Source: a virus. Taken from it: DNA of 64,000 nt. A program made the translations under genes and the position numbers. Positions 1 through 64,000 of this stretch are shown one piece after another. The stretch lies in IMG/VR virus record IMGVR_UViG_3300017987_000006, positions 1-64,000 of that record; one strand, given 5' to 3'. Under the pieces are notes generated by a model. The model was not told the DNA's origin. It did not search any database and saw only the letters and a list, made by a program, of their open reading frames with translations. How positions within the stretch are numbered: position 1 is the first letter of the stretch; every line of letters starts with the position of its first letter.

Positions 1-2
1 CT

Positions 3-401
3 GTGCGGCTGAAGGATGGGGGACTGGACCTTGGGTACCTACAGGTGGACTACGGAGACAGGAACGTTGATTATGATGTGCTCAACCTTTACGAACTAAG
101 GTTGGCCTACGCCTTGACGGTGCACAAGAGTCAGGGCAGCGAATACCCGATAGTGATCGTTCCCGTACACGAGCTGAACAAGTTCATGCTGACTCGTAAG
201 TTGTTGTACACGGCAGTTACTAGAGGGAAGGAACGAGTCTACCTCATCGGGCAACGGTCTGCCGTGCGGGCCGCGGTACAGAACAACCGCGATGAGTTAA
301 GAAACACCGACCTGATGCGTAGGGTGCTTGACATCTTCGATCGTGGGTCCGAAGAGCAGGAAAAACCCGATAACACTCAAAAAGAGGAGGTACCGGAATG
401 A
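3..401 (+). CDS. RecD2-like SF1B DNA helicase, C-terminal part (cut by window edge)
   Basis: Only the last 132 codons are in the window and the frame is open to the left edge, so the true start lies outside. The stretch LTVHKSQGSEYP (about residues 38-49) followed by LLYTAVTRGKERVYLIG (about 67-83) is the typical pair of motifs of the UvrD_C_2 domain that closes RecD/RecD2 and Dda-type helicases; the TAVTR arginine belongs to ATPase motif VI. An acidic, probably disordered tail follows. By family, it would unwind duplex DNA 5' to 3' in replication or recombination. Its stop overlaps the next start (ATGA), so it is part of the rightward operon. Family assignment is firm; the exact subfamily cannot be decided from this fragment. 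Confidence 0.85.
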   Translation: MRLKDGGLDLGYLQVDYGDRNVDYDVLNLYELRLAYALTVHKSQGSEYPIVIVPVHELNKFMLTRKLLYTAVTRGKERVYLIGQRSAVRAAVQNNRDELRNTDLMRRVLDIFDRGSEEQEKPDNTQKEEVPE

Positions 402-625
402 GCGGATACATGTATTGCACGTGCCGGGATTGCTTTGAACTGATCGTGGGCGAGGAGGGGGATTACTGCGACGATTGCATCGAGGCGGGGTGTCCGGACT
501 ACCAAGGCCAGAAGGGGATGAGTCAGGAGTGTCAGGGCAAGCACGCGTACGGCACACCGTGCGGAGACCCGAGCTGCTGTCCGCCGGAGGACTACGAGGA
601 GGTGACTGATGAAGCGAGATCCTGA
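398..625 (+). CDS. Small cysteine-rich (zinc-binding-type) protein
   Basis: 75 residues with ten cysteines, including CTCRDC near the N-terminus and CDDC around residue 24, which suggests one or two small metal-binding knuckles. The C-terminus is acidic. It starts at the ATG that overlaps the helicase stop, after an AAGAGGAGG ribosome-binding sequence, so translation is probably coupled. I do not recognise the family. It is one of many small zinc-ribbon-like proteins in this window. Confidence 0.75.
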   Translation: MSGYMYCTCRDCFELIVGEEGDYCDDCIEAGCPDYQGQKGMSQECQGKHAYGTPCGDPSCCPPEDYEEVTDEARS

Positions 626-869
626 TTTGTCTGAGGAGAGAAACTTCCGTTCGAGGAAGGACCCGATTGGGGGGAGGTTCCTCGGCGGAACCGCAGACTA
701 TACGATCACCATGAAGGTCTACGTTCGCTCGGCGATAGGTCAGGAGGTCCCAGACCAGAGGACGGTGGAGAACAAGATCACCAGCTTGCTACTGGCCCAG
801 CCGCGGCTGGACGAGGGAGCGTTCTGGGATGTTGCCGCAACTTCCATTCCGGGCTCTGGAACAGAGTAG
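609..869 (+). CDS. Hypothetical protein (86 aa)
   Basis: The start ATG lies 17 bases inside the previous gene and follows a strong AGGAGGTGA sequence. A basic N-terminus of about 25 residues precedes a segment predicted to alternate strand and helix (TITMKVYVRSA, about residues 33-43). No signal peptide, membrane segment or known motif is seen. It is placed in the operon by tight overlap only; function unknown. Confidence 0.65.
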   Translation: MKRDPDLSEERNFRSRKDPIGGRFLGGTADYTITMKVYVRSAIGQEVPDQRTVENKITSLLLAQPRLDEGAFWDVAATSIPGSGTE

Positions 870-1125
870 GGTGGCCGGGAAGTCCCACTACTGGCGCAGC
901 GTGGTGTGTGAGGGGTGTGAGAGGCGCTGCCGCTACAGGGACTTCAGGGTATTTGATCGGAACGGTTTTGCGGACACGAAAGCATCACTCTGGAAAGATG
1001 ACCCTGACCCGTCCACCTGGCGCTACAAGCGTCGGGGGACGGTGTTGGGGATCATGCATGAAGAGAAACGACAAATGTGGGAGAGCATGATAGCAAGCTG
1101 CCCACACAGGAAGAGAGATGAATGA
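829..1125 (+). CDS. Small CxxC protein, hypothetical (98 aa)
   Basis: Contains CEGCERRC around residues 28-35 and a later CPH, a possible zinc knuckle, then a basic, Trp-rich region. The start is uncertain: ATG at 829 overlaps the upstream gene by 41 bases with a GGGAG 13 bases before it, while GTG at 871 would leave a 1-base gap but has no good ribosome site. The cysteine motif is kept in both cases. The stop overlaps the next start (ATGA at 1122). Function unknown. Confidence 0.6.
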   Translation: MLPQLPFRALEQSRVAGKSHYWRSVVCEGCERRCRYRDFRVFDRNGFADTKASLWKDDPDPSTWRYKRRGTVLGIMHEEKRQMWESMIASCPHRKRDE

Positions 1126-1316
1126 AGAAGAAAAGGAAGAAGGGCAAGCCGCCGAAGGACAGGCAGAAGCCGGAGAAGATCAAGTCTGTATGGTATCACG
1201 CGAATGGAGATGCAGCGGTGGATCCGCGACATATCGAGGTGGAGTTACGAGGACCTCTTGGAGATCCAAAAGGGGTTGCAAGAGGAGGCCCGGGAGGCGA
1301 TGATCTCTTTGGATAA
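1122..1316 (+). CDS. Lysine-rich small protein, hypothetical (64 aa)
   Basis: Starts at an ATGA overlap with the upstream stop and opens with a strongly basic segment (MKKKRKKGKPPKDRQKPEK), which could bind nucleic acid. The second half is Gly/Pro-rich and overlaps a different, more protein-like frame that begins at 1204. It may therefore be real only in its first 30-35 codons, or be joined to the 1204 frame by a frameshift. Function unknown. Confidence 0.45.
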   Translation: MKKKRKKGKPPKDRQKPEKIKSVWYHANGDAAVDPRHIEVELRGPLGDPKGVARGGPGGDDLFG

Positions 1317-1353
1317 TCAGGAGAAGAAGGATGGCGATGAAGGTAACGTATAG
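1204..1353 (+). CDS. Short helical protein, hypothetical (49 aa)
   Basis: An open frame of 49 codons from ATG 1204 with a normal helical composition: MEMQRWIRDISRW, then YEDLLEIQKGLQEEAREAM and an acidic tail. No ribosome-binding sequence is visible just upstream, so it may depend on translation of the overlapping upstream gene or on a frameshift from it. It runs 23 bases into the next gene. Function unknown. Confidence 0.45.
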   Translation: MEMQRWIRDISRWSYEDLLEIQKGLQEEAREAMISLDNQEKKDGDEGNV

Positions 1354-1927
1354 ATTCGGAGGATATGCGATCCAGGCCGAGACCGGAAGTCTGCTGGCGT
1401 TGCTGTGCAGCCAGCTGAGGGTGGAGTTTCCAGATCTGGTGATGCGGCGGAAGCGGGATGTGTGGTACCAATACATCGCCCACGTCTTCATCGTGATCTT
1501 CACCCTCGGCTTCAATCGAAGGTACTTCGAGTACACGACGACCGGACCAAACGTCATCGACATCTCAGATACGGCGCATGCTCGTATTTGTGCAGGATCT
1601 CATTCGGACAGAATCTGGGAGCTGCTGATGCATGAACGGGTTCACCTGCGGCAGTTCAGAGACCGCGGAAAAGCGGTGATGGTGCTGGACTGGTTGTTCC
1701 CGCCGACTATCAGGTGTTACGGCCGGGCCAAGCGTATCGAGCTGCCAGCGTACCTGGTATCTTTGCAGTGCAAGTTCAGGACGGATAGGGAGTGGGCGGA
1801 GAGCAAGGAGTATAGAGAGTGGTGGATCGGCCAGTTCACCGGGCCGGGGTACGGGTGGTCTTGGACGAAGAGATCTGATGTGGAGAAGTGGTTTGACGAC
1901 GAGCTAAAACAATTACAAGGAGATTAG
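1331..1927 (+). CDS. Putative membrane-associated zinc metallopeptidase (minigluzincin-like)
   Basis: 198 residues. HERVH at 101-105 fits the HExxH zinc-protease signature, and the downstream glutamate in RIELPAY (E137) could be the third ligand, as in gluzincins. The histidine-bearing helix follows a hydrophobic segment (YIAHVFIVIFTLGF, about 48-61) that may embed in the membrane. The start ATG follows GGAGAAGAAGG. The family is known for small peptidases; the substrate here is unknown. A second metalloprotease of a different clan is encoded at 35,933. The motif is clear, but activity is inferred. Confidence 0.6.
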   Translation: MAMKVTYRFGGYAIQAETGSLLALLCSQLRVEFPDLVMRRKRDVWYQYIAHVFIVIFTLGFNRRYFEYTTTGPNVIDISDTAHARICAGSHSDRIWELLMHERVHLRQFRDRGKAVMVLDWLFPPTIRCYGRAKRIELPAYLVSLQCKFRTDREWAESKEYREWWIGQFTGPGYGWSWTKRSDVEKWFDDELKQLQGD

Positions 1928-1928
1928 A

Positions 1929-2138
1929 GTGGACCTACCGAGAGACAAGCTGTACTTCTTCGAGGGCTTCATCAAGAAGGAAGCGCCTTCTGGGAAAGCG
2001 TTTCTGCTAGAGGTTGAGGGGGTCGAAGTTTGGGTTCCCAAGGCTTGCATCGACGACAAGAGCGAGGCGTATGAGGAAGGAGACGAAGGAGAGATCGCAA
2101 TCCCGCTAGATATGGCAGAGGAGAAAGGACTGGTGTAA
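1929..2138 (+). CDS. Hypothetical acidic protein (69 aa)
   Basis: Starts with GTG after AAGGAG (1917-1922). The sequence alternates short strands and turns (KLYFFEGFIKKE, then FLLEVEGVEVWVPKACI), which could form a small beta-barrel, and ends in an acidic region. The stop overlaps the following ATG by one base. No family recognised. Confidence 0.7.
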   Translation: MDLPRDKLYFFEGFIKKEAPSGKAFLLEVEGVEVWVPKACIDDKSEAYEEGDEGEIAIPLDMAEEKGLV

Positions 2139-2428
2139 TGGATCAAGAAAATGTGAGGGTGACTCCGCAGGCGCTGGGGGCGTTGGTGTGGATGGGTTCC
2201 GTGGCGAAGGAGGTGACGGCTGAGTGGTTGGCGAAGAAGATGGAGATCGAAGTCGGGGATGTTATCAGCACACTCGACAGAATGGAGCGGGCCGGCGTTG
2301 TGGAGGACGTGGACGCGGAGCGTTTCTATCTGACTGATGGCGGGTGTGGGCTCTACGATGCGATATACAGTTCTGTGGTCGCGGTGAGTGAAGACAAGGA
2401 GTTGATGGGGGAGTCCGATGCTGAATAG
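2138..2428 (+). CDS. Winged-helix DNA-binding-like protein
   Basis: 96 residues. Residues about 10-70 read as a winged helix: TPQALGALVWMGSVAKEVTA, then a recognition-type helix (VGDVISTLDRMERAGVVE) and a wing (DAERFYLTDGG). The segment LDRMERAGVV is typical of MarR/ArsR-like folds. The tail is acidic. It probably acts as a small transcriptional regulator or an anti-host DNA-binding factor. Fold inferred from pattern only. Confidence 0.5.
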   Translation: MDQENVRVTPQALGALVWMGSVAKEVTAEWLAKKMEIEVGDVISTLDRMERAGVVEDVDAERFYLTDGGCGLYDAIYSSVVAVSEDKELMGESDAE

Positions 2429-2648
2429 CTACAACCGCGTAAAGGTCTTCAGCGCGACCAAGGCTAGAGATCGAGAAGAGCTGGGAGAGAGGGTGACAGA
2501 GTGGATGGCCGACTACGATGGGGAGGTTGTGGACACGGTGATTACGCAGTCCTCCGATAGGGAGTTCCACTGCTTCACCATCACGCTGTTCTGCACAGAA
2601 GATCCTAATCCACAGCCAAAGCGGAAGAGGAGGAGAAATGGTGGATAG
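2418..2648 (+). CDS. Cse60-like small protein
   Basis: 76 residues. The pattern VKVFSATKARDREELGERV, WMADYDGEVVD, then VITQSSDREFHCFTITLFC matches the small alpha/beta proteins of the Cse60 (sporulation sigma-E-controlled) family, also found in phages and mobile elements, whose role is not known. A basic tail of lysines and arginines follows and could bind nucleic acid. It overlaps both neighbours by about 11 bases. Confidence 0.5.
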   Translation: MLNSYNRVKVFSATKARDREELGERVTEWMADYDGEVVDTVITQSSDREFHCFTITLFCTEDPNPQPKRKRRRNGG

Positions 2649-2913
2649 CCCTCTCCAACACGTAGCGATCCAGACAACTCTCGGAGCGTTCTACGTCTTC
2701 CCAGATCTTACGGCGGAGATGGTGGTGGAGCTGCGACAGCACCTCGAGGCAAAGACCGACAATGTTGTGGTCCGCAATATCAGCGGCGCAGCGATGACGG
2801 TTCCGCGGAAGATCATTGAGTTGGTTGGCACTCTCTACGATGGGCCGGAGATACAACCAGCGCACCCGACACACCCCGCCCCCGGGGTTGTGGTGTTCTG
2901 GAGAAAGCAGTGA
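2638..2913 (+). CDS. Hypothetical protein (91 aa)
   Basis: Starts at ATG 2638 after GGAGGAGAA and ends in an overlap with the GTG of the next gene. The centre has alternating strands and helices (QTTLGAFYVFPDL, then AEMVVELRQHLEAK); the C-terminus is proline-rich. No motif recognised; no membrane segment. Confidence 0.65.
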   Translation: MVDSPLQHVAIQTTLGAFYVFPDLTAEMVVELRQHLEAKTDNVVVRNISGAAMTVPRKIIELVGTLYDGPEIQPAHPTHPAPGVVVFWRKQ

Positions 2914-3329
2914 AAAAGAAGAAGACACCGCCGGGCCGGTTCTTGATCAAGAGGCTTGATGCCATTCCCCCAGACGGCGGGCTCGATCTGACCAAGAAGC
3001 TGGTCAAGAACTTTTTGGCGATCAATGTGAAGTATGCTGGCGACCTGAAACAGCTCGCCGAGCGGTACGGGCTGCACTATCTTCGGTCCAAGAGAATGCG
3101 CAAGGCGGAGCTCGTGCAATGGATCGCCGATCATCATCCGGCAGTGCGGATGCTGGAGGGAAAGTACATGATCGGCGTCGATTGGGGTAGTCGGGAGGAC
3201 CTGTCGGCGTGTGTGGTTTACAAAATGGGGCCGGAGGGGGGACTGAGACTCGTTGCCATCAAGGAGGACAAGCGATGGACGAATATGATAGCGCAGCAGG
3301 AAGAGACAAGGAGTACGACGAAGCCTTGA
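2910..3329 (+). CDS. Protein with SAP-like helix and RNase H-fold-like strand
   Basis: 139 residues, GTG start overlapping the upstream stop. A basic N-terminus leads to a helical part with a SAP/Rho-N-like helix pair (SKRMRKAELVQWIADH, about 60-75). Then YMIGVDWGSREDLSACVVYK (about 86-105) resembles the first strand and acidic residue (D91) of RNase H-like nuclease folds. The domain is too short to be a complete nuclease and ends soon after, so it may be a truncated or minimal version. The last 55 bases overlap the next gene. Confidence 0.45.
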   Translation: MKKKKTPPGRFLIKRLDAIPPDGGLDLTKKLVKNFLAINVKYAGDLKQLAERYGLHYLRSKRMRKAELVQWIADHHPAVRMLEGKYMIGVDWGSREDLSACVVYKMGPEGGLRLVAIKEDKRWTNMIAQQEETRSTTKP

Positions 3330-3766
3330 ACGAGAAGGCTCGGGGGATGCGGGGCAGGGATGGGGCGGACGTGCCGCCTTTCATGCGTGAGCGCGTGGCC
3401 TTCCTGAAGAAGATCCGGAACTCCCGGTTCCGCTGGCGGCCCTCTACCTACGGTTATGATCCGAACAAGTACAGCCCTGAGGTCGTGGAGGAGTTCGTGG
3501 GTGCTGTGGAGGAGACCCTGCCACCGGGTGCGTTCATGGCGCTGTTTGTGATCTTGGCCACCGGCCACGAGCCGATGCTGGGGTCGTTCGACGGGAGGGT
3601 GCAGAACGATATGAGATCGTTTTACGGGTTCTGGTTGGGGGTGAATGGGCGGACCAGGTCAAATATCCTCGACAAGATGCGGATCCGTTTGTATGAGGAG
3701 CAGCACAAGAAGTACGTCGAGGCCTTCCATAAGAAGGCCAGGGCGGAGGAGGCATCTGGAAAATGA
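3275..3766 (+). CDS. Hypothetical protein (163 aa)
   Basis: Start placed at ATG 3275 because AAGGAGG lies 8 bases upstream; the longer open frame to 3209 has non-protein-like composition. The N-terminus is charged; the rest is mostly helical with a hydrophobic segment (GAFMALFVILATG) that may be buried rather than membrane-spanning. The C-terminus is a basic helix. No family recognised. Confidence 0.7.
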   Translation: MDEYDSAAGRDKEYDEALNEKARGMRGRDGADVPPFMRERVAFLKKIRNSRFRWRPSTYGYDPNKYSPEVVEEFVGAVEETLPPGAFMALFVILATGHEPMLGSFDGRVQNDMRSFYGFWLGVNGRTRSNILDKMRIRLYEEQHKKYVEAFHKKARAEEASGK

Positions 3767-4200
3767 TCTTCAATATCGGAGACCCGGTGTGGAACGCGGC
3801 CCTGGTAGAGAAGCTGGTCTATGTTTCTCACGAAGAGGCATCACATGCGCTCCAGCTCTACACAGAGGACGTGAAGGATGACATTGCGGCGAGGAAGGTG
3901 ATGGGGGCCCTGCCAGCTCGGGTGCGCATCCAGGAGAAGAATCTTTCGTCTTTGGCGGAGTTCTTTGTGCTTCAGACGTTCTTTCATCACCAGAAGCATT
4001 TGCAAGATCGGTGGGGCAATAGGCGAGTGATTTGGATCACAATGCAGGACGCACATGGAGAACCGGAGGAGTACGCACGGAGGGCCCACTTCTTGTTGTG
4101 GTCTGAGGAGGAGGATATGTTCAAGGGTGCGGAGTTGAAGCTGGAGAACGGAGTTGTCATCACCTTTGATCATCAACCGGGGGCGGAGGGAAGCAAATGA
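3763..4200 (+). CDS. Hypothetical protein (145 aa)
   Basis: ATGA overlap with both neighbours. Mixed alpha/beta composition with a helical N-terminal half (SHEEASHALQLYTEDVKDD) and beta-rich C-terminal half (RVIWITMQDAHG, GVVITFDHQ). No recognisable catalytic motif. The tight coupling to the P-loop kinase downstream may mean a linked function, but nothing in the sequence shows it. Confidence 0.7.
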   Translation: MIFNIGDPVWNAALVEKLVYVSHEEASHALQLYTEDVKDDIAARKVMGALPARVRIQEKNLSSLAEFFVLQTFFHHQKHLQDRWGNRRVIWITMQDAHGEPEEYARRAHFLLWSEEEDMFKGAELKLENGVVITFDHQPGAEGSK

Positions 4201-4727
4201 GCTTTGTAGAAGAGTTTGGAAAGATCGTAATCATCTTGCGGGCCCCACCAGGGGCCGGCAAGACGACATTTGCCTCGTTTCTACGCGAAATGATCAAGCA
4301 CACGCAGATCACCACGACATATGTCTCGATGGATGCCATCAGGGAATCAGAAGGGAGGAAGTTTTCCTACACCAACCTGCAGGAAGACGTACGGAAGATG
4401 GATAGAATGTTCGATGCGGCGGTGGAGGGCGGGATCAACATCATCATTCTGGACAATACTCACTCTCGAGAGTGGGAGTACGCCCGAAAGAAGGACAAGG
4501 CCGAGAGGTACGGCTACACGGTCTTCCTCATCGAGGTCCAGTCGGACTTCTGGACTTGCCTGCGACGGCAGAAGCACGGAGTCCCGTTCTACAAGATGCA
4601 GGAGATGTTCGATCGGTGGGAGTCACCAATTCGTCGTGGGAAAGATCGAATCAAGGACATGGAAGCTGAGTTAAACAACATCATAGAGGCATTCAAGCCT
4701 TCTACCAAATCGATGGAGAGCGACTGA
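4197..4727 (+). CDS. P-loop kinase of the polynucleotide-kinase/AAA_33 type
   Basis: 176 residues. Walker A is APPGAGKTT (16-24). IIILDNTH (83-89) is the Walker B-type strand followed by the D-N-T signature of polynucleotide-kinase and N4BP2-like ATPases. Arginines in the C-terminal half (R-R at about 123-124 and RRGKDRI) could form the lid. Members phosphorylate 5'-OH nucleic acid ends or other small substrates. There is no phosphatase domain fused, although a HAD phosphatase is encoded two genes downstream, as in split T4 Pnk-like arrangements. Start ATG has a GGAGGG ribosome site and overlaps the upstream stop. Confidence 0.7.
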   Translation: MSFVEEFGKIVIILRAPPGAGKTTFASFLREMIKHTQITTTYVSMDAIRESEGRKFSYTNLQEDVRKMDRMFDAAVEGGINIIILDNTHSREWEYARKKDKAERYGYTVFLIEVQSDFWTCLRRQKHGVPFYKMQEMFDRWESPIRRGKDRIKDMEAELNNIIEAFKPSTKSMESD

Positions 4728-5449
4728 TGAAGACGATCGATGTGAAAGATGCTCGAGCAATCCTGGACGCGATGAAGCAGGCCCAGGAGGCCAAGGGGGG
4801 AGAGAAGGACAAGAAGAAGACCACAATGCCGACGAAGGAAGAGATCGAGGTGGCGGTGGCGTCCGTGGTGCTCGAGGAGCAGAAGACGTGGCCGGAGTGG
4901 ATCGTCGAGATCATCGGTGGTTGGACGCCCAGCAAGGCGTCATTTTCCAAGGGCGTGCCGTACGTCATTGGCGCGTACATGCACCACGCGTTGGAGCGAC
5001 TACGTGAAGAGACACACAAGAAGGTTCGGGAAACGGAGCTGGAATCGGTGAGGGAGATGGGGTCGGTCAGCATCGAGTTGAAGGAGAGGGAGGAGATGTT
5101 CAAGCAGTCGACGGCTGATACCATCTCCGATCTCGAGAAGGAGAGGAACAGCAAGCTCAAGCAGCTAGATAATCTGAGGGCTGAGATCCACGAGGAGTAC
5201 AACGAGCTTTTCAAGGCTCTTCGCGAAGTTGATCCCCCGGACGACATCCTAGAGCTGCGAGAGAAGAGGAAGTTCATCGAGAAGGAGTACGACGCCGCGG
5301 TGGACGAACTGGAGCTGGAGTACAAGGAGTTGAAGGAGCAGATCATAGCCATTGACGAGGCGAAGGAGAACTGGAACTCTAAGGGACGCAAGAAGAAGCG
5401 CAAAGCCGAGAAGGAAGAAGCTGGCGAGCAGGCCAAGCAGCAGGTATAA
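4727..5449 (+). CDS. Coiled-coil protein, hypothetical (240 aa)
   Basis: ATGA overlap with the kinase gene. Residues about 90-220 are a long charged coiled coil, rich in Glu, Lys and Leu, followed by a basic tail. The N-terminal 85 residues contain a compact Trp/Pro-rich segment (TWPEWIVEIIGGWTPSK) that may be a small folded domain. A structural or scaffolding role is possible; function unknown. The last codons contain the -10 box of the following gene. Confidence 0.7.
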   Translation: MKTIDVKDARAILDAMKQAQEAKGGEKDKKKTTMPTKEEIEVAVASVVLEEQKTWPEWIVEIIGGWTPSKASFSKGVPYVIGAYMHHALERLREETHKKVRETELESVREMGSVSIELKEREEMFKQSTADTISDLEKERNSKLKQLDNLRAEIHEEYNELFKALREVDPPDDILELREKRKFIEKEYDAAVDELELEYKELKEQIIAIDEAKENWNSKGRKKKRKAEKEEAGEQAKQQV

Positions 5450-5450
5450 T
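5445..5450 (+). promoter_or_regulatory. Probable -10 box of a leaderless promoter
   Basis: A perfect TATAAT lies exactly 7 bases before the ATG of the HAD gene at 5458, which has no Shine-Dalgarno sequence. Transcription would begin at or one base before the start codon. The -35 region is weak (three of six matches at 17-18 bases). The same geometry recurs at 12,738 and 13,406. Confidence 0.55.
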
Positions 5451-5457
5451 CCGCCGC

Positions 5458-5856
5458 ATGGAGAAGCTCAGCTACGATGATCCCAAGCGTCCCAAGATCT
5501 TGGCACTGGACCTTGATGGGACGTTGTTGCACTACGACGGGTACTCCCCGGACATGTTCGGGGAGCCCGTTCGTGGCATGGCCCGCGAACTCGAGCGGAT
5601 TCGAGATGAAGGATGGAAGATCGTAATCTGGACGTGTCGAAAGGACACCCCAGAGCTGAGGAAGCACCTGAAGGACAATGAGGTGCCGTTCGATTACATT
5701 AACGATCATCCCTGGAACGGGCCGGACGACCCTCGGAAGATTCATGCTGACGTCTACGCAGACGATAAGGGATTGTCCTTCACTGGAATCGCGGATGGCT
5801 TCGCAGATCGTGTGCTACATCACCAGCCGTGGTGGCAGCAGGCCGCGTGGCTGTAG
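5458..5856 (+). CDS. HAD-family phosphatase-like hydrolase
   Basis: 132 residues with the HAD motifs in order: ILALDLDGTLL (nucleophile D18, acid/base D20), motif II threonine in IVIWTCR (T59), and the later K94 and DVYADDKG acidic pair (D102/D103) for magnesium. It is a compact form without a large cap. Likely releases phosphate from a small molecule or a nucleic acid 3' end; together with the P-loop kinase at 4,197 it could make a split end-repair pair. It appears leaderless: a TATAAT sits 7 bases upstream and no ribosome site is present. Confidence 0.75.
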   Translation: MEKLSYDDPKRPKILALDLDGTLLHYDGYSPDMFGEPVRGMARELERIRDEGWKIVIWTCRKDTPELRKHLKDNEVPFDYINDHPWNGPDDPRKIHADVYADDKGLSFTGIADGFADRVLHHQPWWQQAAWL

Positions 5857-5876
5857 CGCACGATTTTAGGTGGGAT

Positions 5877-6170
5877 ATGGAACTGTTCAAGGAGCACGTC
5901 TTGGGGGATGACCTGTACGGTGTAGCGTTCGCACCGACGTCGTTTTTCGTTCTCAACTGGATGGCTGGTCTGGTTGAGATCCACGATATTATTTGGCTGC
6001 CGAGGAAGCAGGCGATGTTCTTCGTCGTCAGCAGCAAGGACAAGTCCGGCATCCTGTTCAAATCGGGGCTAATCAGCGGGACAAAGATCGGGGGCTTCAA
6101 GCCGTCGAAGCAGTCCATCATGGTCGAGTGGCCGAGGGGCCACCACATACTAGGAATCGGAGGTAACTGA
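5877..6170 (+). CDS. Hypothetical protein (97 aa)
   Basis: Start placed at ATG 5877, preceded by AGGTGGG; a GTG at 5829 would add 16 residues and overlap the HAD gene. The sequence is beta-rich with aromatic strands (YGVAFAPTSFFVLNWM, QAMFFVVSS). No family recognised. The stop shares a base with the next ATG. Confidence 0.65.
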   Translation: MELFKEHVLGDDLYGVAFAPTSFFVLNWMAGLVEIHDIIWLPRKQAMFFVVSSKDKSGILFKSGLISGTKIGGFKPSKQSIMVEWPRGHHILGIGGN

Positions 6171-6583
6171 TGTGGACCATTCTCAGGGCCGTAACAGGGG
6201 AGAAGTTTCTCTGCAAGACAGAGGCAAACCTTCAGCAAGCAGCCATCGAGCGCAAGCCTGTCATGATCACGGAGGTGTACGAGGTCCTCTCGTTGAACAT
6301 GAACATGCCGGGTGGGCTCATGAAGCGCTTGACTCGGATCACCTTCATGGATTTTCAGGAGCGGGGACCGCTGCCAAAGATGTTCGTGGTCCCGGCGGGG
6401 TGGTACGAGCCAGACCAGGCCTTCATCGAGGCCCAGCTTCAGCAGATGAAACGCGACATGGAGCAGGCCGCAGAGCAGGAGAAGAAGATCATGGAGGAGA
6501 TCCAGCGCCAGCAGTCTCCTCTTGCTCAAGTGCACATGGTGCCGAAGATGAGTCCGGTCGACCCAAGGATGCGTCGCCGGTAG
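6170..6583 (+). CDS. Hypothetical protein with helical C-terminus (137 aa)
   Basis: Begins after a good GGAGGTAACTG sequence. A beta-rich N-terminal half (residues 1-85) is followed by a Gln/Glu-rich amphipathic helix (AFIEAQLQQMKRDMEQAA) likely to form a coiled coil, then a short basic tail. Function unknown. Confidence 0.7.
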   Translation: MWTILRAVTGEKFLCKTEANLQQAAIERKPVMITEVYEVLSLNMNMPGGLMKRLTRITFMDFQERGPLPKMFVVPAGWYEPDQAFIEAQLQQMKRDMEQAAEQEKKIMEEIQRQQSPLAQVHMVPKMSPVDPRMRRR

Positions 6584-6609
6584 AACTCCGCCCAGGCTTC
6601 GGCCTGTGC

Positions 6610-6894
6610 ATGAATTGCAACAACCCAACGAAGGGCAGATACAACTACCGAGGTGTCATTGTCTGCTCTCACTGTTTCTCGCTCGCCCAGATGTGCGACA
6701 GGCGGGCGGTGAAGCAGGTGCGTGATTTACTCGCTGTCTATCGCGAGTCTCTTCGTGTGTCGCTCGCCAGCGGCAAGCTGCGCCCGTCCTCTCAGATCCC
6801 AGACAAGGACACTAAGGTGTCCAAGCTCCCGCCTCAGGAGGAGCTTCGGCGCGTGCTTCAGGGCCTCGCCGATATCAAAAAGCGATCCGAATAG
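6610..6894 (+). CDS. Zinc-ribbon protein (start uncertain)
   Basis: About 94 residues. The frame carries CMNCNNP and, 20 residues later, VCSHCFSL, a classical CxxC...CxxC zinc ribbon followed by a helical region. The first cysteine lies immediately before the only ATG (6610), so translation must start upstream for the ribbon to be complete: a CTG at 6604 or a -1 shift from the previous gene are possible. Coordinates use the ATG. Function unknown; it may bind nucleic acid or polymerase. Confidence 0.5.
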   Translation: MNCNNPTKGRYNYRGVIVCSHCFSLAQMCDRRAVKQVRDLLAVYRESLRVSLASGKLRPSSQIPDKDTKVSKLPPQEELRRVLQGLADIKKRSE

Positions 6895-6909
6895 ATCGTC
6901 CGTTCTCGG

Positions 6910-6915
6910 TATAAG
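6910..6915 (+). promoter_or_regulatory. Candidate TATAAG -10 box
   Basis: The 55-base gap before 6950 contains TCGGTATAAG, with TATAAG ending 34 bases before the ATG and a clear Shine-Dalgarno (AAAGGAGG) in between. The same hexamer at the same distance (32-34 bases) lies before the leftward operon at 50,485 and before 34,540. No good -35 is visible, so this may be a phage-sigma-type promoter. Evidence is positional only. Confidence 0.4.
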
Positions 6916-6949
6916 CTCTTTAAGAGACAATTTCAAAGGAGGACTTACA

Positions 6950-7444
6950 ATGTGTGCAGAGTTTTCTCTAATTTGTCCTCGGTGCTCAGCACCGCCCGAG
7001 GATGCTCGTTTGGCTGTTGTATCTGGGAGGTTTAGTGCTCGGAGTATGCCTTTAAACGATGACGGATTCAGTCCCACGGACGCGAGGGGCTTCGATACCG
7101 ATGATGAGGTGGTGCACTGCTCGATGTGTGATAGCCGGTTTCCTATCGGGGAATGCCTTATAGGTAATCACCTCGTTCATGCGGAAGAGTTGGAGATCTG
7201 GGGAATGGCGGATATGGGTGACGGGCGGCTGACAGCGACCACGGAGATCTTGGGCACTAATATGCACGTCACCTTCATCCGTGTGGAGAAGAACAGCAAC
7301 CACATCCAGATCGCTAAACATCCGATTGCACAGAACATGTATACGCATCTGTGCATGATGGATCCCGGAGGTCCCTTCCGGACGGTGCAGCTGGCTGATC
7401 GGGACGGAGAGTGGGTTATGATCATCACACCGTTTCAGGAGTAG
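6950..7444 (+). CDS. Zinc-ribbon-containing hypothetical protein (164 aa)
   Basis: Start chosen at ATG 6950 because AAAGGAGG precedes it by 8 bases. The N-terminus has ICPRC and a second pair CSMC about 47 residues later, separated by a loop, suggesting one zinc site. The remainder is beta-rich (THVTFIRVE type strands). It begins a new transcription unit if the TATAAG upstream is a promoter. Function unknown. Confidence 0.7.
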   Translation: MCAEFSLICPRCSAPPEDARLAVVSGRFSARSMPLNDDGFSPTDARGFDTDDEVVHCSMCDSRFPIGECLIGNHLVHAEELEIWGMADMGDGRLTATTEILGTNMHVTFIRVEKNSNHIQIAKHPIAQNMYTHLCMMDPGGPFRTVQLADRDGEWVMIITPFQE

Positions 7445-7448
7445 CACG

Positions 7449-7931
7449 ATGGCTAACAACTACATGCAGTTCAGCGAGAAGATCGACGGTTTGACGCCGG
7501 AGGCGGCAGAGTGGGTCGAGACCGTTCTGGGATTCCGGGATGACTACGAGGATGAGGAAGCGGCCAAGGCCGCACTGGCCGACTTGTTGGGGGTGGAAAA
7601 GGAGGAGCTGGCGGAGCTGGTGGACCTCGACATGGACTTTTGGCCTAACTTCGATTGGCAGGTGGAGGGAGCAAAGAAGAGCTCGTTGTGGCTCACGGAC
7701 AATGGCGAGAGCTTCGGATTCGACGAGCTCGTGCTGTTCGTTCACGCGCTGATCAAGAAGTGGATGCCTGACCACATCTTCACGATGACGTGGGCCGGCA
7801 CCTGCTCCAAGCCCCGGCTTGGGGAGTTCGGAGGGGGTTGGGCGGTGGTGACCAAGGATGTGGTGGACTACGAGGACACCTGGGCGGAGGTCAACGCCAG
7901 GGTCAAGAAGTACCAGAAAGAGGGAGCATGA
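7449..7931 (+). CDS. Hypothetical acidic protein (160 aa)
   Basis: CAGGAG ribosome site and 4-base gap to the upstream gene. The N-terminal half is helical (LTPEAAEWVETVLGF, AALADLLGVEKEELAEL); the second half has strands rich in Trp and Phe (SLWLTDNGESFGFDEL, HIFTMTWAGTCS). Strongly acidic overall. A DNA-mimic or inhibitor role is conceivable, but no family is recognised. Confidence 0.7.
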   Translation: MANNYMQFSEKIDGLTPEAAEWVETVLGFRDDYEDEEAAKAALADLLGVEKEELAELVDLDMDFWPNFDWQVEGAKKSSLWLTDNGESFGFDELVLFVHALIKKWMPDHIFTMTWAGTCSKPRLGEFGGGWAVVTKDVVDYEDTWAEVNARVKKYQKEGA

Positions 7932-7932
7932 G

Positions 7933-8460
7933 ATGATCGAGGCATTCAAGCCGGGAACGAGGGTACGGTTTGTTCTTTCACCTGGCATGGGGGGAGGTCT
8001 GGGGGGCAGGGCGAAGATCTCTGATAAGATCCCTACTGGGAAGTGGGACTGGAAGATTCCAGGATATTGGGGTGAGGGATTCTACTTGGTGGAGTCGGTG
8101 CCGGAGCAGCGGAAGATGCTGGTCAACGAAGACGATCTGGTGCTGGACGTCAACTTGGGCACGTCGGAGCCCAACCACTGCCGTTGGGGCACGAGGCACT
8201 TGTTCAGGCAGGGGATTTGTATCAGCCACGTGGCTGTAGGTGGTGTACTAGATCATGAAGACGGGAAGTTCGAGGTGTACTTGGCGGGGAACCCAAAGTC
8301 CACACACATCGGCACAGCTCCTACGATGGACAGAGCGAAGGTGACGGCATTGAGGTTCTTCACCAAGTATCCAGAGTTGGTGATCAAAGACCACGATGAG
8401 ATGGACTGGAAGAAGTTTTGGTCGACCAAGAAATCCTTGCAAGGACAAGAGGAGGAGTAG
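7933..8460 (+). CDS. Hypothetical protein (175 aa)
   Basis: Start at ATG 7933, after GGGAGCATGAG; the open frame further upstream is a shadow of the previous gene. The sequence is beta-rich with many Gly and Trp residues (KWDWKIPGYWGEGFYLVE) and a helical acidic C-terminus. The stop is immediately followed by the GTG of the sigma-like gene. No family recognised. Confidence 0.7.
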   Translation: MIEAFKPGTRVRFVLSPGMGGGLGGRAKISDKIPTGKWDWKIPGYWGEGFYLVESVPEQRKMLVNEDDLVLDVNLGTSEPNHCRWGTRHLFRQGICISHVAVGGVLDHEDGKFEVYLAGNPKSTHIGTAPTMDRAKVTALRFFTKYPELVIKDHDEMDWKKFWSTKKSLQGQEEE

Positions 8461-9810
8461 GTGCTGTACAAACTGGAGCTGATGCGTGAGAAGATTCAGA
8501 AGGCGATCAGGACCCACCATATCCACATTCTCAAAGAGTTGAACGGAGCGCCACACGAGACCTACCTAGATTTTTCAAAAGCGTTGGGAGGCGTAGAAGC
8601 GGTTGTGGATGCGGTTATTGGAGCACACGAAGGAGATGTGCTAGAGGAGAGGGAGGCGGGGTCTGTTCTCAAGAAGAAGATTCAACTGCTAGAGGAAGAG
8701 CTCGCCGGGTTGGATGACGTCTGGGAGTCGAAACTGCACGACGCTATCATAGATCGTGCTCGGATCCTGCGAGATCGAAACCGTATGGAGGAGTTGATAG
8801 AGGACTTGGAGGGGCGGGTGCGGGAGTCTGCCAGAGCTGAGAAGGAGACCAGGCGGGAGTTGGGCAAGGCTGAGGAAGAGCGTGTGCGTGCCGTGCGCGG
8901 TAAAGCTGGTGCGGAGCAACGCCTGGAGCAGGAGAAGAGATCTTTGGAGGAGGCTCGTAAGGAACTGGTAAGGTTGCGGGCGGAGCTAGATCAATACAGA
9001 AGGGGCGATGCGCCGTATAAGGGCGTCGCAACGAGGAAGACCAGGGAGGCCAAGCAGCTCAGTCAACAGGTAAACGATCTTCGCAGGGAGATCTCCGATT
9101 ATGAAGATCTGTTAATCGCAGAGACTCCCACATCGAGCGAATATCTGGCCATGGTGCCGTCGTTCTCCGACACCATCAACGAAGACCCACCCACCCCAGA
9201 GGATAATGTGGTCTATTTGAGGCTTTGTGATGCCGTAGATTACATTTTGTCCACTCTGACTCCGAGGGAGGAGAAGGTATTGAGGATGCGATTTGGCATT
9301 GGCGAGAAGTCGGACCACACGTTAGAGGAGGTCGCGCGTGCATTTGGTTTAAGTAGGGAGCGTATTAGGATGATCGAGGCCAAGGCCATGCGCAAGCTAC
9401 GGAATCCAAGCAGGGCCAAATTTGTCAAGAGCTTCTTGGGAGATCATAGGGACGGATGGGTTGGACTTAGTGCTAGCAGGCGCAGGTGGGTAGGGAACAT
9501 TCAACGGTTGTGGTCAGTGGAGTGTTCCGCTGCCGAGACAAAGAAGAAAGAGAAGAAGAAGAAGAAGACGACGACAACAAGGAGAAGGGCTGTGGGGCAG
9601 AAGAGCGGACGAGGCAAGGAAGAGATGGTGAGATCGAAATTGCGCCGGATGATGATACGCAGGGGCGGGGTACCATACAGGGAGTTTGTGGAGAAGACTG
9701 GTATTGACATCACGACAGGCCAGTACGCTCGATGTCTACGCGCCGTGCGTGAGGAGAAGGGGATCTACGTGCCGCGCGGCGGGAAGAAGAAGAAGGGGGG
9801 TGTGCGGTGA
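8461..9810 (+). CDS. Sigma-70 region 4 protein with coiled-coil N-terminus (no region 2)
   Basis: 449 residues, GTG start after GAGGAGGAG. Residues about 62-218 form a long charged coiled coil. Residues about 252-326 are a textbook sigma-70 region 4: LTPREEKVLRMRFGIG, then HTLEEVARAFGLSRERIRMI and AMRKLRNPSRAKF, the helix-turn-helix that contacts the -35 element and the polymerase flap. Region 2, which recognises the -10 element and core clamp helices, is absent. A Lys/Arg-rich linker (about 350-395) leads to a second possible helix-turn-helix at the C-terminus. It cannot be a normal sigma; it may be a co-activator, appropriator or anti-sigma-like factor that redirects host polymerase. Confidence 0.8.
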   Translation: MLYKLELMREKIQKAIRTHHIHILKELNGAPHETYLDFSKALGGVEAVVDAVIGAHEGDVLEEREAGSVLKKKIQLLEEELAGLDDVWESKLHDAIIDRARILRDRNRMEELIEDLEGRVRESARAEKETRRELGKAEEERVRAVRGKAGAEQRLEQEKRSLEEARKELVRLRAELDQYRRGDAPYKGVATRKTREAKQLSQQVNDLRREISDYEDLLIAETPTSSEYLAMVPSFSDTINEDPPTPEDNVVYLRLCDAVDYILSTLTPREEKVLRMRFGIGEKSDHTLEEVARAFGLSRERIRMIEAKAMRKLRNPSRAKFVKSFLGDHRDGWVGLSASRRRWVGNIQRLWSVECSAAETKKKEKKKKKTTTTRRRAVGQKSGRGKEEMVRSKLRRMMIRRGGVPYREFVEKTGIDITTGQYARCLRAVREEKGIYVPRGGKKKKGGVR

Positions 9811-10196
9811 GCGATGAGAGAGGTCGATATTGCTGTGTGGAAAAGCGCAACCGCGTCATCTGCGAGAGAGTTAGGCGTGAGGCGTTCTCTGATGTGAGGT
9901 GTCTTGAGCATGTCCTGATGTGGTTTTCTATCAAGGGCGTTCGTCCCGTTTGGCAGCTGAAGAGAGCTGAGGCAGTAAAGAATGGGACCATGATAAGACT
10001 TCTCGTTCACGTAGATCCGCTGTTTTTGGAGCTGCTAGATCGCACGAAGTACACACTTGAGGCTGAGATAGAGAACGCTTTCTCAAATGGTCTTCTGGGA
10101 CTTCCAAGTACAGAACTTATCTCGGTTTGCGTTGTTGAGAAACCCATGCCCGTGTTGGGATGCATCGAGATGAGGGGGGAGGAAGAAGATGAGTAG
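9807..10196 (+). CDS. Hypothetical protein (129 aa)
   Basis: GTG start overlapping the stop of the sigma-like gene by 4 bases, so probably co-translated. It has a basic, Cys-containing N-terminus and a central segment MIRLLVHVDPLFLELLDR that may pair strand and helix. The acidic C-terminus overlaps the next start. No family recognised. Confidence 0.65.
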   Translation: MSDERGRYCCVEKRNRVICERVRREAFSDVRCLEHVLMWFSIKGVRPVWQLKRAEAVKNGTMIRLLVHVDPLFLELLDRTKYTLEAEIENAFSNGLLGLPSTELISVCVVEKPMPVLGCIEMRGEEEDE

Positions 10197-10707
10197 AGAT
10201 CCATTCGAGATCTATCGCAAGGAGCGCATCCTGGAGGACAGGTTTGATCTTCTTCATGAGGACGGATCACTCCCAAAGAAGCATCCACCGCTGGTGTTCC
10301 CAGAGATACACGTCACGGCGGGTCCGGCATTCATTGCCGGAGAGATACACAGAAAGTTCTTAGGCATGGACGATTTGCTCAGGGAGTTGGGGTGTGCAGT
10401 CAGCGAGGCTCGAGTGGAAGTGAAGAGAGCTTCGGGGATGCAAACGGCTCAACAGATGTACGAGGTGGTGTTCCCGGAAGGTTCTCGCATCATCAAGTAC
10501 CCAAAGGAGAGGACGCCCCACCTGACAGCGAGTGGACAGAAACGGAGGGGAGCAAAGGAACCTAGGAAGGGGTGGGACCTTCACAGCAGGCAGGGGCAGG
10601 TATTGATCCTAGGAGATACCGAGGACTACATCGTCACCTACTACCGACGCACGAGCCTCTCACCGGAGTATTTTGATCGGGGCGTCGTAGTCGTGGAAAA
10701 GGAGTAA
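10189..10707 (+). CDS. Hypothetical protein (172 aa)
   Basis: Good ribosome site (GAGGAAGAAG). The N-terminus is charged; a middle segment with HRKFLGMDDLLRELGC looks helical, followed by a basic loop (SGQKRRGAKEPRKG) and two strands (GQVLILGDTEDYIVTYY) near the end. No catalytic motif seen. Confidence 0.7.
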   Translation: MSRDPFEIYRKERILEDRFDLLHEDGSLPKKHPPLVFPEIHVTAGPAFIAGEIHRKFLGMDDLLRELGCAVSEARVEVKRASGMQTAQQMYEVVFPEGSRIIKYPKERTPHLTASGQKRRGAKEPRKGWDLHSRQGQVLILGDTEDYIVTYYRRTSLSPEYFDRGVVVVEKE

Positions 10708-10991
10708 TGATGCTCAAGATCATCTCTCATATGCAGCTGGTCGACTCGATGAGGCTGGCGAAGGAGACAGGAACAGAGGACCAGTTGATCCATTGGCTCT
10801 TGTGGTTGGACGAGTTCATGGGCAGGGAGAATACCATCGTGGAGCTGCTGGCCGACATGCCGTTCAGCCCCGGATCGATCTATTGGGTCGCCTGGCCGAA
10901 GGATAGATACGGTGAGGAGGATGCGAGGGCGCACATGAACGGCGGATTGATCTACCACCAGGCGGCCAAGGAATGGAGTGTGCACTCATGA
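10707..10991 (+). CDS. Hypothetical protein (94 aa)
   Basis: Starts after AAAGGAGTA, sharing a base with the upstream stop; a second in-frame ATG follows directly. Helical, with an aromatic core (QLIHWLLWLDEFMGRE) that may bind a partner. Ends in an ATGA overlap with the next gene. Function unknown. Confidence 0.65.
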   Translation: MMLKIISHMQLVDSMRLAKETGTEDQLIHWLLWLDEFMGRENTIVELLADMPFSPGSIYWVAWPKDRYGEEDARAHMNGGLIYHQAAKEWSVHS

Positions 10992-11230
10992 TGGGATTCG
11001 TGTTGCATGACGGCCCCAGCATCGTGGACGTGACCTTTCGGCACAGGGTGCCCCCCGCGGGCGAGTTGTTGGAGATGAAAGAAGCCGCGGCACAGAGCGG
11101 CCTCGAGGTCACAATCCAAGAGGAGATGCATGGAGAGCAGTGCTTGGTATGCTGGGTTGAGCGGATGGCCAAATCACTGAAGCAGGACCGAGAGGTTCAG
11201 AAAGGAGAGAACGATGACGTGGAGAGATGA
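10988..11230 (+). CDS. Hypothetical protein (80 aa)
   Basis: Start taken at ATG 10988 because it gives the usual 4-base overlap; an in-frame ATG at 10973 is further inside the previous gene. Mixed strands and helices with CLVCW near the C-terminus, a single CxxC that could bind metal or form a disulfide. No family recognised. Confidence 0.65.
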   Translation: MMGFVLHDGPSIVDVTFRHRVPPAGELLEMKEAAAQSGLEVTIQEEMHGEQCLVCWVERMAKSLKQDREVQKGENDDVER

Positions 11231-11498
11231 TGTTCAGTATCGCATCGCGCAACTGCTGGAGAACGCGGACTGGGATTCACAGGTGGGTGAGGTGCGCTTC
11301 CACGAGATCGAGAAGCAGATCAACATCACGGTCTACAACAAGGAGGCGTTGGAGGAGCTGCTGATGGACGAGGCCATGCGGGAGCGTATGAAGACGATGA
11401 AGCGGGTGGACAAGCGGGTGGAGATCGCCTGCGAGAACCTGGTGGCGGACGTCCTAGACAAGAACTTCAGTCACAAGATCGAGGAGATGGGCTGGTAG
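11214..11498 (+). CDS. Hypothetical helical protein (94 aa)
   Basis: AAAGGAG ribosome site 8 bases before ATG. Mostly helical and charged (WRDDVQYRIAQLLENADW, LEELLMDEAMRERMK). No recognised motif. Ends directly before the next gene. Confidence 0.7.
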   Translation: MTWRDDVQYRIAQLLENADWDSQVGEVRFHEIEKQINITVYNKEALEELLMDEAMRERMKTMKRVDKRVEIACENLVADVLDKNFSHKIEEMGW

Positions 11499-11822
11499 AT
11501 GTCGCACCACAAGCGAAGGAAGGACAGAATGATGCTTCTGGCTCCCCCGAAGGAGGGAGAGTACACCCCAGCGCTCTACGAGAGTAGGCGTGGCATCGAG
11601 CCGGCACTCGTCAAGCAGCTCGAGGAGGGGGAGGTCATGACGGAAGGGAGGAGGGTCAGGCTCTCCCCTCACGCCGGGAGCCCCGGTGTGTACGATGCGG
11701 AGACGGAGATGGTGTGTTCGACAACGGCACCAAGGGGGGGTCCGCCCAGAGTTGCATCTAAAGCGTACCGCGCGAACTACGACTACATTTTTCAGAAACC
11801 CAACAAGGGACCACCAAACTAG
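11499..11822 (+). CDS. Basic hypothetical protein (107 aa)
   Basis: Starts at the base after the upstream stop. The first ten residues are basic (MSHHKRRKDR); the rest contains turns, prolines and glycines and is probably partly disordered. The ribosome site is weak, so translation may be coupled. Function unknown. Confidence 0.6.
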   Translation: MSHHKRRKDRMMLLAPPKEGEYTPALYESRRGIEPALVKQLEEGEVMTEGRRVRLSPHAGSPGVYDAETEMVCSTTAPRGGPPRVASKAYRANYDYIFQKPNKGPPN

Positions 11823-11832
11823 GAGAGGAAAC

Positions 11833-12027
11833 ATGCCGATTAAGGAGAGGCAGAAATACTTGGTTCGCGTACTCAAGCAGTTCGCAGAACTGTCTGAGGC
11901 GGGGGACCTCAAGCTGTTGAAGATCATCTTCAAGAATAATCGCACCACGGCTTTTGCAGACACGACTCACGGGCCGATAGCTTTTGGATACGTCGAAGAG
12001 TTCGACATGAAGGAACTCGATGATTGA
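11833..12027 (+). CDS. Hypothetical small protein (64 aa)
   Basis: Start at ATG 11833 after AGGAGAGGAAAC; the open frame upstream of it overlaps another gene and is a shadow. A helix (RQKYLVRVLKQFAELSEAG) is followed by two strands (LLKIIFKNNRTTAFADTT). No family recognised. Confidence 0.65.
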   Translation: MPIKERQKYLVRVLKQFAELSEAGDLKLLKIIFKNNRTTAFADTTHGPIAFGYVEEFDMKELDD

Positions 12028-12625
12028 TCCAGAAAAAGACATCTTCATCAACGCTCGTGGGGATACGATGCCTCATGCAGTGGAGCAGTTTTTGTTGCGG
12101 GCAGAATATCCGCCCGGGTTTTCGATGATAGAGGCCGAGCGTATCCTGAGGAAGCTAATCGCCAGGGAAATCAACTCAGGTAGGAGACTGGAGAACCGAG
12201 ATCGTGGGTGGGGTCAGGGGGACGAAGAGTTCCTGGTGAGGGTGCATGATGAGGGGAGGGCTCCAGTCTTCGTCGTCGTGCAGACTGGCGTACCAGACGG
12301 GAAGTACAAGTATCTGGTGCATACGGTCCTGTCGAAGGACATGTATGATTCGTGGAACAGGGAGGGCAAGCTTGGATCGATTGGAGACGCAGTTGATCCA
12401 AAAATCATAGAGGAGGCCCACGCGAAGGTAGAGAACCGACCACCTCCAGCAGAGGATGAGATGCGTATTGTGTTGTGGGATTTCGAGGGAACCGTCCAAT
12501 TCAAGGAGGTCAGGAAGTACGCGGTTCCGGGAGAGATCTTGTCCCTTCTCGGCCAGGGTACTCCATGGGGAGACATCCGTGTGTTTCGGGAAGAGAAGTT
12601 TGATTTGCGGGTTGTTTTGAAGTAG
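12020..12625 (+). CDS. Hypothetical protein (201 aa), last gene of first operon
   Basis: AAGGAACTCG precedes the ATG, with an 8-base overlap upstream. The sequence has a helical N-terminus and a beta-rich middle (EEFLVRVHDEGRAPVFVVVQ, then YKYLVHTVLS). No known motif. A strong hairpin terminator follows 31 bases after the stop, marking the operon end. Confidence 0.7.
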   Translation: MIDPEKDIFINARGDTMPHAVEQFLLRAEYPPGFSMIEAERILRKLIAREINSGRRLENRDRGWGQGDEEFLVRVHDEGRAPVFVVVQTGVPDGKYKYLVHTVLSKDMYDSWNREGKLGSIGDAVDPKIIEEAHAKVENRPPPAEDEMRIVLWDFEGTVQFKEVRKYAVPGEILSLLGQGTPWGDIRVFREEKFDLRVVLK

Positions 12626-12656
12626 GTGCGTGCAGAACCGTATGAACCGTACTGAA

Positions 12657-12697
12657 GGGCTGGGAGGCCTCGCACCACCTCCCGGCCCCTCATTTTA
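12657..12697 (+). terminator. Rho-independent terminator
   Basis: An 11-bp stem (GGGCTGGGAGG pairing with CCTCCCGGCCC, one G-U pair) with a 10-base loop, followed by CTCATTTTA. It separates the first rightward operon from a new promoter at 12,700. Confidence 0.8.
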
Positions 12698-12699
12698 GC

Positions 12700-12729
12700 T
12701 TGCACCAGATCGTCAACACGCTGTACGAT
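12700..12729 (+). promoter_or_regulatory. Sigma-70-type promoter, leaderless
   Basis: TTGCAC (12700-12705), an 18-base spacer and TACGAT (12724-12729). The ATG of the next gene is 8 bases after the -10 box and has no Shine-Dalgarno sequence, so the mRNA should begin at or within a base or two of the start codon. Confidence 0.5.
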
Positions 12730-12737
12730 CTCCTTCC

Positions 12738-12977
12738 ATGACGCTCTCCCTGAACGAGCACACCCTGAAGTTCGAGTGCACACACTGCGGACGTGTCCAC
12801 GAGATCAAGGTGCCGGAGAGCCGTCAGGTCCATAAGGGCGATATCATCACGCCTTACCCGGGCGGAGGAAACTATGGCCGCTGCCACTTCTGCAGACGGC
12901 CTGGGCTGCGCGCCATCGAAGAGCGCGTCACACCAAAGAGAGGGCCGGTAGGATGGAGGAACATTCCAAAGAAGTGA
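12738..12977 (+). CDS. Zinc-ribbon protein, probably leaderless (79 aa)
   Basis: FECTHCGRVHEIKV (residues about 12-25) and RCHFCRRPG (about 49-57) give two CxxC pairs, a standard zinc ribbon. The rest is basic with a final Lys pair. No ribosome site; a promoter ends 8 bases upstream. It opens the second rightward block and could bind nucleic acid. Overlaps the next gene by 25 bases. Confidence 0.7.
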   Translation: MTLSLNEHTLKFECTHCGRVHEIKVPESRQVHKGDIITPYPGGGNYGRCHFCRRPGLRAIEERVTPKRGPVGWRNIPKK

Positions 12978-13363
12978 CGATCTACAAAGACGGCGAGTCC
13001 GTAGCTCACTACCACGGAGCACCGCGCATCGTCGAGATGCAGCTCGATGACCTCCCCAAGCTGACATGCTTTGGATTCCCAACCATCGCGTTGGACAGGC
13101 GCATCATCTTCCAGCTGCTCAACCGCCGTCCGTTGATGGACGTGTTCAATGGTGTCGGCATCGAAGTGAAAGAAGAGAAGCAGGACGAGACCAATATCGA
13201 GCGCACCGAGCCTGTATATCTCGTCCACGGCCGTCAGGAAACCTATAGAGGAGAAACCACAATCAACGCTGTGGTCCTGGCGTATGTTCACGGGAAGATC
13301 AAGCCGAGAGAACTGGCCACGAAACTCCCGGAAATTTATAGACGATTCTCTGCTTCCATTTAA
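12953..13363 (+). CDS. Hypothetical protein (136 aa)
   Basis: Starts 25 bases inside the previous gene, after AGAGGG. Beta-rich N-terminus (EVTIYKDGESVAHYHG), helical middle, and a second beta segment (EPVYLVHGRQETYRG) before a basic helical tail. No family recognised. A strong promoter follows right after its stop. Confidence 0.65.
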   Translation: MEEHSKEVTIYKDGESVAHYHGAPRIVEMQLDDLPKLTCFGFPTIALDRRIIFQLLNRRPLMDVFNGVGIEVKEEKQDETNIERTEPVYLVHGRQETYRGETTINAVVLAYVHGKIKPRELATKLPEIYRRFSASI

Positions 13364-13368
13364 ATGGG

Positions 13369-13398
13369 TTGACAGAGGACATACATCGTATGTATTAA
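13369..13398 (+). promoter_or_regulatory. Strong sigma-70-type promoter with overlapping inverted repeat
   Basis: A perfect TTGACA (13369-13374), an 18-base spacer and TATTAA (13393-13398), only 7 bases before the ATG of the next gene, which lacks a ribosome site (leaderless). An inverted repeat ATACAT-CGT-ATGTAT (13381-13395) lies between -35 and -10 and overlaps the -10 box, a natural position for a repressor operator. Confidence 0.7.
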
Positions 13399-13405
13399 AA
13401 AGCTC

Positions 13406-13687
13406 ATGAGTGCCAACACACGTGGTGAGATACCGCAGTCGGTGGTGCTTCCGGCGAAGCAGTTCCTTAGTGAGGACGAGCTCGTGGAACTGTGGGAGAT
13501 CCGCGGCCTGAAGTTCAGGGTTGATGAGCTGCACAAGTTCTGCCAAGAGCGTGGGTTGCTGCCACATCTCCGCCGGGACAGCTTTCGGAAGAAGGTTCTC
13601 GGGATGTTGCGGGCCTTCATGGTCAATGGGGAGATTCGTAGAGACCCACGGTTCGTACCACCTCTCAAACCACTGAAAAGGCTATGA
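13406..13687 (+). CDS. Hypothetical protein (93 aa), leaderless
   Basis: The ATG lies where transcription from the promoter at 13,369 should begin. The protein is mainly helical (LSEDELVELWEIRGLKF, VDELHKFCQERGLLPHL) with a basic segment, suggesting a small DNA-binding or adaptor protein. If it recognises the inverted repeat in its own promoter it could be autoregulatory, but this is inference. Overlaps the next gene by 4 bases. Confidence 0.65.
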   Translation: MSANTRGEIPQSVVLPAKQFLSEDELVELWEIRGLKFRVDELHKFCQERGLLPHLRRDSFRKKVLGMLRAFMVNGEIRRDPRFVPPLKPLKRL

Positions 13688-14760
13688 CAAAATCCACAAA
13701 GTTCAACAAGACCATGACCGACATCAAGAGCCGCGGGAAGCCCCTGGGAGGAGCCCCCAAGGTTCAAATCCCCCCGCTGGATGCGGAGCCGGTAACTGGG
13801 CCTAATGGCGAGCCTTTGACGATGGAGCAGCAGGCGGCCATGTTGAGGGACCCCACTAACCCGATGAGCCCACACTACAGCCCCCAGGCCGCGGAGATGG
13901 CACAGCAGGGATATATCCCCCAGCAGGCCACCACACCTCCTCAGATGGACCCAGCGGCCCTCAGAGCGGCTCGAGCCGGAGGGAGGCCCCAAGGTACCCC
14001 CCAGGGTCCTTTCGGCGGAATTCTGCCGCCTGAGGCCGCGAGAGACCCCAATTTCGTGCCTGGTGTGGGCTCGATGTACGCCGCCAACCAGCCAGCCGTC
14101 CGGAGGGGACAGCCCGGGGCCCCGAACCTGAGCCAGGAGACCTTGGACGGGATGCAGGCGTTGGCTCAGCTCCAGTCCAAGACGGCTGAAGCGCATGAGA
14201 AGGAGGAGAAGGAGCGGCGGGAGCACCAAGAGAAGGAGGCCGAGGAGAAGGAGGCCGAGCGCCTGGGGCTATCTGACGACCTGCTGGCGCAGCTGCGGGA
14301 AGCTATGGCAGATCTCAACTCGGACGACATCCGCAAGGCCATCGAGAAGCGGATCGAACCGATGGATTTGGTCCAGCTCATCGAGGAGGGCGAGTGCCGC
14401 CAGGACGTGCCCATCGTCCCAGACAAGCTGGTGCCGACTTATCGCACGGTCTCTGGGCACGAGGACCTGAAGATCAAGGAAGAGGCGTTCAAGGTGGAGG
14501 GCATCAACGATGTCTACCTGGTTGACCTGCTCAATCTGATGCAGTTGACGGCGGGGCTGCATGCGATCAACAGACGGCCGCTGCCGAGCCACCTGAACGA
14601 CAAGAAGCGTCTGGATAAGGACAACTTCGAGCGAAAATTCGATATAGTGCTTTCATACCCTATCCAGATGCTAGCTTCGCTCTCGATCAACTTCAGCTGG
14701 TTCGACAGGAGGGTACGCTCCCTGTTCATCGATGTGGAGCCCTTAAAAAATGGATCATGA
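13684..14760 (+). CDS. Pro/Gln-rich protein with folded C-terminal domain; possible tail-assembly-type protein
   Basis: 358 residues. The first 155 are Pro/Gly/Gln-rich and probably disordered; 155-200 is a charged coiled coil (HEKEEKERREHQEKE); the last 155 form a folded domain with alternating strands and helices. Near the stop the mRNA reads A-AAA-AAT (14745-14751), a slippery heptamer that would move ribosomes by -1 into the following gene, which overlaps by ATGA. A frameshifted two-gene pair is the hallmark of tail assembly chaperones, but these usually lie next to the tape measure, which here is 38 kb away. Function therefore unsettled. Confidence 0.6.
   Translation: MTKSTKFNKTMTDIKSRGKPLGGAPKVQIPPLDAEPVTGPNGEPLTMEQQAAMLRDPTNPMSPHYSPQAAEMAQQGYIPQQATTPPQMDPAALRAARAGGRPQGTPQGPFGGILPPEAARDPNFVPGVGSMYAANQPAVRRGQPGAPNLSQETLDGMQALAQLQSKTAEAHEKEEKERREHQEKEAEEKEAERLGLSDDLLAQLREAMADLNSDDIRKAIEKRIEPMDLVQLIEEGECRQDVPIVPDKLVPTYRTVSGHEDLKIKEEAFKVEGINDVYLVDLLNLMQLTAGLHAINRRPLPSHLNDKKRLDKDNFERKFDIVLSYPIQMLASLSINFSWFDRRVRSLFIDVEPLKNGS
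14745..14751 (+). other. Possible -1 ribosomal frameshift site
   Basis: The heptamer AAAAAAT is read as A-AAA-AAT in the frame of the upstream gene, three codons before its TGA. A -1 slip continues without a stop into the frame of the gene at 14757, giving a fusion of about 500 residues. A downstream pseudoknot was not established by eye. Confidence 0.4.
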
Positions 14761-15194
14761 CTCCAGTGGGGTGGGCTCGGGCCAACATGCTTTACGACAT
14801 GCAGACCGAGCCTCCTCCTCCAGGCAGCCCATTGGAGTCGATATTCATCCTGGTCTGGCAGATGAGGCAGGATGCGGAGTACCACGCTGTCCGGGCTGTT
14901 GTTCAGTCTTCTGTCGATGCGGGGGACGATGGCAACGCACTGCAGGATGCGTGGAAGGGATTCACGGAGCACTTCTATCCGCACCTGAAGGAGGAGCAGA
15001 GCAGGTACAAGCAGGCAGCGATGGCACGCCTCAAGAAGGAATCCGAACGCGGGCCTCTTGCCGTTCGACCACTAGCTCCGTTGATCAAGAGCAAGCTGCA
15101 TAAGAAACGGAGGAAGATCATTGGAGCAGATGACGCAGTTATGTCCCGCTTGCGGCAGCGGCAAGATCGATACCGCGGAGGGCGACCAGGCTGA
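14757..15194 (+). CDS. Hypothetical helical protein (145 aa), possible frameshift partner
   Basis: ATGA overlap with the upstream gene and in the -1 frame relative to it. Helical throughout (ESIFILVWQMRQDAEYHAV, ALQDAWKGFTEHFYPHL) with a basic C-terminus (KKRRKIIG). It may be made alone by coupled re-initiation, or as the C-terminal part of a fusion. Overlaps the next gene by 65 bases. Confidence 0.65.
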   Translation: MTPVGWARANMLYDMQTEPPPPGSPLESIFILVWQMRQDAEYHAVRAVVQSSVDAGDDGNALQDAWKGFTEHFYPHLKEEQSRYKQAAMARLKKESERGPLAVRPLAPLIKSKLHKKRRKIIGADDAVMSRLRQRQDRYRGGRPG

Positions 15195-15516
15195 GTGTCT
15201 CGATTGCGGGTGGAAAGGATCTAAGACTTCCCTGCTAGCAGTTCCCCTGCCAGCCAATCCCTACTCTATGGAGATCAATCAGGACAGAGCGCTGGAGATG
15301 GCCAAGCACATCTCCCAGCAGTACATGCAGCTGCTTCCAGCACATGCTGCCAAGCCCATCGGGCTGTGCATTATCGAGTCCGGGCTGTGCGGCAAGCAGG
15401 ACAGCAAGAACCTCGCGCGATTGATCCGCGCTGCGTGTCTCGGGGCGCACAAAGCCACGCTGGATGAGGCCGAGACCATTGCCAAGGAACACCTGAAAAA
15501 GACCGGCGGAAACTGA
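15130..15516 (+). CDS. Zinc-ribbon protein (128 aa)
   Basis: LCPACGSGKID and AECLDCGWKG give the N-terminal zinc ribbon (residues about 4-30). A helical domain follows (ALEMAKHISQQYMQLL; TLDEAETIAKEHLKK). The ATG at 15130 is used; a TTG at 15121 with GGAGG 6-7 bases upstream is an equally good start adding three residues. Likely nucleic-acid or protein binding; no family recognised. Confidence 0.7.
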   Translation: MTQLCPACGSGKIDTAEGDQAECLDCGWKGSKTSLLAVPLPANPYSMEINQDRALEMAKHISQQYMQLLPAHAAKPIGLCIIESGLCGKQDSKNLARLIRAACLGAHKATLDEAETIAKEHLKKTGGN

Positions 15517-15550
15517 GGCGAAAAGCGAAAAACTTAAAAGAGAGATCAAC

Positions 15551-15910
15551 ATGACCGAAAACATGAGTGAGAATCCGTTCTTGGCGATACAGGACGAAGA
15601 AGATGTTGAGAAAGACACGATTCAGTTTTGTTGGAGAGATCAGGCCCGTTATTGTGGCCGAGATTGTGTTGCTTTTGATGAGAGATCGCTGGTAGAGAAC
15701 AGCGGTTTTGGGCCCTGTTCTTTGATCAACCATCAAGATCGACAGTCCCGTGCATTGACGGGCCTCGCCATTCAGATGAAGCGGCAGAACGATTTTTACG
15801 AGCACGAGGACAGAGCGCACCAGCAGCGGTTGGAGAAGCGAGTAGAGACGGCGGAGCGAGCGGCAAAGATCAAGGAGCTGGACAGAGACCCACCAAAGGT
15901 GGAGAGCTAG
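15551..15910 (+). CDS. Hypothetical protein (119 aa)
   Basis: Preceded by a 34-base A-rich gap with AAGAGAG as ribosome site. Contains four cysteines (CWRD, YCGRDC and a later C), possibly binding metal, then a charged helix predicted to be a coiled coil (RAHQQRLEKRVETAERAAK). Function unknown. Confidence 0.65.
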   Translation: MTENMSENPFLAIQDEEDVEKDTIQFCWRDQARYCGRDCVAFDERSLVENSGFGPCSLINHQDRQSRALTGLAIQMKRQNDFYEHEDRAHQQRLEKRVETAERAAKIKELDRDPPKVES

Positions 15911-16092
15911 TGGAGAGTAGCAGCGCGTACGTCAACTCCCAGTACGTTGACGCCATCATCAAAGATGTTCAGAGGCAGGCGCGGAAGCAGCTGGTCAGAG
16001 AAGTGGAAGAGTGGGTGTTGACCGGAAAGAGCGTAAAGCAGTTGATCTTCCGTTTGAAGACAGCGCCTCTTACTTACAGCGTGGAGGAGTAA
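15910..16092 (+). CDS. Small hypothetical protein (60 aa)
   Basis: GTG start one base into the upstream stop. Helical (VDAIIKDVQRQARKQLVREV) with a moderately basic surface. Tight spacing supports a real gene; no function can be given. Confidence 0.6.
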   Translation: MESSSAYVNSQYVDAIIKDVQRQARKQLVREVEEWVLTGKSVKQLIFRLKTAPLTYSVEE

Positions 16093-16340
16093 TGATCTAC
16101 ATCATGGTTCATATCAGTCACGATCACAAGGATGTGAAGATCGTGCAGGGAAGTAAGGCTGACATGGAGCACCTGGTCAGCCAGGCCGGCGATAAGGATG
16201 TGATCTACCACTCTGCGGTTCCCAATGCAGCGGACCCGAGGCGGTGGACCGTGGGCAAGAACGGGTGCTCGATAATCATCAAGGGGGAGGTCGTGGTCCC
16301 GCAGGAGCGGGAAGTAACGATCAGGTACGAGCTCCCATGA
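16092..16340 (+). CDS. Hypothetical protein (82 aa)
   Basis: Start at ATG 16092, sharing a base with the upstream stop. Beta-rich (MIYIMVHISHDHKDVKIVQG and a final strand VTIRYELP). The short central region is Asp/His-rich. No family recognised. Confidence 0.65.
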   Translation: MIYIMVHISHDHKDVKIVQGSKADMEHLVSQAGDKDVIYHSAVPNAADPRRWTVGKNGCSIIIKGEVVVPQEREVTIRYELP

Positions 16341-16510
16341 GACGGCCGGAGATCAAATTGCCGTGGTGGCGCAAGCTGCTCGTGCGCCTCCCTCTCGTAG
16401 GTTTCCTGTTCCGTGTCCGCGTAGCTCCCTGGGTGCGATGGACAACAGAGAGTCAGCGGGACAAGGCCGAGAGGTTGTACAAGGAGCACTTCAAAGGGAG
16501 AAGACCATGA
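16337..16510 (+). CDS. Small basic membrane-associated protein (57 aa)
   Basis: Start at ATG 16337 (ATGA overlap). A very basic N-terminus (MRRPEIKLPWWRKLLVR) flows into a hydrophobic stretch (LPLVGFLFRVRVAPWV) and a charged helix. It probably sits on the inner face of the membrane or inserts partly. A role in lysis or superinfection exclusion is possible but not shown. Confidence 0.55.
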   Translation: MRRPEIKLPWWRKLLVRLPLVGFLFRVRVAPWVRWTTESQRDKAERLYKEHFKGRRP

Positions 16511-17154
16511 AGCTGACGATAATAGGTGTGGGGCAGGTGTTGGACTTCGCCTCGGGAGAGATGGTGGACACAATGCAGGTTCAGGCGGAGGGCGGGGAGG
16601 TCTTCAACATCCCAGCGGCGCAGGAAACCGTGCAAGAGTTGATACGCATCGTCAAGGGGTCGGGAGCCCAACTAGTGGTGCCCCCTCCTCCCAGGCAGGA
16701 CGACCCGTTGGGCCGGCAGCTCCAGCAGGCATATCAGTCAGCGGAGGGCAGGTCCGCGCAGACCGTGCCGCAAGCACAAGGAGACGAAGACTTCCCAGAA
16801 GGCGCAACGGTCTTCGGCGGGGACGATGGAGAGATCTACTACGCAGAGGATGGGCCAGAAGACTCCCCACAAGGCATGGGTGATGAGGAGCTGGAGCAGA
16901 TCTTTGGAGGCGGCGGGAACGGCACCCAAGAAGTCCAGGTGATGTCGGGACGAGATCTCCTTGCTTCCAAGATGCAGAGAACGGGACAGCCCAAGAACAC
17001 CAGTCTGAACCCTCGGCGGAATGACGGAGAGGATAGAAGCGGAGTGCCCAGCTACTCAATCGCAGCAGTGGATGAGAAGGGAAACCCCATGCTTCCACCC
17101 GCACCAAAAGGCGACGAGGATGATGAGGAGTTCGATCCCGGGGAGCAGATATGA
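16507..17154 (+). CDS. Acidic, largely disordered protein carrying an FPEGATVFGG motif (215 aa)
   Basis: Start at ATG 16507 after AAAGGGAGAAG. A small beta-rich N-terminal domain (KLTIIGVGQVLDFASGE) is followed by a long Gly/Asp/Glu/Pro-rich low-complexity region. In it, DFPEGATVFGG (about residues 98-108) nearly repeats the last residues of the protein at 38,089 (FPEGASIFGG). Such shared short motifs in disordered regions suggest a common docking partner. Function unknown. Overlaps the Mini-A-like gene by 4 bases. Confidence 0.65.
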   Translation: MKLTIIGVGQVLDFASGEMVDTMQVQAEGGEVFNIPAAQETVQELIRIVKGSGAQLVVPPPPRQDDPLGRQLQQAYQSAEGRSAQTVPQAQGDEDFPEGATVFGGDDGEIYYAEDGPEDSPQGMGDEELEQIFGGGGNGTQEVQVMSGRDLLASKMQRTGQPKNTSLNPRRNDGEDRSGVPSYSIAAVDEKGNPMLPPAPKGDEDDEEFDPGEQI

Positions 17155-18044
17155 GTAAGATCTGTTACATCGAAAAGACGTTTCGGGCTGATAGCTTGGC
17201 GGTGATTGAGCAGGCCAACACGATCATCGGAGAGTACCAGTCCCAGAATTTGGACATGAGCCTTCGTCAGCTTTATTACCAGTTCGTGGCGCGCGGATTG
17301 ATCGAGAACACGCAGAAGTCGTATAAGCGCCTCGGTTCGATCATTAACGATGCGAGGATGGCGGGGATGGTAGATTGGTGGGCTATGGAGGATAGAACCA
17401 GAAACCTCATGGGGACGATTCATCAAACATCTCCGGCAAAGGCGATCAAGGACATCGTGGAAGGTTACGCGATCGATAAGTGGGGGGATCAAGAGTACAG
17501 GATCGAGGCGTGGTGTGAGAAGGAGGCACTGATTGGAGTGTTCGCCGGAATCTGCAACGATCTCGATCTGGACTATTTCGCGTGTAGGGGATTCGTGAGC
17601 CAGAGCGAGATGTGGCGGGCCGCAATGCGGATGAGGGGATACGAGCGCAACGGACAAAAGCCGGTCGTGCTGCACTTTGGGGATCACGATCCAAGCGGGA
17701 TAGATATGACACGGGACATCAAGGACAGGTTCAAGACTTTTGGTGCCAGTGTGGAAGTTCGGCGGATAGCCCTCAACATGGATCAGGTGGAGGAGCACAA
17801 CCCACCACCAAATCCGGCCAAGACCTCGGACAGCAGGTTCAGCTCCTATGTAGCCGCGTACGGCGAGGAAAGCTGGGAGCTGGATGCGCTCGATCCGATC
17901 TTGTTGAGAAATCTGGTCCAGGATCGTGTCTTCGAGTATCGGGATGTAGATCTGTGGGACGCGGCTGTCCGGGAGGAAGAAGATCAGCGGAGGCAGCTTG
18001 AGGAAGTGTCAAACAGGTGGGAAGAGATCTTGGGGACGTTGTGA
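17151..18044 (+). CDS. Spo11/Topo VI A-like (Mini-A type) protein
   Basis: 297 residues. MSLRQLYYQF contains the R-x-x-Y-Y signature (R39, Y42, Y43) of the catalytic winged-helix domain of Topo VI A/Spo11. A TOPRIM domain follows, with the glutamate in WCEKEAL (E123) and the aspartate pair in HFGDHDPSG (D178, D180) for magnesium. No B-subunit (GHKL ATPase) is encoded in the window. Standalone short A subunits, called Mini-A, are known from mobile elements; their reaction is unproven. By family it may make tyrosine-linked DNA breaks in recombination. GGGGAG precedes the ATG, which overlaps the upstream gene. A 123-base non-coding stretch follows. Confidence 0.75.
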   Translation: MSKICYIEKTFRADSLAVIEQANTIIGEYQSQNLDMSLRQLYYQFVARGLIENTQKSYKRLGSIINDARMAGMVDWWAMEDRTRNLMGTIHQTSPAKAIKDIVEGYAIDKWGDQEYRIEAWCEKEALIGVFAGICNDLDLDYFACRGFVSQSEMWRAAMRMRGYERNGQKPVVLHFGDHDPSGIDMTRDIKDRFKTFGASVEVRRIALNMDQVEEHNPPPNPAKTSDSRFSSYVAAYGEESWELDALDPILLRNLVQDRVFEYRDVDLWDAAVREEEDQRRQLEEVSNRWEEILGTL

Positions 18045-18167
18045 TGGACGGGTGGCAGATACTGTTGATTGGATGTTTGTGATCTTGCAACTTGGTTTGG
18101 CGAGTAGATCAAGTAATACGTGTATTTCTCATTGATCGGTTTGATCCGATCTAAAGGAGGTAACCAA

Positions 18168-18374
18168 ATGGAATACGATCTTCACATAACGATCAAGGGT
18201 GTACCCAAGTCCGGCAAGAGCCGTGCGGGTGTTTTGATTGAGGCGGCCTTACGCAATCAAGGCGCAAGCGTGGTCAACGATGATCCTGATGCTCCGCCCG
18301 AGTTCCGGAATCTGAGCATGGAGAACATTCGGACCAAGATCACCTACGAACAGTTGAGGCGCAACGATGGCTAG
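18168..18374 (+). CDS. Small protein with Walker A-like loop (68 aa)
   Basis: Excellent ribosome site (AAAGGAGGTAAC) fixes the start at 18168. ITIKGVPKSGKSRAG (about residues 7-21) is a strand followed by a GxxxxGKS P-loop. The protein ends after 68 residues, without Walker B, so it is a truncated P-loop fold, a remnant, or a nucleotide-binding peptide working with a partner. It starts a new cluster after a 123-base gap; no convincing promoter was found there. Confidence 0.65.
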   Translation: MEYDLHITIKGVPKSGKSRAGVLIEAALRNQGASVVNDDPDAPPEFRNLSMENIRTKITYEQLRRNDG

Positions 18375-18633
18375 GCGCGTGCGGGAAACGAGCAAGAAGG
18401 CGTTTTTGGAAGAGTTGAATTCGGGAAGGATCCCAAGGAAGCAGCAGGACGTTTACGAGTATCTTTGGGACTTCGGTCCATTGACTGGGGCGGAATGTGA
18501 TACGTACATGCCATACCCGAGCGCACATAAACGTCTGCCCGAACTTCGTAGAAGCGGGAGAATCGTGGAGCTGCCAGAGAAGCGAATATGTCGTATCACA
18601 GGCAAGGAAGTGATCCAGTGGGACGTGAAGTAG
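18367..18633 (+). CDS. Winged-helix DNA-binding-like protein (88 aa)
   Basis: After a basic N-terminus, residues about 28-80 look like a winged helix: QDVYEYLWDFGPLTGAEC, AHKRLPELRRSGRIVEL, then wing residues KRICRITGKEVIQW. Such small phage proteins are common near replication and regulatory genes. Overlaps the upstream gene by 8 bases. Target unknown. Confidence 0.6.
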   Translation: MARRVRETSKKAFLEELNSGRIPRKQQDVYEYLWDFGPLTGAECDTYMPYPSAHKRLPELRRSGRIVELPEKRICRITGKEVIQWDVK

Positions 18634-18899
18634 TGGACCCTGCTGAGCTGAAGATCGAACAGATCTACATCGTGGCAGGGCGGGGTCCGATGAAGCTGAT
18701 TGAGATCTCTGAGAAGATGGGAGGCTCGTTCAAGATGCAGACACCCGGCGGGAGGACTTATTGGGCGAGCGCCGAGCAGATCTATCGGGAGGCGGACAGG
18801 AACTATCTGGAGACGCACGCAGACCAGTTGCAGGCGGCGTTTTCGGGCAAAGTGCACGAGTCGGTGAGGACCATCAAGCGCTGGGCGGAATCGGCGTGA
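18633..18899 (+). CDS. Hypothetical protein (88 aa)
   Basis: GTG 18633, sharing a base with the upstream stop, is preferred to an in-frame ATG at 18588 deep inside the previous gene. Beta-rich first half (IEQIYIVAGRGPMKLIEI; FKMQTPGGRTYWAS) and helical second half. Resembles a small nucleic-acid-binding barrel in pattern only. Confidence 0.6.
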   Translation: MDPAELKIEQIYIVAGRGPMKLIEISEKMGGSFKMQTPGGRTYWASAEQIYREADRNYLETHADQLQAAFSGKVHESVRTIKRWAESA

Positions 18900-19201
18900 G
18901 CTTCAGCGAGCGACAACTCAACATCTTGAAGCTGCTGTTGGAGTGCAACTCGGCCAACTCGCAGATGATCAAATCGCACCTGAAGCTGGCTGCGACACGC
19001 GAGGTACTTCCCAGCATCGATAAGCTGGTGAAGGACGGGTACGTGATTAGGTCCAAGGAGCCGATGATGGTGCAGCAGTTCGATCGGATGCGGGAGATCA
19101 AGATGAACGTGTACCGCATCACCATTGATGGTGTGAAGGCATTCACGGAGGAGGCTATGAGGCGGGGCTTGGATGGATACGTGGGAGAGGAGCAACAATG
19201 A
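18896..19201 (+). CDS. Winged-helix regulator-like protein (101 aa)
   Basis: GTG start overlapping the upstream stop. The order of elements fits a MarR-like winged helix: SFSERQLNILKLLLECN, SQMIKSHLKLA, VLPSIDKLVKDGYVIRS and a wing (MNVYRITIDGVKAF). Probably a small DNA-binding regulator. Third winged-helix-like protein in this part of the operon. Confidence 0.6.
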   Translation: MSFSERQLNILKLLLECNSANSQMIKSHLKLAATREVLPSIDKLVKDGYVIRSKEPMMVQQFDRMREIKMNVYRITIDGVKAFTEEAMRRGLDGYVGEEQQ

Positions 19202-19237
19202 CGTTGATTGGTATGCACGTCGAACGGAGGACGCTCG

Positions 19238-19672
19238 ATGGTTAGACACAAGGACGATCAAAAGAACTTATCTCAAGGAGATCAGAAATTGAAAGAGAAG
19301 TGCACCGGCCTGACAGCACGCTGGTGTCCGATCCACGGCGACTGCACGTGCCCCGAACGCCCAGATGGTGATTGGGACGGGAGCGATGATTGCCCGCTAC
19401 ATGGGCTGGATAGCGATCATGGGGAGAAGATCGAGTGTCCGTGGCCACATCACGTCACATCTCCGATCTGCGTGTACGACATGGACTCGTACCAGAAGTA
19501 CAGGGACGGGACGTACAAGGTCCCTGAGCGGTGTATCTGCGGTGAGAAGCTGACGTACGAGAAGCCCGTATGCGTGTGTTTGGTAGAGCGGGGTCAGATG
19601 ACGGGCGACATGTTGATGACGGTAGAGTGCCCCGTGAAGTTCATCAACTGGACGAAGGAGAATGAAGGATGA
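19238..19672 (+). CDS. Cysteine/histidine-rich zinc-binding-type protein (144 aa)
   Basis: CGGAGGACG sets the start at ATG 19238. At least ten cysteines in clusters (RWCPIHGDCTCP; DDCPLHG; RCICGEKL; VCVC) with nearby histidines suggest several metal sites. The N-terminus is basic. Function unknown. Confidence 0.7.
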   Translation: MVRHKDDQKNLSQGDQKLKEKCTGLTARWCPIHGDCTCPERPDGDWDGSDDCPLHGLDSDHGEKIECPWPHHVTSPICVYDMDSYQKYRDGTYKVPERCICGEKLTYEKPVCVCLVERGQMTGDMLMTVECPVKFINWTKENEG

Positions 19673-20244
19673 AGATCGTAGTGCTGGATGTGAGGGCTAC
19701 GCATACCAACAACCCAGACTGTCCCATGCGGCTGGCTCCTTTGCCGGACGGCCAGGGATGGATATGCGTGGACTGCGGCTTTGAGATCTTGCAGCGGAGC
19801 ATTGAGGTATCGGAGGGTAGGAACTTGATCCGTGAGATGCTGGCCCAGCCGGACAACCACACGCATGGCCTGGAGAAGACGGAAGAGGAGCTGAAGACCT
19901 ACGACATTCCAGAGCGGCTGCTGCGGAAGATCGGCGCAGCAGCGGACCTCTCGATGGGCGCGTTCGTGCAGCCAGACCTCTGCAAGTTGTGTAACGAGCA
20001 GGCAGCCAGTGATGAAGATCAACTGGGCGCTGTGAAGCTCATGGAGGAGCGTCCCTGGTGGGAGAGCAAGGACGTGGTGGGAGAGCTGAAGAGGCGTGGC
20101 TGGTTCATCAGCTGTGAGGGATGGGGGATGTCGAAGCAGCGTGGAGCAGCCATCTGGCACATCTCCGCCAAGGACATCATTGAGTGCTACGAGGTGCCCC
20201 AGAAGGGGGCCGATCGGCTGGAGAAGGAAGCGGGGTTGAGATGA
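19669..20244 (+). CDS. Hypothetical protein with CxxC sites (191 aa)
   Basis: ATGA overlap and a GAAGGAG ribosome site. WICVDCGFEIL (about 31-41) and LCKLCNEQA (about 104-112) each carry a CxxC, which may pair into one zinc site across a helical linker. A C-terminal helix-rich part with Trp residues follows. No family recognised. Confidence 0.65.
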   Translation: MKIVVLDVRATHTNNPDCPMRLAPLPDGQGWICVDCGFEILQRSIEVSEGRNLIREMLAQPDNHTHGLEKTEEELKTYDIPERLLRKIGAAADLSMGAFVQPDLCKLCNEQAASDEDQLGAVKLMEERPWWESKDVVGELKRRGWFISCEGWGMSKQRGAAIWHISAKDIIECYEVPQKGADRLEKEAGLR

Positions 20245-20474
20245 CCAAGGTAGTTGCATCGTTCGATACGGCCTCGGGCGAGCTGGAGCTGTTCATCAGC
20301 TCGCAGAAGGCCCCGAAGCACGGCTGGATGACCAGAGAGACTGTTCCAAAGCTCACCTGGAAGCTGAACGGGATACAGATCACTGAGCGGGACGCAGCAT
20401 ACCTCTTGTTGATGCGTGCGGAGGGGACGGATGGGGGCGGGGGCCAGAAGATGGCCAAGGAGCTATTGAGATGA
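20241..20474 (+). CDS. Hypothetical protein (77 aa)
   Basis: Start at ATG 20241 (4-base overlap; GGAAG upstream). Beta-rich first half (KVVASFDTASGELELFIS), helical second half with a Gly-rich loop. No motif recognised. Confidence 0.6.
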   Translation: MTKVVASFDTASGELELFISSQKAPKHGWMTRETVPKLTWKLNGIQITERDAAYLLLMRAEGTDGGGGQKMAKELLR

Positions 20475-20695
20475 TCGTCAAGGGACCAACAAAGGACCTC
20501 ACGCACGCCAATGTGATCCTCCATGAGGCGCGGGTCTATAGCTGCAGCACCAGCAAGAGTAGAGACGGGTCGTGGGCCAGGCTGGTGTTGCGCAGGGGCG
20601 ACGGGAAGCTGATCTCCATCCAGATGGACCCAGAGGAGCTGGCTGGTCTGTCCCTGGAGCTGCAGGACATGGAACACGAACTGATGAGGGGCTGA
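20471..20695 (+). CDS. Hypothetical protein (74 aa)
   Basis: AAGGAG ribosome site and 4-base overlap. Three predicted strands (ANVILHEARVYSCST, WARLVLRRGDGKLISIQM) followed by a helix (EELAGLSLELQDMEHEL). The gene at 21,519 has the same order of elements (QLSFLSSQQSVDD, APYLRLYDP, AELWMHLEGL), so the two may be distant paralogues. Confidence 0.6.
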   Translation: MIVKGPTKDLTHANVILHEARVYSCSTSKSRDGSWARLVLRRGDGKLISIQMDPEELAGLSLELQDMEHELMRG

Positions 20696-20697
20696 TC

Positions 20698-20997
20698 GTG
20701 GCGCACGGCAATCTCAGGGTCTACTTCGCGCGCTTGTTTACCCGTGACTGCGGGCAGCGGACGTTTCGCAAGATCAAGGCGCGGAGTAAGCCCAGGGCCG
20801 AGCATCTGGCCAGGCAGTATTCCAACGATCATGGCTACAAGTTCGATCGGATATTCACGAGAAAGGGCTTCAAGGAGGAGTGGCCGGCTGGCCATGCGGA
20901 GATGTGGTGGGAGGAACCGCTCAGGTCATTGATCGACAAGGGCCAGGAGCTGGACTCACTGGAGCAGCTGAAAGAAGACGAGGCGTTCTTCGATTAA
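20698..20997 (+). CDS. Basic hypothetical protein (99 aa)
   Basis: GTG 20698, two bases after the upstream stop. A basic beta/alpha N-terminus (NLRVYFARLFTRDCGQRTF, RKIKARSKPRAEHLARQY) suggests nucleic-acid contact, and the C-terminus is acidic and helical. Function unknown. A 57-base gap with only a ten-codon frame follows. Confidence 0.6.
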   Translation: MAHGNLRVYFARLFTRDCGQRTFRKIKARSKPRAEHLARQYSNDHGYKFDRIFTRKGFKEEWPAGHAEMWWEEPLRSLIDKGQELDSLEQLKEDEAFFD

Positions 20998-21054
20998 GAG
21001 GACGCAAAGAGATTTGAAGAGTTCTATGAAACCAACAAGTAGAAAGGAGAGTAG

Positions 21055-21522
21055 GTGAAGACGATCAACTACAGCGAGCTGACTCCTGAGCTGATTGAGT
21101 CCCTGGACATCACCGTTTGGGGAGAGGAGGACACGGAGAGGCTGCACTGTTCGGAGATCGACGAAGCGATCGAATACGCTCTGGATTGGATGCGCCCCAC
21201 ACCATTTGCGGAGGTCGATTCGATCACAGTGGTGGGCTACAAGCGTCAGGAGCTTGGAGAGAACGAGCCTGATCCAGAAGACCTGCTCGATCAGATCTTG
21301 GATGGGCTGGATGACGAGTACGGAGATCCTGACGGAAGCCCCGGCGGCCTGGACGGTCCCACCGATGCCATGATGGCGGCGGCGAAGGAGCTGTGTGATG
21401 TGGTGCGGAAAGACTACACCCCGTGGACGTGTGAGGGGGTCCTCAGGGTCGAGCTGGATGGCGGGGCTGTGATGAGCTGGGTCAAGGAGAACCGCCCGTA
21501 CTGGCTGGAGGATCGGAAGTGA
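21055..21522 (+). CDS. Acidic hypothetical protein (155 aa)
   Basis: GTG start after AAAGGAGAGTAG. Strongly acidic, with a central Asp/Glu/Gly-rich loop (about 75-105) between two folded segments. One Cys-containing C-terminal stretch. No family recognised. Confidence 0.65.
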   Translation: MKTINYSELTPELIESLDITVWGEEDTERLHCSEIDEAIEYALDWMRPTPFAEVDSITVVGYKRQELGENEPDPEDLLDQILDGLDDEYGDPDGSPGGLDGPTDAMMAAAKELCDVVRKDYTPWTCEGVLRVELDGGAVMSWVKENRPYWLEDRK

Positions 21523-21848
21523 GCGTGGAGGATAGAATTTGGGCAGCCAGTGGCATACCGTACAGGGAGACCTCTGTGCGCTCCTGGGCGAGCGATAGCA
21601 AGATGAGCAAGTCCAGAGCCAAGGTGACCGAGGTGCAGTTGAGCTTCCTCAGCTCCCAGCAGAGCGTGGACGACGAGTGGCACTTCGCTCCCTATCTCAG
21701 GCTCTACGACCCCAGGACCGACAAGCACTTGCAGGTGCGGTTGACGGAGGAGAATGCCGCAGAGCTGTGGATGCACCTGGAGGGCTTGCGGACAGCTGAG
21801 AAGACGAGGCTGCCTTTCAAGAACGCGCTGAATAGAGTGACGGAATGA
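21519..21848 (+). CDS. Hypothetical protein (109 aa)
   Basis: GTG start overlapping the upstream stop by 4 bases. The strand-strand-helix order in the second half (TEVQLSFLSSQQ, FAPYLRLYDP, AAELWMHLEGL) resembles the small gene at 20,471. Likely paralogous by local duplication, but identity is low. Function unknown. Confidence 0.6.
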   Translation: MSVEDRIWAASGIPYRETSVRSWASDSKMSKSRAKVTEVQLSFLSSQQSVDDEWHFAPYLRLYDPRTDKHLQVRLTEENAAELWMHLEGLRTAEKTRLPFKNALNRVTE

Positions 21849-22537
21849 TGTTCGATAGACAGATCAACTATGAAGCTGAAGCGATCAAGCTCCAGCATAT
21901 GTCCTGTTGGAACATGCTGAAGGCGCTTTGGCTCACGCTATCCCGGCCGGTGTTCGATCGTTTGTTCCCGCCCGAGATGTTGAAGATGGTGGAAAAGACA
22001 TTGAACGAGACAGACCCAAGCGATGGGAAGGTGCTGATGAAGTTGGTGGAAAAGCTGGCCGAGCCACACGCTGGTGAGAAGATCTTGATGCATCCACGGA
22101 CGTGGTCGGATTTCATCGTAGATCAACGACGGCTGGAAATCGCGGATGAGATGGTGGACGTTACAGAGAAGCAGGTAGCTGAGGTCAAGAAGGCCCTGGA
22201 TGCGGAAAACGCGGAGCAGGACCTGAAGTTGATCGCTTCAAATATGATCAATCCACAACGGATGGGCATCTCTGAAGAAGACTACGTGATGTTCGGGCCG
22301 GGGATGGGTCAAGGGCGTGCTGGGACAGAGAAGGAAGAACGCTGGACAACGATCATGCATGCGGATGGAACTGTGCGCGTATCTCTGCTTGATTACGACG
22401 AACAGGCCATGAAATTGGGCGTTATGTTGGCGACCAAGGTCTGCGCTCCAGAGGACGTGGAGGAGACGAAGGAAGAGATCAGAGGGATGGTGAGGAAGGC
22501 CAAGCACTTGGAGGGAGCCGATGAATATGACGTATGA
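21845..22537 (+). CDS. Hypothetical helical protein (230 aa)
   Basis: ATGA overlap. Helical, with a hydrophobic N-terminal segment (NMLKALWLTLSRPVFDRLF) that may be peripheral to the membrane, a charged coiled-coil stretch around 100-135, and a small beta-rich section. No family recognised. Confidence 0.65.
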   Translation: MMFDRQINYEAEAIKLQHMSCWNMLKALWLTLSRPVFDRLFPPEMLKMVEKTLNETDPSDGKVLMKLVEKLAEPHAGEKILMHPRTWSDFIVDQRRLEIADEMVDVTEKQVAEVKKALDAENAEQDLKLIASNMINPQRMGISEEDYVMFGPGMGQGRAGTEKEERWTTIMHADGTVRVSLLDYDEQAMKLGVMLATKVCAPEDVEETKEEIRGMVRKAKHLEGADEYDV

Positions 22538-22850
22538 GGTGGTGAAGGAGATCCACCTTGAGCGTAACAGGCAGATCAACGAGAAGGGCTGGACCACCAA
22601 GCACGACGATCAGCACGTCACTGGAGAACTGGCTGTAGCGGCCTCGGTCTATGCGGCGCAGGAGCAGATCTTTGTCAAGCGAAGCTCGTTGAATGGGGTT
22701 TCCTTCAACGATCCATGGCCGTGGCATGAGCAGGGGCGCTCGGAGTACGTGAAGAAGGATAAGTCTCGTCGGAGGCAACTTGTCATTGCCGCTGCTCTGC
22801 TCGTAGCAGAGATCGAGCGGTTGGACAGGAGGGAGGAACGACGTGGGTAA
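22521..22850 (+). CDS. Phage protein of the DDxHxxGELAxAA family (NTP-pyrophosphohydrolase-like)
   Basis: 109 residues. The motifs EIHLERNRQINEKGW, KHDDQHVTGELAVAASVY, PWPW and the closing AAALLVAEIERLDR are characteristic of a short protein widespread in phages and bacteria and thought to have an all-alpha MazG-like fold. The acidic/His cluster (DDxH) would bind magnesium. A role in clearing or editing nucleotide pools is inferred from the fold; substrate unknown. GGAGGG ribosome site; 17-base overlap upstream. Confidence 0.6.
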   Translation: MNMTYEVVKEIHLERNRQINEKGWTTKHDDQHVTGELAVAASVYAAQEQIFVKRSSLNGVSFNDPWPWHEQGRSEYVKKDKSRRRQLVIAAALLVAEIERLDRREERRG

Positions 22851-23778
22851 TACCGCACATCTGATCGGCTGGGTCCGCCAGCACTACGACAGGTTGGAGA
22901 TCCAAGCGGTGGACGTCTACAGCGCGTTTCCCGTTGCCCAGGACTGCGCGGCGATGCAGGTGGAGTTGTTACGGCTCCCGGGCAGCGACTACGAAAACGC
23001 AGTCTTGCACGTCAAGGCGTTCGTGGAGCGCAGGGTCGCAGAGGGGGATGGCATCTGGTGCCTGATCTTGGAGAAGTGGAAGAATGCGGCCTCGAGCCGT
23101 TGGCTGTGGGCGGAGACGAAGGACGAGATCGCCCAGAAGAAGGTCAACAAGCTGGTGAGGCTGATCGACAAGGAGCTGGAGGGCGTGGAGGGGTTCGAGA
23201 AGGTCGGTGAGGCCGTCGGCGAGCTGCTCAAGTCTGCTCTGCGTGGTGACTTCGACCGCACCGACAGCAAGATCTTGAAGTCCGGTTCGACGTGCTTGTT
23301 CAGCGAGCCGGAGTTCGTGGGCAGTTTTCGTTCTAGTCCGAAGGACGTAGAGGTTTTGGAAGCTGACCCGAAGATAGAGGAGGTGGGCTGGACCATTCAT
23401 GAGATTCCTGGCTATCCGATCAAGCGGCTGACAGATGCTGTCCGGAAGCAGCTCAAGATCTTGGGCGAGTCGGACCAAGATCAGGAGGATATCGATAAGG
23501 CGAAGAAAGAGTACCTGAGCGCTCTGGAACCGATCACGGGCGATATTGATCAAGGCATGGAGGTTCTCTGCGTGACTTTCTTCGGCTGGGCCACCGGCAA
23601 AGTGACCTGCTACCACAGTGCCGCGTACGTGGACACGGGTGGCAGCCTGTGGAATCTCGAGCGCGGTGTGGTCTTCGAGGGCCAGGATCCGTGCTGGTAC
23701 ACCACCGGCGGATTCAACAAGAAGATCCTCGATCAGTTTGATCGCTTCGACACGAAGGAGAACAAGGATGCCGGCTAA
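22843..23778 (+). CDS. Hypothetical protein (311 aa)
   Basis: GTG start after AGGAGGGAGGAACG. The middle third is charged and helical (KKVNKLVRLIDKELEGVEGF); N- and C-terminal thirds are mixed alpha/beta with many Trp, Cys and Tyr residues. No known motif or membrane segment. It is the largest unassigned protein of this part of the operon. Confidence 0.7.
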   Translation: MGNTAHLIGWVRQHYDRLEIQAVDVYSAFPVAQDCAAMQVELLRLPGSDYENAVLHVKAFVERRVAEGDGIWCLILEKWKNAASSRWLWAETKDEIAQKKVNKLVRLIDKELEGVEGFEKVGEAVGELLKSALRGDFDRTDSKILKSGSTCLFSEPEFVGSFRSSPKDVEVLEADPKIEEVGWTIHEIPGYPIKRLTDAVRKQLKILGESDQDQEDIDKAKKEYLSALEPITGDIDQGMEVLCVTFFGWATGKVTCYHSAAYVDTGGSLWNLERGVVFEGQDPCWYTTGGFNKKILDQFDRFDTKENKDAG

Positions 23779-24037
23779 CGTCATCACGATCAACGGGAGC
23801 AAGACCCTGGAGTGGGTCGTCCCGGACAGCAAGATGGACGTCCTCCTGGCCCTGCTGGATGGGATCGGCGAGGCCAGGACGGACGAGGCAAGGGAGGCAG
23901 CACAGAAGGCACGGGAGAACCTGGGGACGAAGGTCTCGATGAAGCTCTTCGAGGGTATCACGGCCAAGGGCATCGGTGGACGTTCGTGGCGTGTCGCCGG
24001 CCTGGGCGCGGATGTGACAGAGGGAGGCACTCGGTGA
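23768..24037 (+). CDS. Hypothetical protein (89 aa)
   Basis: Start at ATG 23768 with GAAGGAG 6 bases upstream; overlaps the previous gene by 11 bases. Helix-rich with a Gly-rich C-terminus (GITAKGIGGRSWRVAGLG). Function unknown. Confidence 0.65.
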   Translation: MPANVITINGSKTLEWVVPDSKMDVLLALLDGIGEARTDEAREAAQKARENLGTKVSMKLFEGITAKGIGGRSWRVAGLGADVTEGGTR

Positions 24038-24228
24038 CTAAGGTGACTTGCAGAGCTTGCGGTGGCAAAGGATTAGACCCCACCCAGGTGCCTGGAGGGC
24101 TGACGAGGTGCTGCCCGAGGTGTGGCGGGGCTGGTAGTTTCTCCGGAGCGGAGAAGATCAGGGAAGCAGTGGATCAAGAGATGGTGGAAGAACTAAAGGA
24201 GGAAGAGGACGAAGATGGATCGGAGTAG
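24034..24228 (+). CDS. DnaJ-type zinc-finger small protein (64 aa)
   Basis: GTG start (GAGGGAGG upstream, 4-base overlap). VTCRACGGKG and CCPRCGGAG are CxxCxGxG repeats as in the zinc domain of DnaJ and in small phage and bacterial zinc-finger proteins. An acidic helix follows. No J-domain is present. May act as a small chaperone-like or adaptor protein. Confidence 0.65.
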   Translation: MTKVTCRACGGKGLDPTQVPGGLTRCCPRCGGAGSFSGAEKIREAVDQEMVEELKEEEDEDGSE

Positions 24229-24406
24229 GTATGACATCTACCTGGATGGCGTGGTTGCCGGCGGGCTGTTTGTCTTGCTTGTGGCCTTGGCCCGGGAGCA
24301 CAGTGACGACTTGACGGCCGTCCTGGTGTACTTGGCCGCGGCCATGCTGCTCTGCGCCGGCGTGTGGTGGAAAGCGGAAATGTTGAAGAGAGCGGACGAT
24401 GCCTAG
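24215..24406 (+). CDS. Small two-helix membrane protein (63 aa)
   Basis: Two hydrophobic segments: about residues 12-25 (VVAGGLFVLLVALA) and 35-51 (AVLVYLAAAMLLCAGVWW), linked by a short charged loop, with a basic end. The size and two-helix layout fit small holins or membrane accessory proteins, but the gene is 6 kb from the endolysin and nothing else supports lysis. Overlaps both neighbours. Confidence 0.6.
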   Translation: MDRSRYDIYLDGVVAGGLFVLLVALAREHSDDLTAVLVYLAAAMLLCAGVWWKAEMLKRADDA

Positions 24407-24692
24407 TAGAGGAGAGATCATCAGCAGTAACGGCCTTCCGGCTAGCGAGGATGAGCTGAAGGATGCTGGACGCTTTGCCTGGGTGGCCGAGAGGAACGGG
24501 CGGGTCTGGACCACGAAAGAGGCGTTCGAAAGGTGGGAGGCGTTGTCAGAGGACTACGACGCTGGTTGGATGGCGATGCCGAATGACGACAGGGGGCTGT
24601 GGGAGATGTGGCGCAGGTTTGAGACTCGCATGATGGGGCCGGACAAAGAGTACATGACCGGGAAGAAGGTGCGGAGATCTTCCACTCCATAG
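24399..24692 (+). CDS. Hypothetical protein, possibly frameshifted at its end (97 aa)
   Basis: Overlaps the membrane-protein gene by 8 bases. Helical with many Trp and Arg/Glu pairs (ERWEALSEDYDAGWMAM). The last ten residues (KKVRRSSTP) look unlike the rest, while the -1 frame from about 24,656 onward reads as a normal helix that continues into the next gene, which itself has no ribosome site. A frameshift, natural or from sequencing, may join the two. Confidence 0.6.
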   Translation: MPSRGEIISSNGLPASEDELKDAGRFAWVAERNGRVWTTKEAFERWEALSEDYDAGWMAMPNDDRGLWEMWRRFETRMMGPDKEYMTGKKVRRSSTP

Positions 24693-24775
24693 CGGAGAAG
24701 GCGAACGAGGAGATCAAGGAATTCCTTCAGCGAGTAGCTGAAGCAGATTTCCTCGGGCGTGTCGGAGCACATGAC
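24656..24775 (+). other. Coding-like stretch without a start codon
   Basis: In the frame of the gene at 24776, the 120 bases upstream are open and encode a helix of normal composition (EEGAEIFHSIAEKANEEIK and FLQRVAEADFLG), but there is no ATG, GTG or TTG and the ATG at 24776 lacks a ribosome site. This points to a -1 frameshift from the previous gene. Confidence 0.45.
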
Positions 24776-25171
24776 ATGCTCGAGGACCTACAGGAGGTAA
24801 ACGACGTGAAGCACTTGGGACAACACACCTACCCAGCTGAGGAGTTGGGTGCCCACAAGGCATCGCCGGAGGAGAGCAAGCGGATGGAGAAGGAGCGGGA
24901 GAAGGAGCGGAAGGAGTTGGAGAAAGAGGTCCGCGAGATGTGCCAGGGCAAGACGAGGGCGAAGCTCATCGATCACCTCGTCAATAACATTCACGCTTTT
25001 AAAGAGCTGGACAAAATAAAGCAGGCCTTGTGGGATGGTCGCAACAAGCTGCAGCTGAAGAACATCCAGCAGCAGAACGACCTGGCTGGCAAGGACAAGG
25101 AGATCAGTTTCTGGAAGAAGCAGGCGGAGCTCTACTTCGAGGCGCTGCAGCGCCTGCAGGAGCAGGCATGA
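24776..25171 (+). CDS. Charged helical protein, family A (131 aa)
   Basis: Very charged helix after residue 25, then KTRAKLIDHLVNNI and a coiled coil ending in FWKKQAELYFEALQRL. This [R/Q]LI-helix plus terminal FW/YF helix layout is shared with the genes at 25,168, 25,972 and, on the other strand, 43,614, so they appear to be paralogues. The start is doubtful: no ribosome site precedes ATG 24776 and the frame extends upstream. Function unknown. Confidence 0.6.
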   Translation: MLEDLQEVNDVKHLGQHTYPAEELGAHKASPEESKRMEKEREKERKELEKEVREMCQGKTRAKLIDHLVNNIHAFKELDKIKQALWDGRNKLQLKNIQQQNDLAGKDKEISFWKKQAELYFEALQRLQEQA

Positions 25172-25584
25172 ACCAGCGAGTCTTCATGGATGGGGTCGAG
25201 CTGGAGGTTGGCGAGGACGTCATCCCTGGCTCGATCTTCGTCGAGAAGATCTCCCCGGAGGAGGCTGAGAAGATGAGGAAGGAGGTCAAGCGGCGAGCTG
25301 CGGGGGTTCGTGCGGAGGTCAAGGGTCTGACGAAGGCCCAGCTGATCGAGGAGTTGGTCGAGGCGAAAGAGGCGGCACACTGCCACGTCTACTCGCTGGT
25401 CAAGGTGGAGGCGCGTCGCAAGAAAGAGGTGGACGAGAAGATGAAGGAGGCCAGCAACTACAAGCGGCTTTGGGAGGAGGCACAGGAGCAATTCAGGCGG
25501 GAGCAGATACACTCGACGCACTACTTCAAGGCATTGACGGCGCTGCGGGTCTCGCTGGCCATGATGCGGGAGGACCATCTATGA
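25168..25584 (+). CDS. Charged helical protein, family A (138 aa)
   Basis: Start at ATG 25168 (AGGAG, 4-base overlap). A short beta-rich N-terminus (QRVFMDGVELEVGEDVI) leads to SPEEAEKMRKEVK, LTKAQLIEELVEAKEA and a coiled coil ending with THYFKALTALRVSLAMM. Clearly similar in layout to its upstream neighbour, suggesting tandem duplication. Probably oligomeric; function unknown. Confidence 0.65.
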   Translation: MNQRVFMDGVELEVGEDVIPGSIFVEKISPEEAEKMRKEVKRRAAGVRAEVKGLTKAQLIEELVEAKEAAHCHVYSLVKVEARRKKEVDEKMKEASNYKRLWEEAQEQFRREQIHSTHYFKALTALRVSLAMMREDHL

Positions 25585-25805
25585 GAGTGAAGTTCGAGAT
25601 CAAAGAAGATTACAGCCGCCGGGTTGATGGCGGGGCGTGCTGGATATGGGTGATAGTCGAGCAGGACAAGCCGTGCGTCCTGGGCGAGTCCTACCGTCAT
25701 TGGGCCAGCGCGGAGCTGGCCAAGGATGACGCCATCAAGGTCCGCCAGGCTATTCGGTCACCGGGCCGAGATGTCCCGGTGGTCGTGCGGGAGGATCACA
25801 CATGA
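25581..25805 (+). CDS. Hypothetical protein (74 aa)
   Basis: Start at ATG 25581 after GGGAGGACC. Two strands with Trp residues (CWIWVIVEQDKPCVLG), then a helix (SAELAKDDAIKVRQAI). The pattern echoes the following DUF1508-like gene. No family assigned. Confidence 0.6.
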   Translation: MRVKFEIKEDYSRRVDGGACWIWVIVEQDKPCVLGESYRHWASAELAKDDAIKVRQAIRSPGRDVPVVVREDHT

Positions 25806-25975
25806 AGTTTGTGGTCTGGCATACCGGAACGGGTTGGCGGTGGCATCTTGCGCAGGGCAAACGTGTTTATGCGCGCAGCGTGACTTCCTTCAACAGCTCG
25901 GAGGAGGCGGAGAAAGAGGCGGAAAAGATATGTTTGGAGCTGGACATCGACACGAGGGTCGAGGTGGAGACATGA
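25802..25975 (+). CDS. DUF1508-like small protein (57 aa)
   Basis: A 57-codon gene between two ATGA overlaps, with GGGAGGATC upstream. FVVWHTGTGWRWHLAQGKRV, then SVTSFNSSEEAEKEAEKI matches the strand-strand-strand-helix pattern of DUF1508 (YegP-type) domains. The function of the family is not established. Confidence 0.6.
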   Translation: MKFVVWHTGTGWRWHLAQGKRVYARSVTSFNSSEEAEKEAEKICLELDIDTRVEVET

Positions 25976-26418
25976 GCGGCGATACTTGGCCAGAGCAGGA
26001 GGTGGTGAGCAAGTGGTTGCAGAGGAGGCAAATCTTTTGCAAACCGGAAGAGGCGATGGAATTGATCGAGGCTGTGACAAAGTCTCGCCTCGAGGTGCAG
26101 GAAGCGCGGGACACATTCGAGAGGGGAGTTGCCGATCGAAGGGTTTTGCTCGGCAAGATTTTCTCCTATTTGGAAGAGCTTCGTGGGGACCTTGCGCGGG
26201 CTCAGGGATTCATCGAGGGGATGCGGGACAGAATGGGTCCGTGGATCGACCGATTGAACAACGAGGGCTTGCTTGGTCCTGCAATCTCTCTGGACGCTGG
26301 TCAGGAAGCTGCGAGACGGACGGAGGAAATAGAGGAGCTCAAGCGGGAAGTGATCAAGTGGAAGAACATCGCCCAGCCCTTCCTGGAGGCGGCGGCGGAC
26401 ACAGGGGCAGGTACATGA
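25972..26418 (+). CDS. Helical protein, possibly family A (148 aa)
   Basis: Start at ATG 25972, four-base overlap, GGTGGAG upstream. Helical throughout: KPEEAMELIEAVTKSRLEV, a long amphipathic middle, and a final helix LKREVIKWKNIAQPFLEAA that resembles the last helix of the proteins at 24,776 and 25,168. Function unknown. Confidence 0.6.
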   Translation: MSGDTWPEQEVVSKWLQRRQIFCKPEEAMELIEAVTKSRLEVQEARDTFERGVADRRVLLGKIFSYLEELRGDLARAQGFIEGMRDRMGPWIDRLNNEGLLGPAISLDAGQEAARRTEEIEELKREVIKWKNIAQPFLEAAADTGAGT

Positions 26419-27308
26419 GTTCTCACATCTTTAATACATCGAAGAGGGAATTCGGGAAGCAGCTTATCGGAGATCGCTCATATGTGGACATGGCCCGGGA
26501 GCAGCTCTCGAAGTTCTCGATGGGGTACATGGGGTACTCAACAGCTACGGCAGCTCTTGCGCTGCTTGCTAGGAAGGGGCTGATTTCCGAGGAGGAGCTA
26601 AATGGAGTGGTAGAGCTTGCTACGAGCGTATCGGAGCAGTACCTGGACCTGGCGGTGGCGGAGAGTGCGGAGCAGGATAAAGCAAACGACTTCATCACCG
26701 AGGAGCACCGGAAAGAGGCTGAGGCCGTTGGCGCGGCGGCACAGAAGAAGCTCAACGCGTTGGTTGAGGAGTTCGTGGAGAAAGGCAAGGAGAAGAGGAA
26801 GTACGTGAAGCCTACAGTGAAGGACGTGGGCGAGCCTGTGAACAGCTGTGTGTGCGGCATGGCGGAGTCAAGGGACACTAACGACCCGCAGCGTCCTCCC
26901 CGCTTTCAGGAGCGCGCCTCGGCTTTCTTCGACGGGCTGGTCGCGAAGAGCCGACCACATCCCGTCTTTTGGGAGCCGATCGACACGGAGACGCTGGCCA
27001 ACATGCAGGACCGGGCGTTCCAGGAGGGTCAGCTCGAGGTCCGGCAGGACATAGTTGAGAGGTTCAACATCGACTGGACGGACAGGGCGCACAGGCTATG
27101 GCGGTCTAACGACCTCACCGTGCAGAGCTTCGCCGCGGCGTTGAAGATTGCATACGAGGAGGGGTTCGATGCGGGGCGCAAGCAGGCCATCAACGATCAG
27201 ACCAGAGCGCTGGATGCGTCTAGGTACAGCCCCAACGAGTCTGGGACGGACGAGATTAAGACGCAGGACCCCATCTCGGATACAGCGGAGGATAATAAAT
27301 GCCCGTAG
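26415..27308 (+). CDS. Hypothetical protein (297 aa)
   Basis: Start at ATG 26415 (4-base overlap). First half helical and Ala-rich (ATAALALLARKGLISEEEL; EEHRKEAEAVGAAAQKKL), then a linker with two cysteines (CVCG) and a second helical half ending in a hydrophilic tail. No family recognised. Confidence 0.65.
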   Translation: MSSHIFNTSKREFGKQLIGDRSYVDMAREQLSKFSMGYMGYSTATAALALLARKGLISEEELNGVVELATSVSEQYLDLAVAESAEQDKANDFITEEHRKEAEAVGAAAQKKLNALVEEFVEKGKEKRKYVKPTVKDVGEPVNSCVCGMAESRDTNDPQRPPRFQERASAFFDGLVAKSRPHPVFWEPIDTETLANMQDRAFQEGQLEVRQDIVERFNIDWTDRAHRLWRSNDLTVQSFAAALKIAYEEGFDAGRKQAINDQTRALDASRYSPNESGTDEIKTQDPISDTAEDNKCP

Positions 27309-27679
27309 GAATTACCGCACTGCGGATGAAGGTCTTGATCCAGATCGGCAAGCTCGTTGAAGATCAGAAGCTGCATGGATCGTTTCCCGTCTCGGTTGAG
27401 GCATATGAGGTTGCCGCGCAGTTGGGCCTGATGAGCAAGAAGAACGGCTACTCGATCGTGATGAAGACGATCGAGGCGCTACGGGAGGGCAGGCTGGTGA
27501 CGATCTTCGGCCTCGATGGGGATGCGAGCAGGGCGTACGAGGACGAGCCGCGCGTTGCCCTGACCAAGAAGGGTGCGGAGATCTACACGCAGATGCGGCG
27601 GGCGTTCAGGGGTGAGGACGTGGATCAATCCAAGATGCGGAGCAGCATGGCCAGGATATTGGGGAACGATACGGTTTAA
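27299..27679 (+). CDS. Winged-helix-like protein (126 aa)
   Basis: GGAGGATAATAA precedes the ATG; 10-base overlap upstream. Elements fit a helix-turn-helix with wing: VEAYEVAAQLGLMSKKNGY, SIVMKTIEALREGRLVTIFG, RVALTKKGAEIY. Probably a small DNA-binding protein; target unknown. The stop and the next start share one base. Confidence 0.55.
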   Translation: MPVGITALRMKVLIQIGKLVEDQKLHGSFPVSVEAYEVAAQLGLMSKKNGYSIVMKTIEALREGRLVTIFGLDGDASRAYEDEPRVALTKKGAEIYTQMRRAFRGEDVDQSKMRSSMARILGNDTV

Positions 27680-28044
27680 TGGACGGTGAAGTTACACGGT
27701 GGCACCCGGAGGGGTGCCGCTGCGTTATCTGCGAGAACCGACGCATGCTAGGCGTCAGGGAGAGAATCATGCCGGCTGTAGCGATTAGTTGGAGCGGGAA
27801 GCACTGCAGCGATGGGTGTCCGTTCTACCACGCGCACATCCTTTCTGGAGGCGGGGTCAGGCTTGTCAATCCTATGTGTCATCTCGACGGACACAAGGAT
27901 ACTGTACTGAATGAGGTGCTGGACATTCGCCTTGAGGTCATTGGATCTGGACAGGACGCTTACACGCCTCGCGCGAAGAACTGTCCATTCAACGACGTTC
28001 ACGGTGTGCACGTGGAGATCTACCATCAAGGAGATGAAGAGTGA
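27679..28044 (+). CDS. Cys/His-rich hypothetical protein (121 aa)
   Basis: CRCVICENR near residue 13-21, then CSDGCPFYHAH and later CPFNDVHGVH give clusters that could bind zinc. Strands between them (VRLVNPMCHLDG; LDIRLEVIG). Function unknown. Overlaps the next GTG by four bases. Confidence 0.65.
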   Translation: MDGEVTRWHPEGCRCVICENRRMLGVRERIMPAVAISWSGKHCSDGCPFYHAHILSGGGVRLVNPMCHLDGHKDTVLNEVLDIRLEVIGSGQDAYTPRAKNCPFNDVHGVHVEIYHQGDEE

Positions 28045-28439
28045 GCAGTATCATAATTGAGTTGCGTTGCAGGCGTGTTCCAAAAGAGCACGTCTACAAC
28101 GGGGAGATCGCTGTCCTCGTGAAGGATGAAGCCCAACGGCTGCTGCTACCGTTCGGACGGAGAGATCTAGGTGATGTAGGAGTCGTTCTGCACCACCTGG
28201 TACGGGCCGTGGCTGGCAACGTGGAGGAGTTTGCTGTGCGGATGGTACAAAGCGCTCCTGGGACGAAGCACAAAGCCGTTCCGATGGACCTGACCCCAGC
28301 GCAGGTTCAGAAGATCTACGAGTCGGAGGAGAGCGCGCGGCTGTTCTTTGCTCCGCGGTTCATTACGCGGAAGGTATCCTCACTGGAAGATGTACAGAAG
28401 GTGATCAAAGACGAGGCGGAGCGTGCTAGTGACGAGTGA
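28041..28439 (+). CDS. Hypothetical protein (132 aa)
   Basis: GTG start with CAAGGAG upstream. Alternating strands (SSIIIELRCRRV; EIAVLVKDEAQRLLLPF), then helices with a hydrophobic turn, and an acidic end. No recognised motif. Confidence 0.65.
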   Translation: MSSIIIELRCRRVPKEHVYNGEIAVLVKDEAQRLLLPFGRRDLGDVGVVLHHLVRAVAGNVEEFAVRMVQSAPGTKHKAVPMDLTPAQVQKIYESEESARLFFAPRFITRKVSSLEDVQKVIKDEAERASDE

Positions 28440-28440
28440 C

Positions 28441-28722
28441 ATGCCTCAGGCTCTGTTGGATTTGTTTTCTCAACCCCTGACGGAAGAGAGGAGGGAGCAG
28501 ATCCGGGAGTACTGCGCCGAGTATGTCGTTGAGCGGTTGCGTGAGGTGGCGTGTGCTAATAAGATCATTCCTCCGATGAAGATGCCGCCCAGGCCGATGG
28601 TACGCGATCTTCCGTCGTTCCAGGAACTGGAGGAGGAGCCGGAGGGGCTCGAGCTGGAGCCGTTTTACAAACAATTCATGGTGCCCAAGCACCTCACCAA
28701 AGGAGACGACAATGCCGAATAG
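28441..28722 (+). CDS. Hypothetical protein (93 aa)
   Basis: ATG 28441 follows the upstream stop by one base; a GTG at 28423 with a nearby GAGGCGGAG is an alternative start adding six residues. Helical N-terminus (LTEERREQIREYCAEYVVE), then a Pro/Met-rich linker and an acidic end. Function unknown. Confidence 0.6.
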   Translation: MPQALLDLFSQPLTEERREQIREYCAEYVVERLREVACANKIIPPMKMPPRPMVRDLPSFQELEEEPEGLELEPFYKQFMVPKHLTKGDDNAE

Positions 28723-28993
28723 AACATCGAAGTACCCGCCCAAGACCGTGGTCAATGTAGCCCAGTGCGAGATCTTCGCCGTGACCTTCGTGGATGGTGA
28801 GAGCATCCCCGACACCCGCCTGGTCGTGAAGCACGGGGACAGCTACCACTTCTTGCACGACGAGAAGACGGACCACTCCCTGCGTCCGCCTGCCGGGTGG
28901 CTGATCAAGGCTCTCCAGGAGAAGCTGGAGGCGTCCGTGCTGGATGGAGAGGAGGACAAGATCGAGGAGCTGCCGATGGAGGCGACGGTATGA
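28712..28993 (+). CDS. Hypothetical protein (93 aa)
   Basis: AAAGGAGACG ribosome site; 11-base overlap upstream. Strands with conserved-looking glycine turns (CEIFAVTFVDGESI; DTRLVVKHGDSYHFL), then a helix (AGWLIKALQEKLEAS) and an acidic end. It precedes and overlaps the GroES-like gene by four bases, so both are likely co-translated. Confidence 0.65.
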   Translation: MPNRTSKYPPKTVVNVAQCEIFAVTFVDGESIPDTRLVVKHGDSYHFLHDEKTDHSLRPPAGWLIKALQEKLEASVLDGEEDKIEELPMEATV

Positions 28994-29370
28994 CCGGCAT
29001 CCCCAAGGGTTTGGAGCTTCCCCCTGTCCGACCGCAGAACGATCGCGTGCTCATTTATCTCGAGCCAGAGAGCAATGTGGTCGGATCGGACGTGAAGCTC
29101 TACAAGCCGGACGACGCGAACGCGCACGTCTTTCGTTTGGGGCGTGTGGTTCGCGTCGGCCCGGGGAAGCGAGACCCAGACAGCGGAGAGCGAATCCCGT
29201 GCATGGTCAAGCCCGGAGACAGGGTGCTGTTCATCAAGTTCGTGGCTACTCACACCAAGACGGCGGAGAGCATCCAGTGTACGGTGGGCAAAGACTTCGC
29301 GTTGATCAAGGACTACGACGCCCTGGCCGTAGTGCCGGAGGATTTCGATCTGAGGATGGTACGGCAGTGA
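28990..29370 (+). CDS. GroES-like co-chaperonin
   Basis: 126 residues with the Cpn10 pattern: RPQNDRVLIYLE (about 14-25), a mobile-loop-like region with KPDDANAH (39-46), GRVVRVGPGKRDPDSGERI (51-69), VKPGDRVLFIKFVAT (73-87) and the closing DYDALAVV (108-115). Cpn10 rings cap GroEL and assist folding; T4 gp31 is the classical phage replacement needed for capsid folding. No GroEL is encoded here, so it would work with the host chaperonin. About 30 residues longer than bacterial GroES, the extra length lying at both ends and near the loop around 30-48. Start ATG has GGAGG and a 4-base overlap. Confidence 0.8.
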   Translation: MTGIPKGLELPPVRPQNDRVLIYLEPESNVVGSDVKLYKPDDANAHVFRLGRVVRVGPGKRDPDSGERIPCMVKPGDRVLFIKFVATHTKTAESIQCTVGKDFALIKDYDALAVVPEDFDLRMVRQ

Positions 29371-30248
29371 CAGCTACCTGGGAGAAGGTGGACGTCTACA
29401 TGTGCTCGCTGTGCGAGTCACCCATCTTCATGCCGAAGGGTCAGAAGAAACTGCCAGATAAGTGCGAGCGTTGCGGTGCGGAGATGACGGAGAAGCCCAA
29501 GACGGGACGGGGAAAGCCGATGGAGCTTGCCGGCGTCACCTATCCGCGCAAGAAGGACGTGGAGGCGCGGGCGAAGCAGATCTTACGGGATACGCCGGTT
29601 CACGCATGTCTCGAAGGGGACGATCGTGCCTTCATGGTGGCCTTGCTCAACCACCACTACCTAGTCAAGGAGAAGATCGGTAGTGGTGTGAAGGACATCT
29701 TTGTTGGCAAGCAGCCCGGCCGGGATGCCAAGAGGTTCCTGCTGCGTCGGACGAACGGCGTGATCGTGGACTTCAGCTACCGCAAGTGTCTGCGGCCCCC
29801 AACGCGCAGGGAGCACTTCGCGGAGGCGTGCCGGGCGGCGGTGCAGGGGCAGGTGGACGCGTTCAAGACCCACGCCTTCCGCCCCCTGCCGGTCAAGGGA
29901 GATCCTACCGCGGATGTCTTCACCTTTGACCCCAACCGCTTTCGTCTGGAGCCCACGAGTAAGGTTCCGTGTGCGTTGACGGGGGAGCTGGTAAGCTGGA
30001 AGGAGTGCCACGTAGATCATGCCCCGCCGAACGAGTTCGCGAAGATTGTGGACGACTACATCAAAGAGCACCAGATCGACATCAACCAGATCCAACTCCT
30101 GGGGGCTGAAGACGGCTTCTCGCGCCGTTGCTTCCAGTACGAGGAGGAGCGGCGTTTCGCTGCGTTCCACAAGGAGCGCGCCGTGTTGCAGATAGTTGCC
30201 ATCGCCCCTCACATGGAGCGATCGTATGCAAGCAGGAGGAAGGGATGA
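29367..30248 (+). CDS. DUF3223 (DCL-type) and HNH-like protein with zinc ribbon
   Basis: 293 residues, GTG start overlapping the GroES gene. N-terminal zinc ribbon: MCSLCESP and KCERCGAE. Then a DUF3223/DCL-type domain: YPRKKDVEARAKQILRDT, HHYLVKEKIGSGVKDIFVG, VDFSYRKCL. C-terminal part CALTGELVSWKECHVDHAPP resembles an HNH-like motif (DH pair) often found with this domain in phages. It may be a nuclease or RNA-binding factor (the plant DCL family works in rRNA processing); activity is unproven. Confidence 0.65.
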   Translation: MTATWEKVDVYMCSLCESPIFMPKGQKKLPDKCERCGAEMTEKPKTGRGKPMELAGVTYPRKKDVEARAKQILRDTPVHACLEGDDRAFMVALLNHHYLVKEKIGSGVKDIFVGKQPGRDAKRFLLRRTNGVIVDFSYRKCLRPPTRREHFAEACRAAVQGQVDAFKTHAFRPLPVKGDPTADVFTFDPNRFRLEPTSKVPCALTGELVSWKECHVDHAPPNEFAKIVDDYIKEHQIDINQIQLLGAEDGFSRRCFQYEEERRFAAFHKERAVLQIVAIAPHMERSYASRRKG

Positions 30249-30511
30249 GGTTCATCCAGGAAGACAAACACAACCCGAAGATCTTGGAGGTCGTCTGGAT
30301 GTGGCTCCCCACGTTCATCGGCCAGAACACGGCGCTCCTGGGAGAGCTGGACCACGCGCTCGCTGCGAAGTTCCCTCCGCCCTTCGATGTAACTGAGGAT
30401 AAGCTGGACGAGATCCATGAGTTTGTGGTGGACTACATCTGTGGGAAGCACCCCATCTTCACGGGGCTGCGGGAGTACCTCCAGGCCGTGCGCGGCGTGA
30501 CCACAAAGTAG
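30245..30511 (+). CDS. Hypothetical protein (88 aa)
   Basis: Start at ATG 30245 with AGGAGGAAGG; 4-base overlap. Helical, with aromatic residues (ILEVVWMWLPTFIGQ, LDEIHEFVVDYI). It immediately precedes the endolysin gene (8-base gap). A link with lysis is possible by position only. Confidence 0.6.
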   Translation: MRFIQEDKHNPKILEVVWMWLPTFIGQNTALLGELDHALAAKFPPPFDVTEDKLDEIHEFVVDYICGKHPIFTGLREYLQAVRGVTTK

Positions 30512-30519
30512 GAGAAATC

Positions 30520-31524
30520 ATGGGTTTCAAGTTTGATCAAGAGCGTGTGGTATTTGAGGGTACGAACTTCTACGTTTACGATGTTCATGATCTTCTCCCG
30601 AAGCACCGCAACTTTCCTCGTGGGGCGTACGACGTCAAGAAGCCCAACGGGAAGCCAGCGGTGGTGGGGAGTTACAAGGACGTACACAACCGCGACATTG
30701 CCAAGTTCTACTTCCACCAATCGGCCGGAAACGTTACTCGATCTGGTCTCGATGGCCTGATGGACGAGGCCCACTTCTTCGTGAGAGATCCAGCATGGGA
30801 TGACAAGGGTCGCTGGACCGGCAGGGGACGCGGGTGGCCCGGCTTCGCCTACACCTACTACCTCCCGTATCGCCCGTTGGTCTACAACGGCAAATACATC
30901 GTCTTCATGTGCAACAAGCACGAGACAGTGAGCTGGCACTCGGGCGACAACTACCACAGCGAGGCGTGTGTGCTGCAGGGTTATTTCTACAGCCGCCACA
31001 TCAAGACCTTCAAGCCCAAGAAGGGCCAGGACGGACATCCCTCGAAAGATCAGATGCACACCCTTTTAACATTCACCGATGAGTACGTCATCGAGCATCT
31101 GGGAATCGACGAGAAACAAGTGGTGGGGCACTACATGTCTCCGCACCCCAAGCCAACCTGCCCGGGTGACGATGTGGAATACTTCCTGGACGGCGTGCAG
31201 GAGGGCATCATCTACTCAGGGACGCCTGACGACGTGGAGGAGAAGGTGATTCAGAAGGTGCCGGGGGCGCTTAAGCTGGATACCTGGGCGGAGCGTCAGG
31301 CGGCGTTGGTGTGGCTCGGGCACGACCTCGGCAACTACGGAGAGCTTGGTAACGGCGTGGACGGAGACCCGGGGAATCTGACCAGAATGGCCATTGAGAC
31401 GCAGGAAGAGCTGATGATGTTGAAGGTGGACGGATATTGGGACGACGTCTTTGACTTTCAGATCAAGATGTTGTTGATGGCGCTCAGCTGTACGCAAGAC
31501 GATCTGGAGATGTTGATTCCATGA
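30520..31524 (+). CDS. Endolysin: N-acetylmuramoyl-L-alanine amidase (Amidase_2)
   Basis: 334 residues. Residues about 58-215 form an Amidase_2 domain: FYFHQSAG (zinc ligand H66), CNKHETVSWHSGDNYHSEA (131-149) and VGHYMSPHPKPTCPG (H204 and C214 as further ligands). It cuts the bond between muramic acid and L-alanine in peptidoglycan. The C-terminal helical segment (ALVWLGHDLGNYGELGNG, RMAIETQEELMMLKVDGYW) looks like a peptidoglycan-binding domain of the PG_binding_1 type. No signal peptide, so a holin would be needed for export. TAGGAGAAATC precedes the ATG. Confidence 0.8.
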   Translation: MGFKFDQERVVFEGTNFYVYDVHDLLPKHRNFPRGAYDVKKPNGKPAVVGSYKDVHNRDIAKFYFHQSAGNVTRSGLDGLMDEAHFFVRDPAWDDKGRWTGRGRGWPGFAYTYYLPYRPLVYNGKYIVFMCNKHETVSWHSGDNYHSEACVLQGYFYSRHIKTFKPKKGQDGHPSKDQMHTLLTFTDEYVIEHLGIDEKQVVGHYMSPHPKPTCPGDDVEYFLDGVQEGIIYSGTPDDVEEKVIQKVPGALKLDTWAERQAALVWLGHDLGNYGELGNGVDGDPGNLTRMAIETQEELMMLKVDGYWDDVFDFQIKMLLMALSCTQDDLEMLIP

Positions 31525-31748
31525 TCGAGAAGGGACAGACCATTACGTGTCCAGCTTGCAAGAAGGAAGTATACCGAGCACGTGAGGACATCTCCTATGG
31601 GGCGAATATGGCCAGCAAGTATTTGGAATACATGGACGGCGCGCCGGTCAAGAAGTACACAAAAATGGCGTGTCCAAACTGCTGGATCATATATCGTTCT
31701 ATCTCGACAAAGAACAGGGAGTTGATTCTCGTAGGGCAAATGGAGTAG
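31521..31748 (+). CDS. Zinc-ribbon protein (75 aa)
   Basis: TCPACKKEV and CPNCWIIY give two CxxC pairs separated by about 40 residues (helical insert). ATGA overlap with the endolysin. Probably nucleic-acid or protein binding; function unknown. Confidence 0.65.
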   Translation: MIEKGQTITCPACKKEVYRAREDISYGANMASKYLEYMDGAPVKKYTKMACPNCWIIYRSISTKNRELILVGQME

Positions 31749-31750
31749 TG

Positions 31751-31948
31751 ATGGTGACCAAGAAGAAGACAACGAAGAAGTCGGCGAACGACAGGGTCAA
31801 CCTGAAGCTACCGGCGGACTTGAAGAAGTGGATGTTTAAGTACGCGGAGAAACATGGAACAACAGTTACTCAAATGATCATAGATCACTTCGTGCGTGTT
31901 CGGAACACCGAGAGTAAGAAGCTATCGGGAGACGCGGAGCAGGTATGA
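31751..31948 (+). CDS. Ribbon-helix-helix-like DNA-binding protein (65 aa)
   Basis: Start at ATG 31751. After a basic leader (KKKTTKKSANDR), VNLKLPADLKKWMFKYAEKH followed by TTVTQMIIDHFV is the strand-helix-helix pattern of Arc/CopG/ParD-type repressors. Such proteins bind DNA as dimers and often control nearby promoters. Confidence 0.65.
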   Translation: MVTKKKTTKKSANDRVNLKLPADLKKWMFKYAEKHGTTVTQMIIDHFVRVRNTESKKLSGDAEQV

Positions 31949-32124
31949 ATATGGGGCTGCACGAGGTCTGCGTAAATATCGTTAAGGCTTTTTATGACGA
32001 TGCGGGCTTCGTGTTGACTCCCGCTGATGTCAGGCTTCTGGCCCAAAACATCTGCAGTGGGCTCTGGAAAGCAGTGATGGAGCCCTTTGAGGAGGAAGAG
32101 GAATGGCCGACGTTAGAGGACTAG
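31945..32124 (+). CDS. Small helical protein (59 aa)
   Basis: A 59-codon frame that overlaps the upstream gene by four bases and the downstream gene by 22. Normal helical composition (LHEVCVNIVKAFYDDAGF; VRLLAQNICSGLWKAVM) and acidic end. GGAGCAGGT upstream. Function unknown. Confidence 0.6.
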   Translation: MNMGLHEVCVNIVKAFYDDAGFVLTPADVRLLAQNICSGLWKAVMEPFEEEEEWPTLED

Positions 32125-32936
32125 GCGATGATGCACCGGCTGGTTGGGTGCTCGAGGAGTACACCACGCCGATGCCGAAGGGCCGCAAGGCGATCTTGGA
32201 GGAGGTTGGCAAGATCTTCCTGCTGGGTAAGGTGCAGTCCATTCGTCTCGAGGTGGGAAAACCCATCGCATACACGATGTTCATCAAGGAGGACGAGGCA
32301 ACTCAGCGTCGCTTTGAGGAGCAGGCTGGCGGGATGACCGTCGGGGAAGTGGCGCGAAACATCGAGATGATCGAATACGAGGGAGATCTTGGCGAGGCTC
32401 GTCTGCACAGCGTGGCCTTGATCAGGATGTTCCTCTCCATTTCCGCCAGGGGTCTTTTTTTAACTCACATCGGCGTAGGCATGGAGAGCCGGTTCTTCGA
32501 CTGGATTGACATGGACAAGCTGATGTTCGGCGGCATCGAGAGTTTCGCTGGAGCGCGATTGATCTACGACAAGAACCTACCAGACGATGCGTTGATCCTT
32601 TTTGGTGGTCCACACCCAGGCGGCCGGACGGACCAAATCACTTTCGCAGTCAAGTGCCATTTGTTCTCCGAGGAGGACATTGAGGAGGTAACCGATGAGC
32701 AAGATCACAAACAAGCTGCTGGAAGCGGGGATCGTCCCGGAGAACGGAGTGAAGCAGATGGAGCAGTGGAGGACGATTCCCCAGGGCTCGTCAAAGAAAA
32801 TCGGCGAGTTCAGCCGCGAAAAGGTCGACGCCCTGCGCGAGGACCTCGAGCTGCAGCAGCTCCCTCAGCTTCACGAGACAGTGATGGACGCGGACAAGAT
32901 CGTCGAGAAGGGAAGAGTGGTGACGCTTCTACGTGA
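32103..32936 (+). CDS. Hypothetical protein with unusual long overlap at its end (277 aa)
   Basis: GAGGAGGAAGAGGA ribosome site. Residues 1-200 look like a folded alpha/beta domain (ILEEVGKIFLLGKVQSI; SRFFDWIDMDKLMFGG; DALILFGGPHPGG). After about residue 200 the composition becomes Gly/Arg/Asp-rich and the frame overlaps the next gene by 242 bases. The extension may be a real disordered tail or the result of a lost stop; a TGA in another frame lies exactly at the next start. Function unknown. Confidence 0.6.
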   Translation: MADVRGLGDDAPAGWVLEEYTTPMPKGRKAILEEVGKIFLLGKVQSIRLEVGKPIAYTMFIKEDEATQRRFEEQAGGMTVGEVARNIEMIEYEGDLGEARLHSVALIRMFLSISARGLFLTHIGVGMESRFFDWIDMDKLMFGGIESFAGARLIYDKNLPDDALILFGGPHPGGRTDQITFAVKCHLFSEEDIEEVTDEQDHKQAAGSGDRPGERSEADGAVEDDSPGLVKENRRVQPRKGRRPARGPRAAAAPSASRDSDGRGQDRREGKSGDAST

Positions 32937-33210
32937 GCCCTTCAAGGTCGGGGTCCATGTAGGGGTCGATCGTATCGGTCGGTACATCGTTCCCATCCCG
33001 CGCGATCCAGACGACTACAAGGCAGTGGCCCCGCTCATGTCTCCGCTGACCAAGTTGTACGACGGGGCCTTGCCGGAGCCGCGTGATGCGCGGATGATCA
33101 CCGCAGTTTCGGTCTTGTACGAAACGAAAGCTCGGGACGTATCGGTCCCCGCCTATTGGTTTTGCGAGACCGAGGCCGAGGGCGAAGAGAACGTCGTGAG
33201 GTACGGGTGA
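32695..33210 (+). CDS. Hypothetical protein (171 aa)
   Basis: GAGGAGGTAACCG gives a strong start at 32695, inside the tail of the previous frame. Helical N-terminal half (EFSREKVDALREDLELQQL), then beta-rich (VVTLLREPFKVGVHVGVDR, MITAVSVLYETKA). It is the more protein-like of the two overlapping frames. No family recognised. Confidence 0.7.
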   Translation: MSKITNKLLEAGIVPENGVKQMEQWRTIPQGSSKKIGEFSREKVDALREDLELQQLPQLHETVMDADKIVEKGRVVTLLREPFKVGVHVGVDRIGRYIVPIPRDPDDYKAVAPLMSPLTKLYDGALPEPRDARMITAVSVLYETKARDVSVPAYWFCETEAEGEENVVRYG

Positions 33211-33581
33211 TGCCCAGGTGCTTCGTGTGCAACAAGAGAACCCCGCCGCCCCAGCTGCGAACCATCGGCTGGAACAACAGGGGCGTACCTGAAGATGAAC
33301 TCGCCTGCCCGACCTGCAGGCGCAAACGACTGACCCATGTGGTCAGCAAACAGGAGGTAACAGTCATGGCCAAGAACGAACAACCCAAGCCGATCTTCAC
33401 GCTCGAGGTCTTCGAGAACGGCAAGGACGACTACCGTGTCGTGATCAACGCCAAGGTAGGCGGTCTACGCCTCGAGGTGGACAAGACCGTGGAAGAGATC
33501 AGGGACTTCTTCACCAAGCGCAAGGAGCGCAGGTTGAAGGGCAAGGACGCTGAAGTTCGCAAGTTGAAGTCTGTGGAGTAG
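33210..33581 (+). CDS. Zinc-ribbon protein with internal start (123 aa)
   Basis: CFVCNKR and CPTCRRKR form an N-terminal zinc ribbon (about 4-36). A second ATG in the same frame at 33366 has a near-perfect ribosome site (AGGAGGTAAC, 5 bases before it), so a shorter 71-residue product (FTLEVFENGKDDYRVVINAK onward, ending in a basic helix) is probably made as well or instead. Function unknown. Confidence 0.6.
   Translation: MPRCFVCNKRTPPPQLRTIGWNNRGVPEDELACPTCRRKRLTHVVSKQEVTVMAKNEQPKPIFTLEVFENGKDDYRVVINAKVGGLRLEVDKTVEEIRDFFTKRKERRLKGKDAEVRKLKSVE
33351..33360 (+). promoter_or_regulatory. Strong internal ribosome-binding site
   Basis: AGGAGGTAAC five bases before an in-frame ATG (33366) inside the gene at 33210. 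Stronger than the site of the annotated start, it suggests independent translation of the C-terminal 71 residues. Confidence 0.6.
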
Positions 33582-33584
33582 CCG

Positions 33585-33869
33585 ATGAGCTATCTGGTAT
33601 GTGGTATCTACGACAAACGTCCGGAGGTGTGCCGGCAATATCCGAACCGCTACAGCTACATGCCAGATAGCTGTGGTTACTTCTTCAGCGACAAGCGGGA
33701 GGGGTGTTGCTATCTGGAGTGTCAGGCGGCTTGTTGTATGGAGCCGCGGGAGGGCGGAGAGCCGGGAGGGGCACCTCTGCCCGACATCGCCGGGGGCGAG
33801 CCATGCAAGTATCTCATTTCCGTGGATGAGCCGCCAGAGGGCGCTATAATCGAGAGGCCAGAGGAGTGA
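33585..33869 (+). CDS. YkgJ-like cysteine-rich protein (94 aa)
   Basis: CGIYDKRPEVCRQYP near the N-terminus is the signature seen in YkgJ-type zinc/iron-chelating proteins (C-x-Y-x-x-RP-x-x-C-x-x-xP), followed by CGYFF, CCYLECQAACC and a later C. Family members probably bind a metal cluster; role unknown. The C-terminal region is Pro/Gly-rich. Short compared with the full family. Confidence 0.55.
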   Translation: MSYLVCGIYDKRPEVCRQYPNRYSYMPDSCGYFFSDKREGCCYLECQAACCMEPREGGEPGGAPLPDIAGGEPCKYLISVDEPPEGAIIERPEE

Positions 33870-34510
33870 TGGGACGCAAGCTCAGGAAGTTGTCCGAGGG
33901 TGAAGAAGTTGAGGTTCCTGCTTTCCTGCAGGACGCGCGGGTCGTGGTAGTAGACACTGAGACGACGGGGTTCGACAGTAAGAGGGACAGGATCATTGAG
34001 ATTGGAGCAATTTGGATCAACCGCGGTAGGGTCGTCACCGAGTTCGGTCGCATCTTGAATCCTGGACGAAGGCTGCCGCTGGACATCATGAAGCTGACGG
34101 GGATCACACAGAGCGAGGTGGATGCGGCAGACCCTTTCTGGAAGATCTCCAGTTTCGTGGTAGATCTTCTCGAGGCTCCATCCGTCATTGTGGCGTACAA
34201 CAGTCCATTCGACATGGGTTTTTTGAAGAGCGAGATCGAAAGGGCTGGGCGGGAAGTTCCACGCTTCGGTCCCGTTATCGATCCACTCAAGTGGACGCGG
34301 CACGAAGATCGAGGTAAGAGTTGCAAGCTGGGCGTTGCTGCGGCGAGGCGCGGCATCGAGGTAGAAGGAGCTCACCGGGCGGTGGACGACTGTAGGATCA
34401 CTTTGGCGTTGATGAACACGCTCAAGTTCCCGAGCACCTTGTCTCAGACCATCGAAAATCAGAAGCACTTGAAGACCAACAACTATCGCAGACGCGGTGG
34501 TATAAGGTAG
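33869..34510 (+). CDS. DnaQ-like DEDDh 3'-5' exonuclease
   Basis: 213 residues. Exo I: VVVVDTETTGFD (D29, E31). Exo II: AYNSPFDMGFL (D115). Exo III: AHRAVDDC (H169, D173/D174), which defines the DEDDh class, as in the epsilon subunit of DNA polymerase III and many phage exonucleases. It would remove nucleotides from 3' ends with magnesium, for proofreading or end processing. The start used is ATG 33869; a GTG at 33866 is in the same frame. A probable TATAAG promoter for the next gene overlaps the final codons. Confidence 0.8.
   Translation: MGRKLRKLSEGEEVEVPAFLQDARVVVVDTETTGFDSKRDRIIEIGAIWINRGRVVTEFGRILNPGRRLPLDIMKLTGITQSEVDAADPFWKISSFVVDLLEAPSVIVAYNSPFDMGFLKSEIERAGREVPRFGPVIDPLKWTRHEDRGKSCKLGVAAARRGIEVEGAHRAVDDCRITLALMNTLKFPSTLSQTIENQKHLKTNNYRRRGGIR
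34501..34506 (+). promoter_or_regulatory. Candidate TATAAG -10 box
   Basis: TATAAG at the very end of the exonuclease gene, 33 bases before the ATG of the next gene, with a ribosome site GGAGGAAG in between. Same hexamer and spacing as at 6,910 and before 50,485. No clear -35. Confidence 0.35.
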
Positions 34511-34539
34511 CCAACCGAAACCACTTAGCGGAGGAAGAA

Positions 34540-35364
34540 ATGCCAGGAGTAACTGAAGAGAACATCAAGCACTGGTTAAGGATGGACATACCGAAGGAGC
34601 TGTTGGAGGCGTTGGACGCATCGAGGAAGCTGGGCGGGTCATACATAGAGGACCTGCTCAAGAAGGGGATCTATAGGTTGGAGGAGATGTACGGCGACCA
34701 GGCGGAGCTCAACCTGGACTCGGTGATCGCAGAGGCGATCCAGAGCTTCACGGAGAAGCAGAGGAAGACCTCCGAGAACAGGTCCTCCCTGGACGACGCG
34801 AAGCGGACGACGGAGACGGTGGACAAGCAGGAGGTCGAGGTCGTCGTGAAACACGAGGTGGACGGGGAATCCTTCGAGCGGCGGTACTTGCTTGATCAGG
34901 CTTCCATCAATCAAAACAGGCAGTACAGCAAGGAGTACGACGAAAATGGCAGATGTGCGGACATCGTGCCGGTCGGAAAGCCATACCTCGTGGTGACTGG
35001 TGTAGTGGTCGGGGGGAGTAACTCCCCGGCTAAAGATCTGCAAGTGTGCGCGGACAAGATCAAAGATCTGCAAGTGTACGCGGACAAGATCGCAGACCGG
35101 CTAAGTCTGGAGGTCACGTGGTGCGGAAGGACCATGGCAACGCTGGAGATAGACGAGAGGACACTGGTAGCGGGAGACAAGCCAGTCGACGAGCTCGTCG
35201 CCGGCTTTTGCGATCGAGCGGCGCGGGAGATCAACATACCGAACGTGTCGGCGAAGGACATCCACAGGGAACTCTCGCTCGCTGTCGGATCGCGCTACGA
35301 AGAAATCGCTGCCCAGTCACCGGTAAACGAGTCCCCAGCGTCAGAAAGATCAAGCGAAAGCTAG
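34540..35364 (+). CDS. Hypothetical protein with ribbon-helix-helix-like start and internal 10-residue duplication (274 aa)
   Basis: GGAGGAAG ribosome site. The N-terminus (LRMDIPKELLEALDASRK, then SYIEDLLKKGIYRLEEMY) resembles a ribbon-helix-helix or a segment of a DNA-binding dimer. A linker with Glu/Lys follows. The centre carries KDLQVCADKI twice in tandem (second copy with Tyr), encoded by a perfect-but-one 30-base duplication. C-terminus mixed alpha/beta. Function unknown. Confidence 0.6.
   Translation: MPGVTEENIKHWLRMDIPKELLEALDASRKLGGSYIEDLLKKGIYRLEEMYGDQAELNLDSVIAEAIQSFTEKQRKTSENRSSLDDAKRTTETVDKQEVEVVVKHEVDGESFERRYLLDQASINQNRQYSKEYDENGRCADIVPVGKPYLVVTGVVVGGSNSPAKDLQVCADKIKDLQVYADKIADRLSLEVTWCGRTMATLEIDERTLVAGDKPVDELVAGFCDRAAREINIPNVSAKDIHRELSLAVGSRYEEIAAQSPVNESPASERSSES
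35032..35091 (+). repeat. Tandem duplication, 2 x 30 bp
   Basis: Two adjacent 30-base copies beginning AAAGATCTGCAAGTGT, differing at one position, in frame inside the gene at 34540 and duplicating ten residues. One mismatch indicates a recent event. Confidence 0.9.
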
Positions 35365-35384
35365 ACGGGAGGATCAAGGTATGG

Positions 35385-35948
35385 ATGGGGTTCCCACGGG
35401 ACTGGCTTCCGGATGTCGCGCAAGTGATCGCAGAGGTTCTGCACGAGAACGCTCTGCGGCGCGGCATACCGGAGACCGTTCGACGATCGGAAATCGTTCT
35501 GGAGGGAAGGAATCCGTTGTTGATGTCCTCGACACACACGACCACCATGAAAGATGGGGCAAAGATCCCTACGTGGCGGGGCAAGAAGTTCGAGGGCAGG
35601 GAGTCGCTGAAACAAGCGATCTCGGACCTGATGGATGGCGTAGATGAAGATGACGGTAGAGGTGCTTTTGGGAATCCAGCTGGAAGATTCCGGTACGATG
35701 CTTTCGCCAAAGAATTTGCGGCCATCGGGGCGGGTGTACGCAACGAAGATGGCGTTCAAGGCGTTGTGCAAGATTCTGCACGAGAAATACGGGATTGGAC
35801 TGGACGTGGTGAGTCAGTCGGCCGAGGCCGCATCATCGATGTGCAGTATGATCGCCAACGGGGACATGGACTGGGAAGAGAACAACCTGATTCGAAAGAA
35901 GCGCGAGATGCTTCGCAGGAGGACAAGGAAAAATGCAAGCCTGGATAG
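35385..35948 (+). CDS. Hypothetical protein with long overlapping tail (187 aa)
   Basis: Start uncertain: ATG 35385 is the first ATG after the upstream stop, though the frame is open further upstream and codes for plausible residues before it. Residues 1-85 are folded-looking (DWLPDVAQVIAEVLHENAL; SRETVRRSEI-type helices; TTTMKDGAKIPTW). After about residue 88 the frame becomes Gly/Arg-rich and overlaps the next gene by 305 bases, so the true C-terminus may be earlier than the stop shows. Function unknown. Confidence 0.5.
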   Translation: MGFPRDWLPDVAQVIAEVLHENALRRGIPETVRRSEIVLEGRNPLLMSSTHTTTMKDGAKIPTWRGKKFEGRESLKQAISDLMDGVDEDDGRGAFGNPAGRFRYDAFAKEFAAIGAGVRNEDGVQGVVQDSAREIRDWTGRGESVGRGRIIDVQYDRQRGHGLGREQPDSKEARDASQEDKEKCKPG

Positions 35949-35967
35949 AGATGATCAAACAAAATAA
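35644..35967 (+). CDS. Hypothetical protein (107 aa)
   Basis: The better of two overlapping frames in this stretch: MTVEVLLGIQLEDSGTML, then AFKALCKILHEKYGIGLDVV, and a very basic C-terminus (RKKREMLRRRTRK). It could be a small nucleic-acid-binding protein. Overlaps the next gene by 35 bases. Confidence 0.6.
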   Translation: MKMTVEVLLGIQLEDSGTMLSPKNLRPSGRVYATKMAFKALCKILHEKYGIGLDVVSQSAEAASSMCSMIANGDMDWEENNLIRKKREMLRRRTRKNASLDRDDQTK

Positions 35968-36598
35968 GGTCACATTCGTCATTGGTGGGCTGATCGTCAT
36001 TCTGGCCATTGGCGGTGTCATCTACGGCATTGCCACGAAGGCCGGGGATGAAGGGTTTCACGCGGCGGCGGACGGGACAGTCCTGAAGTGGGACCGCTCG
36101 GCCCTGCCGCTGACTTGCTTTCACGACACATTCCCCAATGAGGAGCACCAGGCTGCGCTGAAGGAGGCGATCGGGAAGATCTCCAAGGCTGGGATATCGG
36201 CGTTCATGCCGTGCCAGCCTTGGATGGTCTCCGATCCCTTCCCCACAAAGCACGTCAAAAACACGGTCTTGATCAAGGTTGGCGCTCCGCCGGAGCCAGA
36301 ACGAGAAGTGGTGGTCACTTCTCCGTTCGAACCGAAGCACGGGGCGTCCACATTTTTAGCTCATGTCAAGGGAAAAGGGATCTACGGCGCGATCGTTTAT
36401 ATCATGCCAGACCTTGATAAGAAGCTGTACGGTAGGGTCTACCTGCACGAGCTTTTGCACGCCCTGGGCTTGACACACGACCGTGTTCGCGATTCGATTA
36501 TGTATCCGACAGCAGCAGAGAGGGCCACCGACCTGTCCAGTAAGGACACTAAACTACTGCTGAAAACCTACGGAGAGCGGAACGATGAGCCTAGCTGA
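35933..36598 (+). CDS. Membrane-anchored metzincin-type metalloprotease
   Basis: 221 residues. A single transmembrane helix near the N-terminus (VTFVIGGLIVILAIGGVIYG, about 13-32) is followed by an extracellular-type domain. HELLHALGLTH (172-182) is the HExxHxxGxxH zinc signature of metzincins/matrixins, and SIMYP (M190) is the Met-turn. All catalytic residues are present. It would act on the outer face of the membrane or in the periplasm/wall; substrate unknown. The AGGAGG ribosome site lies in the end of the previous gene. Confidence 0.75.
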   Translation: MQAWIEMIKQNKVTFVIGGLIVILAIGGVIYGIATKAGDEGFHAAADGTVLKWDRSALPLTCFHDTFPNEEHQAALKEAIGKISKAGISAFMPCQPWMVSDPFPTKHVKNTVLIKVGAPPEPEREVVVTSPFEPKHGASTFLAHVKGKGIYGAIVYIMPDLDKKLYGRVYLHELLHALGLTHDRVRDSIMYPTAAERATDLSSKDTKLLLKTYGERNDEPS

Positions 36599-37058
36599 TC
36601 AAATCTGCAGCACATTCGGCGCATTGAAGGTCAACCCGACGAGTAAACCCGCGGTGATCAAAGCCGTCCAGGGCGATACCAGGCTGCACGTATCTGTGCG
36701 CGTCGATCCAAAGAAGCTGAAGCCGTGGTTGGCCGCGATGGAGTACGTCTTGAAGAACAAGCAGGGGTGGGATGTTCACCTCTGCAAGCAGTACTTCATT
36801 CGAGGCGGCAAGATCATGTACGCCTGGAACTTCATCGCGCAGTGGGCGTCGGAGGACATTTCAGAGCAGGTTCTCACAAACATGCTCGAGGTGCTCAAGT
36901 TCGCCGCGCGCAATATGCCGAAGGTCGTGCACCAGATAACAGAGTATCCGCTGGCTGGGGCTGGAGACGATCGAAACAAGCCCGAGGGGTCCATGAACCC
37001 AAAGGCCAGCGGATACAAGCAGCGTGGGGCACACCCCATCAGGCTGGGAAGGAAGTGA
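36585..37058 (+). CDS. Hypothetical protein (157 aa)
   Basis: Overlaps the protease gene by 14 bases; GGAGAGCGG upstream. Alpha/beta mixture: LHVSVRVDPKKLKPWLAAM, KIMYAWNFIAQW, then a helix and a hydrophilic tail with repeated Gly and Lys. No family recognised. Confidence 0.65.
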   Translation: MSLADQICSTFGALKVNPTSKPAVIKAVQGDTRLHVSVRVDPKKLKPWLAAMEYVLKNKQGWDVHLCKQYFIRGGKIMYAWNFIAQWASEDISEQVLTNMLEVLKFAARNMPKVVHQITEYPLAGAGDDRNKPEGSMNPKASGYKQRGAHPIRLGRK

Positions 37059-37062
37059 TCTA

Positions 37063-37776
37063 ATGACTGAGTTCGGGCCGGAAACCAGTCTTCAGTATCA
37101 GAAGGACCTCTACGACAGGGAGAAGCGTGGAGAGACCATCGAGCCCCTGAGCGGGGAGGAGCTCGAGCGGGTCCAGAAATCGATTGAGGCAATGTCGAAG
37201 CTCCTCGCTGACGACTCGATTATCGCCAAGTACAAGCTCGAGGTTCAGTTCGGGAAGAATCGGACATCCAAGGGCTTCCCCTTCGCCGGTGTCTTGTCTT
37301 GTTGGGTGTCTGGATCTAAGCTTCACGGCGGTGGGGACGAGAAGATGTACGAGTGCCCCAACAAGCAGTGCAGGGCGTGGATTTTGCCATCAGACTTAGG
37401 ACACAGCGTGGTCAAGGACGAGAAAGGGAACCCCAGTGAGGTTCCTGTGGGGTACTGCGGCGGATGCGGATCGGTCTGGCCGGCAGAGCAGTTGATTGGA
37501 GAGCGATTCCTCAAACTGACGGAGCAGCATTGGGCGCAGGCCATTCTGCAGATCTTCGTGCGCCTGGAGATGAATGCCGACATCTACTTGAAGTACAGCC
37601 CAGAGGACGTGCGCTACAAGGCAATGATGGAGATGGCTCGCAATCGCGGTGGAGAAGAAATCGCCAAGGCTCGACGCCTAAGAGGGCTGAATATCTACCC
37701 ACTCCGCAACATCATCAAAGACACGAAGCACGGAGCTCCGTTGTATGGTAGGATCAGAGCCTTCATCAACGCATGA
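37063..37776 (+). CDS. Zinc-ribbon protein with helical C-terminus (237 aa)
   Basis: Start at ATG 37063 (AAGGAAG upstream). Charged helical N-terminus; zinc ribbon in the middle (MYECPNKQCRAWIL and YCGGCGSVW, about 104-140); then helices containing Ile/Leu/Arg pairs (HWAQAILQIFVRLEMNADI) and a basic end. Could be a structural or regulatory factor; no family recognised. Confidence 0.65.
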   Translation: MTEFGPETSLQYQKDLYDREKRGETIEPLSGEELERVQKSIEAMSKLLADDSIIAKYKLEVQFGKNRTSKGFPFAGVLSCWVSGSKLHGGGDEKMYECPNKQCRAWILPSDLGHSVVKDEKGNPSEVPVGYCGGCGSVWPAEQLIGERFLKLTEQHWAQAILQIFVRLEMNADIYLKYSPEDVRYKAMMEMARNRGGEEIAKARRLRGLNIYPLRNIIKDTKHGAPLYGRIRAFINA

Positions 37777-38144
37777 CCGAACCAAAGACCATAGGAGATC
37801 TCCTGGAGTTGTTCGCTCTCACAGAGCAGGAGAACTCCGTGTGGGGTGAGGTGGAGAGATTCCTTGACACATTTATCTCCACCGATACTTACCAGCCGTC
37901 CAAGGGTATAGCCACCGTTGTTGGAGACGGAGTCGTACCTGAGGACACAATCGTCCTCGTACGCGATAAGGTCCAAGATATCAGGACCGTGTTGAGCAGA
38001 GAGATCGAGCGGACCAAAAAGAAACCCATCAGTGCCTCGCCCAAAAAGAAGGCGACGGGCCGGAAAGCACCGAAGCGGAGCAAGCTAAATGTCAAAAAGA
38101 AAAAGCAAACCAAAAAGAAACGCAAAACCTCTGACCGCGCGTAA
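37773..38144 (+). CDS. Hypothetical protein with Lys/Arg-rich tail (123 aa)
   Basis: ATGA overlap. Helical first 80 residues (IGDLLELFALTEQENSVWG; KVQDIRTVLSREIERTK), then about 40 residues dominated by lysine and arginine, a histone-tail-like extension that probably binds DNA or RNA. Overlaps the next gene by 56 bases. Confidence 0.65.
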   Translation: MTEPKTIGDLLELFALTEQENSVWGEVERFLDTFISTDTYQPSKGIATVVGDGVVPEDTIVLVRDKVQDIRTVLSREIERTKKKPISASPKKKATGRKAPKRSKLNVKKKKQTKKKRKTSDRA

Positions 38145-39171
38145 GAAGGTTCTGCAGAGTAATGTACACCTCCAGCAGACCATCTCGGAAATGGTGAGGG
38201 ATTTCGACGCCCGGCGGAATGAGACCGAGAAGCGCATTTCTGAAAGCAACCAGCAGCTCTGGCGCAACCAGCAGGAGCAGAACGAGGGCCTGCGCATCGC
38301 TGAGAAACACGCAATGATCCAGCGACGTGTCTTCAATGATGCATTGGCTGGGTGCACGCGCGTCACGAGCATCGAGCGGAAGATCCAGGAGGGATCGGAC
38401 GAGGTGGAAGAGGTCCAGGTCATCGACTGGGACTGGTACGCCGAGCAGTTGATCAACAGCGCCGATTATAACGACTTCATCGTTGGCGTCCTGGTTCCGG
38501 AGGAGACCGTGAAGCAGAAGACCGAGCAGCGGTCTCAGCGCGCTCGTGCGCAGGTCCTGCACTACTGTGTCTCCAAGGCCCTGGCCAAGGATGAGGCAAA
38601 GCTCAGAGAGGCGCTGGAGGGGGATGGCCTGGAAGGTCTGCTCAAGGACTTCATGCCCAACGGCGTGGATTGGACGGACGAGATGAGTCTCGAGATGGAG
38701 GACATTGCCAAGGCCGGTCTGATGCTTTGGGAGCAGAAGAAGCAGGAAGCCATCAAACGGGCCAAGAAGGTCAGGATCCACAGCGCCATCGATAAGCTGG
38801 TCAGGGTTATGCCAGACGAGTCCATCAGGAAGACGGCAGATCGCATCGAGGCTGGAGAGCCCATCCTGAAGGATAAGGATGGGAACGAGATCGAGCTGAG
38901 CGATGAAGAGGCCAAGGAGGCCGCCGAATTGATGCGTTCCAAGATCAACGATCCCGAAGCCATCGAGAAGGCCAAGAATGAGCTGATGGAGGAGACGGCC
39001 GCTGTGGCCAAGATAGCCACAGAGGCCCAGGAAGCCATCGCCAAGGGGGACGCTGAGACGGCCGGTAGGAAGATGGCTGAGCTGGAAGAAAAGGTCGAGG
39101 AGGCCGAGGCCAAGGCCCCTGATGACCCAAACAAGCAGTTCCCGGAAGGGGCTTCGATCTTCGGAGGATAA
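38089..39171 (+). CDS. Helical protein ending in FPEGASIFGG (360 aa)
   Basis: GGAGCAAG ribosome site. A basic start (MSKRKSKPKRNAK) and long charged helices through the whole length, including a coiled coil near 30-70 and an Ala/Glu-rich one near 290-345. The C-terminal ten residues FPEGASIFGG nearly match an internal motif of the protein at 16,507, suggesting a common binding partner. It has the look of a virion or scaffold-type protein; function unknown. Confidence 0.65.
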   Translation: MSKRKSKPKRNAKPLTARKKVLQSNVHLQQTISEMVRDFDARRNETEKRISESNQQLWRNQQEQNEGLRIAEKHAMIQRRVFNDALAGCTRVTSIERKIQEGSDEVEEVQVIDWDWYAEQLINSADYNDFIVGVLVPEETVKQKTEQRSQRARAQVLHYCVSKALAKDEAKLREALEGDGLEGLLKDFMPNGVDWTDEMSLEMEDIAKAGLMLWEQKKQEAIKRAKKVRIHSAIDKLVRVMPDESIRKTADRIEAGEPILKDKDGNEIELSDEEAKEAAELMRSKINDPEAIEKAKNELMEETAAVAKIATEAQEAIAKGDAETAGRKMAELEEKVEEAEAKAPDDPNKQFPEGASIFGG

Positions 39172-39172
39172 C

Positions 39173-39361
39173 ATGCCGCGTATCATCAGGGGGACAGCCG
39201 AGAAGAAGTACAACATCGTCAAGACCCAACATCGTTCAAACATCAACAAGATGCGTTGCCAGGGCTGCAGGTTGGGTTACGCAGAGCGTGTTCAGACGGC
39301 CGGCGGGTGGGTCTATCGTTGCAACCGGTGCGGCCGGGAGTACACTGTAGACAAGCTGTAG
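39173..39361 (+). CDS. Zinc-ribbon protein (62 aa), last gene of the rightward block
   Basis: Start at ATG 39173 (CGGAGGATAAC). After a basic N-terminus, MRCQGCRLGY and YRCNRCGREY form a zinc ribbon. Followed by two hairpins (39,368-39,404) that probably end the rightward transcript. Confidence 0.7.
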   Translation: MPRIIRGTAEKKYNIVKTQHRSNINKMRCQGCRLGYAERVQTAGGWVYRCNRCGREYTVDKL

Positions 39362-39367
39362 AACTAA

Positions 39368-39404
39368 AGAGAGGTCGGTCGTCCTCTCTAAACCCGAGGG
39401 GTTT
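39368..39404 (+). terminator. Double hairpin at the end of the rightward block
   Basis: Two adjacent hairpins: AGAGAGG/CCTCTCT with an 8-base loop (39368-39389) and AAACCC/GGGTTT with a 3-base loop (39390-39404). The second ends in TTT but has no long T tract. Position right after the last gene supports a terminator or a 3' end processing structure. Confidence 0.5.
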
Positions 39405-39473
39405 GGCTGATTGCGGTCTGGTCTTTACGTCACAGAGCACTCAAGTACCCACCTGATTAATCATTTTGTAGCT

Positions 39474-39500
39474 AAGAAAAGACAGCCCGGCCGGGCTGCC
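39474..39500 (-). terminator. Leftward intrinsic terminator beyond the array
   Basis: A perfect palindrome CAGCCCGGCCGGGCTG (39483-39498). Read leftward, the GC hairpin is followed by TCTTTTCTTAG, a U-rich tract; read rightward there is none. It would end a transcript that passes through the repeat array from the leftward operon. Confidence 0.6.
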
Positions 39501-40612
39501 TCAGGATGGCATGGATTGAGAAGGAGTGTCAGAGCGATCGGGTCTGGATCAGATCGTCGAACTGGTGGGGACCGGACCGCGTTGGGTTGTCGCCACGATC
39601 AGGTCTGGCAGGATATGGACTGTCGAGTTGGTTAGATAAGGGCTGTCGCGCCGTGACGGACTGCGCCGTGCGGAGGGGGGACGTCGACTAGGCGCGAGCG
39701 GGAGTGGTCAGGCATGGTTCGTCTGATCGCGGGGGACCGGGCAGGAGAAGGCTTGTCAGATCGAGAGGGATTGGCCTGTTCCAGCTCGTCGCGAAGGCTT
39801 GGCTTATCAGTTAGGCCCGGCCAGGTCTGTCAGCTGCGTGGTGCGTGAGGGCCGGATCGGGCATGTCGAATCGGATGACGACGAGGTGCGGGTGGGCCAG
39901 TCAGCTTGGGTGGGGTTGAGGAGCGACGGCATGGGATGTCGGCCGGGGCGGGCGTGAACTGGAGCGGGTTGTCGGCTTTGCCAGCACCGGCTCGCAACGG
40001 CTCGTAATGAATCGGACCGTCGAAGTGGATGGGCTAGGAGGGGAGAGGGGAGGCTTGTCAGCACGGGGTGAGGTGGATAGGTCAGGAATGTCGAGCAGTC
40101 TCGGCTGGTTTAGGGTTGGCTTGTCAGGCAGGAGCGGTCCGGTGTAGATCGGATTGTCCAGTCGGTTGGAACAGGCAAGGCATGTCGAGCAGGGAAGGCG
40201 CGGCTGATCTTGGCCCGTCGATTAGGATGGGTAGGGATTGGCTTGTCGGAATGGATCGAATGGGCTTGTCTATGCGGACGGGGACCGAGCGGACCAGGAG
40301 AGGTGAGTCGATCTGAAGTGGATGGGCGCGAACCGGAAGGGTCTGTCGAAAGGTTTGGGATGGGCGGGGACAAGACAGGTGCGTCAGAATGAGGGGGCTC
40401 GAGTGAGAGCGAGTGGGTGAGTCGACCCGGCTTGGTACGCGGTGGTCCGGCATGTCAGCTCGAGAGGAACCGGCTTGGTCTGTCGGACTGGTGTGGTGTG
40501 TATGGGACTGTCTCGTCGGGATCGGGTTGGTTTGATTTGGCGAGGTGTGTCAGGAGGGTCTAAGGTGGGTGGGACCGTGTTGGCTTGTACGGGATAGTCT
40601 CAGTGTCTTGTC
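39500..40612. repeat. Gene-free array of GTC nodes joined by G-initial pentanucleotides (5n+3 spacing)
   Basis: About 1.1 kb with no plausible gene. On the + strand GTC trinucleotides occur at 39528, 39556, 39589, 39622, 39645, 39683, 39721, 39755, 39788, 39829, 39865, 39900, 39938, 39971, 40019, 40057, 40090, 40123, 40156, 40184, 40217, 40245, 40268, 40307, 40345, 40383, 40421, 40454, 40482, 40515, 40549 and 40610, plus variants CTC (39500), ATC (39806) and GTA (40587). Of 34 intervals, 29 equal 18, 23, 28, 33, 38 or 48, all 3 mod 5; others miss by 1-3 bases. Dividing each spacer into pentamers from the node, roughly nine in ten begin with G and nearly all with a purine. The pentamer before a node is typically GGYNT. 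Nodes were chosen by eye. Spacers do not repeat each other. The last node touches the stop codon of the leftward gene. Function unknown. Confidence 0.8.
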
Positions 40613-41433
40613 TAGGCCGCCTTGCCCTTTTTGGGAACCTTCGTCTTGGGAGCCTTCGTCTTGGGCTTGGGCAGCGAGCCCTTCTGGAGCTCCTCGACGG
40701 TGAGGAACTTGACGCGGCCGAAGCCCTGGGACCTCGAGCAGCCGAAGCCGTTATCTTGCGCCAGCTGCATGCAGTAGGTCAAGAACTCCTCGCTCATCCG
40801 CTTATCCTTCGGATCGGCAAACCATATCTCGAACTCGATGTAGGTACCGGGTTCCACGTAGTCGTGAAACTTGATCGTACTGCGCGGCCCCTGGGGGCCG
40901 ATGACGTGCGCCACCGTCTCTTCATGCCCGTCCGGCTCCACCAGCCGCTTCCTGTCCGCTTCCTTGTGTCCCTTGTCGTATAGGTAGACGCGGTCTGGGT
41001 GCTCGCAGCCCCGGATGAAGAATGAGTGCTGTAAGATCTGACGAACGCCGCGGTGTACGTTGGTCAGCCCCAGCACCGTTGCGGTCTCCTTGAAGCCGGC
41101 CTTGAGTTGCCGCGTCTCCAGAAAGATGCCATGTCCTTCCGGTTCGATCTTGTCCGGCTCCGCCTTGAACCCCGTCCAGGACTTGAGCTTCGCCTTCTCG
41201 CTCTCCTCTATGTCGTCATCGGACGACATCTCCTGGACGCGGGCTCTGGCCGCCTCCACGGTCTCGTCCTTGACCAGGCCCTTGCGGTGTCGTGCCTCGA
41301 GCATGGCCAGCTCGGATTCCGGATGTTTTGGCCAGCCGCCGAGCAGCCGGTTGGCCGTGACCATTGTCACCTTGTACTTCGTGTAGATGTTGACGTCGTG
41401 TTCGCGAACTAGTTCCTCAAAAGTCCTCTCCAT
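40612..41433 (-). CDS. RAMP/Cas7-like phage protein
   Basis: 273 residues, ATG with AAGGAGATCTC upstream, last gene of the leftward operon. The C-terminal half has TIKFHDYVEPGTYIEFEIWF (about 184-203) and then NGFGCSRSQGFGRVKF (about 228-243), a glycine-rich loop of the kind found at the end of RAMP (ferredoxin-like) RNA-binding domains such as Cas7/Cas5/Cas6. The N-terminus (YTKYKVTMVTANRLLGGWP) would be the first strand. A Lys/Pro-rich tail closes it. Similar proteins occur in phages without CRISPR loci. The stop codon abuts the pentamer-phased array, so its mRNA may carry that array. RNA binding is an inference. Confidence 0.45.
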   Translation of the reverse strand: MERTFEELVREHDVNIYTKYKVTMVTANRLLGGWPKHPESELAMLEARHRKGLVKDETVEAARARVQEMSSDDDIEESEKAKLKSWTGFKAEPDKIEPEGHGIFLETRQLKAGFKETATVLGLTNVHRGVRQILQHSFFIRGCEHPDRVYLYDKGHKEADRKRLVEPDGHEETVAHVIGPQGPRSTIKFHDYVEPGTYIEFEIWFADPKDKRMSEEFLTYCMQLAQDNGFGCSRSQGFGRVKFLTVEELQKGSLPKPKTKAPKTKVPKKGKAA

Positions 41434-41473
41434 TTGAGATCTCCTTGTTATTGAGGTTGTTGTGAAAGGGAGC

Positions 41474-42154
41474 TTAGCGCTCCCAAAGAATTGTGAGTTC
41501 GTCGTCCTGTACGTGGATCCATCCGCCAGACGTCTTGTTCTGGTATACTTGCACTACTTGCTGGCACCAGGGCGGCGGCGGGCCGTTCCACATGGACAAG
41601 GCCCCTTCGAGCCTGACAAACTCTCCGGCGTCAGGCTCGAAACATCCCACAGGTAGCGTGACCCGCGGCTTGGGAGTCCTGGGCGTCCCCCAGGTCTTCG
41701 ATTTCGTCTTCGATTCCAGCAGCGCGATGTAGAAGTTCCTCAATGGGATACAAGCCCCTTTCTCGATCAATGTGACCTGTTTCTCTTTCCACTCGTCCTG
41801 CCACAGCTCCTCATCGATCTCGTGCAGCGTCCCATCCCGTCCGGCTTCTACGATCTTCCCCTCGTGTAGGAAAGCGTAGAGGTTTCCTCCTTTGCACCAA
41901 CCGAGGGCGGGGATCAAATCGCGCGGAACCATCTGTCCGATGTCGTCCCACTCCACCAGGTGCATGTAGAACGTTCTGTCCTCTGCACCACTCGCCCAGA
42001 CCTTGCGCCCATTGACGCTGATCTTCACATGACAGAAGTGTCCCAGCTGCTTGACGCGTCCTGAGCGCTTGATGATGCCGATCATGGGCAAATCCGGTTT
42101 GGGGCCTTCAACCCCAAACCAGATCTGCTTGACGTACCAACTGTACTCACTCAC
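41474..42154 (-). CDS. Hypothetical protein (226 aa)
   Basis: GTG start with GGAGCAAAATC. Beta-rich (KQLGHFCHVKISVNGRKVW; RTFYMHLVEWDDIG; NLYAFLHEGKIVEAG), with a basic linker near residue 155 and a Trp/Pro-rich C-terminus. Its position directly upstream of the RAMP-like gene suggests a joint function. No family recognised. Confidence 0.65.
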   Translation of the reverse strand: MSEYSWYVKQIWFGVEGPKPDLPMIGIIKRSGRVKQLGHFCHVKISVNGRKVWASGAEDRTFYMHLVEWDDIGQMVPRDLIPALGWCKGGNLYAFLHEGKIVEAGRDGTLHEIDEELWQDEWKEKQVTLIEKGACIPLRNFYIALLESKTKSKTWGTPRTPKPRVTLPVGCFEPDAGEFVRLEGALSMWNGPPPPWCQQVVQVYQNKTSGGWIHVQDDELTILWER

Positions 42155-42399
42155 GATTTTGCTCCGGGCAACCTGAGCGCCTCCAGGCGTTCACATTCAT
42201 CAAGCGTGCTGGCCAGTCCGTGTTCGTTGAAAAAGTCTTGCGCTCTCTCTTGGGCCGACCAAGAAATGGAACAGTGTGTTGACTCCGCGGCGTGGATCGC
42301 ACGCGCAAGCCGCAACGCCGCACGGTCTTCCACACCAGGGTAATGTCCGGCCGGATGCAGCTTCCTGAGATCTGCTTTTCTGAACGGCTTATCACCCAT
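42151..42399 (-). CDS. Hypothetical protein (82 aa)
   Basis: Start taken at the ATG for MGDKPFRKADLRKLHPAG (42399), overlapping the upstream gene by 8 bases; it ends in a 4-base overlap downstream. Basic N-terminus, then helices (RAALRLARAIHAAESTHC; ERAQDFFNEHGLAS). Function unknown. Confidence 0.6.
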   Translation of the reverse strand: MGDKPFRKADLRKLHPAGHYPGVEDRAALRLARAIHAAESTHCSISWSAQERAQDFFNEHGLASTLDECERLEALRLPGAKS

Positions 42400-42949
42400 C
42401 TTTTGCGATCTCCATCTCAACACCAAGCGCCTTACACGCTTCGGCGTAAGCGTCTGCTAGGCCGACCCAAGACTCATCATCTGCGGGCACCAACGATCTT
42501 CTGCCACCACGATCACGAACCCCGCCGATGGCGCTGACGAAGGATTCGAGCGCCGCGTCTTTGGCTACGATCTGTTCTGTCTGCTCCGCTATGATCTTCT
42601 GCAACTCCTCGACATTATCCTTGGCGTAAACCCGCTTCATCGTTCCCTCGAACTCCTCTTGTGTGGGGGGAGCGGGGAGCACCATCTTCGGGGCCACGCC
42701 AAGACTGTTGCAGGCCATCATGTAGGCGTCTCCTAAACCGGTCCATGGCTTACCGTTGGTTCTCATACGGACGCCGCCCTTCAAGTTCACGTAGTCCACG
42801 AGCGTCTTTAGGGCTACCCGTTCAAGCTCGTTGGGTCCTTCGCCATCAAGCGCTTGCGCAATGCGCTTGATGGCCTTGATCAAATCGGGGACATCGACCT
42901 CGAAGAATCGCACCCACATCCGTGTTTGAAAGAACTCCAGTCCACTCAT
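42392..42949 (-). CDS. Hypothetical protein with duplicated motif (185 aa)
   Basis: Start at the ATG for MSGLEFFQTRMWVRFFEV (42949). Two copies of one motif: GGVRMRTNGKPWTGLGDAYM followed by CNSLGVAPKM, and later GGVRDRG...WVGLADAYAEACKALGVEM at the C-terminus, separated by a coiled coil (VEELQKIIAEQTEQIVAKDA). The duplication suggests two equivalent binding surfaces. No family recognised. Confidence 0.65.
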   Translation of the reverse strand: MSGLEFFQTRMWVRFFEVDVPDLIKAIKRIAQALDGEGPNELERVALKTLVDYVNLKGGVRMRTNGKPWTGLGDAYMMACNSLGVAPKMVLPAPPTQEEFEGTMKRVYAKDNVEELQKIIAEQTEQIVAKDAALESFVSAIGGVRDRGGRRSLVPADDESWVGLADAYAEACKALGVEMEIAKDG

Positions 42950-43299
42950 TGTTTCCCCTCCGTGTAGCGTACCGCCTCTGCGATGCGTTGTCTTAAGATC
43001 TTGTGATAGAACGCTGCATCCTTGTTCCCCTCTTTCTCCATCTTCGCCGCTTGTCGCTCGCATACACCTTGGAGGGCGCGGAGACGACCTTCTATGTTCA
43101 CGTCTTCGTCCTTCACGTCAAACAGGTACATCCTTCCTGCGAAGTCGCAAGCGTTACACACCGTCTCCGTCACTTGTTCTATGTTCTCTGTTGGATCTCG
43201 CGCCTCGTCCACAATCACCCACCGCTTACCATCCACGAGCTGGTAAACCGTGTGGATGGCCGCGCGTAGATCGGTAGAACCGCACTCTGGGCACTTCAC
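42946..43299 (-). CDS. Zinc-ribbon protein (117 aa)
   Basis: GTG 43299 chosen because AAGGAGGACAATTC precedes it; an ATG further upstream has no such site. VKCPECGSTDL at the very N-terminus and TVCNACDFAG at about 46-55 form the zinc ribbon; a charged helix follows (GRLRALQGVCERQAAKME). Four-base overlap downstream. Function unknown. Confidence 0.65.
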   Translation of the reverse strand: MKCPECGSTDLRAAIHTVYQLVDGKRWVIVDEARDPTENIEQVTETVCNACDFAGRMYLFDVKDEDVNIEGRLRALQGVCERQAAKMEKEGNKDAAFYHKILRQRIAEAVRYTEGKQ

Positions 43300-43368
43300 G
43301 AATTGTCCTCCTTTTTGTTGAATGCTTCCGGGCATTCTTATCTGCAACGCTGCGCACTTGTTTATTGG

Positions 43369-43611
43369 CTAGTACTGCCCTTCTTTGTCGTACCAGGCAG
43401 CGTTTCTTGGCTTATCGAGGTCCACAACCAGCAGGTCGTAACCATACTGGTTATGCCTCAGACAGTAGGAAGTTGACTCTATCCGCTCGATCTCCTTCCG
43501 GGCTTCAGAATGCGTCCCAAATAGTAGTGGCTCATTGTTTTCATCTCGCACGATCTCGCTTTTGTTCGAAGACGGCGCGTGGAACTTCATGATGTGTTTG
43601 ATCACGTACAT
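43369..43611 (-). CDS. Hypothetical protein (80 aa)
   Basis: Start at the ATG for MYVIKHIMKFHAPSSN (43611). Strand, basic loop, then SEARKEIERIESTSYCL and YGYDLLVVDLDKP: an alpha/beta pattern of a small single-domain protein. Function unknown. Confidence 0.6.
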   Translation of the reverse strand: MYVIKHIMKFHAPSSNKSEIVRDENNEPLLFGTHSEARKEIERIESTSYCLRHNQYGYDLLVVDLDKPRNAAWYDKEGQY

Positions 43612-43613
43612 TT

Positions 43614-43928
43614 TTATTTGGTTGCCTCGCGGCCCATGAACGCGTGGAGCTGTTCCTCGAACAGATACGCCGCTTGCCTCCAGAAGTCTCGATCCCACCG
43701 CATCATTTCCTCTTTGCTGCGCAGCTCCTTGCAGCTCTCGGCCAGTTCGTTGACCCGGGCCTCGTTCGCCTCTTGGATCTCGATGATGGTCCTGTCTCGC
43801 TCTCCGATAATCCTGTGCGCATCGTCTAATGCCTCGTCCATGTTCTTGATCACTTTGATCAGTCGCGCCTTGTTGCATTTCTCCAGAGGACGGACCTCTG
43901 GATCATTGTCGACGAGTAGCTTGCCCAT
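43614..43928 (-). CDS. Charged helical protein, family A member on the leftward strand (104 aa)
   Basis: Start at the ATG for MGKLLVDNDPEVRPLE (43928), sharing a base with the upstream gene end. CNKARLIKVIKNMDEAL, a coiled coil and a terminal helix WRQAAYLFEEQLHAFMG repeat the layout of the rightward genes at 24,776 and 25,168, indicating a dispersed paralogous family. Function unknown. Confidence 0.65.
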   Translation of the reverse strand: MGKLLVDNDPEVRPLEKCNKARLIKVIKNMDEALDDAHRIIGERDRTIIEIQEANEARVNELAESCKELRSKEEMMRWDRDFWRQAAYLFEEQLHAFMGREATK

Positions 43929-44197
43929 CAGTTCAGCGGCCTTTTGCTGATCTTGCCCGCCTTCTCCAGTCCCTCCACCAGCTTCTTGTTCTCCTCCGCT
44001 CCCCGATCTCTCCATCCCGCTTTCAGTTCCCGCTCCGCGTCCTCGCGCTTCTTGTAGTAACCGCTGAGTCTGCTGTAGGGAACGCCGCACGGTTCGAGTT
44101 GACCGATGTAGTAGCCGGCCGCGCTGGAGCACACCTGGATGGGCAGCTCGGCGGGGTCGTACTCCTCATCGGTTAGAGTGTCTTTCAATTTTTCCAC
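43928..44197 (-). CDS. Hypothetical protein (89 aa)
   Basis: ATG start with GGAGGCTCCGTG just upstream. Contains strands and a Tyr-rich turn (AAGYYIGQLEPCGVPYS) followed by a charged helix. Overlaps the short upstream gene by 32 bases. Function unknown. Confidence 0.6.
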   Translation of the reverse strand: MEKLKDTLTDEEYDPAELPIQVCSSAAGYYIGQLEPCGVPYSRLSGYYKKREDAERELKAGWRDRGAEENKKLVEGLEKAGKISKRPLN

Positions 44198-44345
44198 GGA
44201 GCCTCCTTTCTAGTTCCGCTTCGGCTAGGGCGACGTACTCCTCTCCCCCAGCCTTCTTTTCTTTCGCCAGAACCCCGTGCACCTGGGACTCGGTGCAGTT
44301 CTGGAGGTATCCATTGAAGTCCCAAATATCATCCGCGCTGATCAT
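44166..44345 (-). CDS. Small hypothetical protein (59 aa)
   Basis: A 59-codon frame from ATG 44345 that fills an otherwise empty 150-base gap. GGAGATGAGAA lies upstream. Helical (DDIWDFNGYLQNCTESQV; EEYVALAEAELERRLRG) with a basic end. Function unknown. Confidence 0.6.
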   Translation of the reverse strand: MISADDIWDFNGYLQNCTESQVHGVLAKEKKAGGEEYVALAEAELERRLRGKIERHSNR

Positions 44346-44364
44346 TTCTCATCTCCGGCCAGTT

Positions 44365-44580
44365 TCAGATTGTGCTCTGAGTCTTCGCGCTGCGTTTCAG
44401 AAGCGAGCACATGTACCTGCTCGCCGTGTCTGCATCATCGAATGATTTTCGATCAATCTCGATTTCCACTCCTGTTTCACCCACCTCGATAGCCACTAGA
44501 TCTGCCGGCCCTTCCCAGTAATCAACGTCCGGGGCTTCCAGCTTTCCCGGGCGCACGACGCGCAAGATCATTTGGGGCAT
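44365..44580 (-). CDS. Hypothetical protein (71 aa)
   Basis: Start at the ATG for MPQMILRVVRPGKLEAP (44580). Beta-rich (ADLVAIEVGETGVEIEIDRK) followed by a short helix (ASRYMCSLLKRS). Overlaps the upstream gene by 13 bases. Function unknown. Confidence 0.6.
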   Translation of the reverse strand: MPQMILRVVRPGKLEAPDVDYWEGPADLVAIEVGETGVEIEIDRKSFDDADTASRYMCSLLKRSAKTQSTI

Positions 44581-44864
44581 GCTTCGTCCTCCTTGATCTC
44601 TCCGGTCTCCAGATCTACCCACCCGACGAAGAGATACCTCCATCCCATCCCCGAGCTGGTGTCGGCGGGATATTTCTCTGGAGCCTCCTTGCAGGTGTTG
44701 TCTGGGCCGACGGCGAGGAATTGAAGGTGGCCGCAGTTTGCGCTGTCGAGGGCGTGGTTCTGGTATGCGGCCCACTCCGTGTTCTCGTGGTTGTATGGCG
44801 ACGAGCGCATTGCCTCCAGCGCTTCCGGGTGCGGTTTCTCATTGCCGATAAGCCTTTTGCTCAT
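44568..44864 (-). CDS. Hypothetical protein (98 aa)
   Basis: ATG start 3 bases from the upstream stop. Turn-rich with aromatic residues and three cysteines (NCGHLQFLAVGPDNTC; a late C). The end is acidic and Trp-containing (YLFVGWVDLETGEI). No family recognised. Confidence 0.6.
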   Translation of the reverse strand: MSKRLIGNEKPHPEALEAMRSSPYNHENTEWAAYQNHALDSANCGHLQFLAVGPDNTCKEAPEKYPADTSSGMGWRYLFVGWVDLETGEIKEDEACPK

Positions 44865-44867
44865 TGA

Positions 44868-45212
44868 TTACCTCTTTTCATGTTCGTTCGATTTCAGATC
44901 CCACCGGTCGATCAATTTGGCGGCAGTTAGCTCCGCAGCGCTCGCCAGGTTGTGGGCGACGAGACTGAGACTCTCCCCGCTTAGTAGGTGAAGGTCGCCC
45001 GATTCCAGTTCCCGTGCGTTGCAAATCCGCACCGCGAGATTGACTACGTAGTGCGGACCCAGCAGTTGATCCCCTCCGTTGGGCTTCCTCTGAAATATAC
45101 TTGTCCAGGGCCTCAGCTTCTCTGCCGCATGAAGCAGGCTCTGTACTTGATCAGCCGCCTGAGCCTTCATGCTGTAATGATCGGCGAGCTTCTTCGCTTC
45201 ACTCGGATTCAT
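44868..45212 (-). CDS. Hypothetical helical protein (114 aa)
   Basis: Overlaps the upstream gene by 14 bases, with a GGAGGAG ribosome site. Helices throughout (SEAKKLADHYSMKAQAADQV, HNLASAAELTAAKLIDRW) around a central turn. Function unknown. Confidence 0.6.
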   Translation of the reverse strand: MNPSEAKKLADHYSMKAQAADQVQSLLHAAEKLRPWTSIFQRKPNGGDQLLGPHYVVNLAVRICNARELESGDLHLLSGESLSLVAHNLASAAELTAAKLIDRWDLKSNEHEKR

Positions 45213-45435
45213 AGCCTCTCCTCCTTACCCACTCGATGTGGGCCTTCTTGGCGGCCTCGAAGTCTCCAAGCTCTTTGACCAGCTCGGAGAACCTCGAGGC
45301 CGATTTCTCGGTTGCGAACATCTCTCCCGGGGGTGGGTCTGGAAGCACTTCCCCCGTGGCCAGCTTGATCTCGTTCGGCCCATGCACGCGGCCAAGCCGA
45401 ATCGTGCCTTCTCGGCTGACGTAGTAGAAGGCCAT
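45199..45435 (-). CDS. Hypothetical protein (78 aa)
   Basis: ATG shares a base with the upstream stop. Strands (AFYYVSREGTIRLGRVHG, EIKLATGEVLP) followed by a helix (SASRFSELVKELGDFEAA) and a basic end. Function unknown. Confidence 0.6.
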   Translation of the reverse strand: MAFYYVSREGTIRLGRVHGPNEIKLATGEVLPDPPPGEMFATEKSASRFSELVKELGDFEAAKKAHIEWVRRRGYESE

Positions 45436-45863
45436 CAGTCTGTCTCCTCCGGCTCAGGGCCGCACTTCTCCTTCGGGCCGTCGAAGTGACCTGGAGGGGA
45501 GTCACTCTCGTCCTCGTCGCCTTGCAGCGCATCGATGATGTCGTGCCCGAGCCTCCATGCCGCCTCGTTGTCCGACTCGAACAGGCGACGCAACAGAACC
45601 GGAAGCGACTCTTTGCTGATGTGGCAGTCCAGCTTCACCGCCAGCACCATGCCCTTCACCATGGTCGTCTTGATCTCGTAGTGGTCTCCGAACTCGGGGA
45701 TGTAGCAGGCCTCCAGGTGTGCGTCGATGCCGATGTTGACCACCTTCTTCACGATCTCCAGCTCCTCACCCACCACCTGCATCACGAATGGCTCCTTCAT
45801 TTTCTTTCGTACGTCGTCGTAGGGGATGGAGCGGCCGAGATCGTCCTCGATGATGTTTGGCAT
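45435..45863 (-). CDS. Hypothetical protein (142 aa)
   Basis: ATG shares a base with the upstream stop. Alpha/beta mixture (PFVMQVVGEELEIVKKVV; GMVLAVKLDCHISKESL; DNEAAWRLGHDIIDAL), ending in an acidic, Pro-rich tail. No family recognised. Confidence 0.65.
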   Translation of the reverse strand: MPNIIEDDLGRSIPYDDVRKKMKEPFVMQVVGEELEIVKKVVNIGIDAHLEACYIPEFGDHYEIKTTMVKGMVLAVKLDCHISKESLPVLLRRLFESDNEAAWRLGHDIIDALQGDEDESDSPPGHFDGPKEKCGPEPEETD

Positions 45864-46393
45864 TAGATGTCTGCTCCATAGTCTCTCAGGAGGCGAACCA
45901 TCCTGAGTCGGTGTTTGGCCACCAACTTGTCGATATCTTTCTGCAGGTCGTTCATGGCCTGCGAGAAGAATCTGGAGAAGGCGTCATCGTCGCTCTGTAA
46001 CTCCTGCTGTTGTTTCGTGGGCGCTTGTTTGGGCCTCGTGGGTGCTTGTTTGGGCAGCTCGAGCTGCTTGTTCCTCCCGTTCTTGAACTCCGGTGCCGCA
46101 GCAGCAGTCTCTCTGGCTGCCTCCTTGCCCTTCTTCTTGAAGACGGCGAGGATCTTACTGGCCTGGGTCTTGGAGACCCGCTTCATGCGCCTGGCAAAGA
46201 TCTTCACGTTCTTCGTGGACGGTTTCTCTGTGATCAGATTGGTCGAGACGATGTACGCCTCATCCCCGGTCTTCCTGGCGGTTCTCACGCTTTGGATGCG
46301 GCAGACGATCACATCTCCGCTGTTCTTGCTGCGGTACTTCGCGGCGTAGTAGTGCCCCTTGATGAAAGGGCTCTGTTTTCGCTTCTTGGTCAT
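45863..46393 (-). CDS. Basic hypothetical protein (176 aa)
   Basis: A beta-rich N-terminal domain (YYAAKYRSKNSGDVIVCRI; EAYIVSTNLITEK) followed by a Lys/Arg/Gln-rich linker with a repeated APTRPKQAPTKQ segment, then a helix (FFSQAMNDLQKDIDKLVAK). Probably binds nucleic acid. Four-base overlap upstream. Confidence 0.65.
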   Translation of the reverse strand: MTKKRKQSPFIKGHYYAAKYRSKNSGDVIVCRIQSVRTARKTGDEAYIVSTNLITEKPSTKNVKIFARRMKRVSKTQASKILAVFKKKGKEAARETAAAAPEFKNGRNKQLELPKQAPTRPKQAPTKQQQELQSDDDAFSRFFSQAMNDLQKDIDKLVAKHRLRMVRLLRDYGADI

Positions 46394-46629
46394 AGTTTCA
46401 ACACCTTCTTGTTTTTATCGAGCAAATCGTCGATGAGGTTGAGCGCGCCCAGGAGGACGCCCGTGTCCAAATCGCTGAGGTCGTCGCTTTTACATGCCGC
46501 TTCGTGCTCCGCCGCGATCAGTTCCCGCACCTTCTTGATCTGCTTGATCTGAACGGGTGCGGGGGACCAGATGCTCCATAGCCTTACGCCTGTTCGGCAG
46601 GTGAGATGCTCGTGCATCTTGTAGTCCAT
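46390..46629 (-). CDS. Hypothetical protein (79 aa)
   Basis: ATG abuts the upstream stop; GGAGG precedes it. Helical second half (IKQIKKVRELIAAEHEAACK; LLGALNLIDDLLDK). Function unknown. Confidence 0.6.
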   Translation of the reverse strand: MDYKMHEHLTCRTGVRLWSIWSPAPVQIKQIKKVRELIAAEHEAACKSDDLSDLDTGVLLGALNLIDDLLDKNKKVLKL

Positions 46630-46824
46630 TCACAGCCTCCTTTCTGGATCTGATATGGTCTTTCGGGCTTTCATTAACAGTTCCCTGACCTCTCCCGGGA
46701 ACGCTTCCTTCTTGGGGTGATCGCGCATCTCGTTGATGTCTTCGCCACGGGCTGCGACGCAGCAGGTCTCGTAGGTGTACGGTTTGCTCACCTGGTCCCC
46801 GTGTGCATTGGGATCGACGCCCAC
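46630..46824 (-). CDS. Hypothetical protein (64 aa)
   Basis: Ends just before the next gene and overlaps the upstream gene by 37 bases. Contains two adjacent cysteines (YETCCVAARGED) and a basic end. A different frame over the same bases is Arg/Pro-rich and less likely. Function unknown. Confidence 0.5.
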   Translation of the reverse strand: MGVDPNAHGDQVSKPYTYETCCVAARGEDINEMRDHPKKEAFPGEVRELLMKARKTISDPERRL

Positions 46825-47081
46825 ACCTCAGCCCTGGGGCAGTAGCCGCCTGTGGATAGCGGCTCACCCAGTGTCAGCTGATAGTGCTGCGCGGCAGGGT
46901 TGCTCGGCGTCGCTTGCGCCACGCCGTCGTCGCGTGGACCCCCGCAGCATCGTAGCCCAGTGGTCCGCTCCAGCGACCGGACTACAGCATCGATTGACGA
47001 CTCATAGTCGTGGCGTACAGCGTATGCAGCCACGCTCAGACCGTCTATGCCGCGGCCCCAAATGTTGAAATGAACTCTCAT
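46788..47081 (-). CDS. Hypothetical protein (97 aa)
   Basis: Start at the ATG for MRVHFNIWGRGIDGLSV (47081), preceded by GGGAGGCGGAAG. Small alpha/beta domain: strand, helix (YAVRHDYESSIDAVVRSLE), two cysteines, and a Pro-rich end. The pattern resembles a short ferredoxin-like fold, but no family is assigned. Confidence 0.6.
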   Translation of the reverse strand: MRVHFNIWGRGIDGLSVAAYAVRHDYESSIDAVVRSLERTTGLRCCGGPRDDGVAQATPSNPAAQHYQLTLGEPLSTGGYCPRAEVWASIPMHTGTR

Positions 47082-47107
47082 TCTTCCGCCTCCCATTCTT
47101 TGCTGTG

Positions 47108-47404
47108 TCATACGCTCTTGGGTAAGTATCCAAGCTGTGCCTTGGCCTCATCCCGTGCGGCCTTGGCCAGCTCCTTCAGATGTCTGAGCGCCATGGCTGG
47201 TGCGATGGTCACATGGATGCCATCGGAATAGCTGCCAGATCGATTGCGGCTTTTTGGATACACGGATATCCGGTAGCCGGTGAGACCGCTGTCCTTGCTC
47301 GTTCTGGCCAGATAGCGCAGCAGCGTGGTATTGTTGATTGTGTCTACCAGCGCAGTGGCCCGCTTCGCCAACTTGTGTAACTTCTCGGCGTCTGTCTTCT
47401 TCAC
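47108..47404 (-). CDS. Hypothetical protein (98 aa)
   Basis: GTG 47404 chosen for its GGAGGAG site. Helical ends (AEKLHKLAKRATALVDTI; ALRHLKELAKAARDEAK) around strands (GYRISVYPKSRN; GIHVTIAPA). Basic overall. Overlaps a 21-codon microgene by 3-4 bases. Function unknown. Confidence 0.6.
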   Translation of the reverse strand: MKKTDAEKLHKLAKRATALVDTINNTTLLRYLARTSKDSGLTGYRISVYPKSRNRSGSYSDGIHVTIAPAMALRHLKELAKAARDEAKAQLGYLPKSV

Positions 47405-47466
47405 TTCAGCTCCTCCTCTTGGCGTTCGGCTGCCTCCAAATTCAGTTTGTTGATAATAGCCTGCAT
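47401..47466 (-). CDS. Microgene of 21 codons between ligase gene and next gene
   Basis: ATG directly after the ligase stop (TAAATG) opens a 21-codon frame (MQAIINKLNLEAAERQEEELK in two halves: MQAIINKLNL, EAAERQEEELK) whose TGA overlaps the next GTG. It exactly fills the gap and has helix-like composition. It may be a real small protein or a translational coupler. Confidence 0.45.
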   Translation of the reverse strand: MQAIINKLNLEAAERQEEELK

Positions 47467-48954
47467 TTACAACTCCTCGTTGATGCACTCGTTGAGATCT
47501 TTGTTCCTCCTGAAGCTGAGAACCTTGGGGAAGGTGAGTGCGTTGCTATCCTGCCCCTTGGATATGTAGCTTCGGTCCTGGTATCCCACTTGCAGGACAC
47601 CGATCCACATCCCTTCATCAGCGATGCGCTTGCGTTGGGCGTCCGTCAGGCCGCCGCTCACCTCGCCGATGTAATGCTTCACCCCATCCTTGTCGTACTG
47701 GTACAAACTGATCGATCCGACCCGCTTCATGTTCTTGCCGGTGCCGTAGGCTCCGTTCGTCTTCAACCGCTTGCCGCATACGGCACACTTACCGCTGCTC
47801 GTCTGCTTCTGCAGCGCGCCATGGTCAGGGACATGACATTTCGTGGTGCAGTGCTCGCGCATGCCGTCAGGTTCCCAGATCCCGATGAAGTCGTCCTCCA
47901 GGGCGTTCTTGACCTTCCAGCAGACGTTCGGCCGATCTGGCTGACCAAGGAAGCTGAGATGCTTCTCGCCCAGCGATCCCCAACAGTCGTACACCACCCA
48001 TCCCTCGTACCCGTACTTCCTCATCTCTGAGATCATGTCGTCGTAAGGCTCGGCAGCAATGTCTGGGCCGTGTACGAACTTGCAGAGATGGAGTCCGGTG
48101 TGACCTCCCCACCCATCGACGAGCTCCATCAACCAGTCGAGCCAGAAGCTACAGCTGTGGTCCTTCTCGAGGTTGTCCCCTTCCCAGAAGGGCATACGGA
48201 ACACGTAGGCGTGGACCAGGCCGAGCTTGCGCTGCATCTCAATCGCCCGCTCCGGCAGAGAGTTGGCGATTTGCTGCATCGCCTTGAATTCTTCTTTCGT
48301 CTTTCCTTCGCCGATGTAGAACTCACAGAGCAAGATCGTCTCGGCGGGGAGCAGGGCCTCGAACTCCTCGACCAGGTGCGGGAACTTGTCGTTCTCGACC
48401 TTCATCTTCCCGCGGGATTGGATCCACACAGATCCGTCTCGGTCTTTGGAGACCACGAAGCACATCCCGTTCTTCTTCACGGTCCAGGCCAGCGGGGGAC
48501 CTCCTACACTCCTCCCAGACTTCCGTGATTCGAGCTTCCGCAGCTTCTCCTCCTTGATCGAGTTGACGGGCTTCGAGAAGGCCACGTTGTTGGGCAGCGG
48601 GCCATCGAAAGAGATCTGCTGGGAGCGGGTAACGCCGCCGAGCTCCTCTTCCAACATCGTCGCGAACTTGCCCTTGCTCGGCTTCACAATGATCTCGTAC
48701 CCCGCCTGCGCTTTCTTCTTGACGTCGCGGACAAGCTGCTCAAGCGCGGAACGTTCTGGAGAGATCCAGGCTTTCGTGCCCTTCTTTCCCTTCTCACCAG
48801 GAATGTCCACCGTCTCCTGGATCTTCCCGTCCAACACGCCCCACTGGGTGATGACCTCGTCCCCGTCTACCCATCCAGCCCAGACCTGCGTGTTCTTCTT
48901 GGCCTCCCGCTGCATGCTGCAGTAGGTCTTCTTACTCCTGGGTGTCTTTCTCAT
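47467..48954 (-). CDS. ATP-dependent DNA ligase with WGR-like domain and zinc insertion
   Basis: 495 residues from ATG 48954 (GGAAGAGGAC upstream). Residues about 22-90 resemble a WGR domain (VWAGWVDGDEVITQWGV). Nucleotidyltransferase motifs follow: motif I AWTVKKNGMC (K160; K-x-N-G instead of the usual K-x-D-G), motif III LLCEFYIG (E211), motif IV YEGWVVYD (E317), motif V CWKVKNA (K347, K349). Between motif V and the OB-fold C-terminal domain is a CxxxC...CxxC insertion (about 369-393), a likely zinc site. By family it seals nicks using ATP, forming an enzyme-AMP intermediate on the motif I lysine. The D-to-N change and zinc insert are unusual. Confidence 0.75.
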   Translation of the reverse strand: MRKTPRSKKTYCSMQREAKKNTQVWAGWVDGDEVITQWGVLDGKIQETVDIPGEKGKKGTKAWISPERSALEQLVRDVKKKAQAGYEIIVKPSKGKFATMLEEELGGVTRSQQISFDGPLPNNVAFSKPVNSIKEEKLRKLESRKSGRSVGGPPLAWTVKKNGMCFVVSKDRDGSVWIQSRGKMKVENDKFPHLVEEFEALLPAETILLCEFYIGEGKTKEEFKAMQQIANSLPERAIEMQRKLGLVHAYVFRMPFWEGDNLEKDHSCSFWLDWLMELVDGWGGHTGLHLCKFVHGPDIAAEPYDDMISEMRKYGYEGWVVYDCWGSLGEKHLSFLGQPDRPNVCWKVKNALEDDFIGIWEPDGMREHCTTKCHVPDHGALQKQTSSGKCAVCGKRLKTNGAYGTGKNMKRVGSISLYQYDKDGVKHYIGEVSGGLTDAQRKRIADEGMWIGVLQVGYQDRSYISKGQDSNALTFPKVLSFRRNKDLNECINEEL

Positions 48955-49510
48955 CGTCCTCTTCCTTTTCCATCGGGAGGTACACGTTGCGTCGCTTATC
49001 GCTGTTGTCCTTCTCGGATCGTATGAGCCCGAGCTTTCGTAGTACCCCAATATGTCTGGAGACTGTCTGTGCTGTGGTGAAAACTCCGACCTCGTCCAGC
49101 CCTCGATGAATATCGCGCAACGCTTTTCTACCCTCGCGAATCAGCTCTAGCACCAACAAGACATCTTCTTTTATACGATGGCCGGCCACAACGAACGGCT
49201 GTCTTTGAGCTGTGAATGGGGCGGACTCCATGATGGCATCGGTTAGAACCAAGAACTGTTCTATGTCGTGTAGGCTTTTCGTCTTGATCCAGACGTGGGC
49301 CTGGTCTGTCTTGCCTGGGGTCACGCACAGGTTGAAGCTCTCAGATTGCCGTTTCATAAACTCCTTCACCTGGGCGAATTTGGAGAACCATTCGAACGAA
49401 ACTCCCTTCGGCGCGTTTTCCTTATCCCTCCTCCAAAGCGCGTTGATGTGGTTCCAGTAATTCAGAACCTCGGAGTCGCTAAGGGGCTTGTCAGATCTTC
49501 GCTGAGTCAT
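48932..49510 (-). CDS. Winged-helix regulator-like protein (192 aa)
   Basis: N-terminal half helical with Trp residues; C-terminal half is a winged helix: EDVLLVLELIREGRKALRDI, TAQTVSRHIGVLRKLGLIRS, then RRNVYLPM as the wing and an acidic tail. The arrangement fits ArsR/MarR-like DNA-binding proteins. Overlaps the ligase gene by 23 bases. Probably a regulator of phage or host genes. Confidence 0.6.
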   Translation of the reverse strand: MTQRRSDKPLSDSEVLNYWNHINALWRRDKENAPKGVSFEWFSKFAQVKEFMKRQSESFNLCVTPGKTDQAHVWIKTKSLHDIEQFLVLTDAIMESAPFTAQRQPFVVAGHRIKEDVLLVLELIREGRKALRDIHRGLDEVGVFTTAQTVSRHIGVLRKLGLIRSEKDNSDKRRNVYLPMEKEEDDEKDTQE

Positions 49511-50130
49511 AAGACTCCCCTCAGTTCTTGCCAGAACGGCGACTCCTCTACGAGCTGTTGGTACTCAGGCGCTCTGTCCACCGGCTCGAACAGGTTGTCC
49601 TCGCTGATGGCATGGCACATTCCGCGAGGCTCGATGTCCTCGTCATAAAAGATCATGGGTCGATAGTTGGGGAGGCCGGTGGAATTGATCGGCCTGAAGA
49701 TGACAGGCACAACCTTTCCAAGCACGTCCTCCGCAATGTCAAAGTACCCCTCGCGTACGAAGTAGCGCATACCTCTGATCGTCCGAAATGGCAGGACGGA
49801 CCATTCCCGTCCGCTCAATGCTCGTCGCTCTTTTGGCTTCAGCTGAGTCAGCTCGACGTCTTGTTGCAGGCCGTTGCCGGCGAACATGTCGAACCATCCG
49901 CGCTGTGTGATGTGATGAACGATCGATTCCTTGGTCTCGTCCTCGCAGATCTTGTCTGTCTGCTCGAGCAGCCGGAACAGCGCGGGGCAGTTCACGACCT
50001 CGTCAAACTGCATTCCGAAGACCCAGTTCGTGACGAAGATCGACTCTCCGTGCCTTACGGCGAAGAATGGAGCGTCCCCGTGCTGTTCCGCTGCTCTCTC
50101 AAGACGCCTTATCAGCTGAGGCGTCAGCAT
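49507..50130 (-). CDS. Hypothetical protein (207 aa)
   Basis: Start at the ATG for MLTPQLIRRLERAAEQHG (50130); longer starts lie inside the upstream gene. Alpha/beta mixture (APFFAVRHGESIFVTNWVFG; EWSVLPFRTIRGMRYFV; KVVPVIFRPINST). The sequence has no recognised catalytic motif. It overlaps its upstream neighbour by 32 bases. Confidence 0.65.
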   Translation of the reverse strand: MLTPQLIRRLERAAEQHGDAPFFAVRHGESIFVTNWVFGMQFDEVVNCPALFRLLEQTDKICEDETKESIVHHITQRGWFDMFAGNGLQQDVELTQLKPKERRALSGREWSVLPFRTIRGMRYFVREGYFDIAEDVLGKVVPVIFRPINSTGLPNYRPMIFYDEDIEPRGMCHAISEDNLFEPVDRAPEYQQLVEESPFWQELRGVL

Positions 50131-50485
50131 CGCCAACCCAGCCGTTGTAGGCATCTCGCGTGTTGATCTGCATGGCGGCCATTTCGCAGAGCTGGCGCAG
50201 GGCAGAGTCATCACAGTGTGCTTGGTACATCATCTCTTCGATCAGCGTCATCCGCTCTTCTCGGTTGAAGTGGACGATGCGCTCGAACTCCGCGGTGGGA
50301 TCGTCCATTGGTTCCCAGTCTGGGTTGGTGGCGATGACGTAGAAATCTGTGCTGTCGGCATCCCAGACGTCGTAGTAGATCGGCTGGTTGTTGGCTGCCC
50401 TCTCTCGTTCTCTGGCCTTCTTCACCGCCTCTTCTGGGGAAGCTGCGACGTGTAATCCTTTGATTCGTGGCTCCACGACAAACAT
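50099..50485 (-). CDS. Hypothetical protein (128 aa), first gene of leftward operon
   Basis: AGAAGGAGGACTT ribosome site. A small N-terminal alpha/beta element (VVEPRIKGLHVAASPEEAVK, then YYDVWDADSTDFYVIA) and a helical C-terminal half with an acidic end. It is the first gene downstream of the TATAAG-type promoter at 50,518-50,546, so it is probably expressed early in that operon. Confidence 0.65.
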   Translation of the reverse strand: MFVVEPRIKGLHVAASPEEAVKKARERERAANNQPIYYDVWDADSTDFYVIATNPDWEPMDDPTAEFERIVHFNREERMTLIEEMMYQAHCDDSALRQLCEMAAMQINTRDAYNGWVGDADASADKAS

Positions 50486-50517
50486 AAGTCCTCCTTCTGG
50501 TTTGTTTGCGCATAACC

Positions 50518-50546
50518 CTTATACCGAAGAATCGGTAGTTCTTGAA
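50518..50546 (-). promoter_or_regulatory. Promoter of the leftward operon (candidate)
   Basis: Reading leftward: TTCAAG (50546-50541), a 17-base spacer and TATAAG (50523-50518), then 32 bases to the first ATG with a good ribosome site. The spacer holds CCGA/TCGG arms around AGAA on the + strand, a possible operator. TATAAG and its distance match the candidates at 6,910 and 34,501. Confidence 0.5.
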
Positions 50547-50589
50547 ATCTAGGAAAAGATGTCGGATAACTGGAAGCAGGAGGAAGCCC

Positions 50590-50820
50590 ATGTTGATCCA
50601 GACGATCGAGATCGAGACGAAGGTAGATCGAAGGGAGTTTCTGGAGCTCGCCAAGGAAGATCCGAAGAAGGCCGCTGAGGCTATAGAGCCGGAGATCGAG
50701 AAGTTCAACAAGGAGTGGATGTCGAGTCGTGGCGGACCTTTGTCTACATTCGAACACCAGATCTTACGGGAGTATTTGGCCTGGAAGATGATCGGAAACC
50801 CATCAGGATCAAACGGGTAA
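50590..50820 (+). CDS. Hypothetical helical protein (76 aa)
   Basis: Divergent from the leftward operon across a 104-base gap. Start at ATG 50590 after GGAGGAAGCCC. Strand (MLIQTIEIETKVDRREFL), then helices (AAEAIEPEIEKFNKEWM; EHQILREYLAWKMIG). Function unknown. It may be transcribed from the divergent intergenic region. Confidence 0.6.
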   Translation: MLIQTIEIETKVDRREFLELAKEDPKKAAEAIEPEIEKFNKEWMSSRGGPLSTFEHQILREYLAWKMIGNPSGSNG

Positions 50821-50832
50821 TCGTTTTTGATC

Positions 50833-50863
50833 TTGACTTTTTGATTGTTTGGATCACTATGTA
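50833..50863 (+). promoter_or_regulatory. Promoter upstream of small genes and tRNA (candidate)
   Basis: TTGACT (50833-50838) with either CACTAT 16 bases later (50855-50860) or TATGTA 19 bases later (50858-50863). Lies at the start of a 51-base gene-free stretch. It could drive the 24-codon frame, the zinc protein and the tRNA downstream. Confidence 0.5.
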
Positions 50864-50874
50864 AGCAGAGCATC

Positions 50875-50949
50875 ATGGCTTTTGGGAAGACACACATTCA
50901 TCGCCACAGTCCCGGATGGGATCCGGTGATGGGTGTGAACAAGAGCTAG
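50875..50949 (+). CDS. Possible 24-residue peptide
   Basis: ATG 50875 opens MAFGKTHIHRHSPGWDPV and ends after 24 codons. Weak ribosome site. It fills the gap between the promoter and a h​airpin. His-rich. Could be a leader peptide or noise. Confidence 0.3.
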   Translation: MAFGKTHIHRHSPGWDPVMGVNKS

Positions 50950-50971
50950 GCCCGCCGACATTCGACGGGCC
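50949..50971 (+). other. GC-rich hairpin before the zinc-finger gene
   Basis: GGCCCG pairs with CGGGCC, with an inner CGA/TCG pair around CAT. No T tract follows, so it may be an mRNA leader structure; the ribosome site AAGGAGG of the next gene lies 8 bases beyond it. Confidence 0.45.
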
Positions 50972-50991
50972 GCAACCGAAGGAGGCCCGTC

Positions 50992-51198
50992 ATGCTGCGT
51001 TGTACAAAGTGTGGAGGGCTGGCGCATCCTGGGCTGGCCCACTTTCATGGCAACCCGAACGCACCACTTTGCAAGTCCTGCACGGACGAGGTGATGAAGA
51101 GGAAGGCACGTGGCCTGGACCATCAGGTCTATCGGATTAGGCGAGCTCGTGAGTTCGCACGCCAACTCTTCAGCGGGGAGATCAAAGACGCCGCTTGA
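50992..51198 (+). CDS. Small zinc-finger protein (68 aa)
   Basis: AAGGAGG 6 bases before the ATG. LRCTKCGGLAH and LCKSCTDEV make two CxxC pairs; a basic C-terminal helix follows (YRIRRAREFARQLF). Probably a nucleic-acid-binding protein. A terminator overlaps its last codons. Confidence 0.7.
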   Translation: MLRCTKCGGLAHPGLAHFHGNPNAPLCKSCTDEVMKRKARGLDHQVYRIRRAREFARQLFSGEIKDAA

Positions 51199-51208
51199 CG
51201 GGCGTTTT
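51188..51208 (+). terminator. Possible intrinsic terminator
   Basis: ACGCC pairs with GGCGT (extended by A-T and G-T pairs) around an 8-base loop, followed by TTTT. Lies at the end of the zinc-finger gene. Confidence 0.5.
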
Positions 51209-51411
51209 GATCGTGGGTATCTTGTTTCCTAGTTGGGGCGCTGAACGCCCCTAGAGGGAACGTTCTCGCCGATGGGCTCTCTAAATACACCAACGTATAA
51301 GAGATCATGTTCTGGGGAGTACGGTAAAGGGACGGGGCTGGGCGAGCGGCCTGTTATCGGAACCGACCGGAAAGCTGGCCCGTCGGCCGCCCGGGTACAG
51401 GCGGTCATTAT
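51209..51411 (+). other. Non-coding, structure-rich stretch before the tRNA
   Basis: No convincing gene. Contains a perfect hairpin GGGGCG/CGCCCC flanked by CTAG on both sides (51229-51254), a TATAAG (51296-51301), and a GC-rich stretch with several pairing options (for example CCGAC/GTCGG around 51,367-51,390). It may be a tRNA leader, a degenerate tRNA or an unknown RNA. No second tRNA could be folded by eye. Confidence 0.4.
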
Positions 51412-51482
51412 CGCGGTGAGGGCAAACGGAAAGCCACTGGTTTCATAATCCAGGGAATCGGGTTCGATTCCCGGCACCGCAA
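51412..51482 (+). tRNA. tRNA with CAT anticodon (Met, initiator-like or Ile2)
   Basis: Cloverleaf: acceptor 51412-51418 with 51475-51481, D stem GGC/GCC, anticodon stem CTGGT/TCCAG with loop TTCATAA (CAT at 51444-51446), variable loop GGAA, T stem TCGGG/CCCGG with loop TTCGATT, discriminator A51482. C1-A72 is unpaired, the hallmark of bacterial initiator tRNA. However, the three G-C pairs of the initiator anticodon stem are missing (there is a T-T mismatch next to the loop), so an elongator Met or a lysidine-modified Ile2 tRNA is possible. CCA is not encoded. Confidence 0.8.
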
Positions 51483-51570
51483 TAGATGGATCGATGGGGC
51501 GGGGCTTGTTTTTCTTGACGGCCTAAACGGTGGTGTGAGACTTTACACGTTCTACACCTCCTTGCAGCGG

Positions 51571-51602
51571 CCCCGCGTTCTTCTTCGCGGGGTTTTGTTT
51601 TT
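51571..51602 (+). terminator. Strong rho-independent terminator after tRNA
   Basis: CCCCGCG pairs perfectly with CGCGGGG around TTCTTCTT, followed by TTTTGTTTTT. Ends the tRNA transcript. Confidence 0.85.
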
Positions 51603-51733
51603 GATCTAAAAAATTCGAGCGCCCTTCGCGTGCCCCTGGATCGTCTTGGTCGCAGACGGCGACTGCGTCTCTGGACACAGGCACTCACGAGCCCGTACCC
51701 CGGTTTCCCGGGACATGGTTCTTATACTAACAA

Positions 51734-51752
51734 ATGGGCCTGTTTTTCAGGC
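51734..51752 (-). terminator. Hairpin ending the small leftward gene
   Basis: GGGCCTG pairs perfectly with CAGGCCC around a T5 loop (+ strand). Read leftward it is followed by ATTTGTTAG, a weak U tract, 18 bases after the stop of the gene at 51,770. On the + strand no T tract follows. Confidence 0.55.
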
Positions 51753-51769
51753 CCTGCCCGGCGGGACCG

Positions 51770-52132
51770 CTAGACGCGGCGGCGTGGGCTGCTGGCGATC
51801 TCGGCCAGCCTTTTGCGCGCGAGCTTGGCGAGAACCCGCTGCGCATGCTCGGTGGGCTGAAGCCCCGCATCAAGCAGGACTTCAGTGTTTATCGCCCGCA
51901 GAAGGATTTCCTTCTCCGCCCGGGATAGGGCGAACCTTATCCCATCGATTTCCCACAGGGCAGGCTCGCCTCCGATGTCGGAGACGATGGAGACCGTCTC
52001 GCCGTCGATCTCCATCTCGATTCTCTCTTTCGTGAAATGGGCCACTAGTTTCTTTGCGGCCCACAGCTTGGTGGGTCCGCCAACCACTTTCGCGATCAAC
52101 AGACCAGCAAACATTGCCTCTACAACAGGCAT
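51770..52132 (-). CDS. Hypothetical protein (120 aa), isolated leftward gene
   Basis: AGGAAGGAGG ribosome site, start ATG after CAT. A hydrophobic N-terminus (VVEAMFAGLLIAKVVGG) that may be a membrane anchor is followed by beta strands (RIEMEIDGETVSIVSD; ALWEIDGIRFALS) and a helical basic tail. Divergent from the tape measure gene; TATAAG lies 21 bases upstream of its start. Function unknown; it may regulate or assist the structural block. Confidence 0.6.
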   Translation of the reverse strand: MPVVEAMFAGLLIAKVVGGPTKLWAAKKLVAHFTKERIEMEIDGETVSIVSDIGGEPALWEIDGIRFALSRAEKEILLRAINTEVLLDAGLQPTEHAQRVLAKLARKRLAEIASSPRRRV

Positions 52133-52226
52133 ATGAACCTCCTTCCTAGTTTTCTTATAACCTCAAATGCTGGTGGAATTGCGGCTCGTTGTGGTAGGCT
52201 CTTGGAATACCAGCGTGGAAGCCTAA

Positions 52227-55200
52227 ATGCCCATCACCAGCGCTCAAGCAGCAGGTTTAATCGGCGGTCAGAACGCCATGTTTGGGAACATGGCGACCTT
52301 CGCGCAGCAAATCAATCCTTTTAATCCACAGCGGGGGATGCCTACATACGTCAACCCGATGGCCGGAACGAACATGGGCCCAATGTCTGCTCCTGGGGCG
52401 GCATCGTTCAATCAGGTGATGGGGGCTATGTCAGGCATCACGAACGCTGCGGTGAGCTACGGCGTTCCGATCATGGCTGGTGCGGGCATGATGATGGGGG
52501 GTCCCCTGGGAGGGATGCTTGATCCATTCACGGGGGCTGGGAGGGCGTTTGGACGTTCGATCGGGTGGCAGCGGGGTGCTGGATTGATGTCCAACTTGGG
52601 AAGAATCCCTGCCGCCGGGCTGGGGGGATTGACGCGGGGGATTGGCGCAGCAGCTATGGGGGCGCTTCCGGCCATGGCTCTGGCGCAGGGGATTCAGTAT
52701 GTGGGCGGGCAAGCCATCAACACGATGCAGTTCCAGAATCAGACTTCCGCTTTTCTGCAGAACGCTTTTCGGTTCAACAATCCCATGAGCAGGACCGGGA
52801 TGGGTTTTTCCCAGACTCAGCAGCAGGGTATTGCCGATATGCTGCGCACGATGGGATCGCGTGACGTGATGACGACGCCCCAGGAGTTGTTGCAGATCAC
52901 CAAGCAGGGAACGCAGATGGGGATGTTCCGCGGCGTTGAGGACGCCCGGGCATTCAAGCGTCGCTTCATCGAGATGAAGAACACGTTGAAGGAGATCGCC
53001 TCGACATTCAACACGACGCTTGGTGAGGCGATGCCATTCCTTAGCGAGGCACGCAGGATGGGTTTTTGGACGGCAAACGACATCACGAAGCACGCCAGGG
53101 ACGTGAGGAGTGTACAGTCTGTGACTGGGATGAGTGCCCAGCAGGTGCAGCAGACGATGGCGATGGGGGCGCAAATGTCCCGCGGCATCGGTGGGACTGG
53201 AGCTCAAGGGGCCAGGATGATGGCTGCGGCCCAGAGGATGACGGGCTCCGCGTTATACGGCGGTGTTATCAACAGCCAACAGTTGGCGGATGCAGGCTTG
53301 GGAACTGGGGAAGAGGGGGCAAGGAATCTTGGACAGCTGCTGGCGGGGGCCTCTGCCCGCTTTGCTCGAAGCAGGGTTGGTCGTTGGGTGTTGGCCGCTT
53401 CTATGAACCGCGAGGGAACTGGTCTTGATCCACGCAGGCTTCAGGAGCTGATGGCTGGTGGCATGTCGGTGAGGGAGATTGGGGGGATGGCGCGGAGAAA
53501 CGTCGCTGGAGGGCGAGCTTATGGATTTGTAGAAAACGAAGAGGATATGAGAGGGGAGTTGGCACAGATGGGTCCGCGCGGGATGATGGGTTTCACTCGC
53601 GGAATCTTGGGTAGGCGGCTTTACGGGGGGACGTCCAGAGATCGACTCATCACACGCAGGATCATCCGCAGATTCATGGGGGGCACGCGCCGCCAGGCCG
53701 ATATGATCGCCAAGATGATGCGGGACATGCCACGCCTCATGGAGATCCAAACCGCGAAGACGGAGACCTCGCTAGACCTACAGCAGCGCCAGCGCGACGA
53801 GGTGATGAACAACGAGTGGGAGCAGATGAAGCGGGGCATCGGGCAGTGGTGGCGTAGAAACATCGATGAGCCCATCGGTGAGGCGACATCGAACGTCAGC
53901 TATTCGATCAGCAAAGCCTTTCAGCGGTTCAACGATAAGCTGTTCGGCACCGGTGGTGGATCTGTACGATTAAGCGATCTTGCTGTACGGGGTCTGGTAC
54001 GGGCGGCCGAAACAGGAAACGTCAAACACCTTGAGGAGGTATTCGGACCAGCAGGGATGATGGAGCGGTTCCAAGCCGGGGAAATGGGAGGAGGCGGTCG
54101 TCGTGGGATATGGGGTGCTTTGTCGGGGGTAGATCAAGGCGCGCTGATGTTCGGTCAGCGGCGCGGTGCCATGCGTTTGGGGATGGGCGGAATGGTGACG
54201 ACGGGTACGGCGGAGGCGTTGGGGTTTGGGACGCCGGAACAAATGCAGGGGGCGATGACTGGTGCTGGGGCCAAGCAGATCCAAAAATTCTTACGTTCTG
54301 CTGAGGCCGTCACTTTGCGTGGTCGCATAGGCGGGACGGGGGAGCTTTCGGAGCAACAAAATCTGCGTTATGCCGGGGATATCCTACGGATGGTGCGCTC
54401 CGGCCGAGCTGGAGAGGCGGCTCGAGGTTTGGTGGAGGGAGGAAGAACGGGTGGTCAAAGACTCGCCAGGCTCATCGCTGCCCAGGGCGGTGCCAGAGGA
54501 GGATTTACTGGAATAGCTCCCGTAGGCGGAAGGGGGGCTGGTGCTGGTGTACAAGCGACGAGGGCACAGATTGAAGAGATGCGCAATGAGGCCATAAAGG
54601 GCCTTCAAGGAGCATTGGCCGGAATTGGGGCTGGGGAGGGTAAGTTGAGCGAGTCTATGGTAACTGCTGCTTTCTCGCCTGGAAAAACGAGGAGAGGTAT
54701 TGAGGAGTTAAGGCAAGATCCGAGAGGACAGCTAGCATTCAATTTACTGGCCAGGGCCAAACAGATCGAAGAAAAAGATCCAGACAAGGCCGCATCGTTG
54801 CGCTCTGAAGCCAGAGATCAAATACGTTTAGTAGCAGAGGACGCGAATGCTCCAAAGGCTTCGAGAGACGTAGCTTTATCTATGCAGGACCCGGCGGACC
54901 CGCGGGCAAAAACAATTAATGAGTGGGGCGCTAAGATTGGCGAGTCCGATATGCTGGGCAACACTCTGTCATATAGGGAGAAGATTAAGGGTAGAAGGGA
55001 GAGGCTCAACAAGGCCTTGGGACCAAAGGGACAAGACCGGCTCAGGCAGATCACCGGAGGATCGGAGACTGAGCTTGGTCGTGTCGTGATGTCCATGACG
55101 GACCCGACACAGGTCGGGTCTGCTCAGAATATATTGGGCGGGACGCGCAAGATGGCCAGGGAGCTATTGAGGGACCCGGAGAAGGCGCGAGAGATCATGG

Positions 55201-55772
55201 GTCTGTTGGAACAGGAAGGAGCTGCGGGGACGGAGTTCGGTGGGTACGTTGAGCAAGCCATCATGATGAGTCAAATGTCGCATAGCCTGGGGTTGAAGAA
55301 GGATATTGGTCCGCGGGCTGGAGTGCGGGCCAGGAAAGCTGCCAGTAAGGGTATTGGGGCCATGCTGAATCGCATTGGACTGCGTGGTAAAGTAGACGCT
55401 GAGGGATTGATCTCCGGCAAGAAGGGTGCACAGGAAAAGCTGGCGGAGATGCTGCGTACTCAGCGCGGTTGGAGTAACGAGGACATCAAGGGCTTTTTGG
55501 AGAGGACCAAGGGCGGGCTGACCGAGGCGGAGTGGGTCAAGCAATCTGAACTTATCATTGCTCGTTCGGGTCCGATGGGATTGAGCCAGACAGTAGCTAA
55601 GGAATCTGGCTTGAAAGAATCTGAGATTGGAAGGATAACCGGGAGGGAGGGGAGCCCACAGTATCGCGGGGTGCAGCTGAAGATAGCAAACGTGCATCTA
55701 GCTAAGTTGAACACGACGATGGAAGCGATAGCCAGGGAGCAAGGCGTGAAAATAAGACGCACCAAGGAGTAG
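52227..55772 (+). CDS. Tape measure-like tail protein
   Basis: 1181 residues. Gly/Ala/Met-rich with hydrophobic segments (VSYGVPIMAGAGMMMGG, about 77-93), long helical parts and repeated Gly-Met-Gly features, and a charged C-terminal region of coiled-coil type. This composition and length (the largest gene in the window, first of the virion block) are typical of tape measure proteins, which set tail length. No lytic domain was identified. The ATG follows a GGAAGCC sequence and the gene starts downstream of a 94-base divergent region. Confidence 0.7.
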   Translation: MPITSAQAAGLIGGQNAMFGNMATFAQQINPFNPQRGMPTYVNPMAGTNMGPMSAPGAASFNQVMGAMSGITNAAVSYGVPIMAGAGMMMGGPLGGMLDPFTGAGRAFGRSIGWQRGAGLMSNLGRIPAAGLGGLTRGIGAAAMGALPAMALAQGIQYVGGQAINTMQFQNQTSAFLQNAFRFNNPMSRTGMGFSQTQQQGIADMLRTMGSRDVMTTPQELLQITKQGTQMGMFRGVEDARAFKRRFIEMKNTLKEIASTFNTTLGEAMPFLSEARRMGFWTANDITKHARDVRSVQSVTGMSAQQVQQTMAMGAQMSRGIGGTGAQGARMMAAAQRMTGSALYGGVINSQQLADAGLGTGEEGARNLGQLLAGASARFARSRVGRWVLAASMNREGTGLDPRRLQELMAGGMSVREIGGMARRNVAGGRAYGFVENEEDMRGELAQMGPRGMMGFTRGILGRRLYGGTSRDRLITRRIIRRFMGGTRRQADMIAKMMRDMPRLMEIQTAKTETSLDLQQRQRDEVMNNEWEQMKRGIGQWWRRNIDEPIGEATSNVSYSISKAFQRFNDKLFGTGGGSVRLSDLAVRGLVRAAETGNVKHLEEVFGPAGMMERFQAGEMGGGGRRGIWGALSGVDQGALMFGQRRGAMRLGMGGMVTTGTAEALGFGTPEQMQGAMTGAGAKQIQKFLRSAEAVTLRGRIGGTGELSEQQNLRYAGDILRMVRSGRAGEAARGLVEGGRTGGQRLARLIAAQGGARGGFTGIAPVGGRGAGAGVQATRAQIEEMRNEAIKGLQGALAGIGAGEGKLSESMVTAAFSPGKTRRGIEELRQDPRGQLAFNLLARAKQIEEKDPDKAASLRSEARDQIRLVAEDANAPKASRDVALSMQDPADPRAKTINEWGAKIGESDMLGNTLSYREKIKGRRERLNKALGPKGQDRLRQITGGSETELGRVVMSMTDPTQVGSAQNILGGTRKMARELLRDPEKAREIMGLLEQEGAAGTEFGGYVEQAIMMSQMSHSLGLKKDIGPRAGVRARKAASKGIGAMLNRIGLRGKVDAEGLISGKKGAQEKLAEMLRTQRGWSNEDIKGFLERTKGGLTEAEWVKQSELIIARSGPMGLSQTVAKESGLKESEIGRITGREGSPQYRGVQLKIANVHLAKLNTTMEAIAREQGVKIRRTKE

Positions 55773-55775
55773 CGG

Positions 55776-56021
55776 ATGCCAGTCAAGCCGAGATACGGAA
55801 CGAATCAGATCGCCGTCCGGAACGAGATGTTTTTCCGTATCCCGCTCAAGAACGGGCAGATCAGAACTTTCGTCATGCGGGACGAGCTCGCGGTTGAAGA
55901 TCCATACCTACAGCTTGTGCGCGCGAAGCTCTCTACCATCTTGACCGGTGCGGAGTTCGGGGCCAACTTGACAGATCGATCCATCAAGGATGATCTGATC
56001 AAGGTAAACATCCAAATCTAA
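55776..56021 (+). CDS. Small tail-associated protein (81 aa)
   Basis: Ribosome site AAGGAG. A beta-rich domain (IAVRNEMFFRIPLKNGQI, RTFVMRDELAVE), then helices and a final strand (IKVNIQI). Between the tape measure and a structural gene, so probably a tail or baseplate adaptor of unknown role. Confidence 0.6.
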   Translation: MPVKPRYGTNQIAVRNEMFFRIPLKNGQIRTFVMRDELAVEDPYLQLVRAKLSTILTGAEFGANLTDRSIKDDLIKVNIQI

Positions 56022-56030
56022 GGAGCGTTG

Positions 56031-57464
56031 ATGTCGACCTACGTGGAAATGCGAACCGATTCGTTCTCCAGGAATTTGGAGGACGTGGCCAGCGGGAGGT
56101 ATCTCGACTTCAACAACGTTCGGAGACCGATGCGCGGCATCGAGATCAAAGACGACACCTACGCCATTATCAAAGTGATCAGATCTAACGGTCGGGAGAT
56201 TCCTTTGGTGGATGCGGGGTCTAGGATCAGCGCCCCGACAGCTACAACCGCTGGAGGGGCTGGAGCGGACCCGGTATATGGCAGGGGTCTATTGCATTAT
56301 CCAGATGAGGGCACGACGTTCAACTTCTCCAACTTCATTGCCCAGCGCATCACGGACGCCAGGCAAGAGAAGAGCCAGATCGTAGAGAACTTTGGCGAGC
56401 CGTACATCTTCTTCTACGGTGAGAAGCCCAGGATCTTGAACATCCAGGGGCTGCTGATGAACACCCTGGACTTCAACTGGAAGAACGAGTTTTGGCGCAA
56501 CTACGAGCGATATTTCCGCGGCACGAAACTGGTAGAGCTGGATGCCCGCGTCTACTTCTACTTCGACGATCAGATCGTAGAGGGGTACGTGTTGGAGGCT
56601 CAGGCTGTTCACGAGTCCTCGCTTCCATACCACGTCCCGTTCAACCTTACGATCTTCGTGACGGCCCACACATATCTTGGGACGCTGGATAGCACCGGGA
56701 TGTATCCGGTCTCGGCCAACGTGCAGATCCCCGCGGACAACCTGCGGGACATCCAGAACGTTAACGAGACCATCAGACAGCTCCGCCAACGCGCCGACGA
56801 TCTCCGGCCAGACGAGCTCGTTAGCACGGTGGTAGACGTCCGCATCGCGGCTTTTAACGCCGCCAACGGTATTGTGGGGAAGGACGCCATCGTGGGGGCG
56901 ATCATTAGAGGATTGTCAGACTTCGATGCGAAGGTCGAAGCGTTTTACTCCAACGTGAAGACCTACTTCTACGGGAGGCGAACAGTAGTTCCGGCAGGTA
57001 TAGCCGGGGCCGAGGAGTACGTGGGACCGGAGGTCCATGCAGGAAATGCCATCGCCATCGGAGAGCCCCCCAATCGGACGCTTCCGATCAGGTCCGCTAT
57101 AGCGGACAACTATGATGAGTACATCGGCGGCGGCGGACCCCCCCTGCCACAAAACGCGATGGAAGAACTGGCCAAGGCGGCAGAAGTCTCGCCGGAGTTC
57201 TACGAGAGTATGCTGCTGGTTGAGCTCGCATCCTACGGTGTCGACATTACGGACCCGACTCCCCTGAACAATTGGCGAAGCACCCTGACTCACTCATTGA
57301 CGAAGACGGCGGACAGTCTGGATTATATCGCCGGGACGGCTCGAGGTCTTGGGAACCTGAAGACCAAGGGCGAGCAGATGTACCAGACACTGAAGGGCGT
57401 TGGCAGGATGACGGTCGAGACGCTCGGATATCTTAAGTCCAACGTCCCTGTTCCGATACCGTGA
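56031..57464 (+). CDS. Structural tail/baseplate protein (477 aa)
   Basis: Start at ATG 56031 (AAGGAGCG upstream; a TTG just before is less likely). N-terminal half beta-rich with a compact core (IQGLLMNTLDFNWKNEFWR, LDARVYFYFDDQIVEGYV, LPYHVPFNLTIFV) as in tail-hub or distal-tail proteins. C-terminal half is helical with Gly-rich segments (GGGPPLPQNAMEELAK). Neighbour position supports a baseplate or tail-hub role; exact component not identified. Confidence 0.6.
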   Translation: MSTYVEMRTDSFSRNLEDVASGRYLDFNNVRRPMRGIEIKDDTYAIIKVIRSNGREIPLVDAGSRISAPTATTAGGAGADPVYGRGLLHYPDEGTTFNFSNFIAQRITDARQEKSQIVENFGEPYIFFYGEKPRILNIQGLLMNTLDFNWKNEFWRNYERYFRGTKLVELDARVYFYFDDQIVEGYVLEAQAVHESSLPYHVPFNLTIFVTAHTYLGTLDSTGMYPVSANVQIPADNLRDIQNVNETIRQLRQRADDLRPDELVSTVVDVRIAAFNAANGIVGKDAIVGAIIRGLSDFDAKVEAFYSNVKTYFYGRRTVVPAGIAGAEEYVGPEVHAGNAIAIGEPPNRTLPIRSAIADNYDEYIGGGGPPLPQNAMEELAKAAEVSPEFYESMLLVELASYGVDITDPTPLNNWRSTLTHSLTKTADSLDYIAGTARGLGNLKTKGEQMYQTLKGVGRMTVETLGYLKSNVPVPIP

Positions 57465-57469
57465 TCTGA

Positions 57470-60400
57470 ATGGCGCAGGCAGCCCATCTCGATCTGAGGC
57501 TGTTCCTAGAGGGCGTGGAAGTCCCGGTGATCTCCGCGTCTATCCAGATAGCAGCCAATGCCCCCGCCTCGGCGTCTATCCAGGTCATTGCCACGGATAA
57601 GATCTTAGATCTGCTTCCACGTACCGTAGTACATCTGTTCTTCTACGACTACATCGGTGCTGGCCATGTAGCGATAGATCAGAAACGCGCACAGCTGTCG
57701 CAGATATCCTTTCAGGACTGGATCAATGAGAAGTACAAGCTGCTCTTTATGGGCGAGCTGGTGACGATCAAGTTCCAGAAGTCTCACGACCAGCGCGCAG
57801 TGATCTTGGAGTGCGCAGATTTCTCGAACTACTGGGACACGACGTTCCAGTACAACTTCGGCGGCAGCCTGTTTGCTGGGAGGCGGAAGGCAGCCTTCAT
57901 CGGAGCCAACTCGAACTTCTTCACCAGCATTCTTGGACATGGCGTTGGAACGGTCTCCAACCTTCTCAACGGGAAGTCTGTCAACTACCCGAACCTGAAG
58001 GGTCTGCTGGCGGGTGTGGTACGGATGTTGGAGGCTATCGGCGGGAGCTACTATGGAACTAATGTGTTCCGCGGGTGCAACGACTTCACGTCCATCGCCG
58101 AGCTCCGTTTGAAAATCTTGCAACAGATCACTGCGGCAGAGGCCGACACCAGCACATCACGCCTTTTCGCACGCAAGGCGTTTAACATGTGGATGAATCG
58201 GGCAACCCAGGGATTGGGTAAGCTGATATCATTCCGTGGCCTGGTGAAGACGTGTTTCAAGTTCATCTTCCACGAGGTGTACCCGTGCCCCGTAGCCAAG
58301 TACGTCCCTTCCAGTTCTGAGACGGTTAGAAGGCGTAGATATCTGAGCCCGCCAGAGGTGATCGTAAAGGGTGCCAACGATATCATCGAGAGGATAGACA
58401 GGACGAACAACATCTTGTCACGCTTTAGTTCGACAGCTCCGTTCGGGGAGCAGGTGGAGGTTGCCAAGGCATATCACACGTCGCACGAGAACTTGTACAA
58501 GGAGTTCAAGACATTTTACGCTTCTGCTGGAGCGGGGATAAGCGGGCCGACCACAAAGCGCATCGCTCAAGATCTGTCGAACGCGTTTGGTCCGCTGCGC
58601 CTCACGCACAAGATCATAAGGAGCGGAGACTTTCTTCAGGTCTTGAACGCCAAGCACTCCGAGCTGCAGCGGCACTACAACAGCGCCAAATCCGCCCTGC
58701 GTCGTCTAGTCAATCAGCGGCACCGAGTTACAGAGACACGTGTACGGGAGCACCAGGCCCGCGTAAACAACCAGATCTTCCGTCCGGACATCTGGTACTC
58801 CGCGCCGCCGCGTTGCAACGTGCTGTTCCCAGATCTGTACGATTCGTTCTCTTGGGCCAGGCAGTACCTCAGAGAGGTCAGTCGGTTGGAATTACAGACG
58901 CACAATGAGATCTTGGGGAACGATGCACTGTTCAATGGGCGCTATTATGCCCCGAACGTGGAGGACGTTCGGCGTGGGACAAAGCTCTCGAGCCGGCGTT
59001 TCGCACGGACGATCATGGATCACGAGCTATTCACAGGCATAATCCCTATGTTCGAGAGCATGACGGAGGCCAACCTCTTCGCGATGCGATCTAGTGCGGT
59101 GCAGAAGCAGGGATCTCCAGTGCCCTATGCGCAGCGCGCCGTCAACTTTCAGTATTTCAAGTACAAGTTTGAGTCACGCATGATGTCTGCGTCAGGCCGT
59201 TTCAACCCGATGTTCGTGGCCGGGTTTCCTGCGTTGATCATCGATCGACCAATGACTGAAGAGAACCTGCAAATCTCGTCCCTGCCTGTAGGAGATCAGA
59301 TCAGAGCATTGAATATCACGGCTGAGGAAGAGCCGACGAGATCAGATCTACTGCGGAGTCTTGTCGGCCCACAATATCTCGGGGTGCCGGCTTCTCTTTC
59401 GCACAATGTTTCTCAAGGAGGGGGGCGAACCGACTACCAGTTCATTCACGCTAGGGTACATCGGGAAAGCACAGAGTTTCTGGGGGTAGATCAAGTGGAG
59501 TGGTACAAGGTGGTCGGGACGCGGGACAAAAAGAAGGTCGTTGCCTATCCGATCACATTTCCGCCAAGGCGCGGCCAGCTCGGGCCCAGTGGGGGTACAA
59601 TCTCCAGGGTTGTCGATGTGACGAGCAGCAAGTCGGGGAAGACGTTGCCGGTGCTGGGGACCAACATCAAGGCGCGGGTGGGGACTGATATCCCGCCGTT
59701 TCTTATCAAGGAGATTACAACACAGATCAAGCGATCTATTCCAGCATATGCGAACTCGCCATTCTTCAAGCAACTTATCGGGCTAGACGATTTTTTGGAG
59801 GATTCGTCCCTGCGCCTGGGGGCATTCGAGGTGCATGAGTCTGTCCCATACAGGAAGAAGCAAAATGCCGATCTTCCTATCGAGGAGGCGATCAGACCGC
59901 CATGGATTTGGGATGGGTGGGCCGTACCCAAAATCACCGAGACCTACGATCAGCTGTTCGGCACGGGTGCCATCACAGACATTGATGGGTACGGGATCTT
60001 GGCGGATGCGAGTGGATCATCTAGCAGGACGCAATACCTCACAGTTGAGGAGCGTCTTGCGGCCGAGCAGCAAAACCGAGCTGCTAGCTCAGGCTCGACT
60101 AGGCGCTCGCCGGCAGCGGGCAGGAGCGAGCGGGATGTGGAGATCACAAGGGCTTCGAGGTATCAGGCCGCCCTTCTCCTGCTGGAGACGGAGAAGACCA
60201 TCGAGAACTCGATCGACTTCCTGGTCAGGTCCTACAGCTTTGTCAAGGTCAACAACATGGACGTGGGGGAGTTCCTCAAGGCTTACAACTGGCGTCCGGT
60301 GGCGACGATGGTGGACATCCTCGGCGGGGCAGATCTAAGCATCAAGCAGACCGAAGTCAAGGCCACGAAGATGGTCAGGAGGAAGTACGTCAAGCGGAAG

Positions 60401-60724
60401 GGGCGTACCGTGGTGTACAGGGATGCAAATGGGGCGATCACTGATACCGCCGAGGAGTATCCGGTGTATGGCACGAGATACGTTGAGAAGCCCATCAAGC
60501 GGATCGGATATGTTGTTGACGGGACGGAGGGGTTTCACAGCAGGGCTTTTGGGGATGTGGAAGATCTATTCGGGTTGGTGAGCCCTACCGTCACACGTGT
60601 TCTGGGCTTATCGAGTAACTCGAGCAGAAAGATCGCCGCCAGGATGGATGTGAGGAAGCGGCGTCGTGCGGTCGTCAAGACCTATGTCGCTGAATTGACG
60701 GGGTCTAAGGGACTCGTGGGGTGA
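57470..60724 (+). CDS. Large baseplate/tail structural protein (1084 aa)
   Basis: Starts 5 bases after the previous gene. N-terminal 130 residues are beta-rich with duplicated strands (VPVISASIQIAANAPASA, SIQVIATDKILDLLP; LLFMGELVTIKFQKS), as in baseplate hub proteins. The middle is a long helical stretch with many Tyr and Arg residues; the C-terminal third has strands and lysine-rich turns. It is likely a central baseplate or tail-tip protein. No peptidoglycan hydrolase motif was found. Confidence 0.6.
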   Translation: MAQAAHLDLRLFLEGVEVPVISASIQIAANAPASASIQVIATDKILDLLPRTVVHLFFYDYIGAGHVAIDQKRAQLSQISFQDWINEKYKLLFMGELVTIKFQKSHDQRAVILECADFSNYWDTTFQYNFGGSLFAGRRKAAFIGANSNFFTSILGHGVGTVSNLLNGKSVNYPNLKGLLAGVVRMLEAIGGSYYGTNVFRGCNDFTSIAELRLKILQQITAAEADTSTSRLFARKAFNMWMNRATQGLGKLISFRGLVKTCFKFIFHEVYPCPVAKYVPSSSETVRRRRYLSPPEVIVKGANDIIERIDRTNNILSRFSSTAPFGEQVEVAKAYHTSHENLYKEFKTFYASAGAGISGPTTKRIAQDLSNAFGPLRLTHKIIRSGDFLQVLNAKHSELQRHYNSAKSALRRLVNQRHRVTETRVREHQARVNNQIFRPDIWYSAPPRCNVLFPDLYDSFSWARQYLREVSRLELQTHNEILGNDALFNGRYYAPNVEDVRRGTKLSSRRFARTIMDHELFTGIIPMFESMTEANLFAMRSSAVQKQGSPVPYAQRAVNFQYFKYKFESRMMSASGRFNPMFVAGFPALIIDRPMTEENLQISSLPVGDQIRALNITAEEEPTRSDLLRSLVGPQYLGVPASLSHNVSQGGGRTDYQFIHARVHRESTEFLGVDQVEWYKVVGTRDKKKVVAYPITFPPRRGQLGPSGGTISRVVDVTSSKSGKTLPVLGTNIKARVGTDIPPFLIKEITTQIKRSIPAYANSPFFKQLIGLDDFLEDSSLRLGAFEVHESVPYRKKQNADLPIEEAIRPPWIWDGWAVPKITETYDQLFGTGAITDIDGYGILADASGSSSRTQYLTVEERLAAEQQNRAASSGSTRRSPAAGRSERDVEITRASRYQAALLLLETEKTIENSIDFLVRSYSFVKVNNMDVGEFLKAYNWRPVATMVDILGGADLSIKQTEVKATKMVRRKYVKRKGRTVVYRDANGAITDTAEEYPVYGTRYVEKPIKRIGYVVDGTEGFHSRAFGDVEDLFGLVSPTVTRVLGLSSNSSRKIAARMDVRKRRRAVVKTYVAELTGSKGLVG

Positions 60725-60763
60725 TCTCTTGTCATCCGGCGCGCGGAAGGAGTATAAATAAGC

Positions 60764-61219
60764 ATGGAAATTACCAGGCTAGAAGGTCTGATGGACGAGC
60801 TGGAAAAGATCGCCGCTTCTCGCGTGGCAGCTCCGTTCATGCAGCGACGTGAAGGTATCCGCCCCATCCGCGTGCACAATCTCCTTGGGCGCGACACGGT
60901 AACGCAAGATCCGGAGATGGAGCCTGCCGAACCACCAGAGGCAGATCAAGCTGTAGATGGTGGTGCGGAAAAGACCGCGCGGGAAAAGCCCTTCAAGGAA
61001 AAAGCTCTGGAGACCTTTGCGAAGGCCCGTCCATATGTGGCTAGTGGCGTGAAGGCCGGGCTTCCGATGGCTGCGATCGGGAATCTCACCGTAGGACGTA
61101 AGACCGGAATCGTGGCCGGGACTGTGGGAACGGCCGCTGGTGTGGTCAACGAAGCGCTGAAACAGTGGGCCGAGAAGAACAAGCGCAAGAGTGTCGCCAA
61201 GAAGATCTTGGAGGATTGA
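60764..61219 (+). CDS. Hypothetical virion-associated protein (151 aa)
   Basis: GGAAGGAG with an AT-rich spacer (TATAAATAAGC) before ATG. It starts with MEITRLEGLMDELEKIA, an amphipathic helix found in similar form in the next genes (VDELAKI, AFSDELKKI), then a disordered acidic middle and a Gly/Ala-rich hydrophobic segment (GLPMAAIGNLTVG, GIVAGTVGTAAGVV) that could insert in a membrane. The C-terminus is basic. Role unknown. Confidence 0.6.
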   Translation: MEITRLEGLMDELEKIAASRVAAPFMQRREGIRPIRVHNLLGRDTVTQDPEMEPAEPPEADQAVDGGAEKTAREKPFKEKALETFAKARPYVASGVKAGLPMAAIGNLTVGRKTGIVAGTVGTAAGVVNEALKQWAEKNKRKSVAKKILED

Positions 61220-61221
61220 TC

Positions 61222-61893
61222 ATGCCCGGTCGAGGTTCATATGGTCCTGCGGGGAAGTGGGTCTACGAGCGAGCAAAAAAGATCCGCTCGAAGAATCCCG
61301 ACATGGAAGAGAGCACCTCCTTCGCCATCGCCACACAACAGGCTCATAAGCTCGGTAAGAGCCCCAAGAAGTTCCGCACCGCAGAGGGTGTCAGGGCAGC
61401 CAAGGCCAAGTACAGCTTGCCGCGTGGAGAGTACCAGAAGACAGCAGGTGCAGAGGAGCTCATCGCCAAACGGGAAGCTGGAGAAGGAACAGCGGCGGAT
61501 GAGAAGCAGATCAGATACCTCCGCGACCAGCTCGGGGAAGGGGGAGCGATCAAGACTGCCAGTCCATCGTTCGTCAAGATCGCCGGCTTTGTGGATGAGC
61601 TGGCAAAGATCGTCGGAGGGTCTCCGGGGGCCAAGTTTATGATCGGTGCTCTGCTAAATTCCCTGGCATATGGACTGGGGGAGAAAGCCACCACGGACGA
61701 GGTGGAGAAGAATTCGGCCATGGGTATGGACCTACGCCTCAAGGACCCCGCCGGGGTCAGGCGTCCACCATTCCCCACTGAGGGGAGTGTGGAGCTGGCG
61801 TCCAAGCGGCTCAACAAGTCCATGAGGACGGGACAGCTCGGAACGTCGCAAGCGTCCCACAGTCCTAACCCTCGAGCAGTGACAACTTTGTGA
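61222..61893 (+). CDS. Virion-type protein with recurring phage motif (223 aa)
   Basis: Start at ATG 61222. The N-terminus (GPAGKWVYERAKKIRSKNP, AIATQQAHKLGKSPKKF, RTAEGVRAAKAKY) matches a motif I have seen in virion proteins of large environmental phages, of unknown function. Basic and partly disordered elsewhere, with a small VDELAKIVGG helix in the middle. No enzymatic motif. Confidence 0.55.
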   Translation: MPGRGSYGPAGKWVYERAKKIRSKNPDMEESTSFAIATQQAHKLGKSPKKFRTAEGVRAAKAKYSLPRGEYQKTAGAEELIAKREAGEGTAADEKQIRYLRDQLGEGGAIKTASPSFVKIAGFVDELAKIVGGSPGAKFMIGALLNSLAYGLGEKATTDEVEKNSAMGMDLRLKDPAGVRRPPFPTEGSVELASKRLNKSMRTGQLGTSQASHSPNPRAVTTL

Positions 61894-61901
61894 GGAGAAG
61901 C

Positions 61902-62318
61902 ATGAGTTACCACAGCGTAGAAGTTTTGAAGCGTGCCCTTGTCAAGATGGCTCAGGACACACAGACTGGGGACGACGAGGGCAACCTCATCCAGGGGTCC
62001 CAAGGCGAGATGGTTCCGGAGTTGCTGCAACCCGACAAGGGGCCCGGACGTGGCCCTCGTGGGGAAGAGGAGACCATGACGGCGGGGTCTGAGGACGAGG
62101 CCGAGAAAAACCGGATGGGATATCTGAAGGACGCCTTCACCCAGTTCGATCCAGACGCCAAGAAGACGGGAAACGAGCTGAGGGGGCTGCTGGACGGTTT
62201 TGGTCCCAAGGCCATCGTCTCCAAGGCCCAGGCGGAGGACGCTGCTACAAAGACAGGGTCTGCACGCCTTGGCGCATTCTCTGACGAGCTGAAGAAGATC
62301 TACGCCGCAGCGCAGTGA
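61902..62318 (+). CDS. Hypothetical acidic protein (138 aa)
   Basis: ATG 61902 with GAGGAGAAG. Helical N-terminus (YHSVEVLKRALVKMA), a long acidic, Gly/Pro-rich disordered middle, and a C-terminal helix with the sequence LGAFSDELKKIYAAAQ. The SDELKKI ending resembles motifs in its two upstream neighbours, which may share a binding partner. Confidence 0.6.
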   Translation: MSYHSVEVLKRALVKMAQDTQTGDDEGNLIQGSQGEMVPELLQPDKGPGRGPRGEEETMTAGSEDEAEKNRMGYLKDAFTQFDPDAKKTGNELRGLLDGFGPKAIVSKAQAEDAATKTGSARLGAFSDELKKIYAAAQ

Positions 62319-62321
62319 TCT

Positions 62322-63113
62322 GTGAACCCGCTCGACGATGTCATAGAGGCTCTCGACATCCAGGAGGAGATGGAGAAGGAGAGCTTCGCCTTTCGGCCAA
62401 AGAAGCCGTTTAGTCAGCGGGAGCACGACGAGCTCCAGATGTGGCAGACTTGGAATTCCAAGGGGAGGAAGCCGAACCACTTGAGGCCCCTGGTCAAGTC
62501 GCTCCAACCGCTGGTACAACATCGCGCAAAGATCTTCCAGAACAAGCTGCGGGACATCCCACCCGCAGCGATCGAGGCGGAGTTCGACGATCGGTTGCTG
62601 GACGCCCTGTCCACGTTCAACCCAGAAAAGGGCCGGATGAAGACGTGGGTGACACGGAATCTGATGAAGGCCAACCGGTTCATCAACACCTACCAGAACC
62701 CGGGCCGCATCGGTGAGAAGCGGATATACGACATCTCGAAGTTTCAGAACGCTGAGGGATTCCTAAGAGATCAACTTGGTAGATCGCCAACGGTTCACGA
62801 GATCGCAGATCATGCCAAGATGCCGGTACGCGAGGCCGAGCTGTTGCGTTCAGAGGTCCGTAAGGCGATGCCCATCGGCCAGCTTGAGGTAGACCCAACC
62901 ATCGTCAGGCCATCCAGGACAAAGGAGGTCATGCGGCTTCTTCCATACGATTTGACTCCTGATGAGAACGCGGTGTTTGAGTATGTGCATGGGGTGGCTG
63001 GAAAGCCTAAACTTGGGACAAACGACATAGCGAAGAAGATGGGACTCAGTGCCCCAAAAGTCTCCAGGATCAAAAGCCAGATAGCAACGAAGTGGCGCAA
63101 GTACGATGGCTGA
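62322..63113 (+). CDS. Sigma-70-family factor (regions 2-4), probable late sigma
   Basis: 263 residues from GTG 62322. Region 2: LVKSLQPLVQHRAKIF, then DALSTFNPEKGRMKTWVTRN and FINTYQNPG (about 57-128), with the helix that recognises the -10 element. Region 3: FLRDQLGRSPTVHEIADHAK (about 147-166). Region 4: LTPDENAVFEYVHG and GTNDIAKKMGLSAPKVSRIK (about 211-251), a helix-turn-helix. It should direct RNA polymerase to phage promoters. Located inside the virion block, like phage late sigma factors. The short TATAAG promoters elsewhere are candidates for its targets, unproven. Confidence 0.75.
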   Translation: MNPLDDVIEALDIQEEMEKESFAFRPKKPFSQREHDELQMWQTWNSKGRKPNHLRPLVKSLQPLVQHRAKIFQNKLRDIPPAAIEAEFDDRLLDALSTFNPEKGRMKTWVTRNLMKANRFINTYQNPGRIGEKRIYDISKFQNAEGFLRDQLGRSPTVHEIADHAKMPVREAELLRSEVRKAMPIGQLEVDPTIVRPSRTKEVMRLLPYDLTPDENAVFEYVHGVAGKPKLGTNDIAKKMGLSAPKVSRIKSQIATKWRKYDG

Positions 63114-63330
63114 TAGTCAAAAGAAGATCGCCAGAGATCGAAGGCTCGAACAGCTCGAGCAAGCAGTGCAGCAGTACGCGCTACGGAAGAAGGAGCGTTT
63201 GGAGGCGGACGTGGCATTTATGCAGTCCGTCATCGATAGCAGGACTGGGGCCGGACAGCTCTCTAGTCAATCGGTGTTCGACGCATCAAACCTTTTGGCT
63301 GAGAGCATTAACAGATTCTTGGAGGGGTAA
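63106..63330 (+). CDS. Hypothetical helical protein (74 aa)
   Basis: Overlaps the sigma gene by 8 bases. Charged helices (DRRLEQLEQAVQQYALRKKE; DASNLLAESINRFLEG) with a small turn between them; likely oligomeric. Function unknown. Confidence 0.65.
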   Translation: MADSQKKIARDRRLEQLEQAVQQYALRKKERLEADVAFMQSVIDSRTGAGQLSSQSVFDASNLLAESINRFLEG

Positions 63331-63615
63331 ATGAGTGGAGAAAAGACGGGCGTGTTGGAGCTGGAGCCGGATGAGATTATGGCTGTGGAGTTAGTCATGA
63401 CCAAGAGCCTTCTGGCATCGTACAAAGAGAAGTCGGCCTCGTTGCAGATCGAGCTGTTGAAACATCAGCTCCAGCAGGTACGTGATGAGGCGGCCAAGGC
63501 AGCACGTGATGAGGCAATCCTGCTGGCCAAGCTGGGGACAGCACGAGGTTTGGGGGGTAGGATAGTGTCGGCAAAGTCGATAGGTGGGGGCCGTCTGGCC
63601 TACGAAGTAGAGTAA
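63331..63615 (+). CDS. Hypothetical protein (94 aa)
   Basis: Starts in the base after the upstream stop; GGAGGGGTAA precedes. A coiled coil (LQIELLKHQLQQVRDEAAK) and a Gly-rich end (GLGGRIVSAKSIGGGRL). Function unknown. Confidence 0.65.
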   Translation: MSGEKTGVLELEPDEIMAVELVMTKSLLASYKEKSASLQIELLKHQLQQVRDEAAKAARDEAILLAKLGTARGLGGRIVSAKSIGGGRLAYEVE

Positions 63616-63661
63616 GATATTTCCCATCGGGGCGGCGTTGTTGTAGAATCGGAGCAACGAA

Positions 63662-63952
63662 ATGGCAGTAGTTGCCAGAAAGAGAGACCCACTCTCGGAA
63701 CGGATAAGGGAGCGAGTCGAACTGACTGGCGCTCTGGATGGGGTGAACAGGACTTACTCGATTCCGGATGTGCAGGGAGCAATCCACGTGCCACCAAAAA
63801 GACAGGTGAAGGTCTGGCATGGGACGAGAATGGTTCAGCCATCTGAGTTTGACGTTACGGAGGCGTCGCCTGGGGTCGTTACAGCGGTGACTTTGATCTT
63901 CGCGCCGCACAGCACGGGAAAAGTCTACGCGGACTATGTGACCGCAAGCTAA
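63662..63952 (+). CDS. Hypothetical protein (96 aa)
   Basis: GGAG 7 bases before the ATG. Beta-rich domain (GALDGVNRTYSIPDV; KRQVKVWHGTRMVQP; GVVTAVTLIFAPHSTGKVY), like small Ig- or adhesion-type domains of virion proteins. A TAGAAT lies 12 bases upstream. Role in virion is likely by position only. Confidence 0.6.
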   Translation: MAVVARKRDPLSERIRERVELTGALDGVNRTYSIPDVQGAIHVPPKRQVKVWHGTRMVQPSEFDVTEASPGVVTAVTLIFAPHSTGKVYADYVTAS

Positions 63953-63976
63953 CAATTCTGGAAGGAGTGCACGAAA

Positions 63977-64000
63977 ATGACAGTACGACCAGGTCTGATC
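63977..64000 (+). CDS. Start of a gene cut by the window end
   Basis: ATG 63977 after GGAAGGAGTGC, with eight codons (MTVRPGLI) before the window ends. The good ribosome site and operon spacing make it a likely structural gene of the virion block. Confidence 0.6.

Follow-up and report, generated by a model that had tools for sequence, protein, structure and literature searches.

The gene-free pentamer array that abuts a minus-strand RAMP gene in the window (the whole stretch of DNA that was analysed, i.e., 64,000 nucleotides, positions 1 to 64,000 of the IMG/VR virus record IMGVR_UViG_3300017987_000006) is very probably a guide-RNA array of the VIPR kind, in which a Vipr polymer on RNA would carry one guide per GTC-to-GTC unit and repress the genes of competitors. 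VIPR (Viral Interference Programmable Repeat) was presented in a 2026 preprint (PMC13142463, doi 10.64898/2026.04.26.720920), the first description of phage-against-phage targeting systems of this kind. According to its main text, VIPR consists of a phage-encoded ancestral RAMP protein, Vipr, and guide RNAs of 9–16 YNNGG repeats; their NN bases pair with double-stranded DNA, skipping one base of the target. The sequence-only reading of the window had stated that no described phage element resembles this array, a claim overturned by these guide RNAs of GGY/NN pentamers (PMC13142463). We observed the array grammar, the RAMP neighbor, the recurrent linkage of the two, unit-by-unit exchange, and one strong and a few weaker one-base-skip matches in relatives. 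For the window phage itself, we infer expression, formation of the ribonucleoprotein, DNA binding, and repression.

According to the preferred explanation, the array would encode guide RNA for a VIPR system. Vipr would form a polymer along the RNA, each subunit taking up five bases and gripping the conserved G(G) that opens a pentamer. The last two bases of the pentamer would be presented to double-stranded DNA for pairing, and between successive pairs one base of the target would be skipped. One guide would be carried by each GTC-to-GTC unit, and with this pool of guides the phage would repress genes of competing phages or prophages. Against this explanation, the third pentamer base is free, the units are short, and the window yielded neither targets of its own units nor a 3′ tail. 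The features of the window are summarized in Table 1.

Table 1. Positions of the array, the vipr gene, and other features of the window.
Feature	Position	Strand	Description
GTC-punctuated pentamer array	39501..40612	+ (G-rich strand shown as +)	~32 units GTC-RNNNN-(GNNNN)n-GGNNY; putative VIPR guide-RNA array
Example complete unit, 9 pentamers	39971..40018	+	NN string decoded as TT CA CC TC AC TC AT TC CC
vipr	40612..41433	-	273-aa protein, Cas7-like RAMP by predicted fold, C-terminal G-loop NGFGCSRSQGFGRVKF; stop codon touches the array
Terminator-like hairpin	39477..39498	-	CAGCCCGGCCGGGCTG (39483-39498), then TTTT; far end of the array; would terminate leftward transcripts crossing vipr and array; from sequence
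Hairpin AGAGAGG...CCTCTCT	39368..39389	.	Just after the last plus-strand gene; left bound of the gene-free stretch; from sequence
Zinc-ribbon protein gene	39122-39361	+	Last plus-strand gene before the array
Matrixin-like metallopeptidase domain	35933-36598	+	
Phage topoisomerase-family protein	17151-18044	+	PHROG 6247
Sigma-factor-like protein	8461-9810	+	PHROG 351
98-aa protein	44568-44864	-	58%-identical homologue near vipr and array of the 171-kb phage contig behind L139
ATP-dependent DNA ligase	47467-49050	-	

Grammar of the array and the adjoining vipr gene

The sequence-only reading had described GTC nodes at distances of 5n+3 and pentamers beginning with G, and both descriptions stood up to measurement. 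The autocorrelation of G over 39,500–40,612 was 0.26 at lag 5 and 0.19 at lag 10, and 0.17, 0.23, 0.23, and 0.20 at lags 23, 28, 33, and 38, respectively. In 60 dinucleotide-preserving shuffles, the lag-5 value was 0.002 ± 0.028 with a maximum of 0.061, far below that of the array, so the period-5 order of G is real. The Fourier test at period 5 that had been proposed did not reveal this signal (G power 2.1, not raised) because every GTC shifts the phase by 3. When a hidden Markov model of GTC nodes and 5-base steps was compared with a base-composition model, the gain was 423 bits for the array, versus 88 ± 11 bits (maximum 111) for shuffles and 94–162 bits for five flanking stretches, and the parse spanned the entire array with about nine inserted bases. 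The distances between parsed nodes were 5n+3 (18, 23, 28, 33, 38, or 48 bases) in 27 of 32 cases, and a parse-free count of GGNNNGTC gave 21 of 28 distances equal to 3 mod 5.

The first base was G in 95% of the 167 window pentamers and the second base in 70%; position 3 was flat (0.01 bit), and positions 4–5 held 0.05–0.06 bit. GTC was kept at nearly all nodes with few slips, and the units between GTCs contained 3–9 pentamers each, mostly 6 or 7. The pentamer before a node was GG-N-N-Y (first base G, 92%; second base G, 97%; fifth base T, 61%, or C, 24%). The GGYNT suggested earlier for this position therefore holds for GG and the final T, but its third-base Y is weak (C + T, ∼62%). As that reading had claimed, the constraint is on phase and not on sequence, and the array is not a satellite: it contains no tandem repeat, and GTC alone recurs. 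A scan of the 178,259-base virus record detected no comparable stretch elsewhere, and searches of the array against Rfam and with tRNA, tandem-repeat, and phage blastn methods found nothing. When folded as RNA, the plus strand was slightly more stable than shuffles (z −2.35), the minus strand was not, and no clear fold was seen. Regarding the suggestion that something reads steps of five bases, a protein polymer (RAMP subunits on RNA in a five-base register) would be the best explanation, and the helical half-turn suggested with it was unsupported.

The RAMP identity of the adjoining gene had been missed by the sequence-only reading. Its product matches Cas7/Csm3-type RAMP proteins by predicted fold: the structure was predicted with a pLDDT of 86, and the best 50 PDB fold matches were all CRISPR effector complexes (types III, IV-B, and VII; top E 9e-7), with moderate TM-scores (0.27–0.44 by query). 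Among the viral fold matches, the second best carries the annotation of a Cas-associated RAMP protein. Profile matches to Csm4 (E 0.02–0.06) and to the Vipr of phage SUSP1 (E 6e-4 over the G-loop, probability 29%) agree with the RAMP identity but are weak alone, and there was also a weak Cas6_C match. A single-protein search found no close relatives of the window Vipr, and a family profile was required. Built from eight proteins adjoining other arrays, this profile matched the window Vipr at E=9e-15 and ∼30 proteins in array-bearing loci overall.

Among the proteins neighboring vipr in the window, there was no confident Pfam match, and none of the others scanned matched Cas. Where gene families recurred near vipr in other loci, the vipr family was the only one that included the window. 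The 98-aa protein in Table 1 is a possible accessory gene, judging from its homologue near another vipr and array. The Vipr closest to that of the window (L138:9977-10831, on a 95-kb contig) has 45% identity, and no GTC-node array was recognized nearby; this system may use another form of guide.

Relatives, cassettes, and decoded targets

The sequence-only reading had proposed a search of other viruses with such a model, and this succeeded: the model trained on the window alone detected arrays of 4 to 65 nodes in 45 fetched loci, and an exact-pattern scan of IMG/VR gave at least 119 stretches. The relatives share the grammar, and the bases after GTC are lineage-specific, e.g., GTCGCA (L075, L105, and L116), GTCGAATGG (L048 and L109), and GTCGCRTT (L033 and L056). 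Across arrays, the first G held ∼1.6–2.0 bits, the second G 0.3–1.6 bits, position 3 0.01–0.5 bit, and positions 4–5 near zero. Position 3 leaned to C in most relatives and was also weak in many large, regular ones.

The linkage of vipr and array was measured in 58 loci fetched through Vipr-family proteins and not through the DNA pattern, some of them on contigs already seen; the gene was re-identified in 57. A GTC/5-base array was present in 50 of these 57 loci, at a median gap of 55 bases, and the strand of the array was opposite to that of vipr in 60 of 61 arrays. The layout of the window, with vipr on the minus strand abutting the array on the plus strand, fits that of the relatives. The loci include genomes of Nonomuraea, Actinomadura, Sphaerisporangium, Thermoactinospora, and Spongiactinospora; GTC arrays occur in actinobacterial genomes as well as in diverse phages, most of them environmental. 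Across all arrays, 387 of 1,582 units were 5n+4 (e.g., L155:5164-6273), with one six-base step, mostly just after the first pentamer. This type, about a quarter of the total, is unexplained by the simple grammar.

Two near-identical arrays from one metagenome (L048 and L109) differed in that one has two consecutive units where the other has a single, different unit; the breakpoints lie at GTCGAATGG. A segment from GTC to GTC therefore behaves as a cassette. Insertions and deletions, several of them near nodes, also separated L039 from L050. Taken with the best target match described below, which ends at both nodes, this whole-unit difference indicates that one exchangeable guide is probably provided by each segment between GTCs. 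We give even chances to a more specific architecture, in which one long GTC-punctuated guide RNA or precursor would consist of cassettes that are independent guides, gained or lost as units between phages, with only G(G) and the last two bases of each pentamer mattering. If so, an RNA of ∼1 kb could cover dozens of targets. The main text of PMC13142463 does not contain this architecture, and its supplement may cover the GTC layout, so it may not be new. Between orthologous units of two Spongiactinospora species (L133 and L136), base 3 differed in 15 of 64 pentamers and bases 4 and 5 each differed in 7 of 65, as if bases 4–5 were constrained; this pattern was absent between L039 and L050.

For decoding, bases 4–5 were read from each pentamer (that directly behind GTC included) with one target base skipped, and 1,115 distinct units were compared with 4.3 Mb of DNA, mostly from phages, in which arrays had been masked. 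At E<0.001, there were four matches at skip 1 and 0, 0, and 0 at skips 0, 2, and 3; at E<0.01, there were seven versus 0, 0, and 1, respectively. When the dinucleotides were permuted within units (20 times), the means were 0.15 and 2.05 for the two thresholds. The skipped base was the third codon position of the longest open frame in all four best matches; in the match between L159 and L138, the longest frame is antisense, and its codon boundaries coincide with those of the sense frame TLQAALPEIHE. Among the skip-1 matches at E<0.5, the third codon position also led (67 to 48 to 36).

The best match, between unit 8995 of L155 and L178, covered 20 of 20 bases and ended at both GTCs. The decoded pattern of this unit was found in 86 IMG/VR contigs, whereas its two-base-skip version had no match in the IMG/VR viral contigs. 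For the 80 of the 86 matches that were listed, the frame reads NAADYGVPQT (79) or NAAEYGVPQT (1), and NAA[DE]YGVPQT is a motif of C5-cytosine DNA methyltransferases. The 86 contigs count as one target family because they have one conserved motif in common. This guide suggests a strategy in which a conserved protein motif is aimed at and wobble bases are ignored, so that one guide would reach many competitors. Among the other three best matches, one was to the array's own record (L083 and L185), and that of L159 was inexact (20/22); viral contigs contained no exact copy of its guide. Support for the code in this group therefore comes mainly from the L155 match and the statistical excess. The own-record case is a unit at L083:7409 that matches 17 of 18 bases, in wobble phase, of a gene next to its own array (L185:6960). 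There were 21 self-matches at the one-base skip, versus 9, 8, and 12 at skips 0, 2, and 3; they are possibly a sign of self-regulation.

For the window, neither of the two 9-pentamer units had a target in viral contigs, one of them gave no convincing target in 50 VIPR-phage records, and all window units gave none against the 4.3 Mb or when clustered by target record. Most window units provide just 8–14 paired bases, too few for uniqueness in large collections. Two Spongiactinospora guides had no target in 343 genomes of its family.

The length of the units bears on a second, possible but clearly less probable arrangement of the same system, in which guides overlap: one vrRNA would span two or more GTC units, and GTC would be a start, end, or bend within longer guides. 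Units of 6–7 pentamers give 12–14 paired bases, below those of the published 9–16-repeat guides, "staggered arrays with overlapping vrRNAs" are named in the preprint (PMC13142463), and there is one 3′ tail per array in the clade that has a tail. However, the 20/20 match of L155 stops at the nodes, units are swapped at GTC boundaries, and decoding two units together with gaps of 0–9 target bases gave no clear favorite (7 and 5 were slightly raised).

Transcribed strand and alternative explanations

In 20 of 90 arrays, mainly actinobacterial ones, a hairpin (TAGCCG...CGGC) continues directly from the last pentamers at the 3′ end and is itself followed by GTCG. This tail was never found at the 5′ side, and the same expression occurred in 6 of 4000 random stretches. 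The fifth pair of the hairpin covaries (UA, 7; CG, 6; GC, 1; one broken). No such tail was recognized in the window. The tail in the relatives is a counterpart of the one at the 3′ end of published vrRNAs, and it favors the G-rich strand as the RNA.

It is unlikely, though less so than the explanations below, that the functional RNA is instead the C-rich strand, as an untranslated part of the vipr mRNA. The opposite orientation of array and vipr would fit this, and a strong vipr-strand terminator lies just past the window array; because of its position at the far end, leftward transcription from vipr may run through the array. Moreover, several loci have the apparent ribosome-binding site of a vipr-strand gene directly at the far end of the array. 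On the other hand, the published vrRNAs carry GGY (main text of PMC13142463), the conserved hairpin tail occurs on the G-rich strand alone, at its 3′ end, and terminator counts over all arrays did not decide the transcribed strand.

A decaying or unused VIPR array, in which the second G and the third base have drifted and the guides no longer work, is improbable. The flat third position, the reduced second G, and the lack of detected targets for window units are what decay would leave, but the first G and the GTC nodes are almost intact with few slips, the vipr gene is intact with a good predicted fold, and position 3 is also weak in large, regular relatives. A DNA-level element without guides (a polymer-binding centromere or a packaging or replication site with half-turn spacing) is scarcely credible: a protein repeating along DNA would be compatible with an exact five-base phase, but the spacing is exactly 5.0 through nine steps, drifting from B-DNA half turns, and neither the RAMP linkage nor the decoded targets of relatives fit it. 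TRAP-like binding, Rho sites, G-quadruplexes, centromeres, and transcription-pause arrays were also considered, and the RAMP linkage and decoded targets make them unnecessary.

A VIPR guide-RNA array thus remains the preferred explanation. A DNA pattern suffices to find arrays of this type, and their decoding is computational, so that networks of phage-against-phage targeting could be read from metagenomes. The VIPR kind has been known since 2026; the punctuated form differs from the main text of PMC13142463 and may or may not be in its supplement.

Comparison with known systems

As in VIPR (PMC13142463), the window has a RAMP gene adjoining long noncoding pentamers that start with GG and vary in the last two bases, and the one-base-skip targets decoded for the relatives lie within coding genes, where the skipped base is the wobble base. 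The differences concern several features. GTC nodes every 5n+3 bases bound short units in the window, unlike in the main text of the preprint, the supplement of which may cover GTC. The third pentamer base is unconstrained, unlike the published GGY; the preprint names "a related consensus," as it does the staggered arrays, with the detail in supplementary figures. The window units have 3–9 pentamers, and the published 9–16 repeats would be reached only if guides spanned several units. Unlike in VIPR as published (PMC13142463), the array is opposite to the vipr strand, >30 units stand in one array, and no accessory (vap) gene was identified. The published Vipr is a small RAMP protein (∼20 kDa) with an RRM core and a G-loop (PMC13142463); the window Vipr, at 273 aa, is larger.

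The type II VIPR locus of SUSP1 (KT454805.2, about 27.5–29.5 kb) encodes a RAMP protein of 195 aa, and GGYNN tracts lie on the strand of that gene. The window resembles it in having a RAMP protein with a comparable C-terminal G-loop and adjoining pentamer tracts. In contrast, SUSP1 has separate vrRNAs of ∼100 bases on the vipr strand (main text of PMC13142463), with GGY clearly kept and no GTC-node grammar.

The discoverers of VIPR propose that CRISPR class 1 effectors descend from it (PMC13142463). The window system is like these effectors, in which a Cas7/Csm3 backbone forms on crRNA, in protein fold and in its cassette-like guide array. Unlike CRISPR class 1, it has no repeats between spacers apart from GTC, and its discontinuous reading has a five-base rather than a six-base step. 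No direct repeats separating unique spacers, as in CRISPR-Cas, were found, and no cas genes occurred among the neighbors scanned. With tens of exchangeable guides, GTC-punctuated arrays seem intermediate between a handful of single guide RNAs and a CRISPR array.
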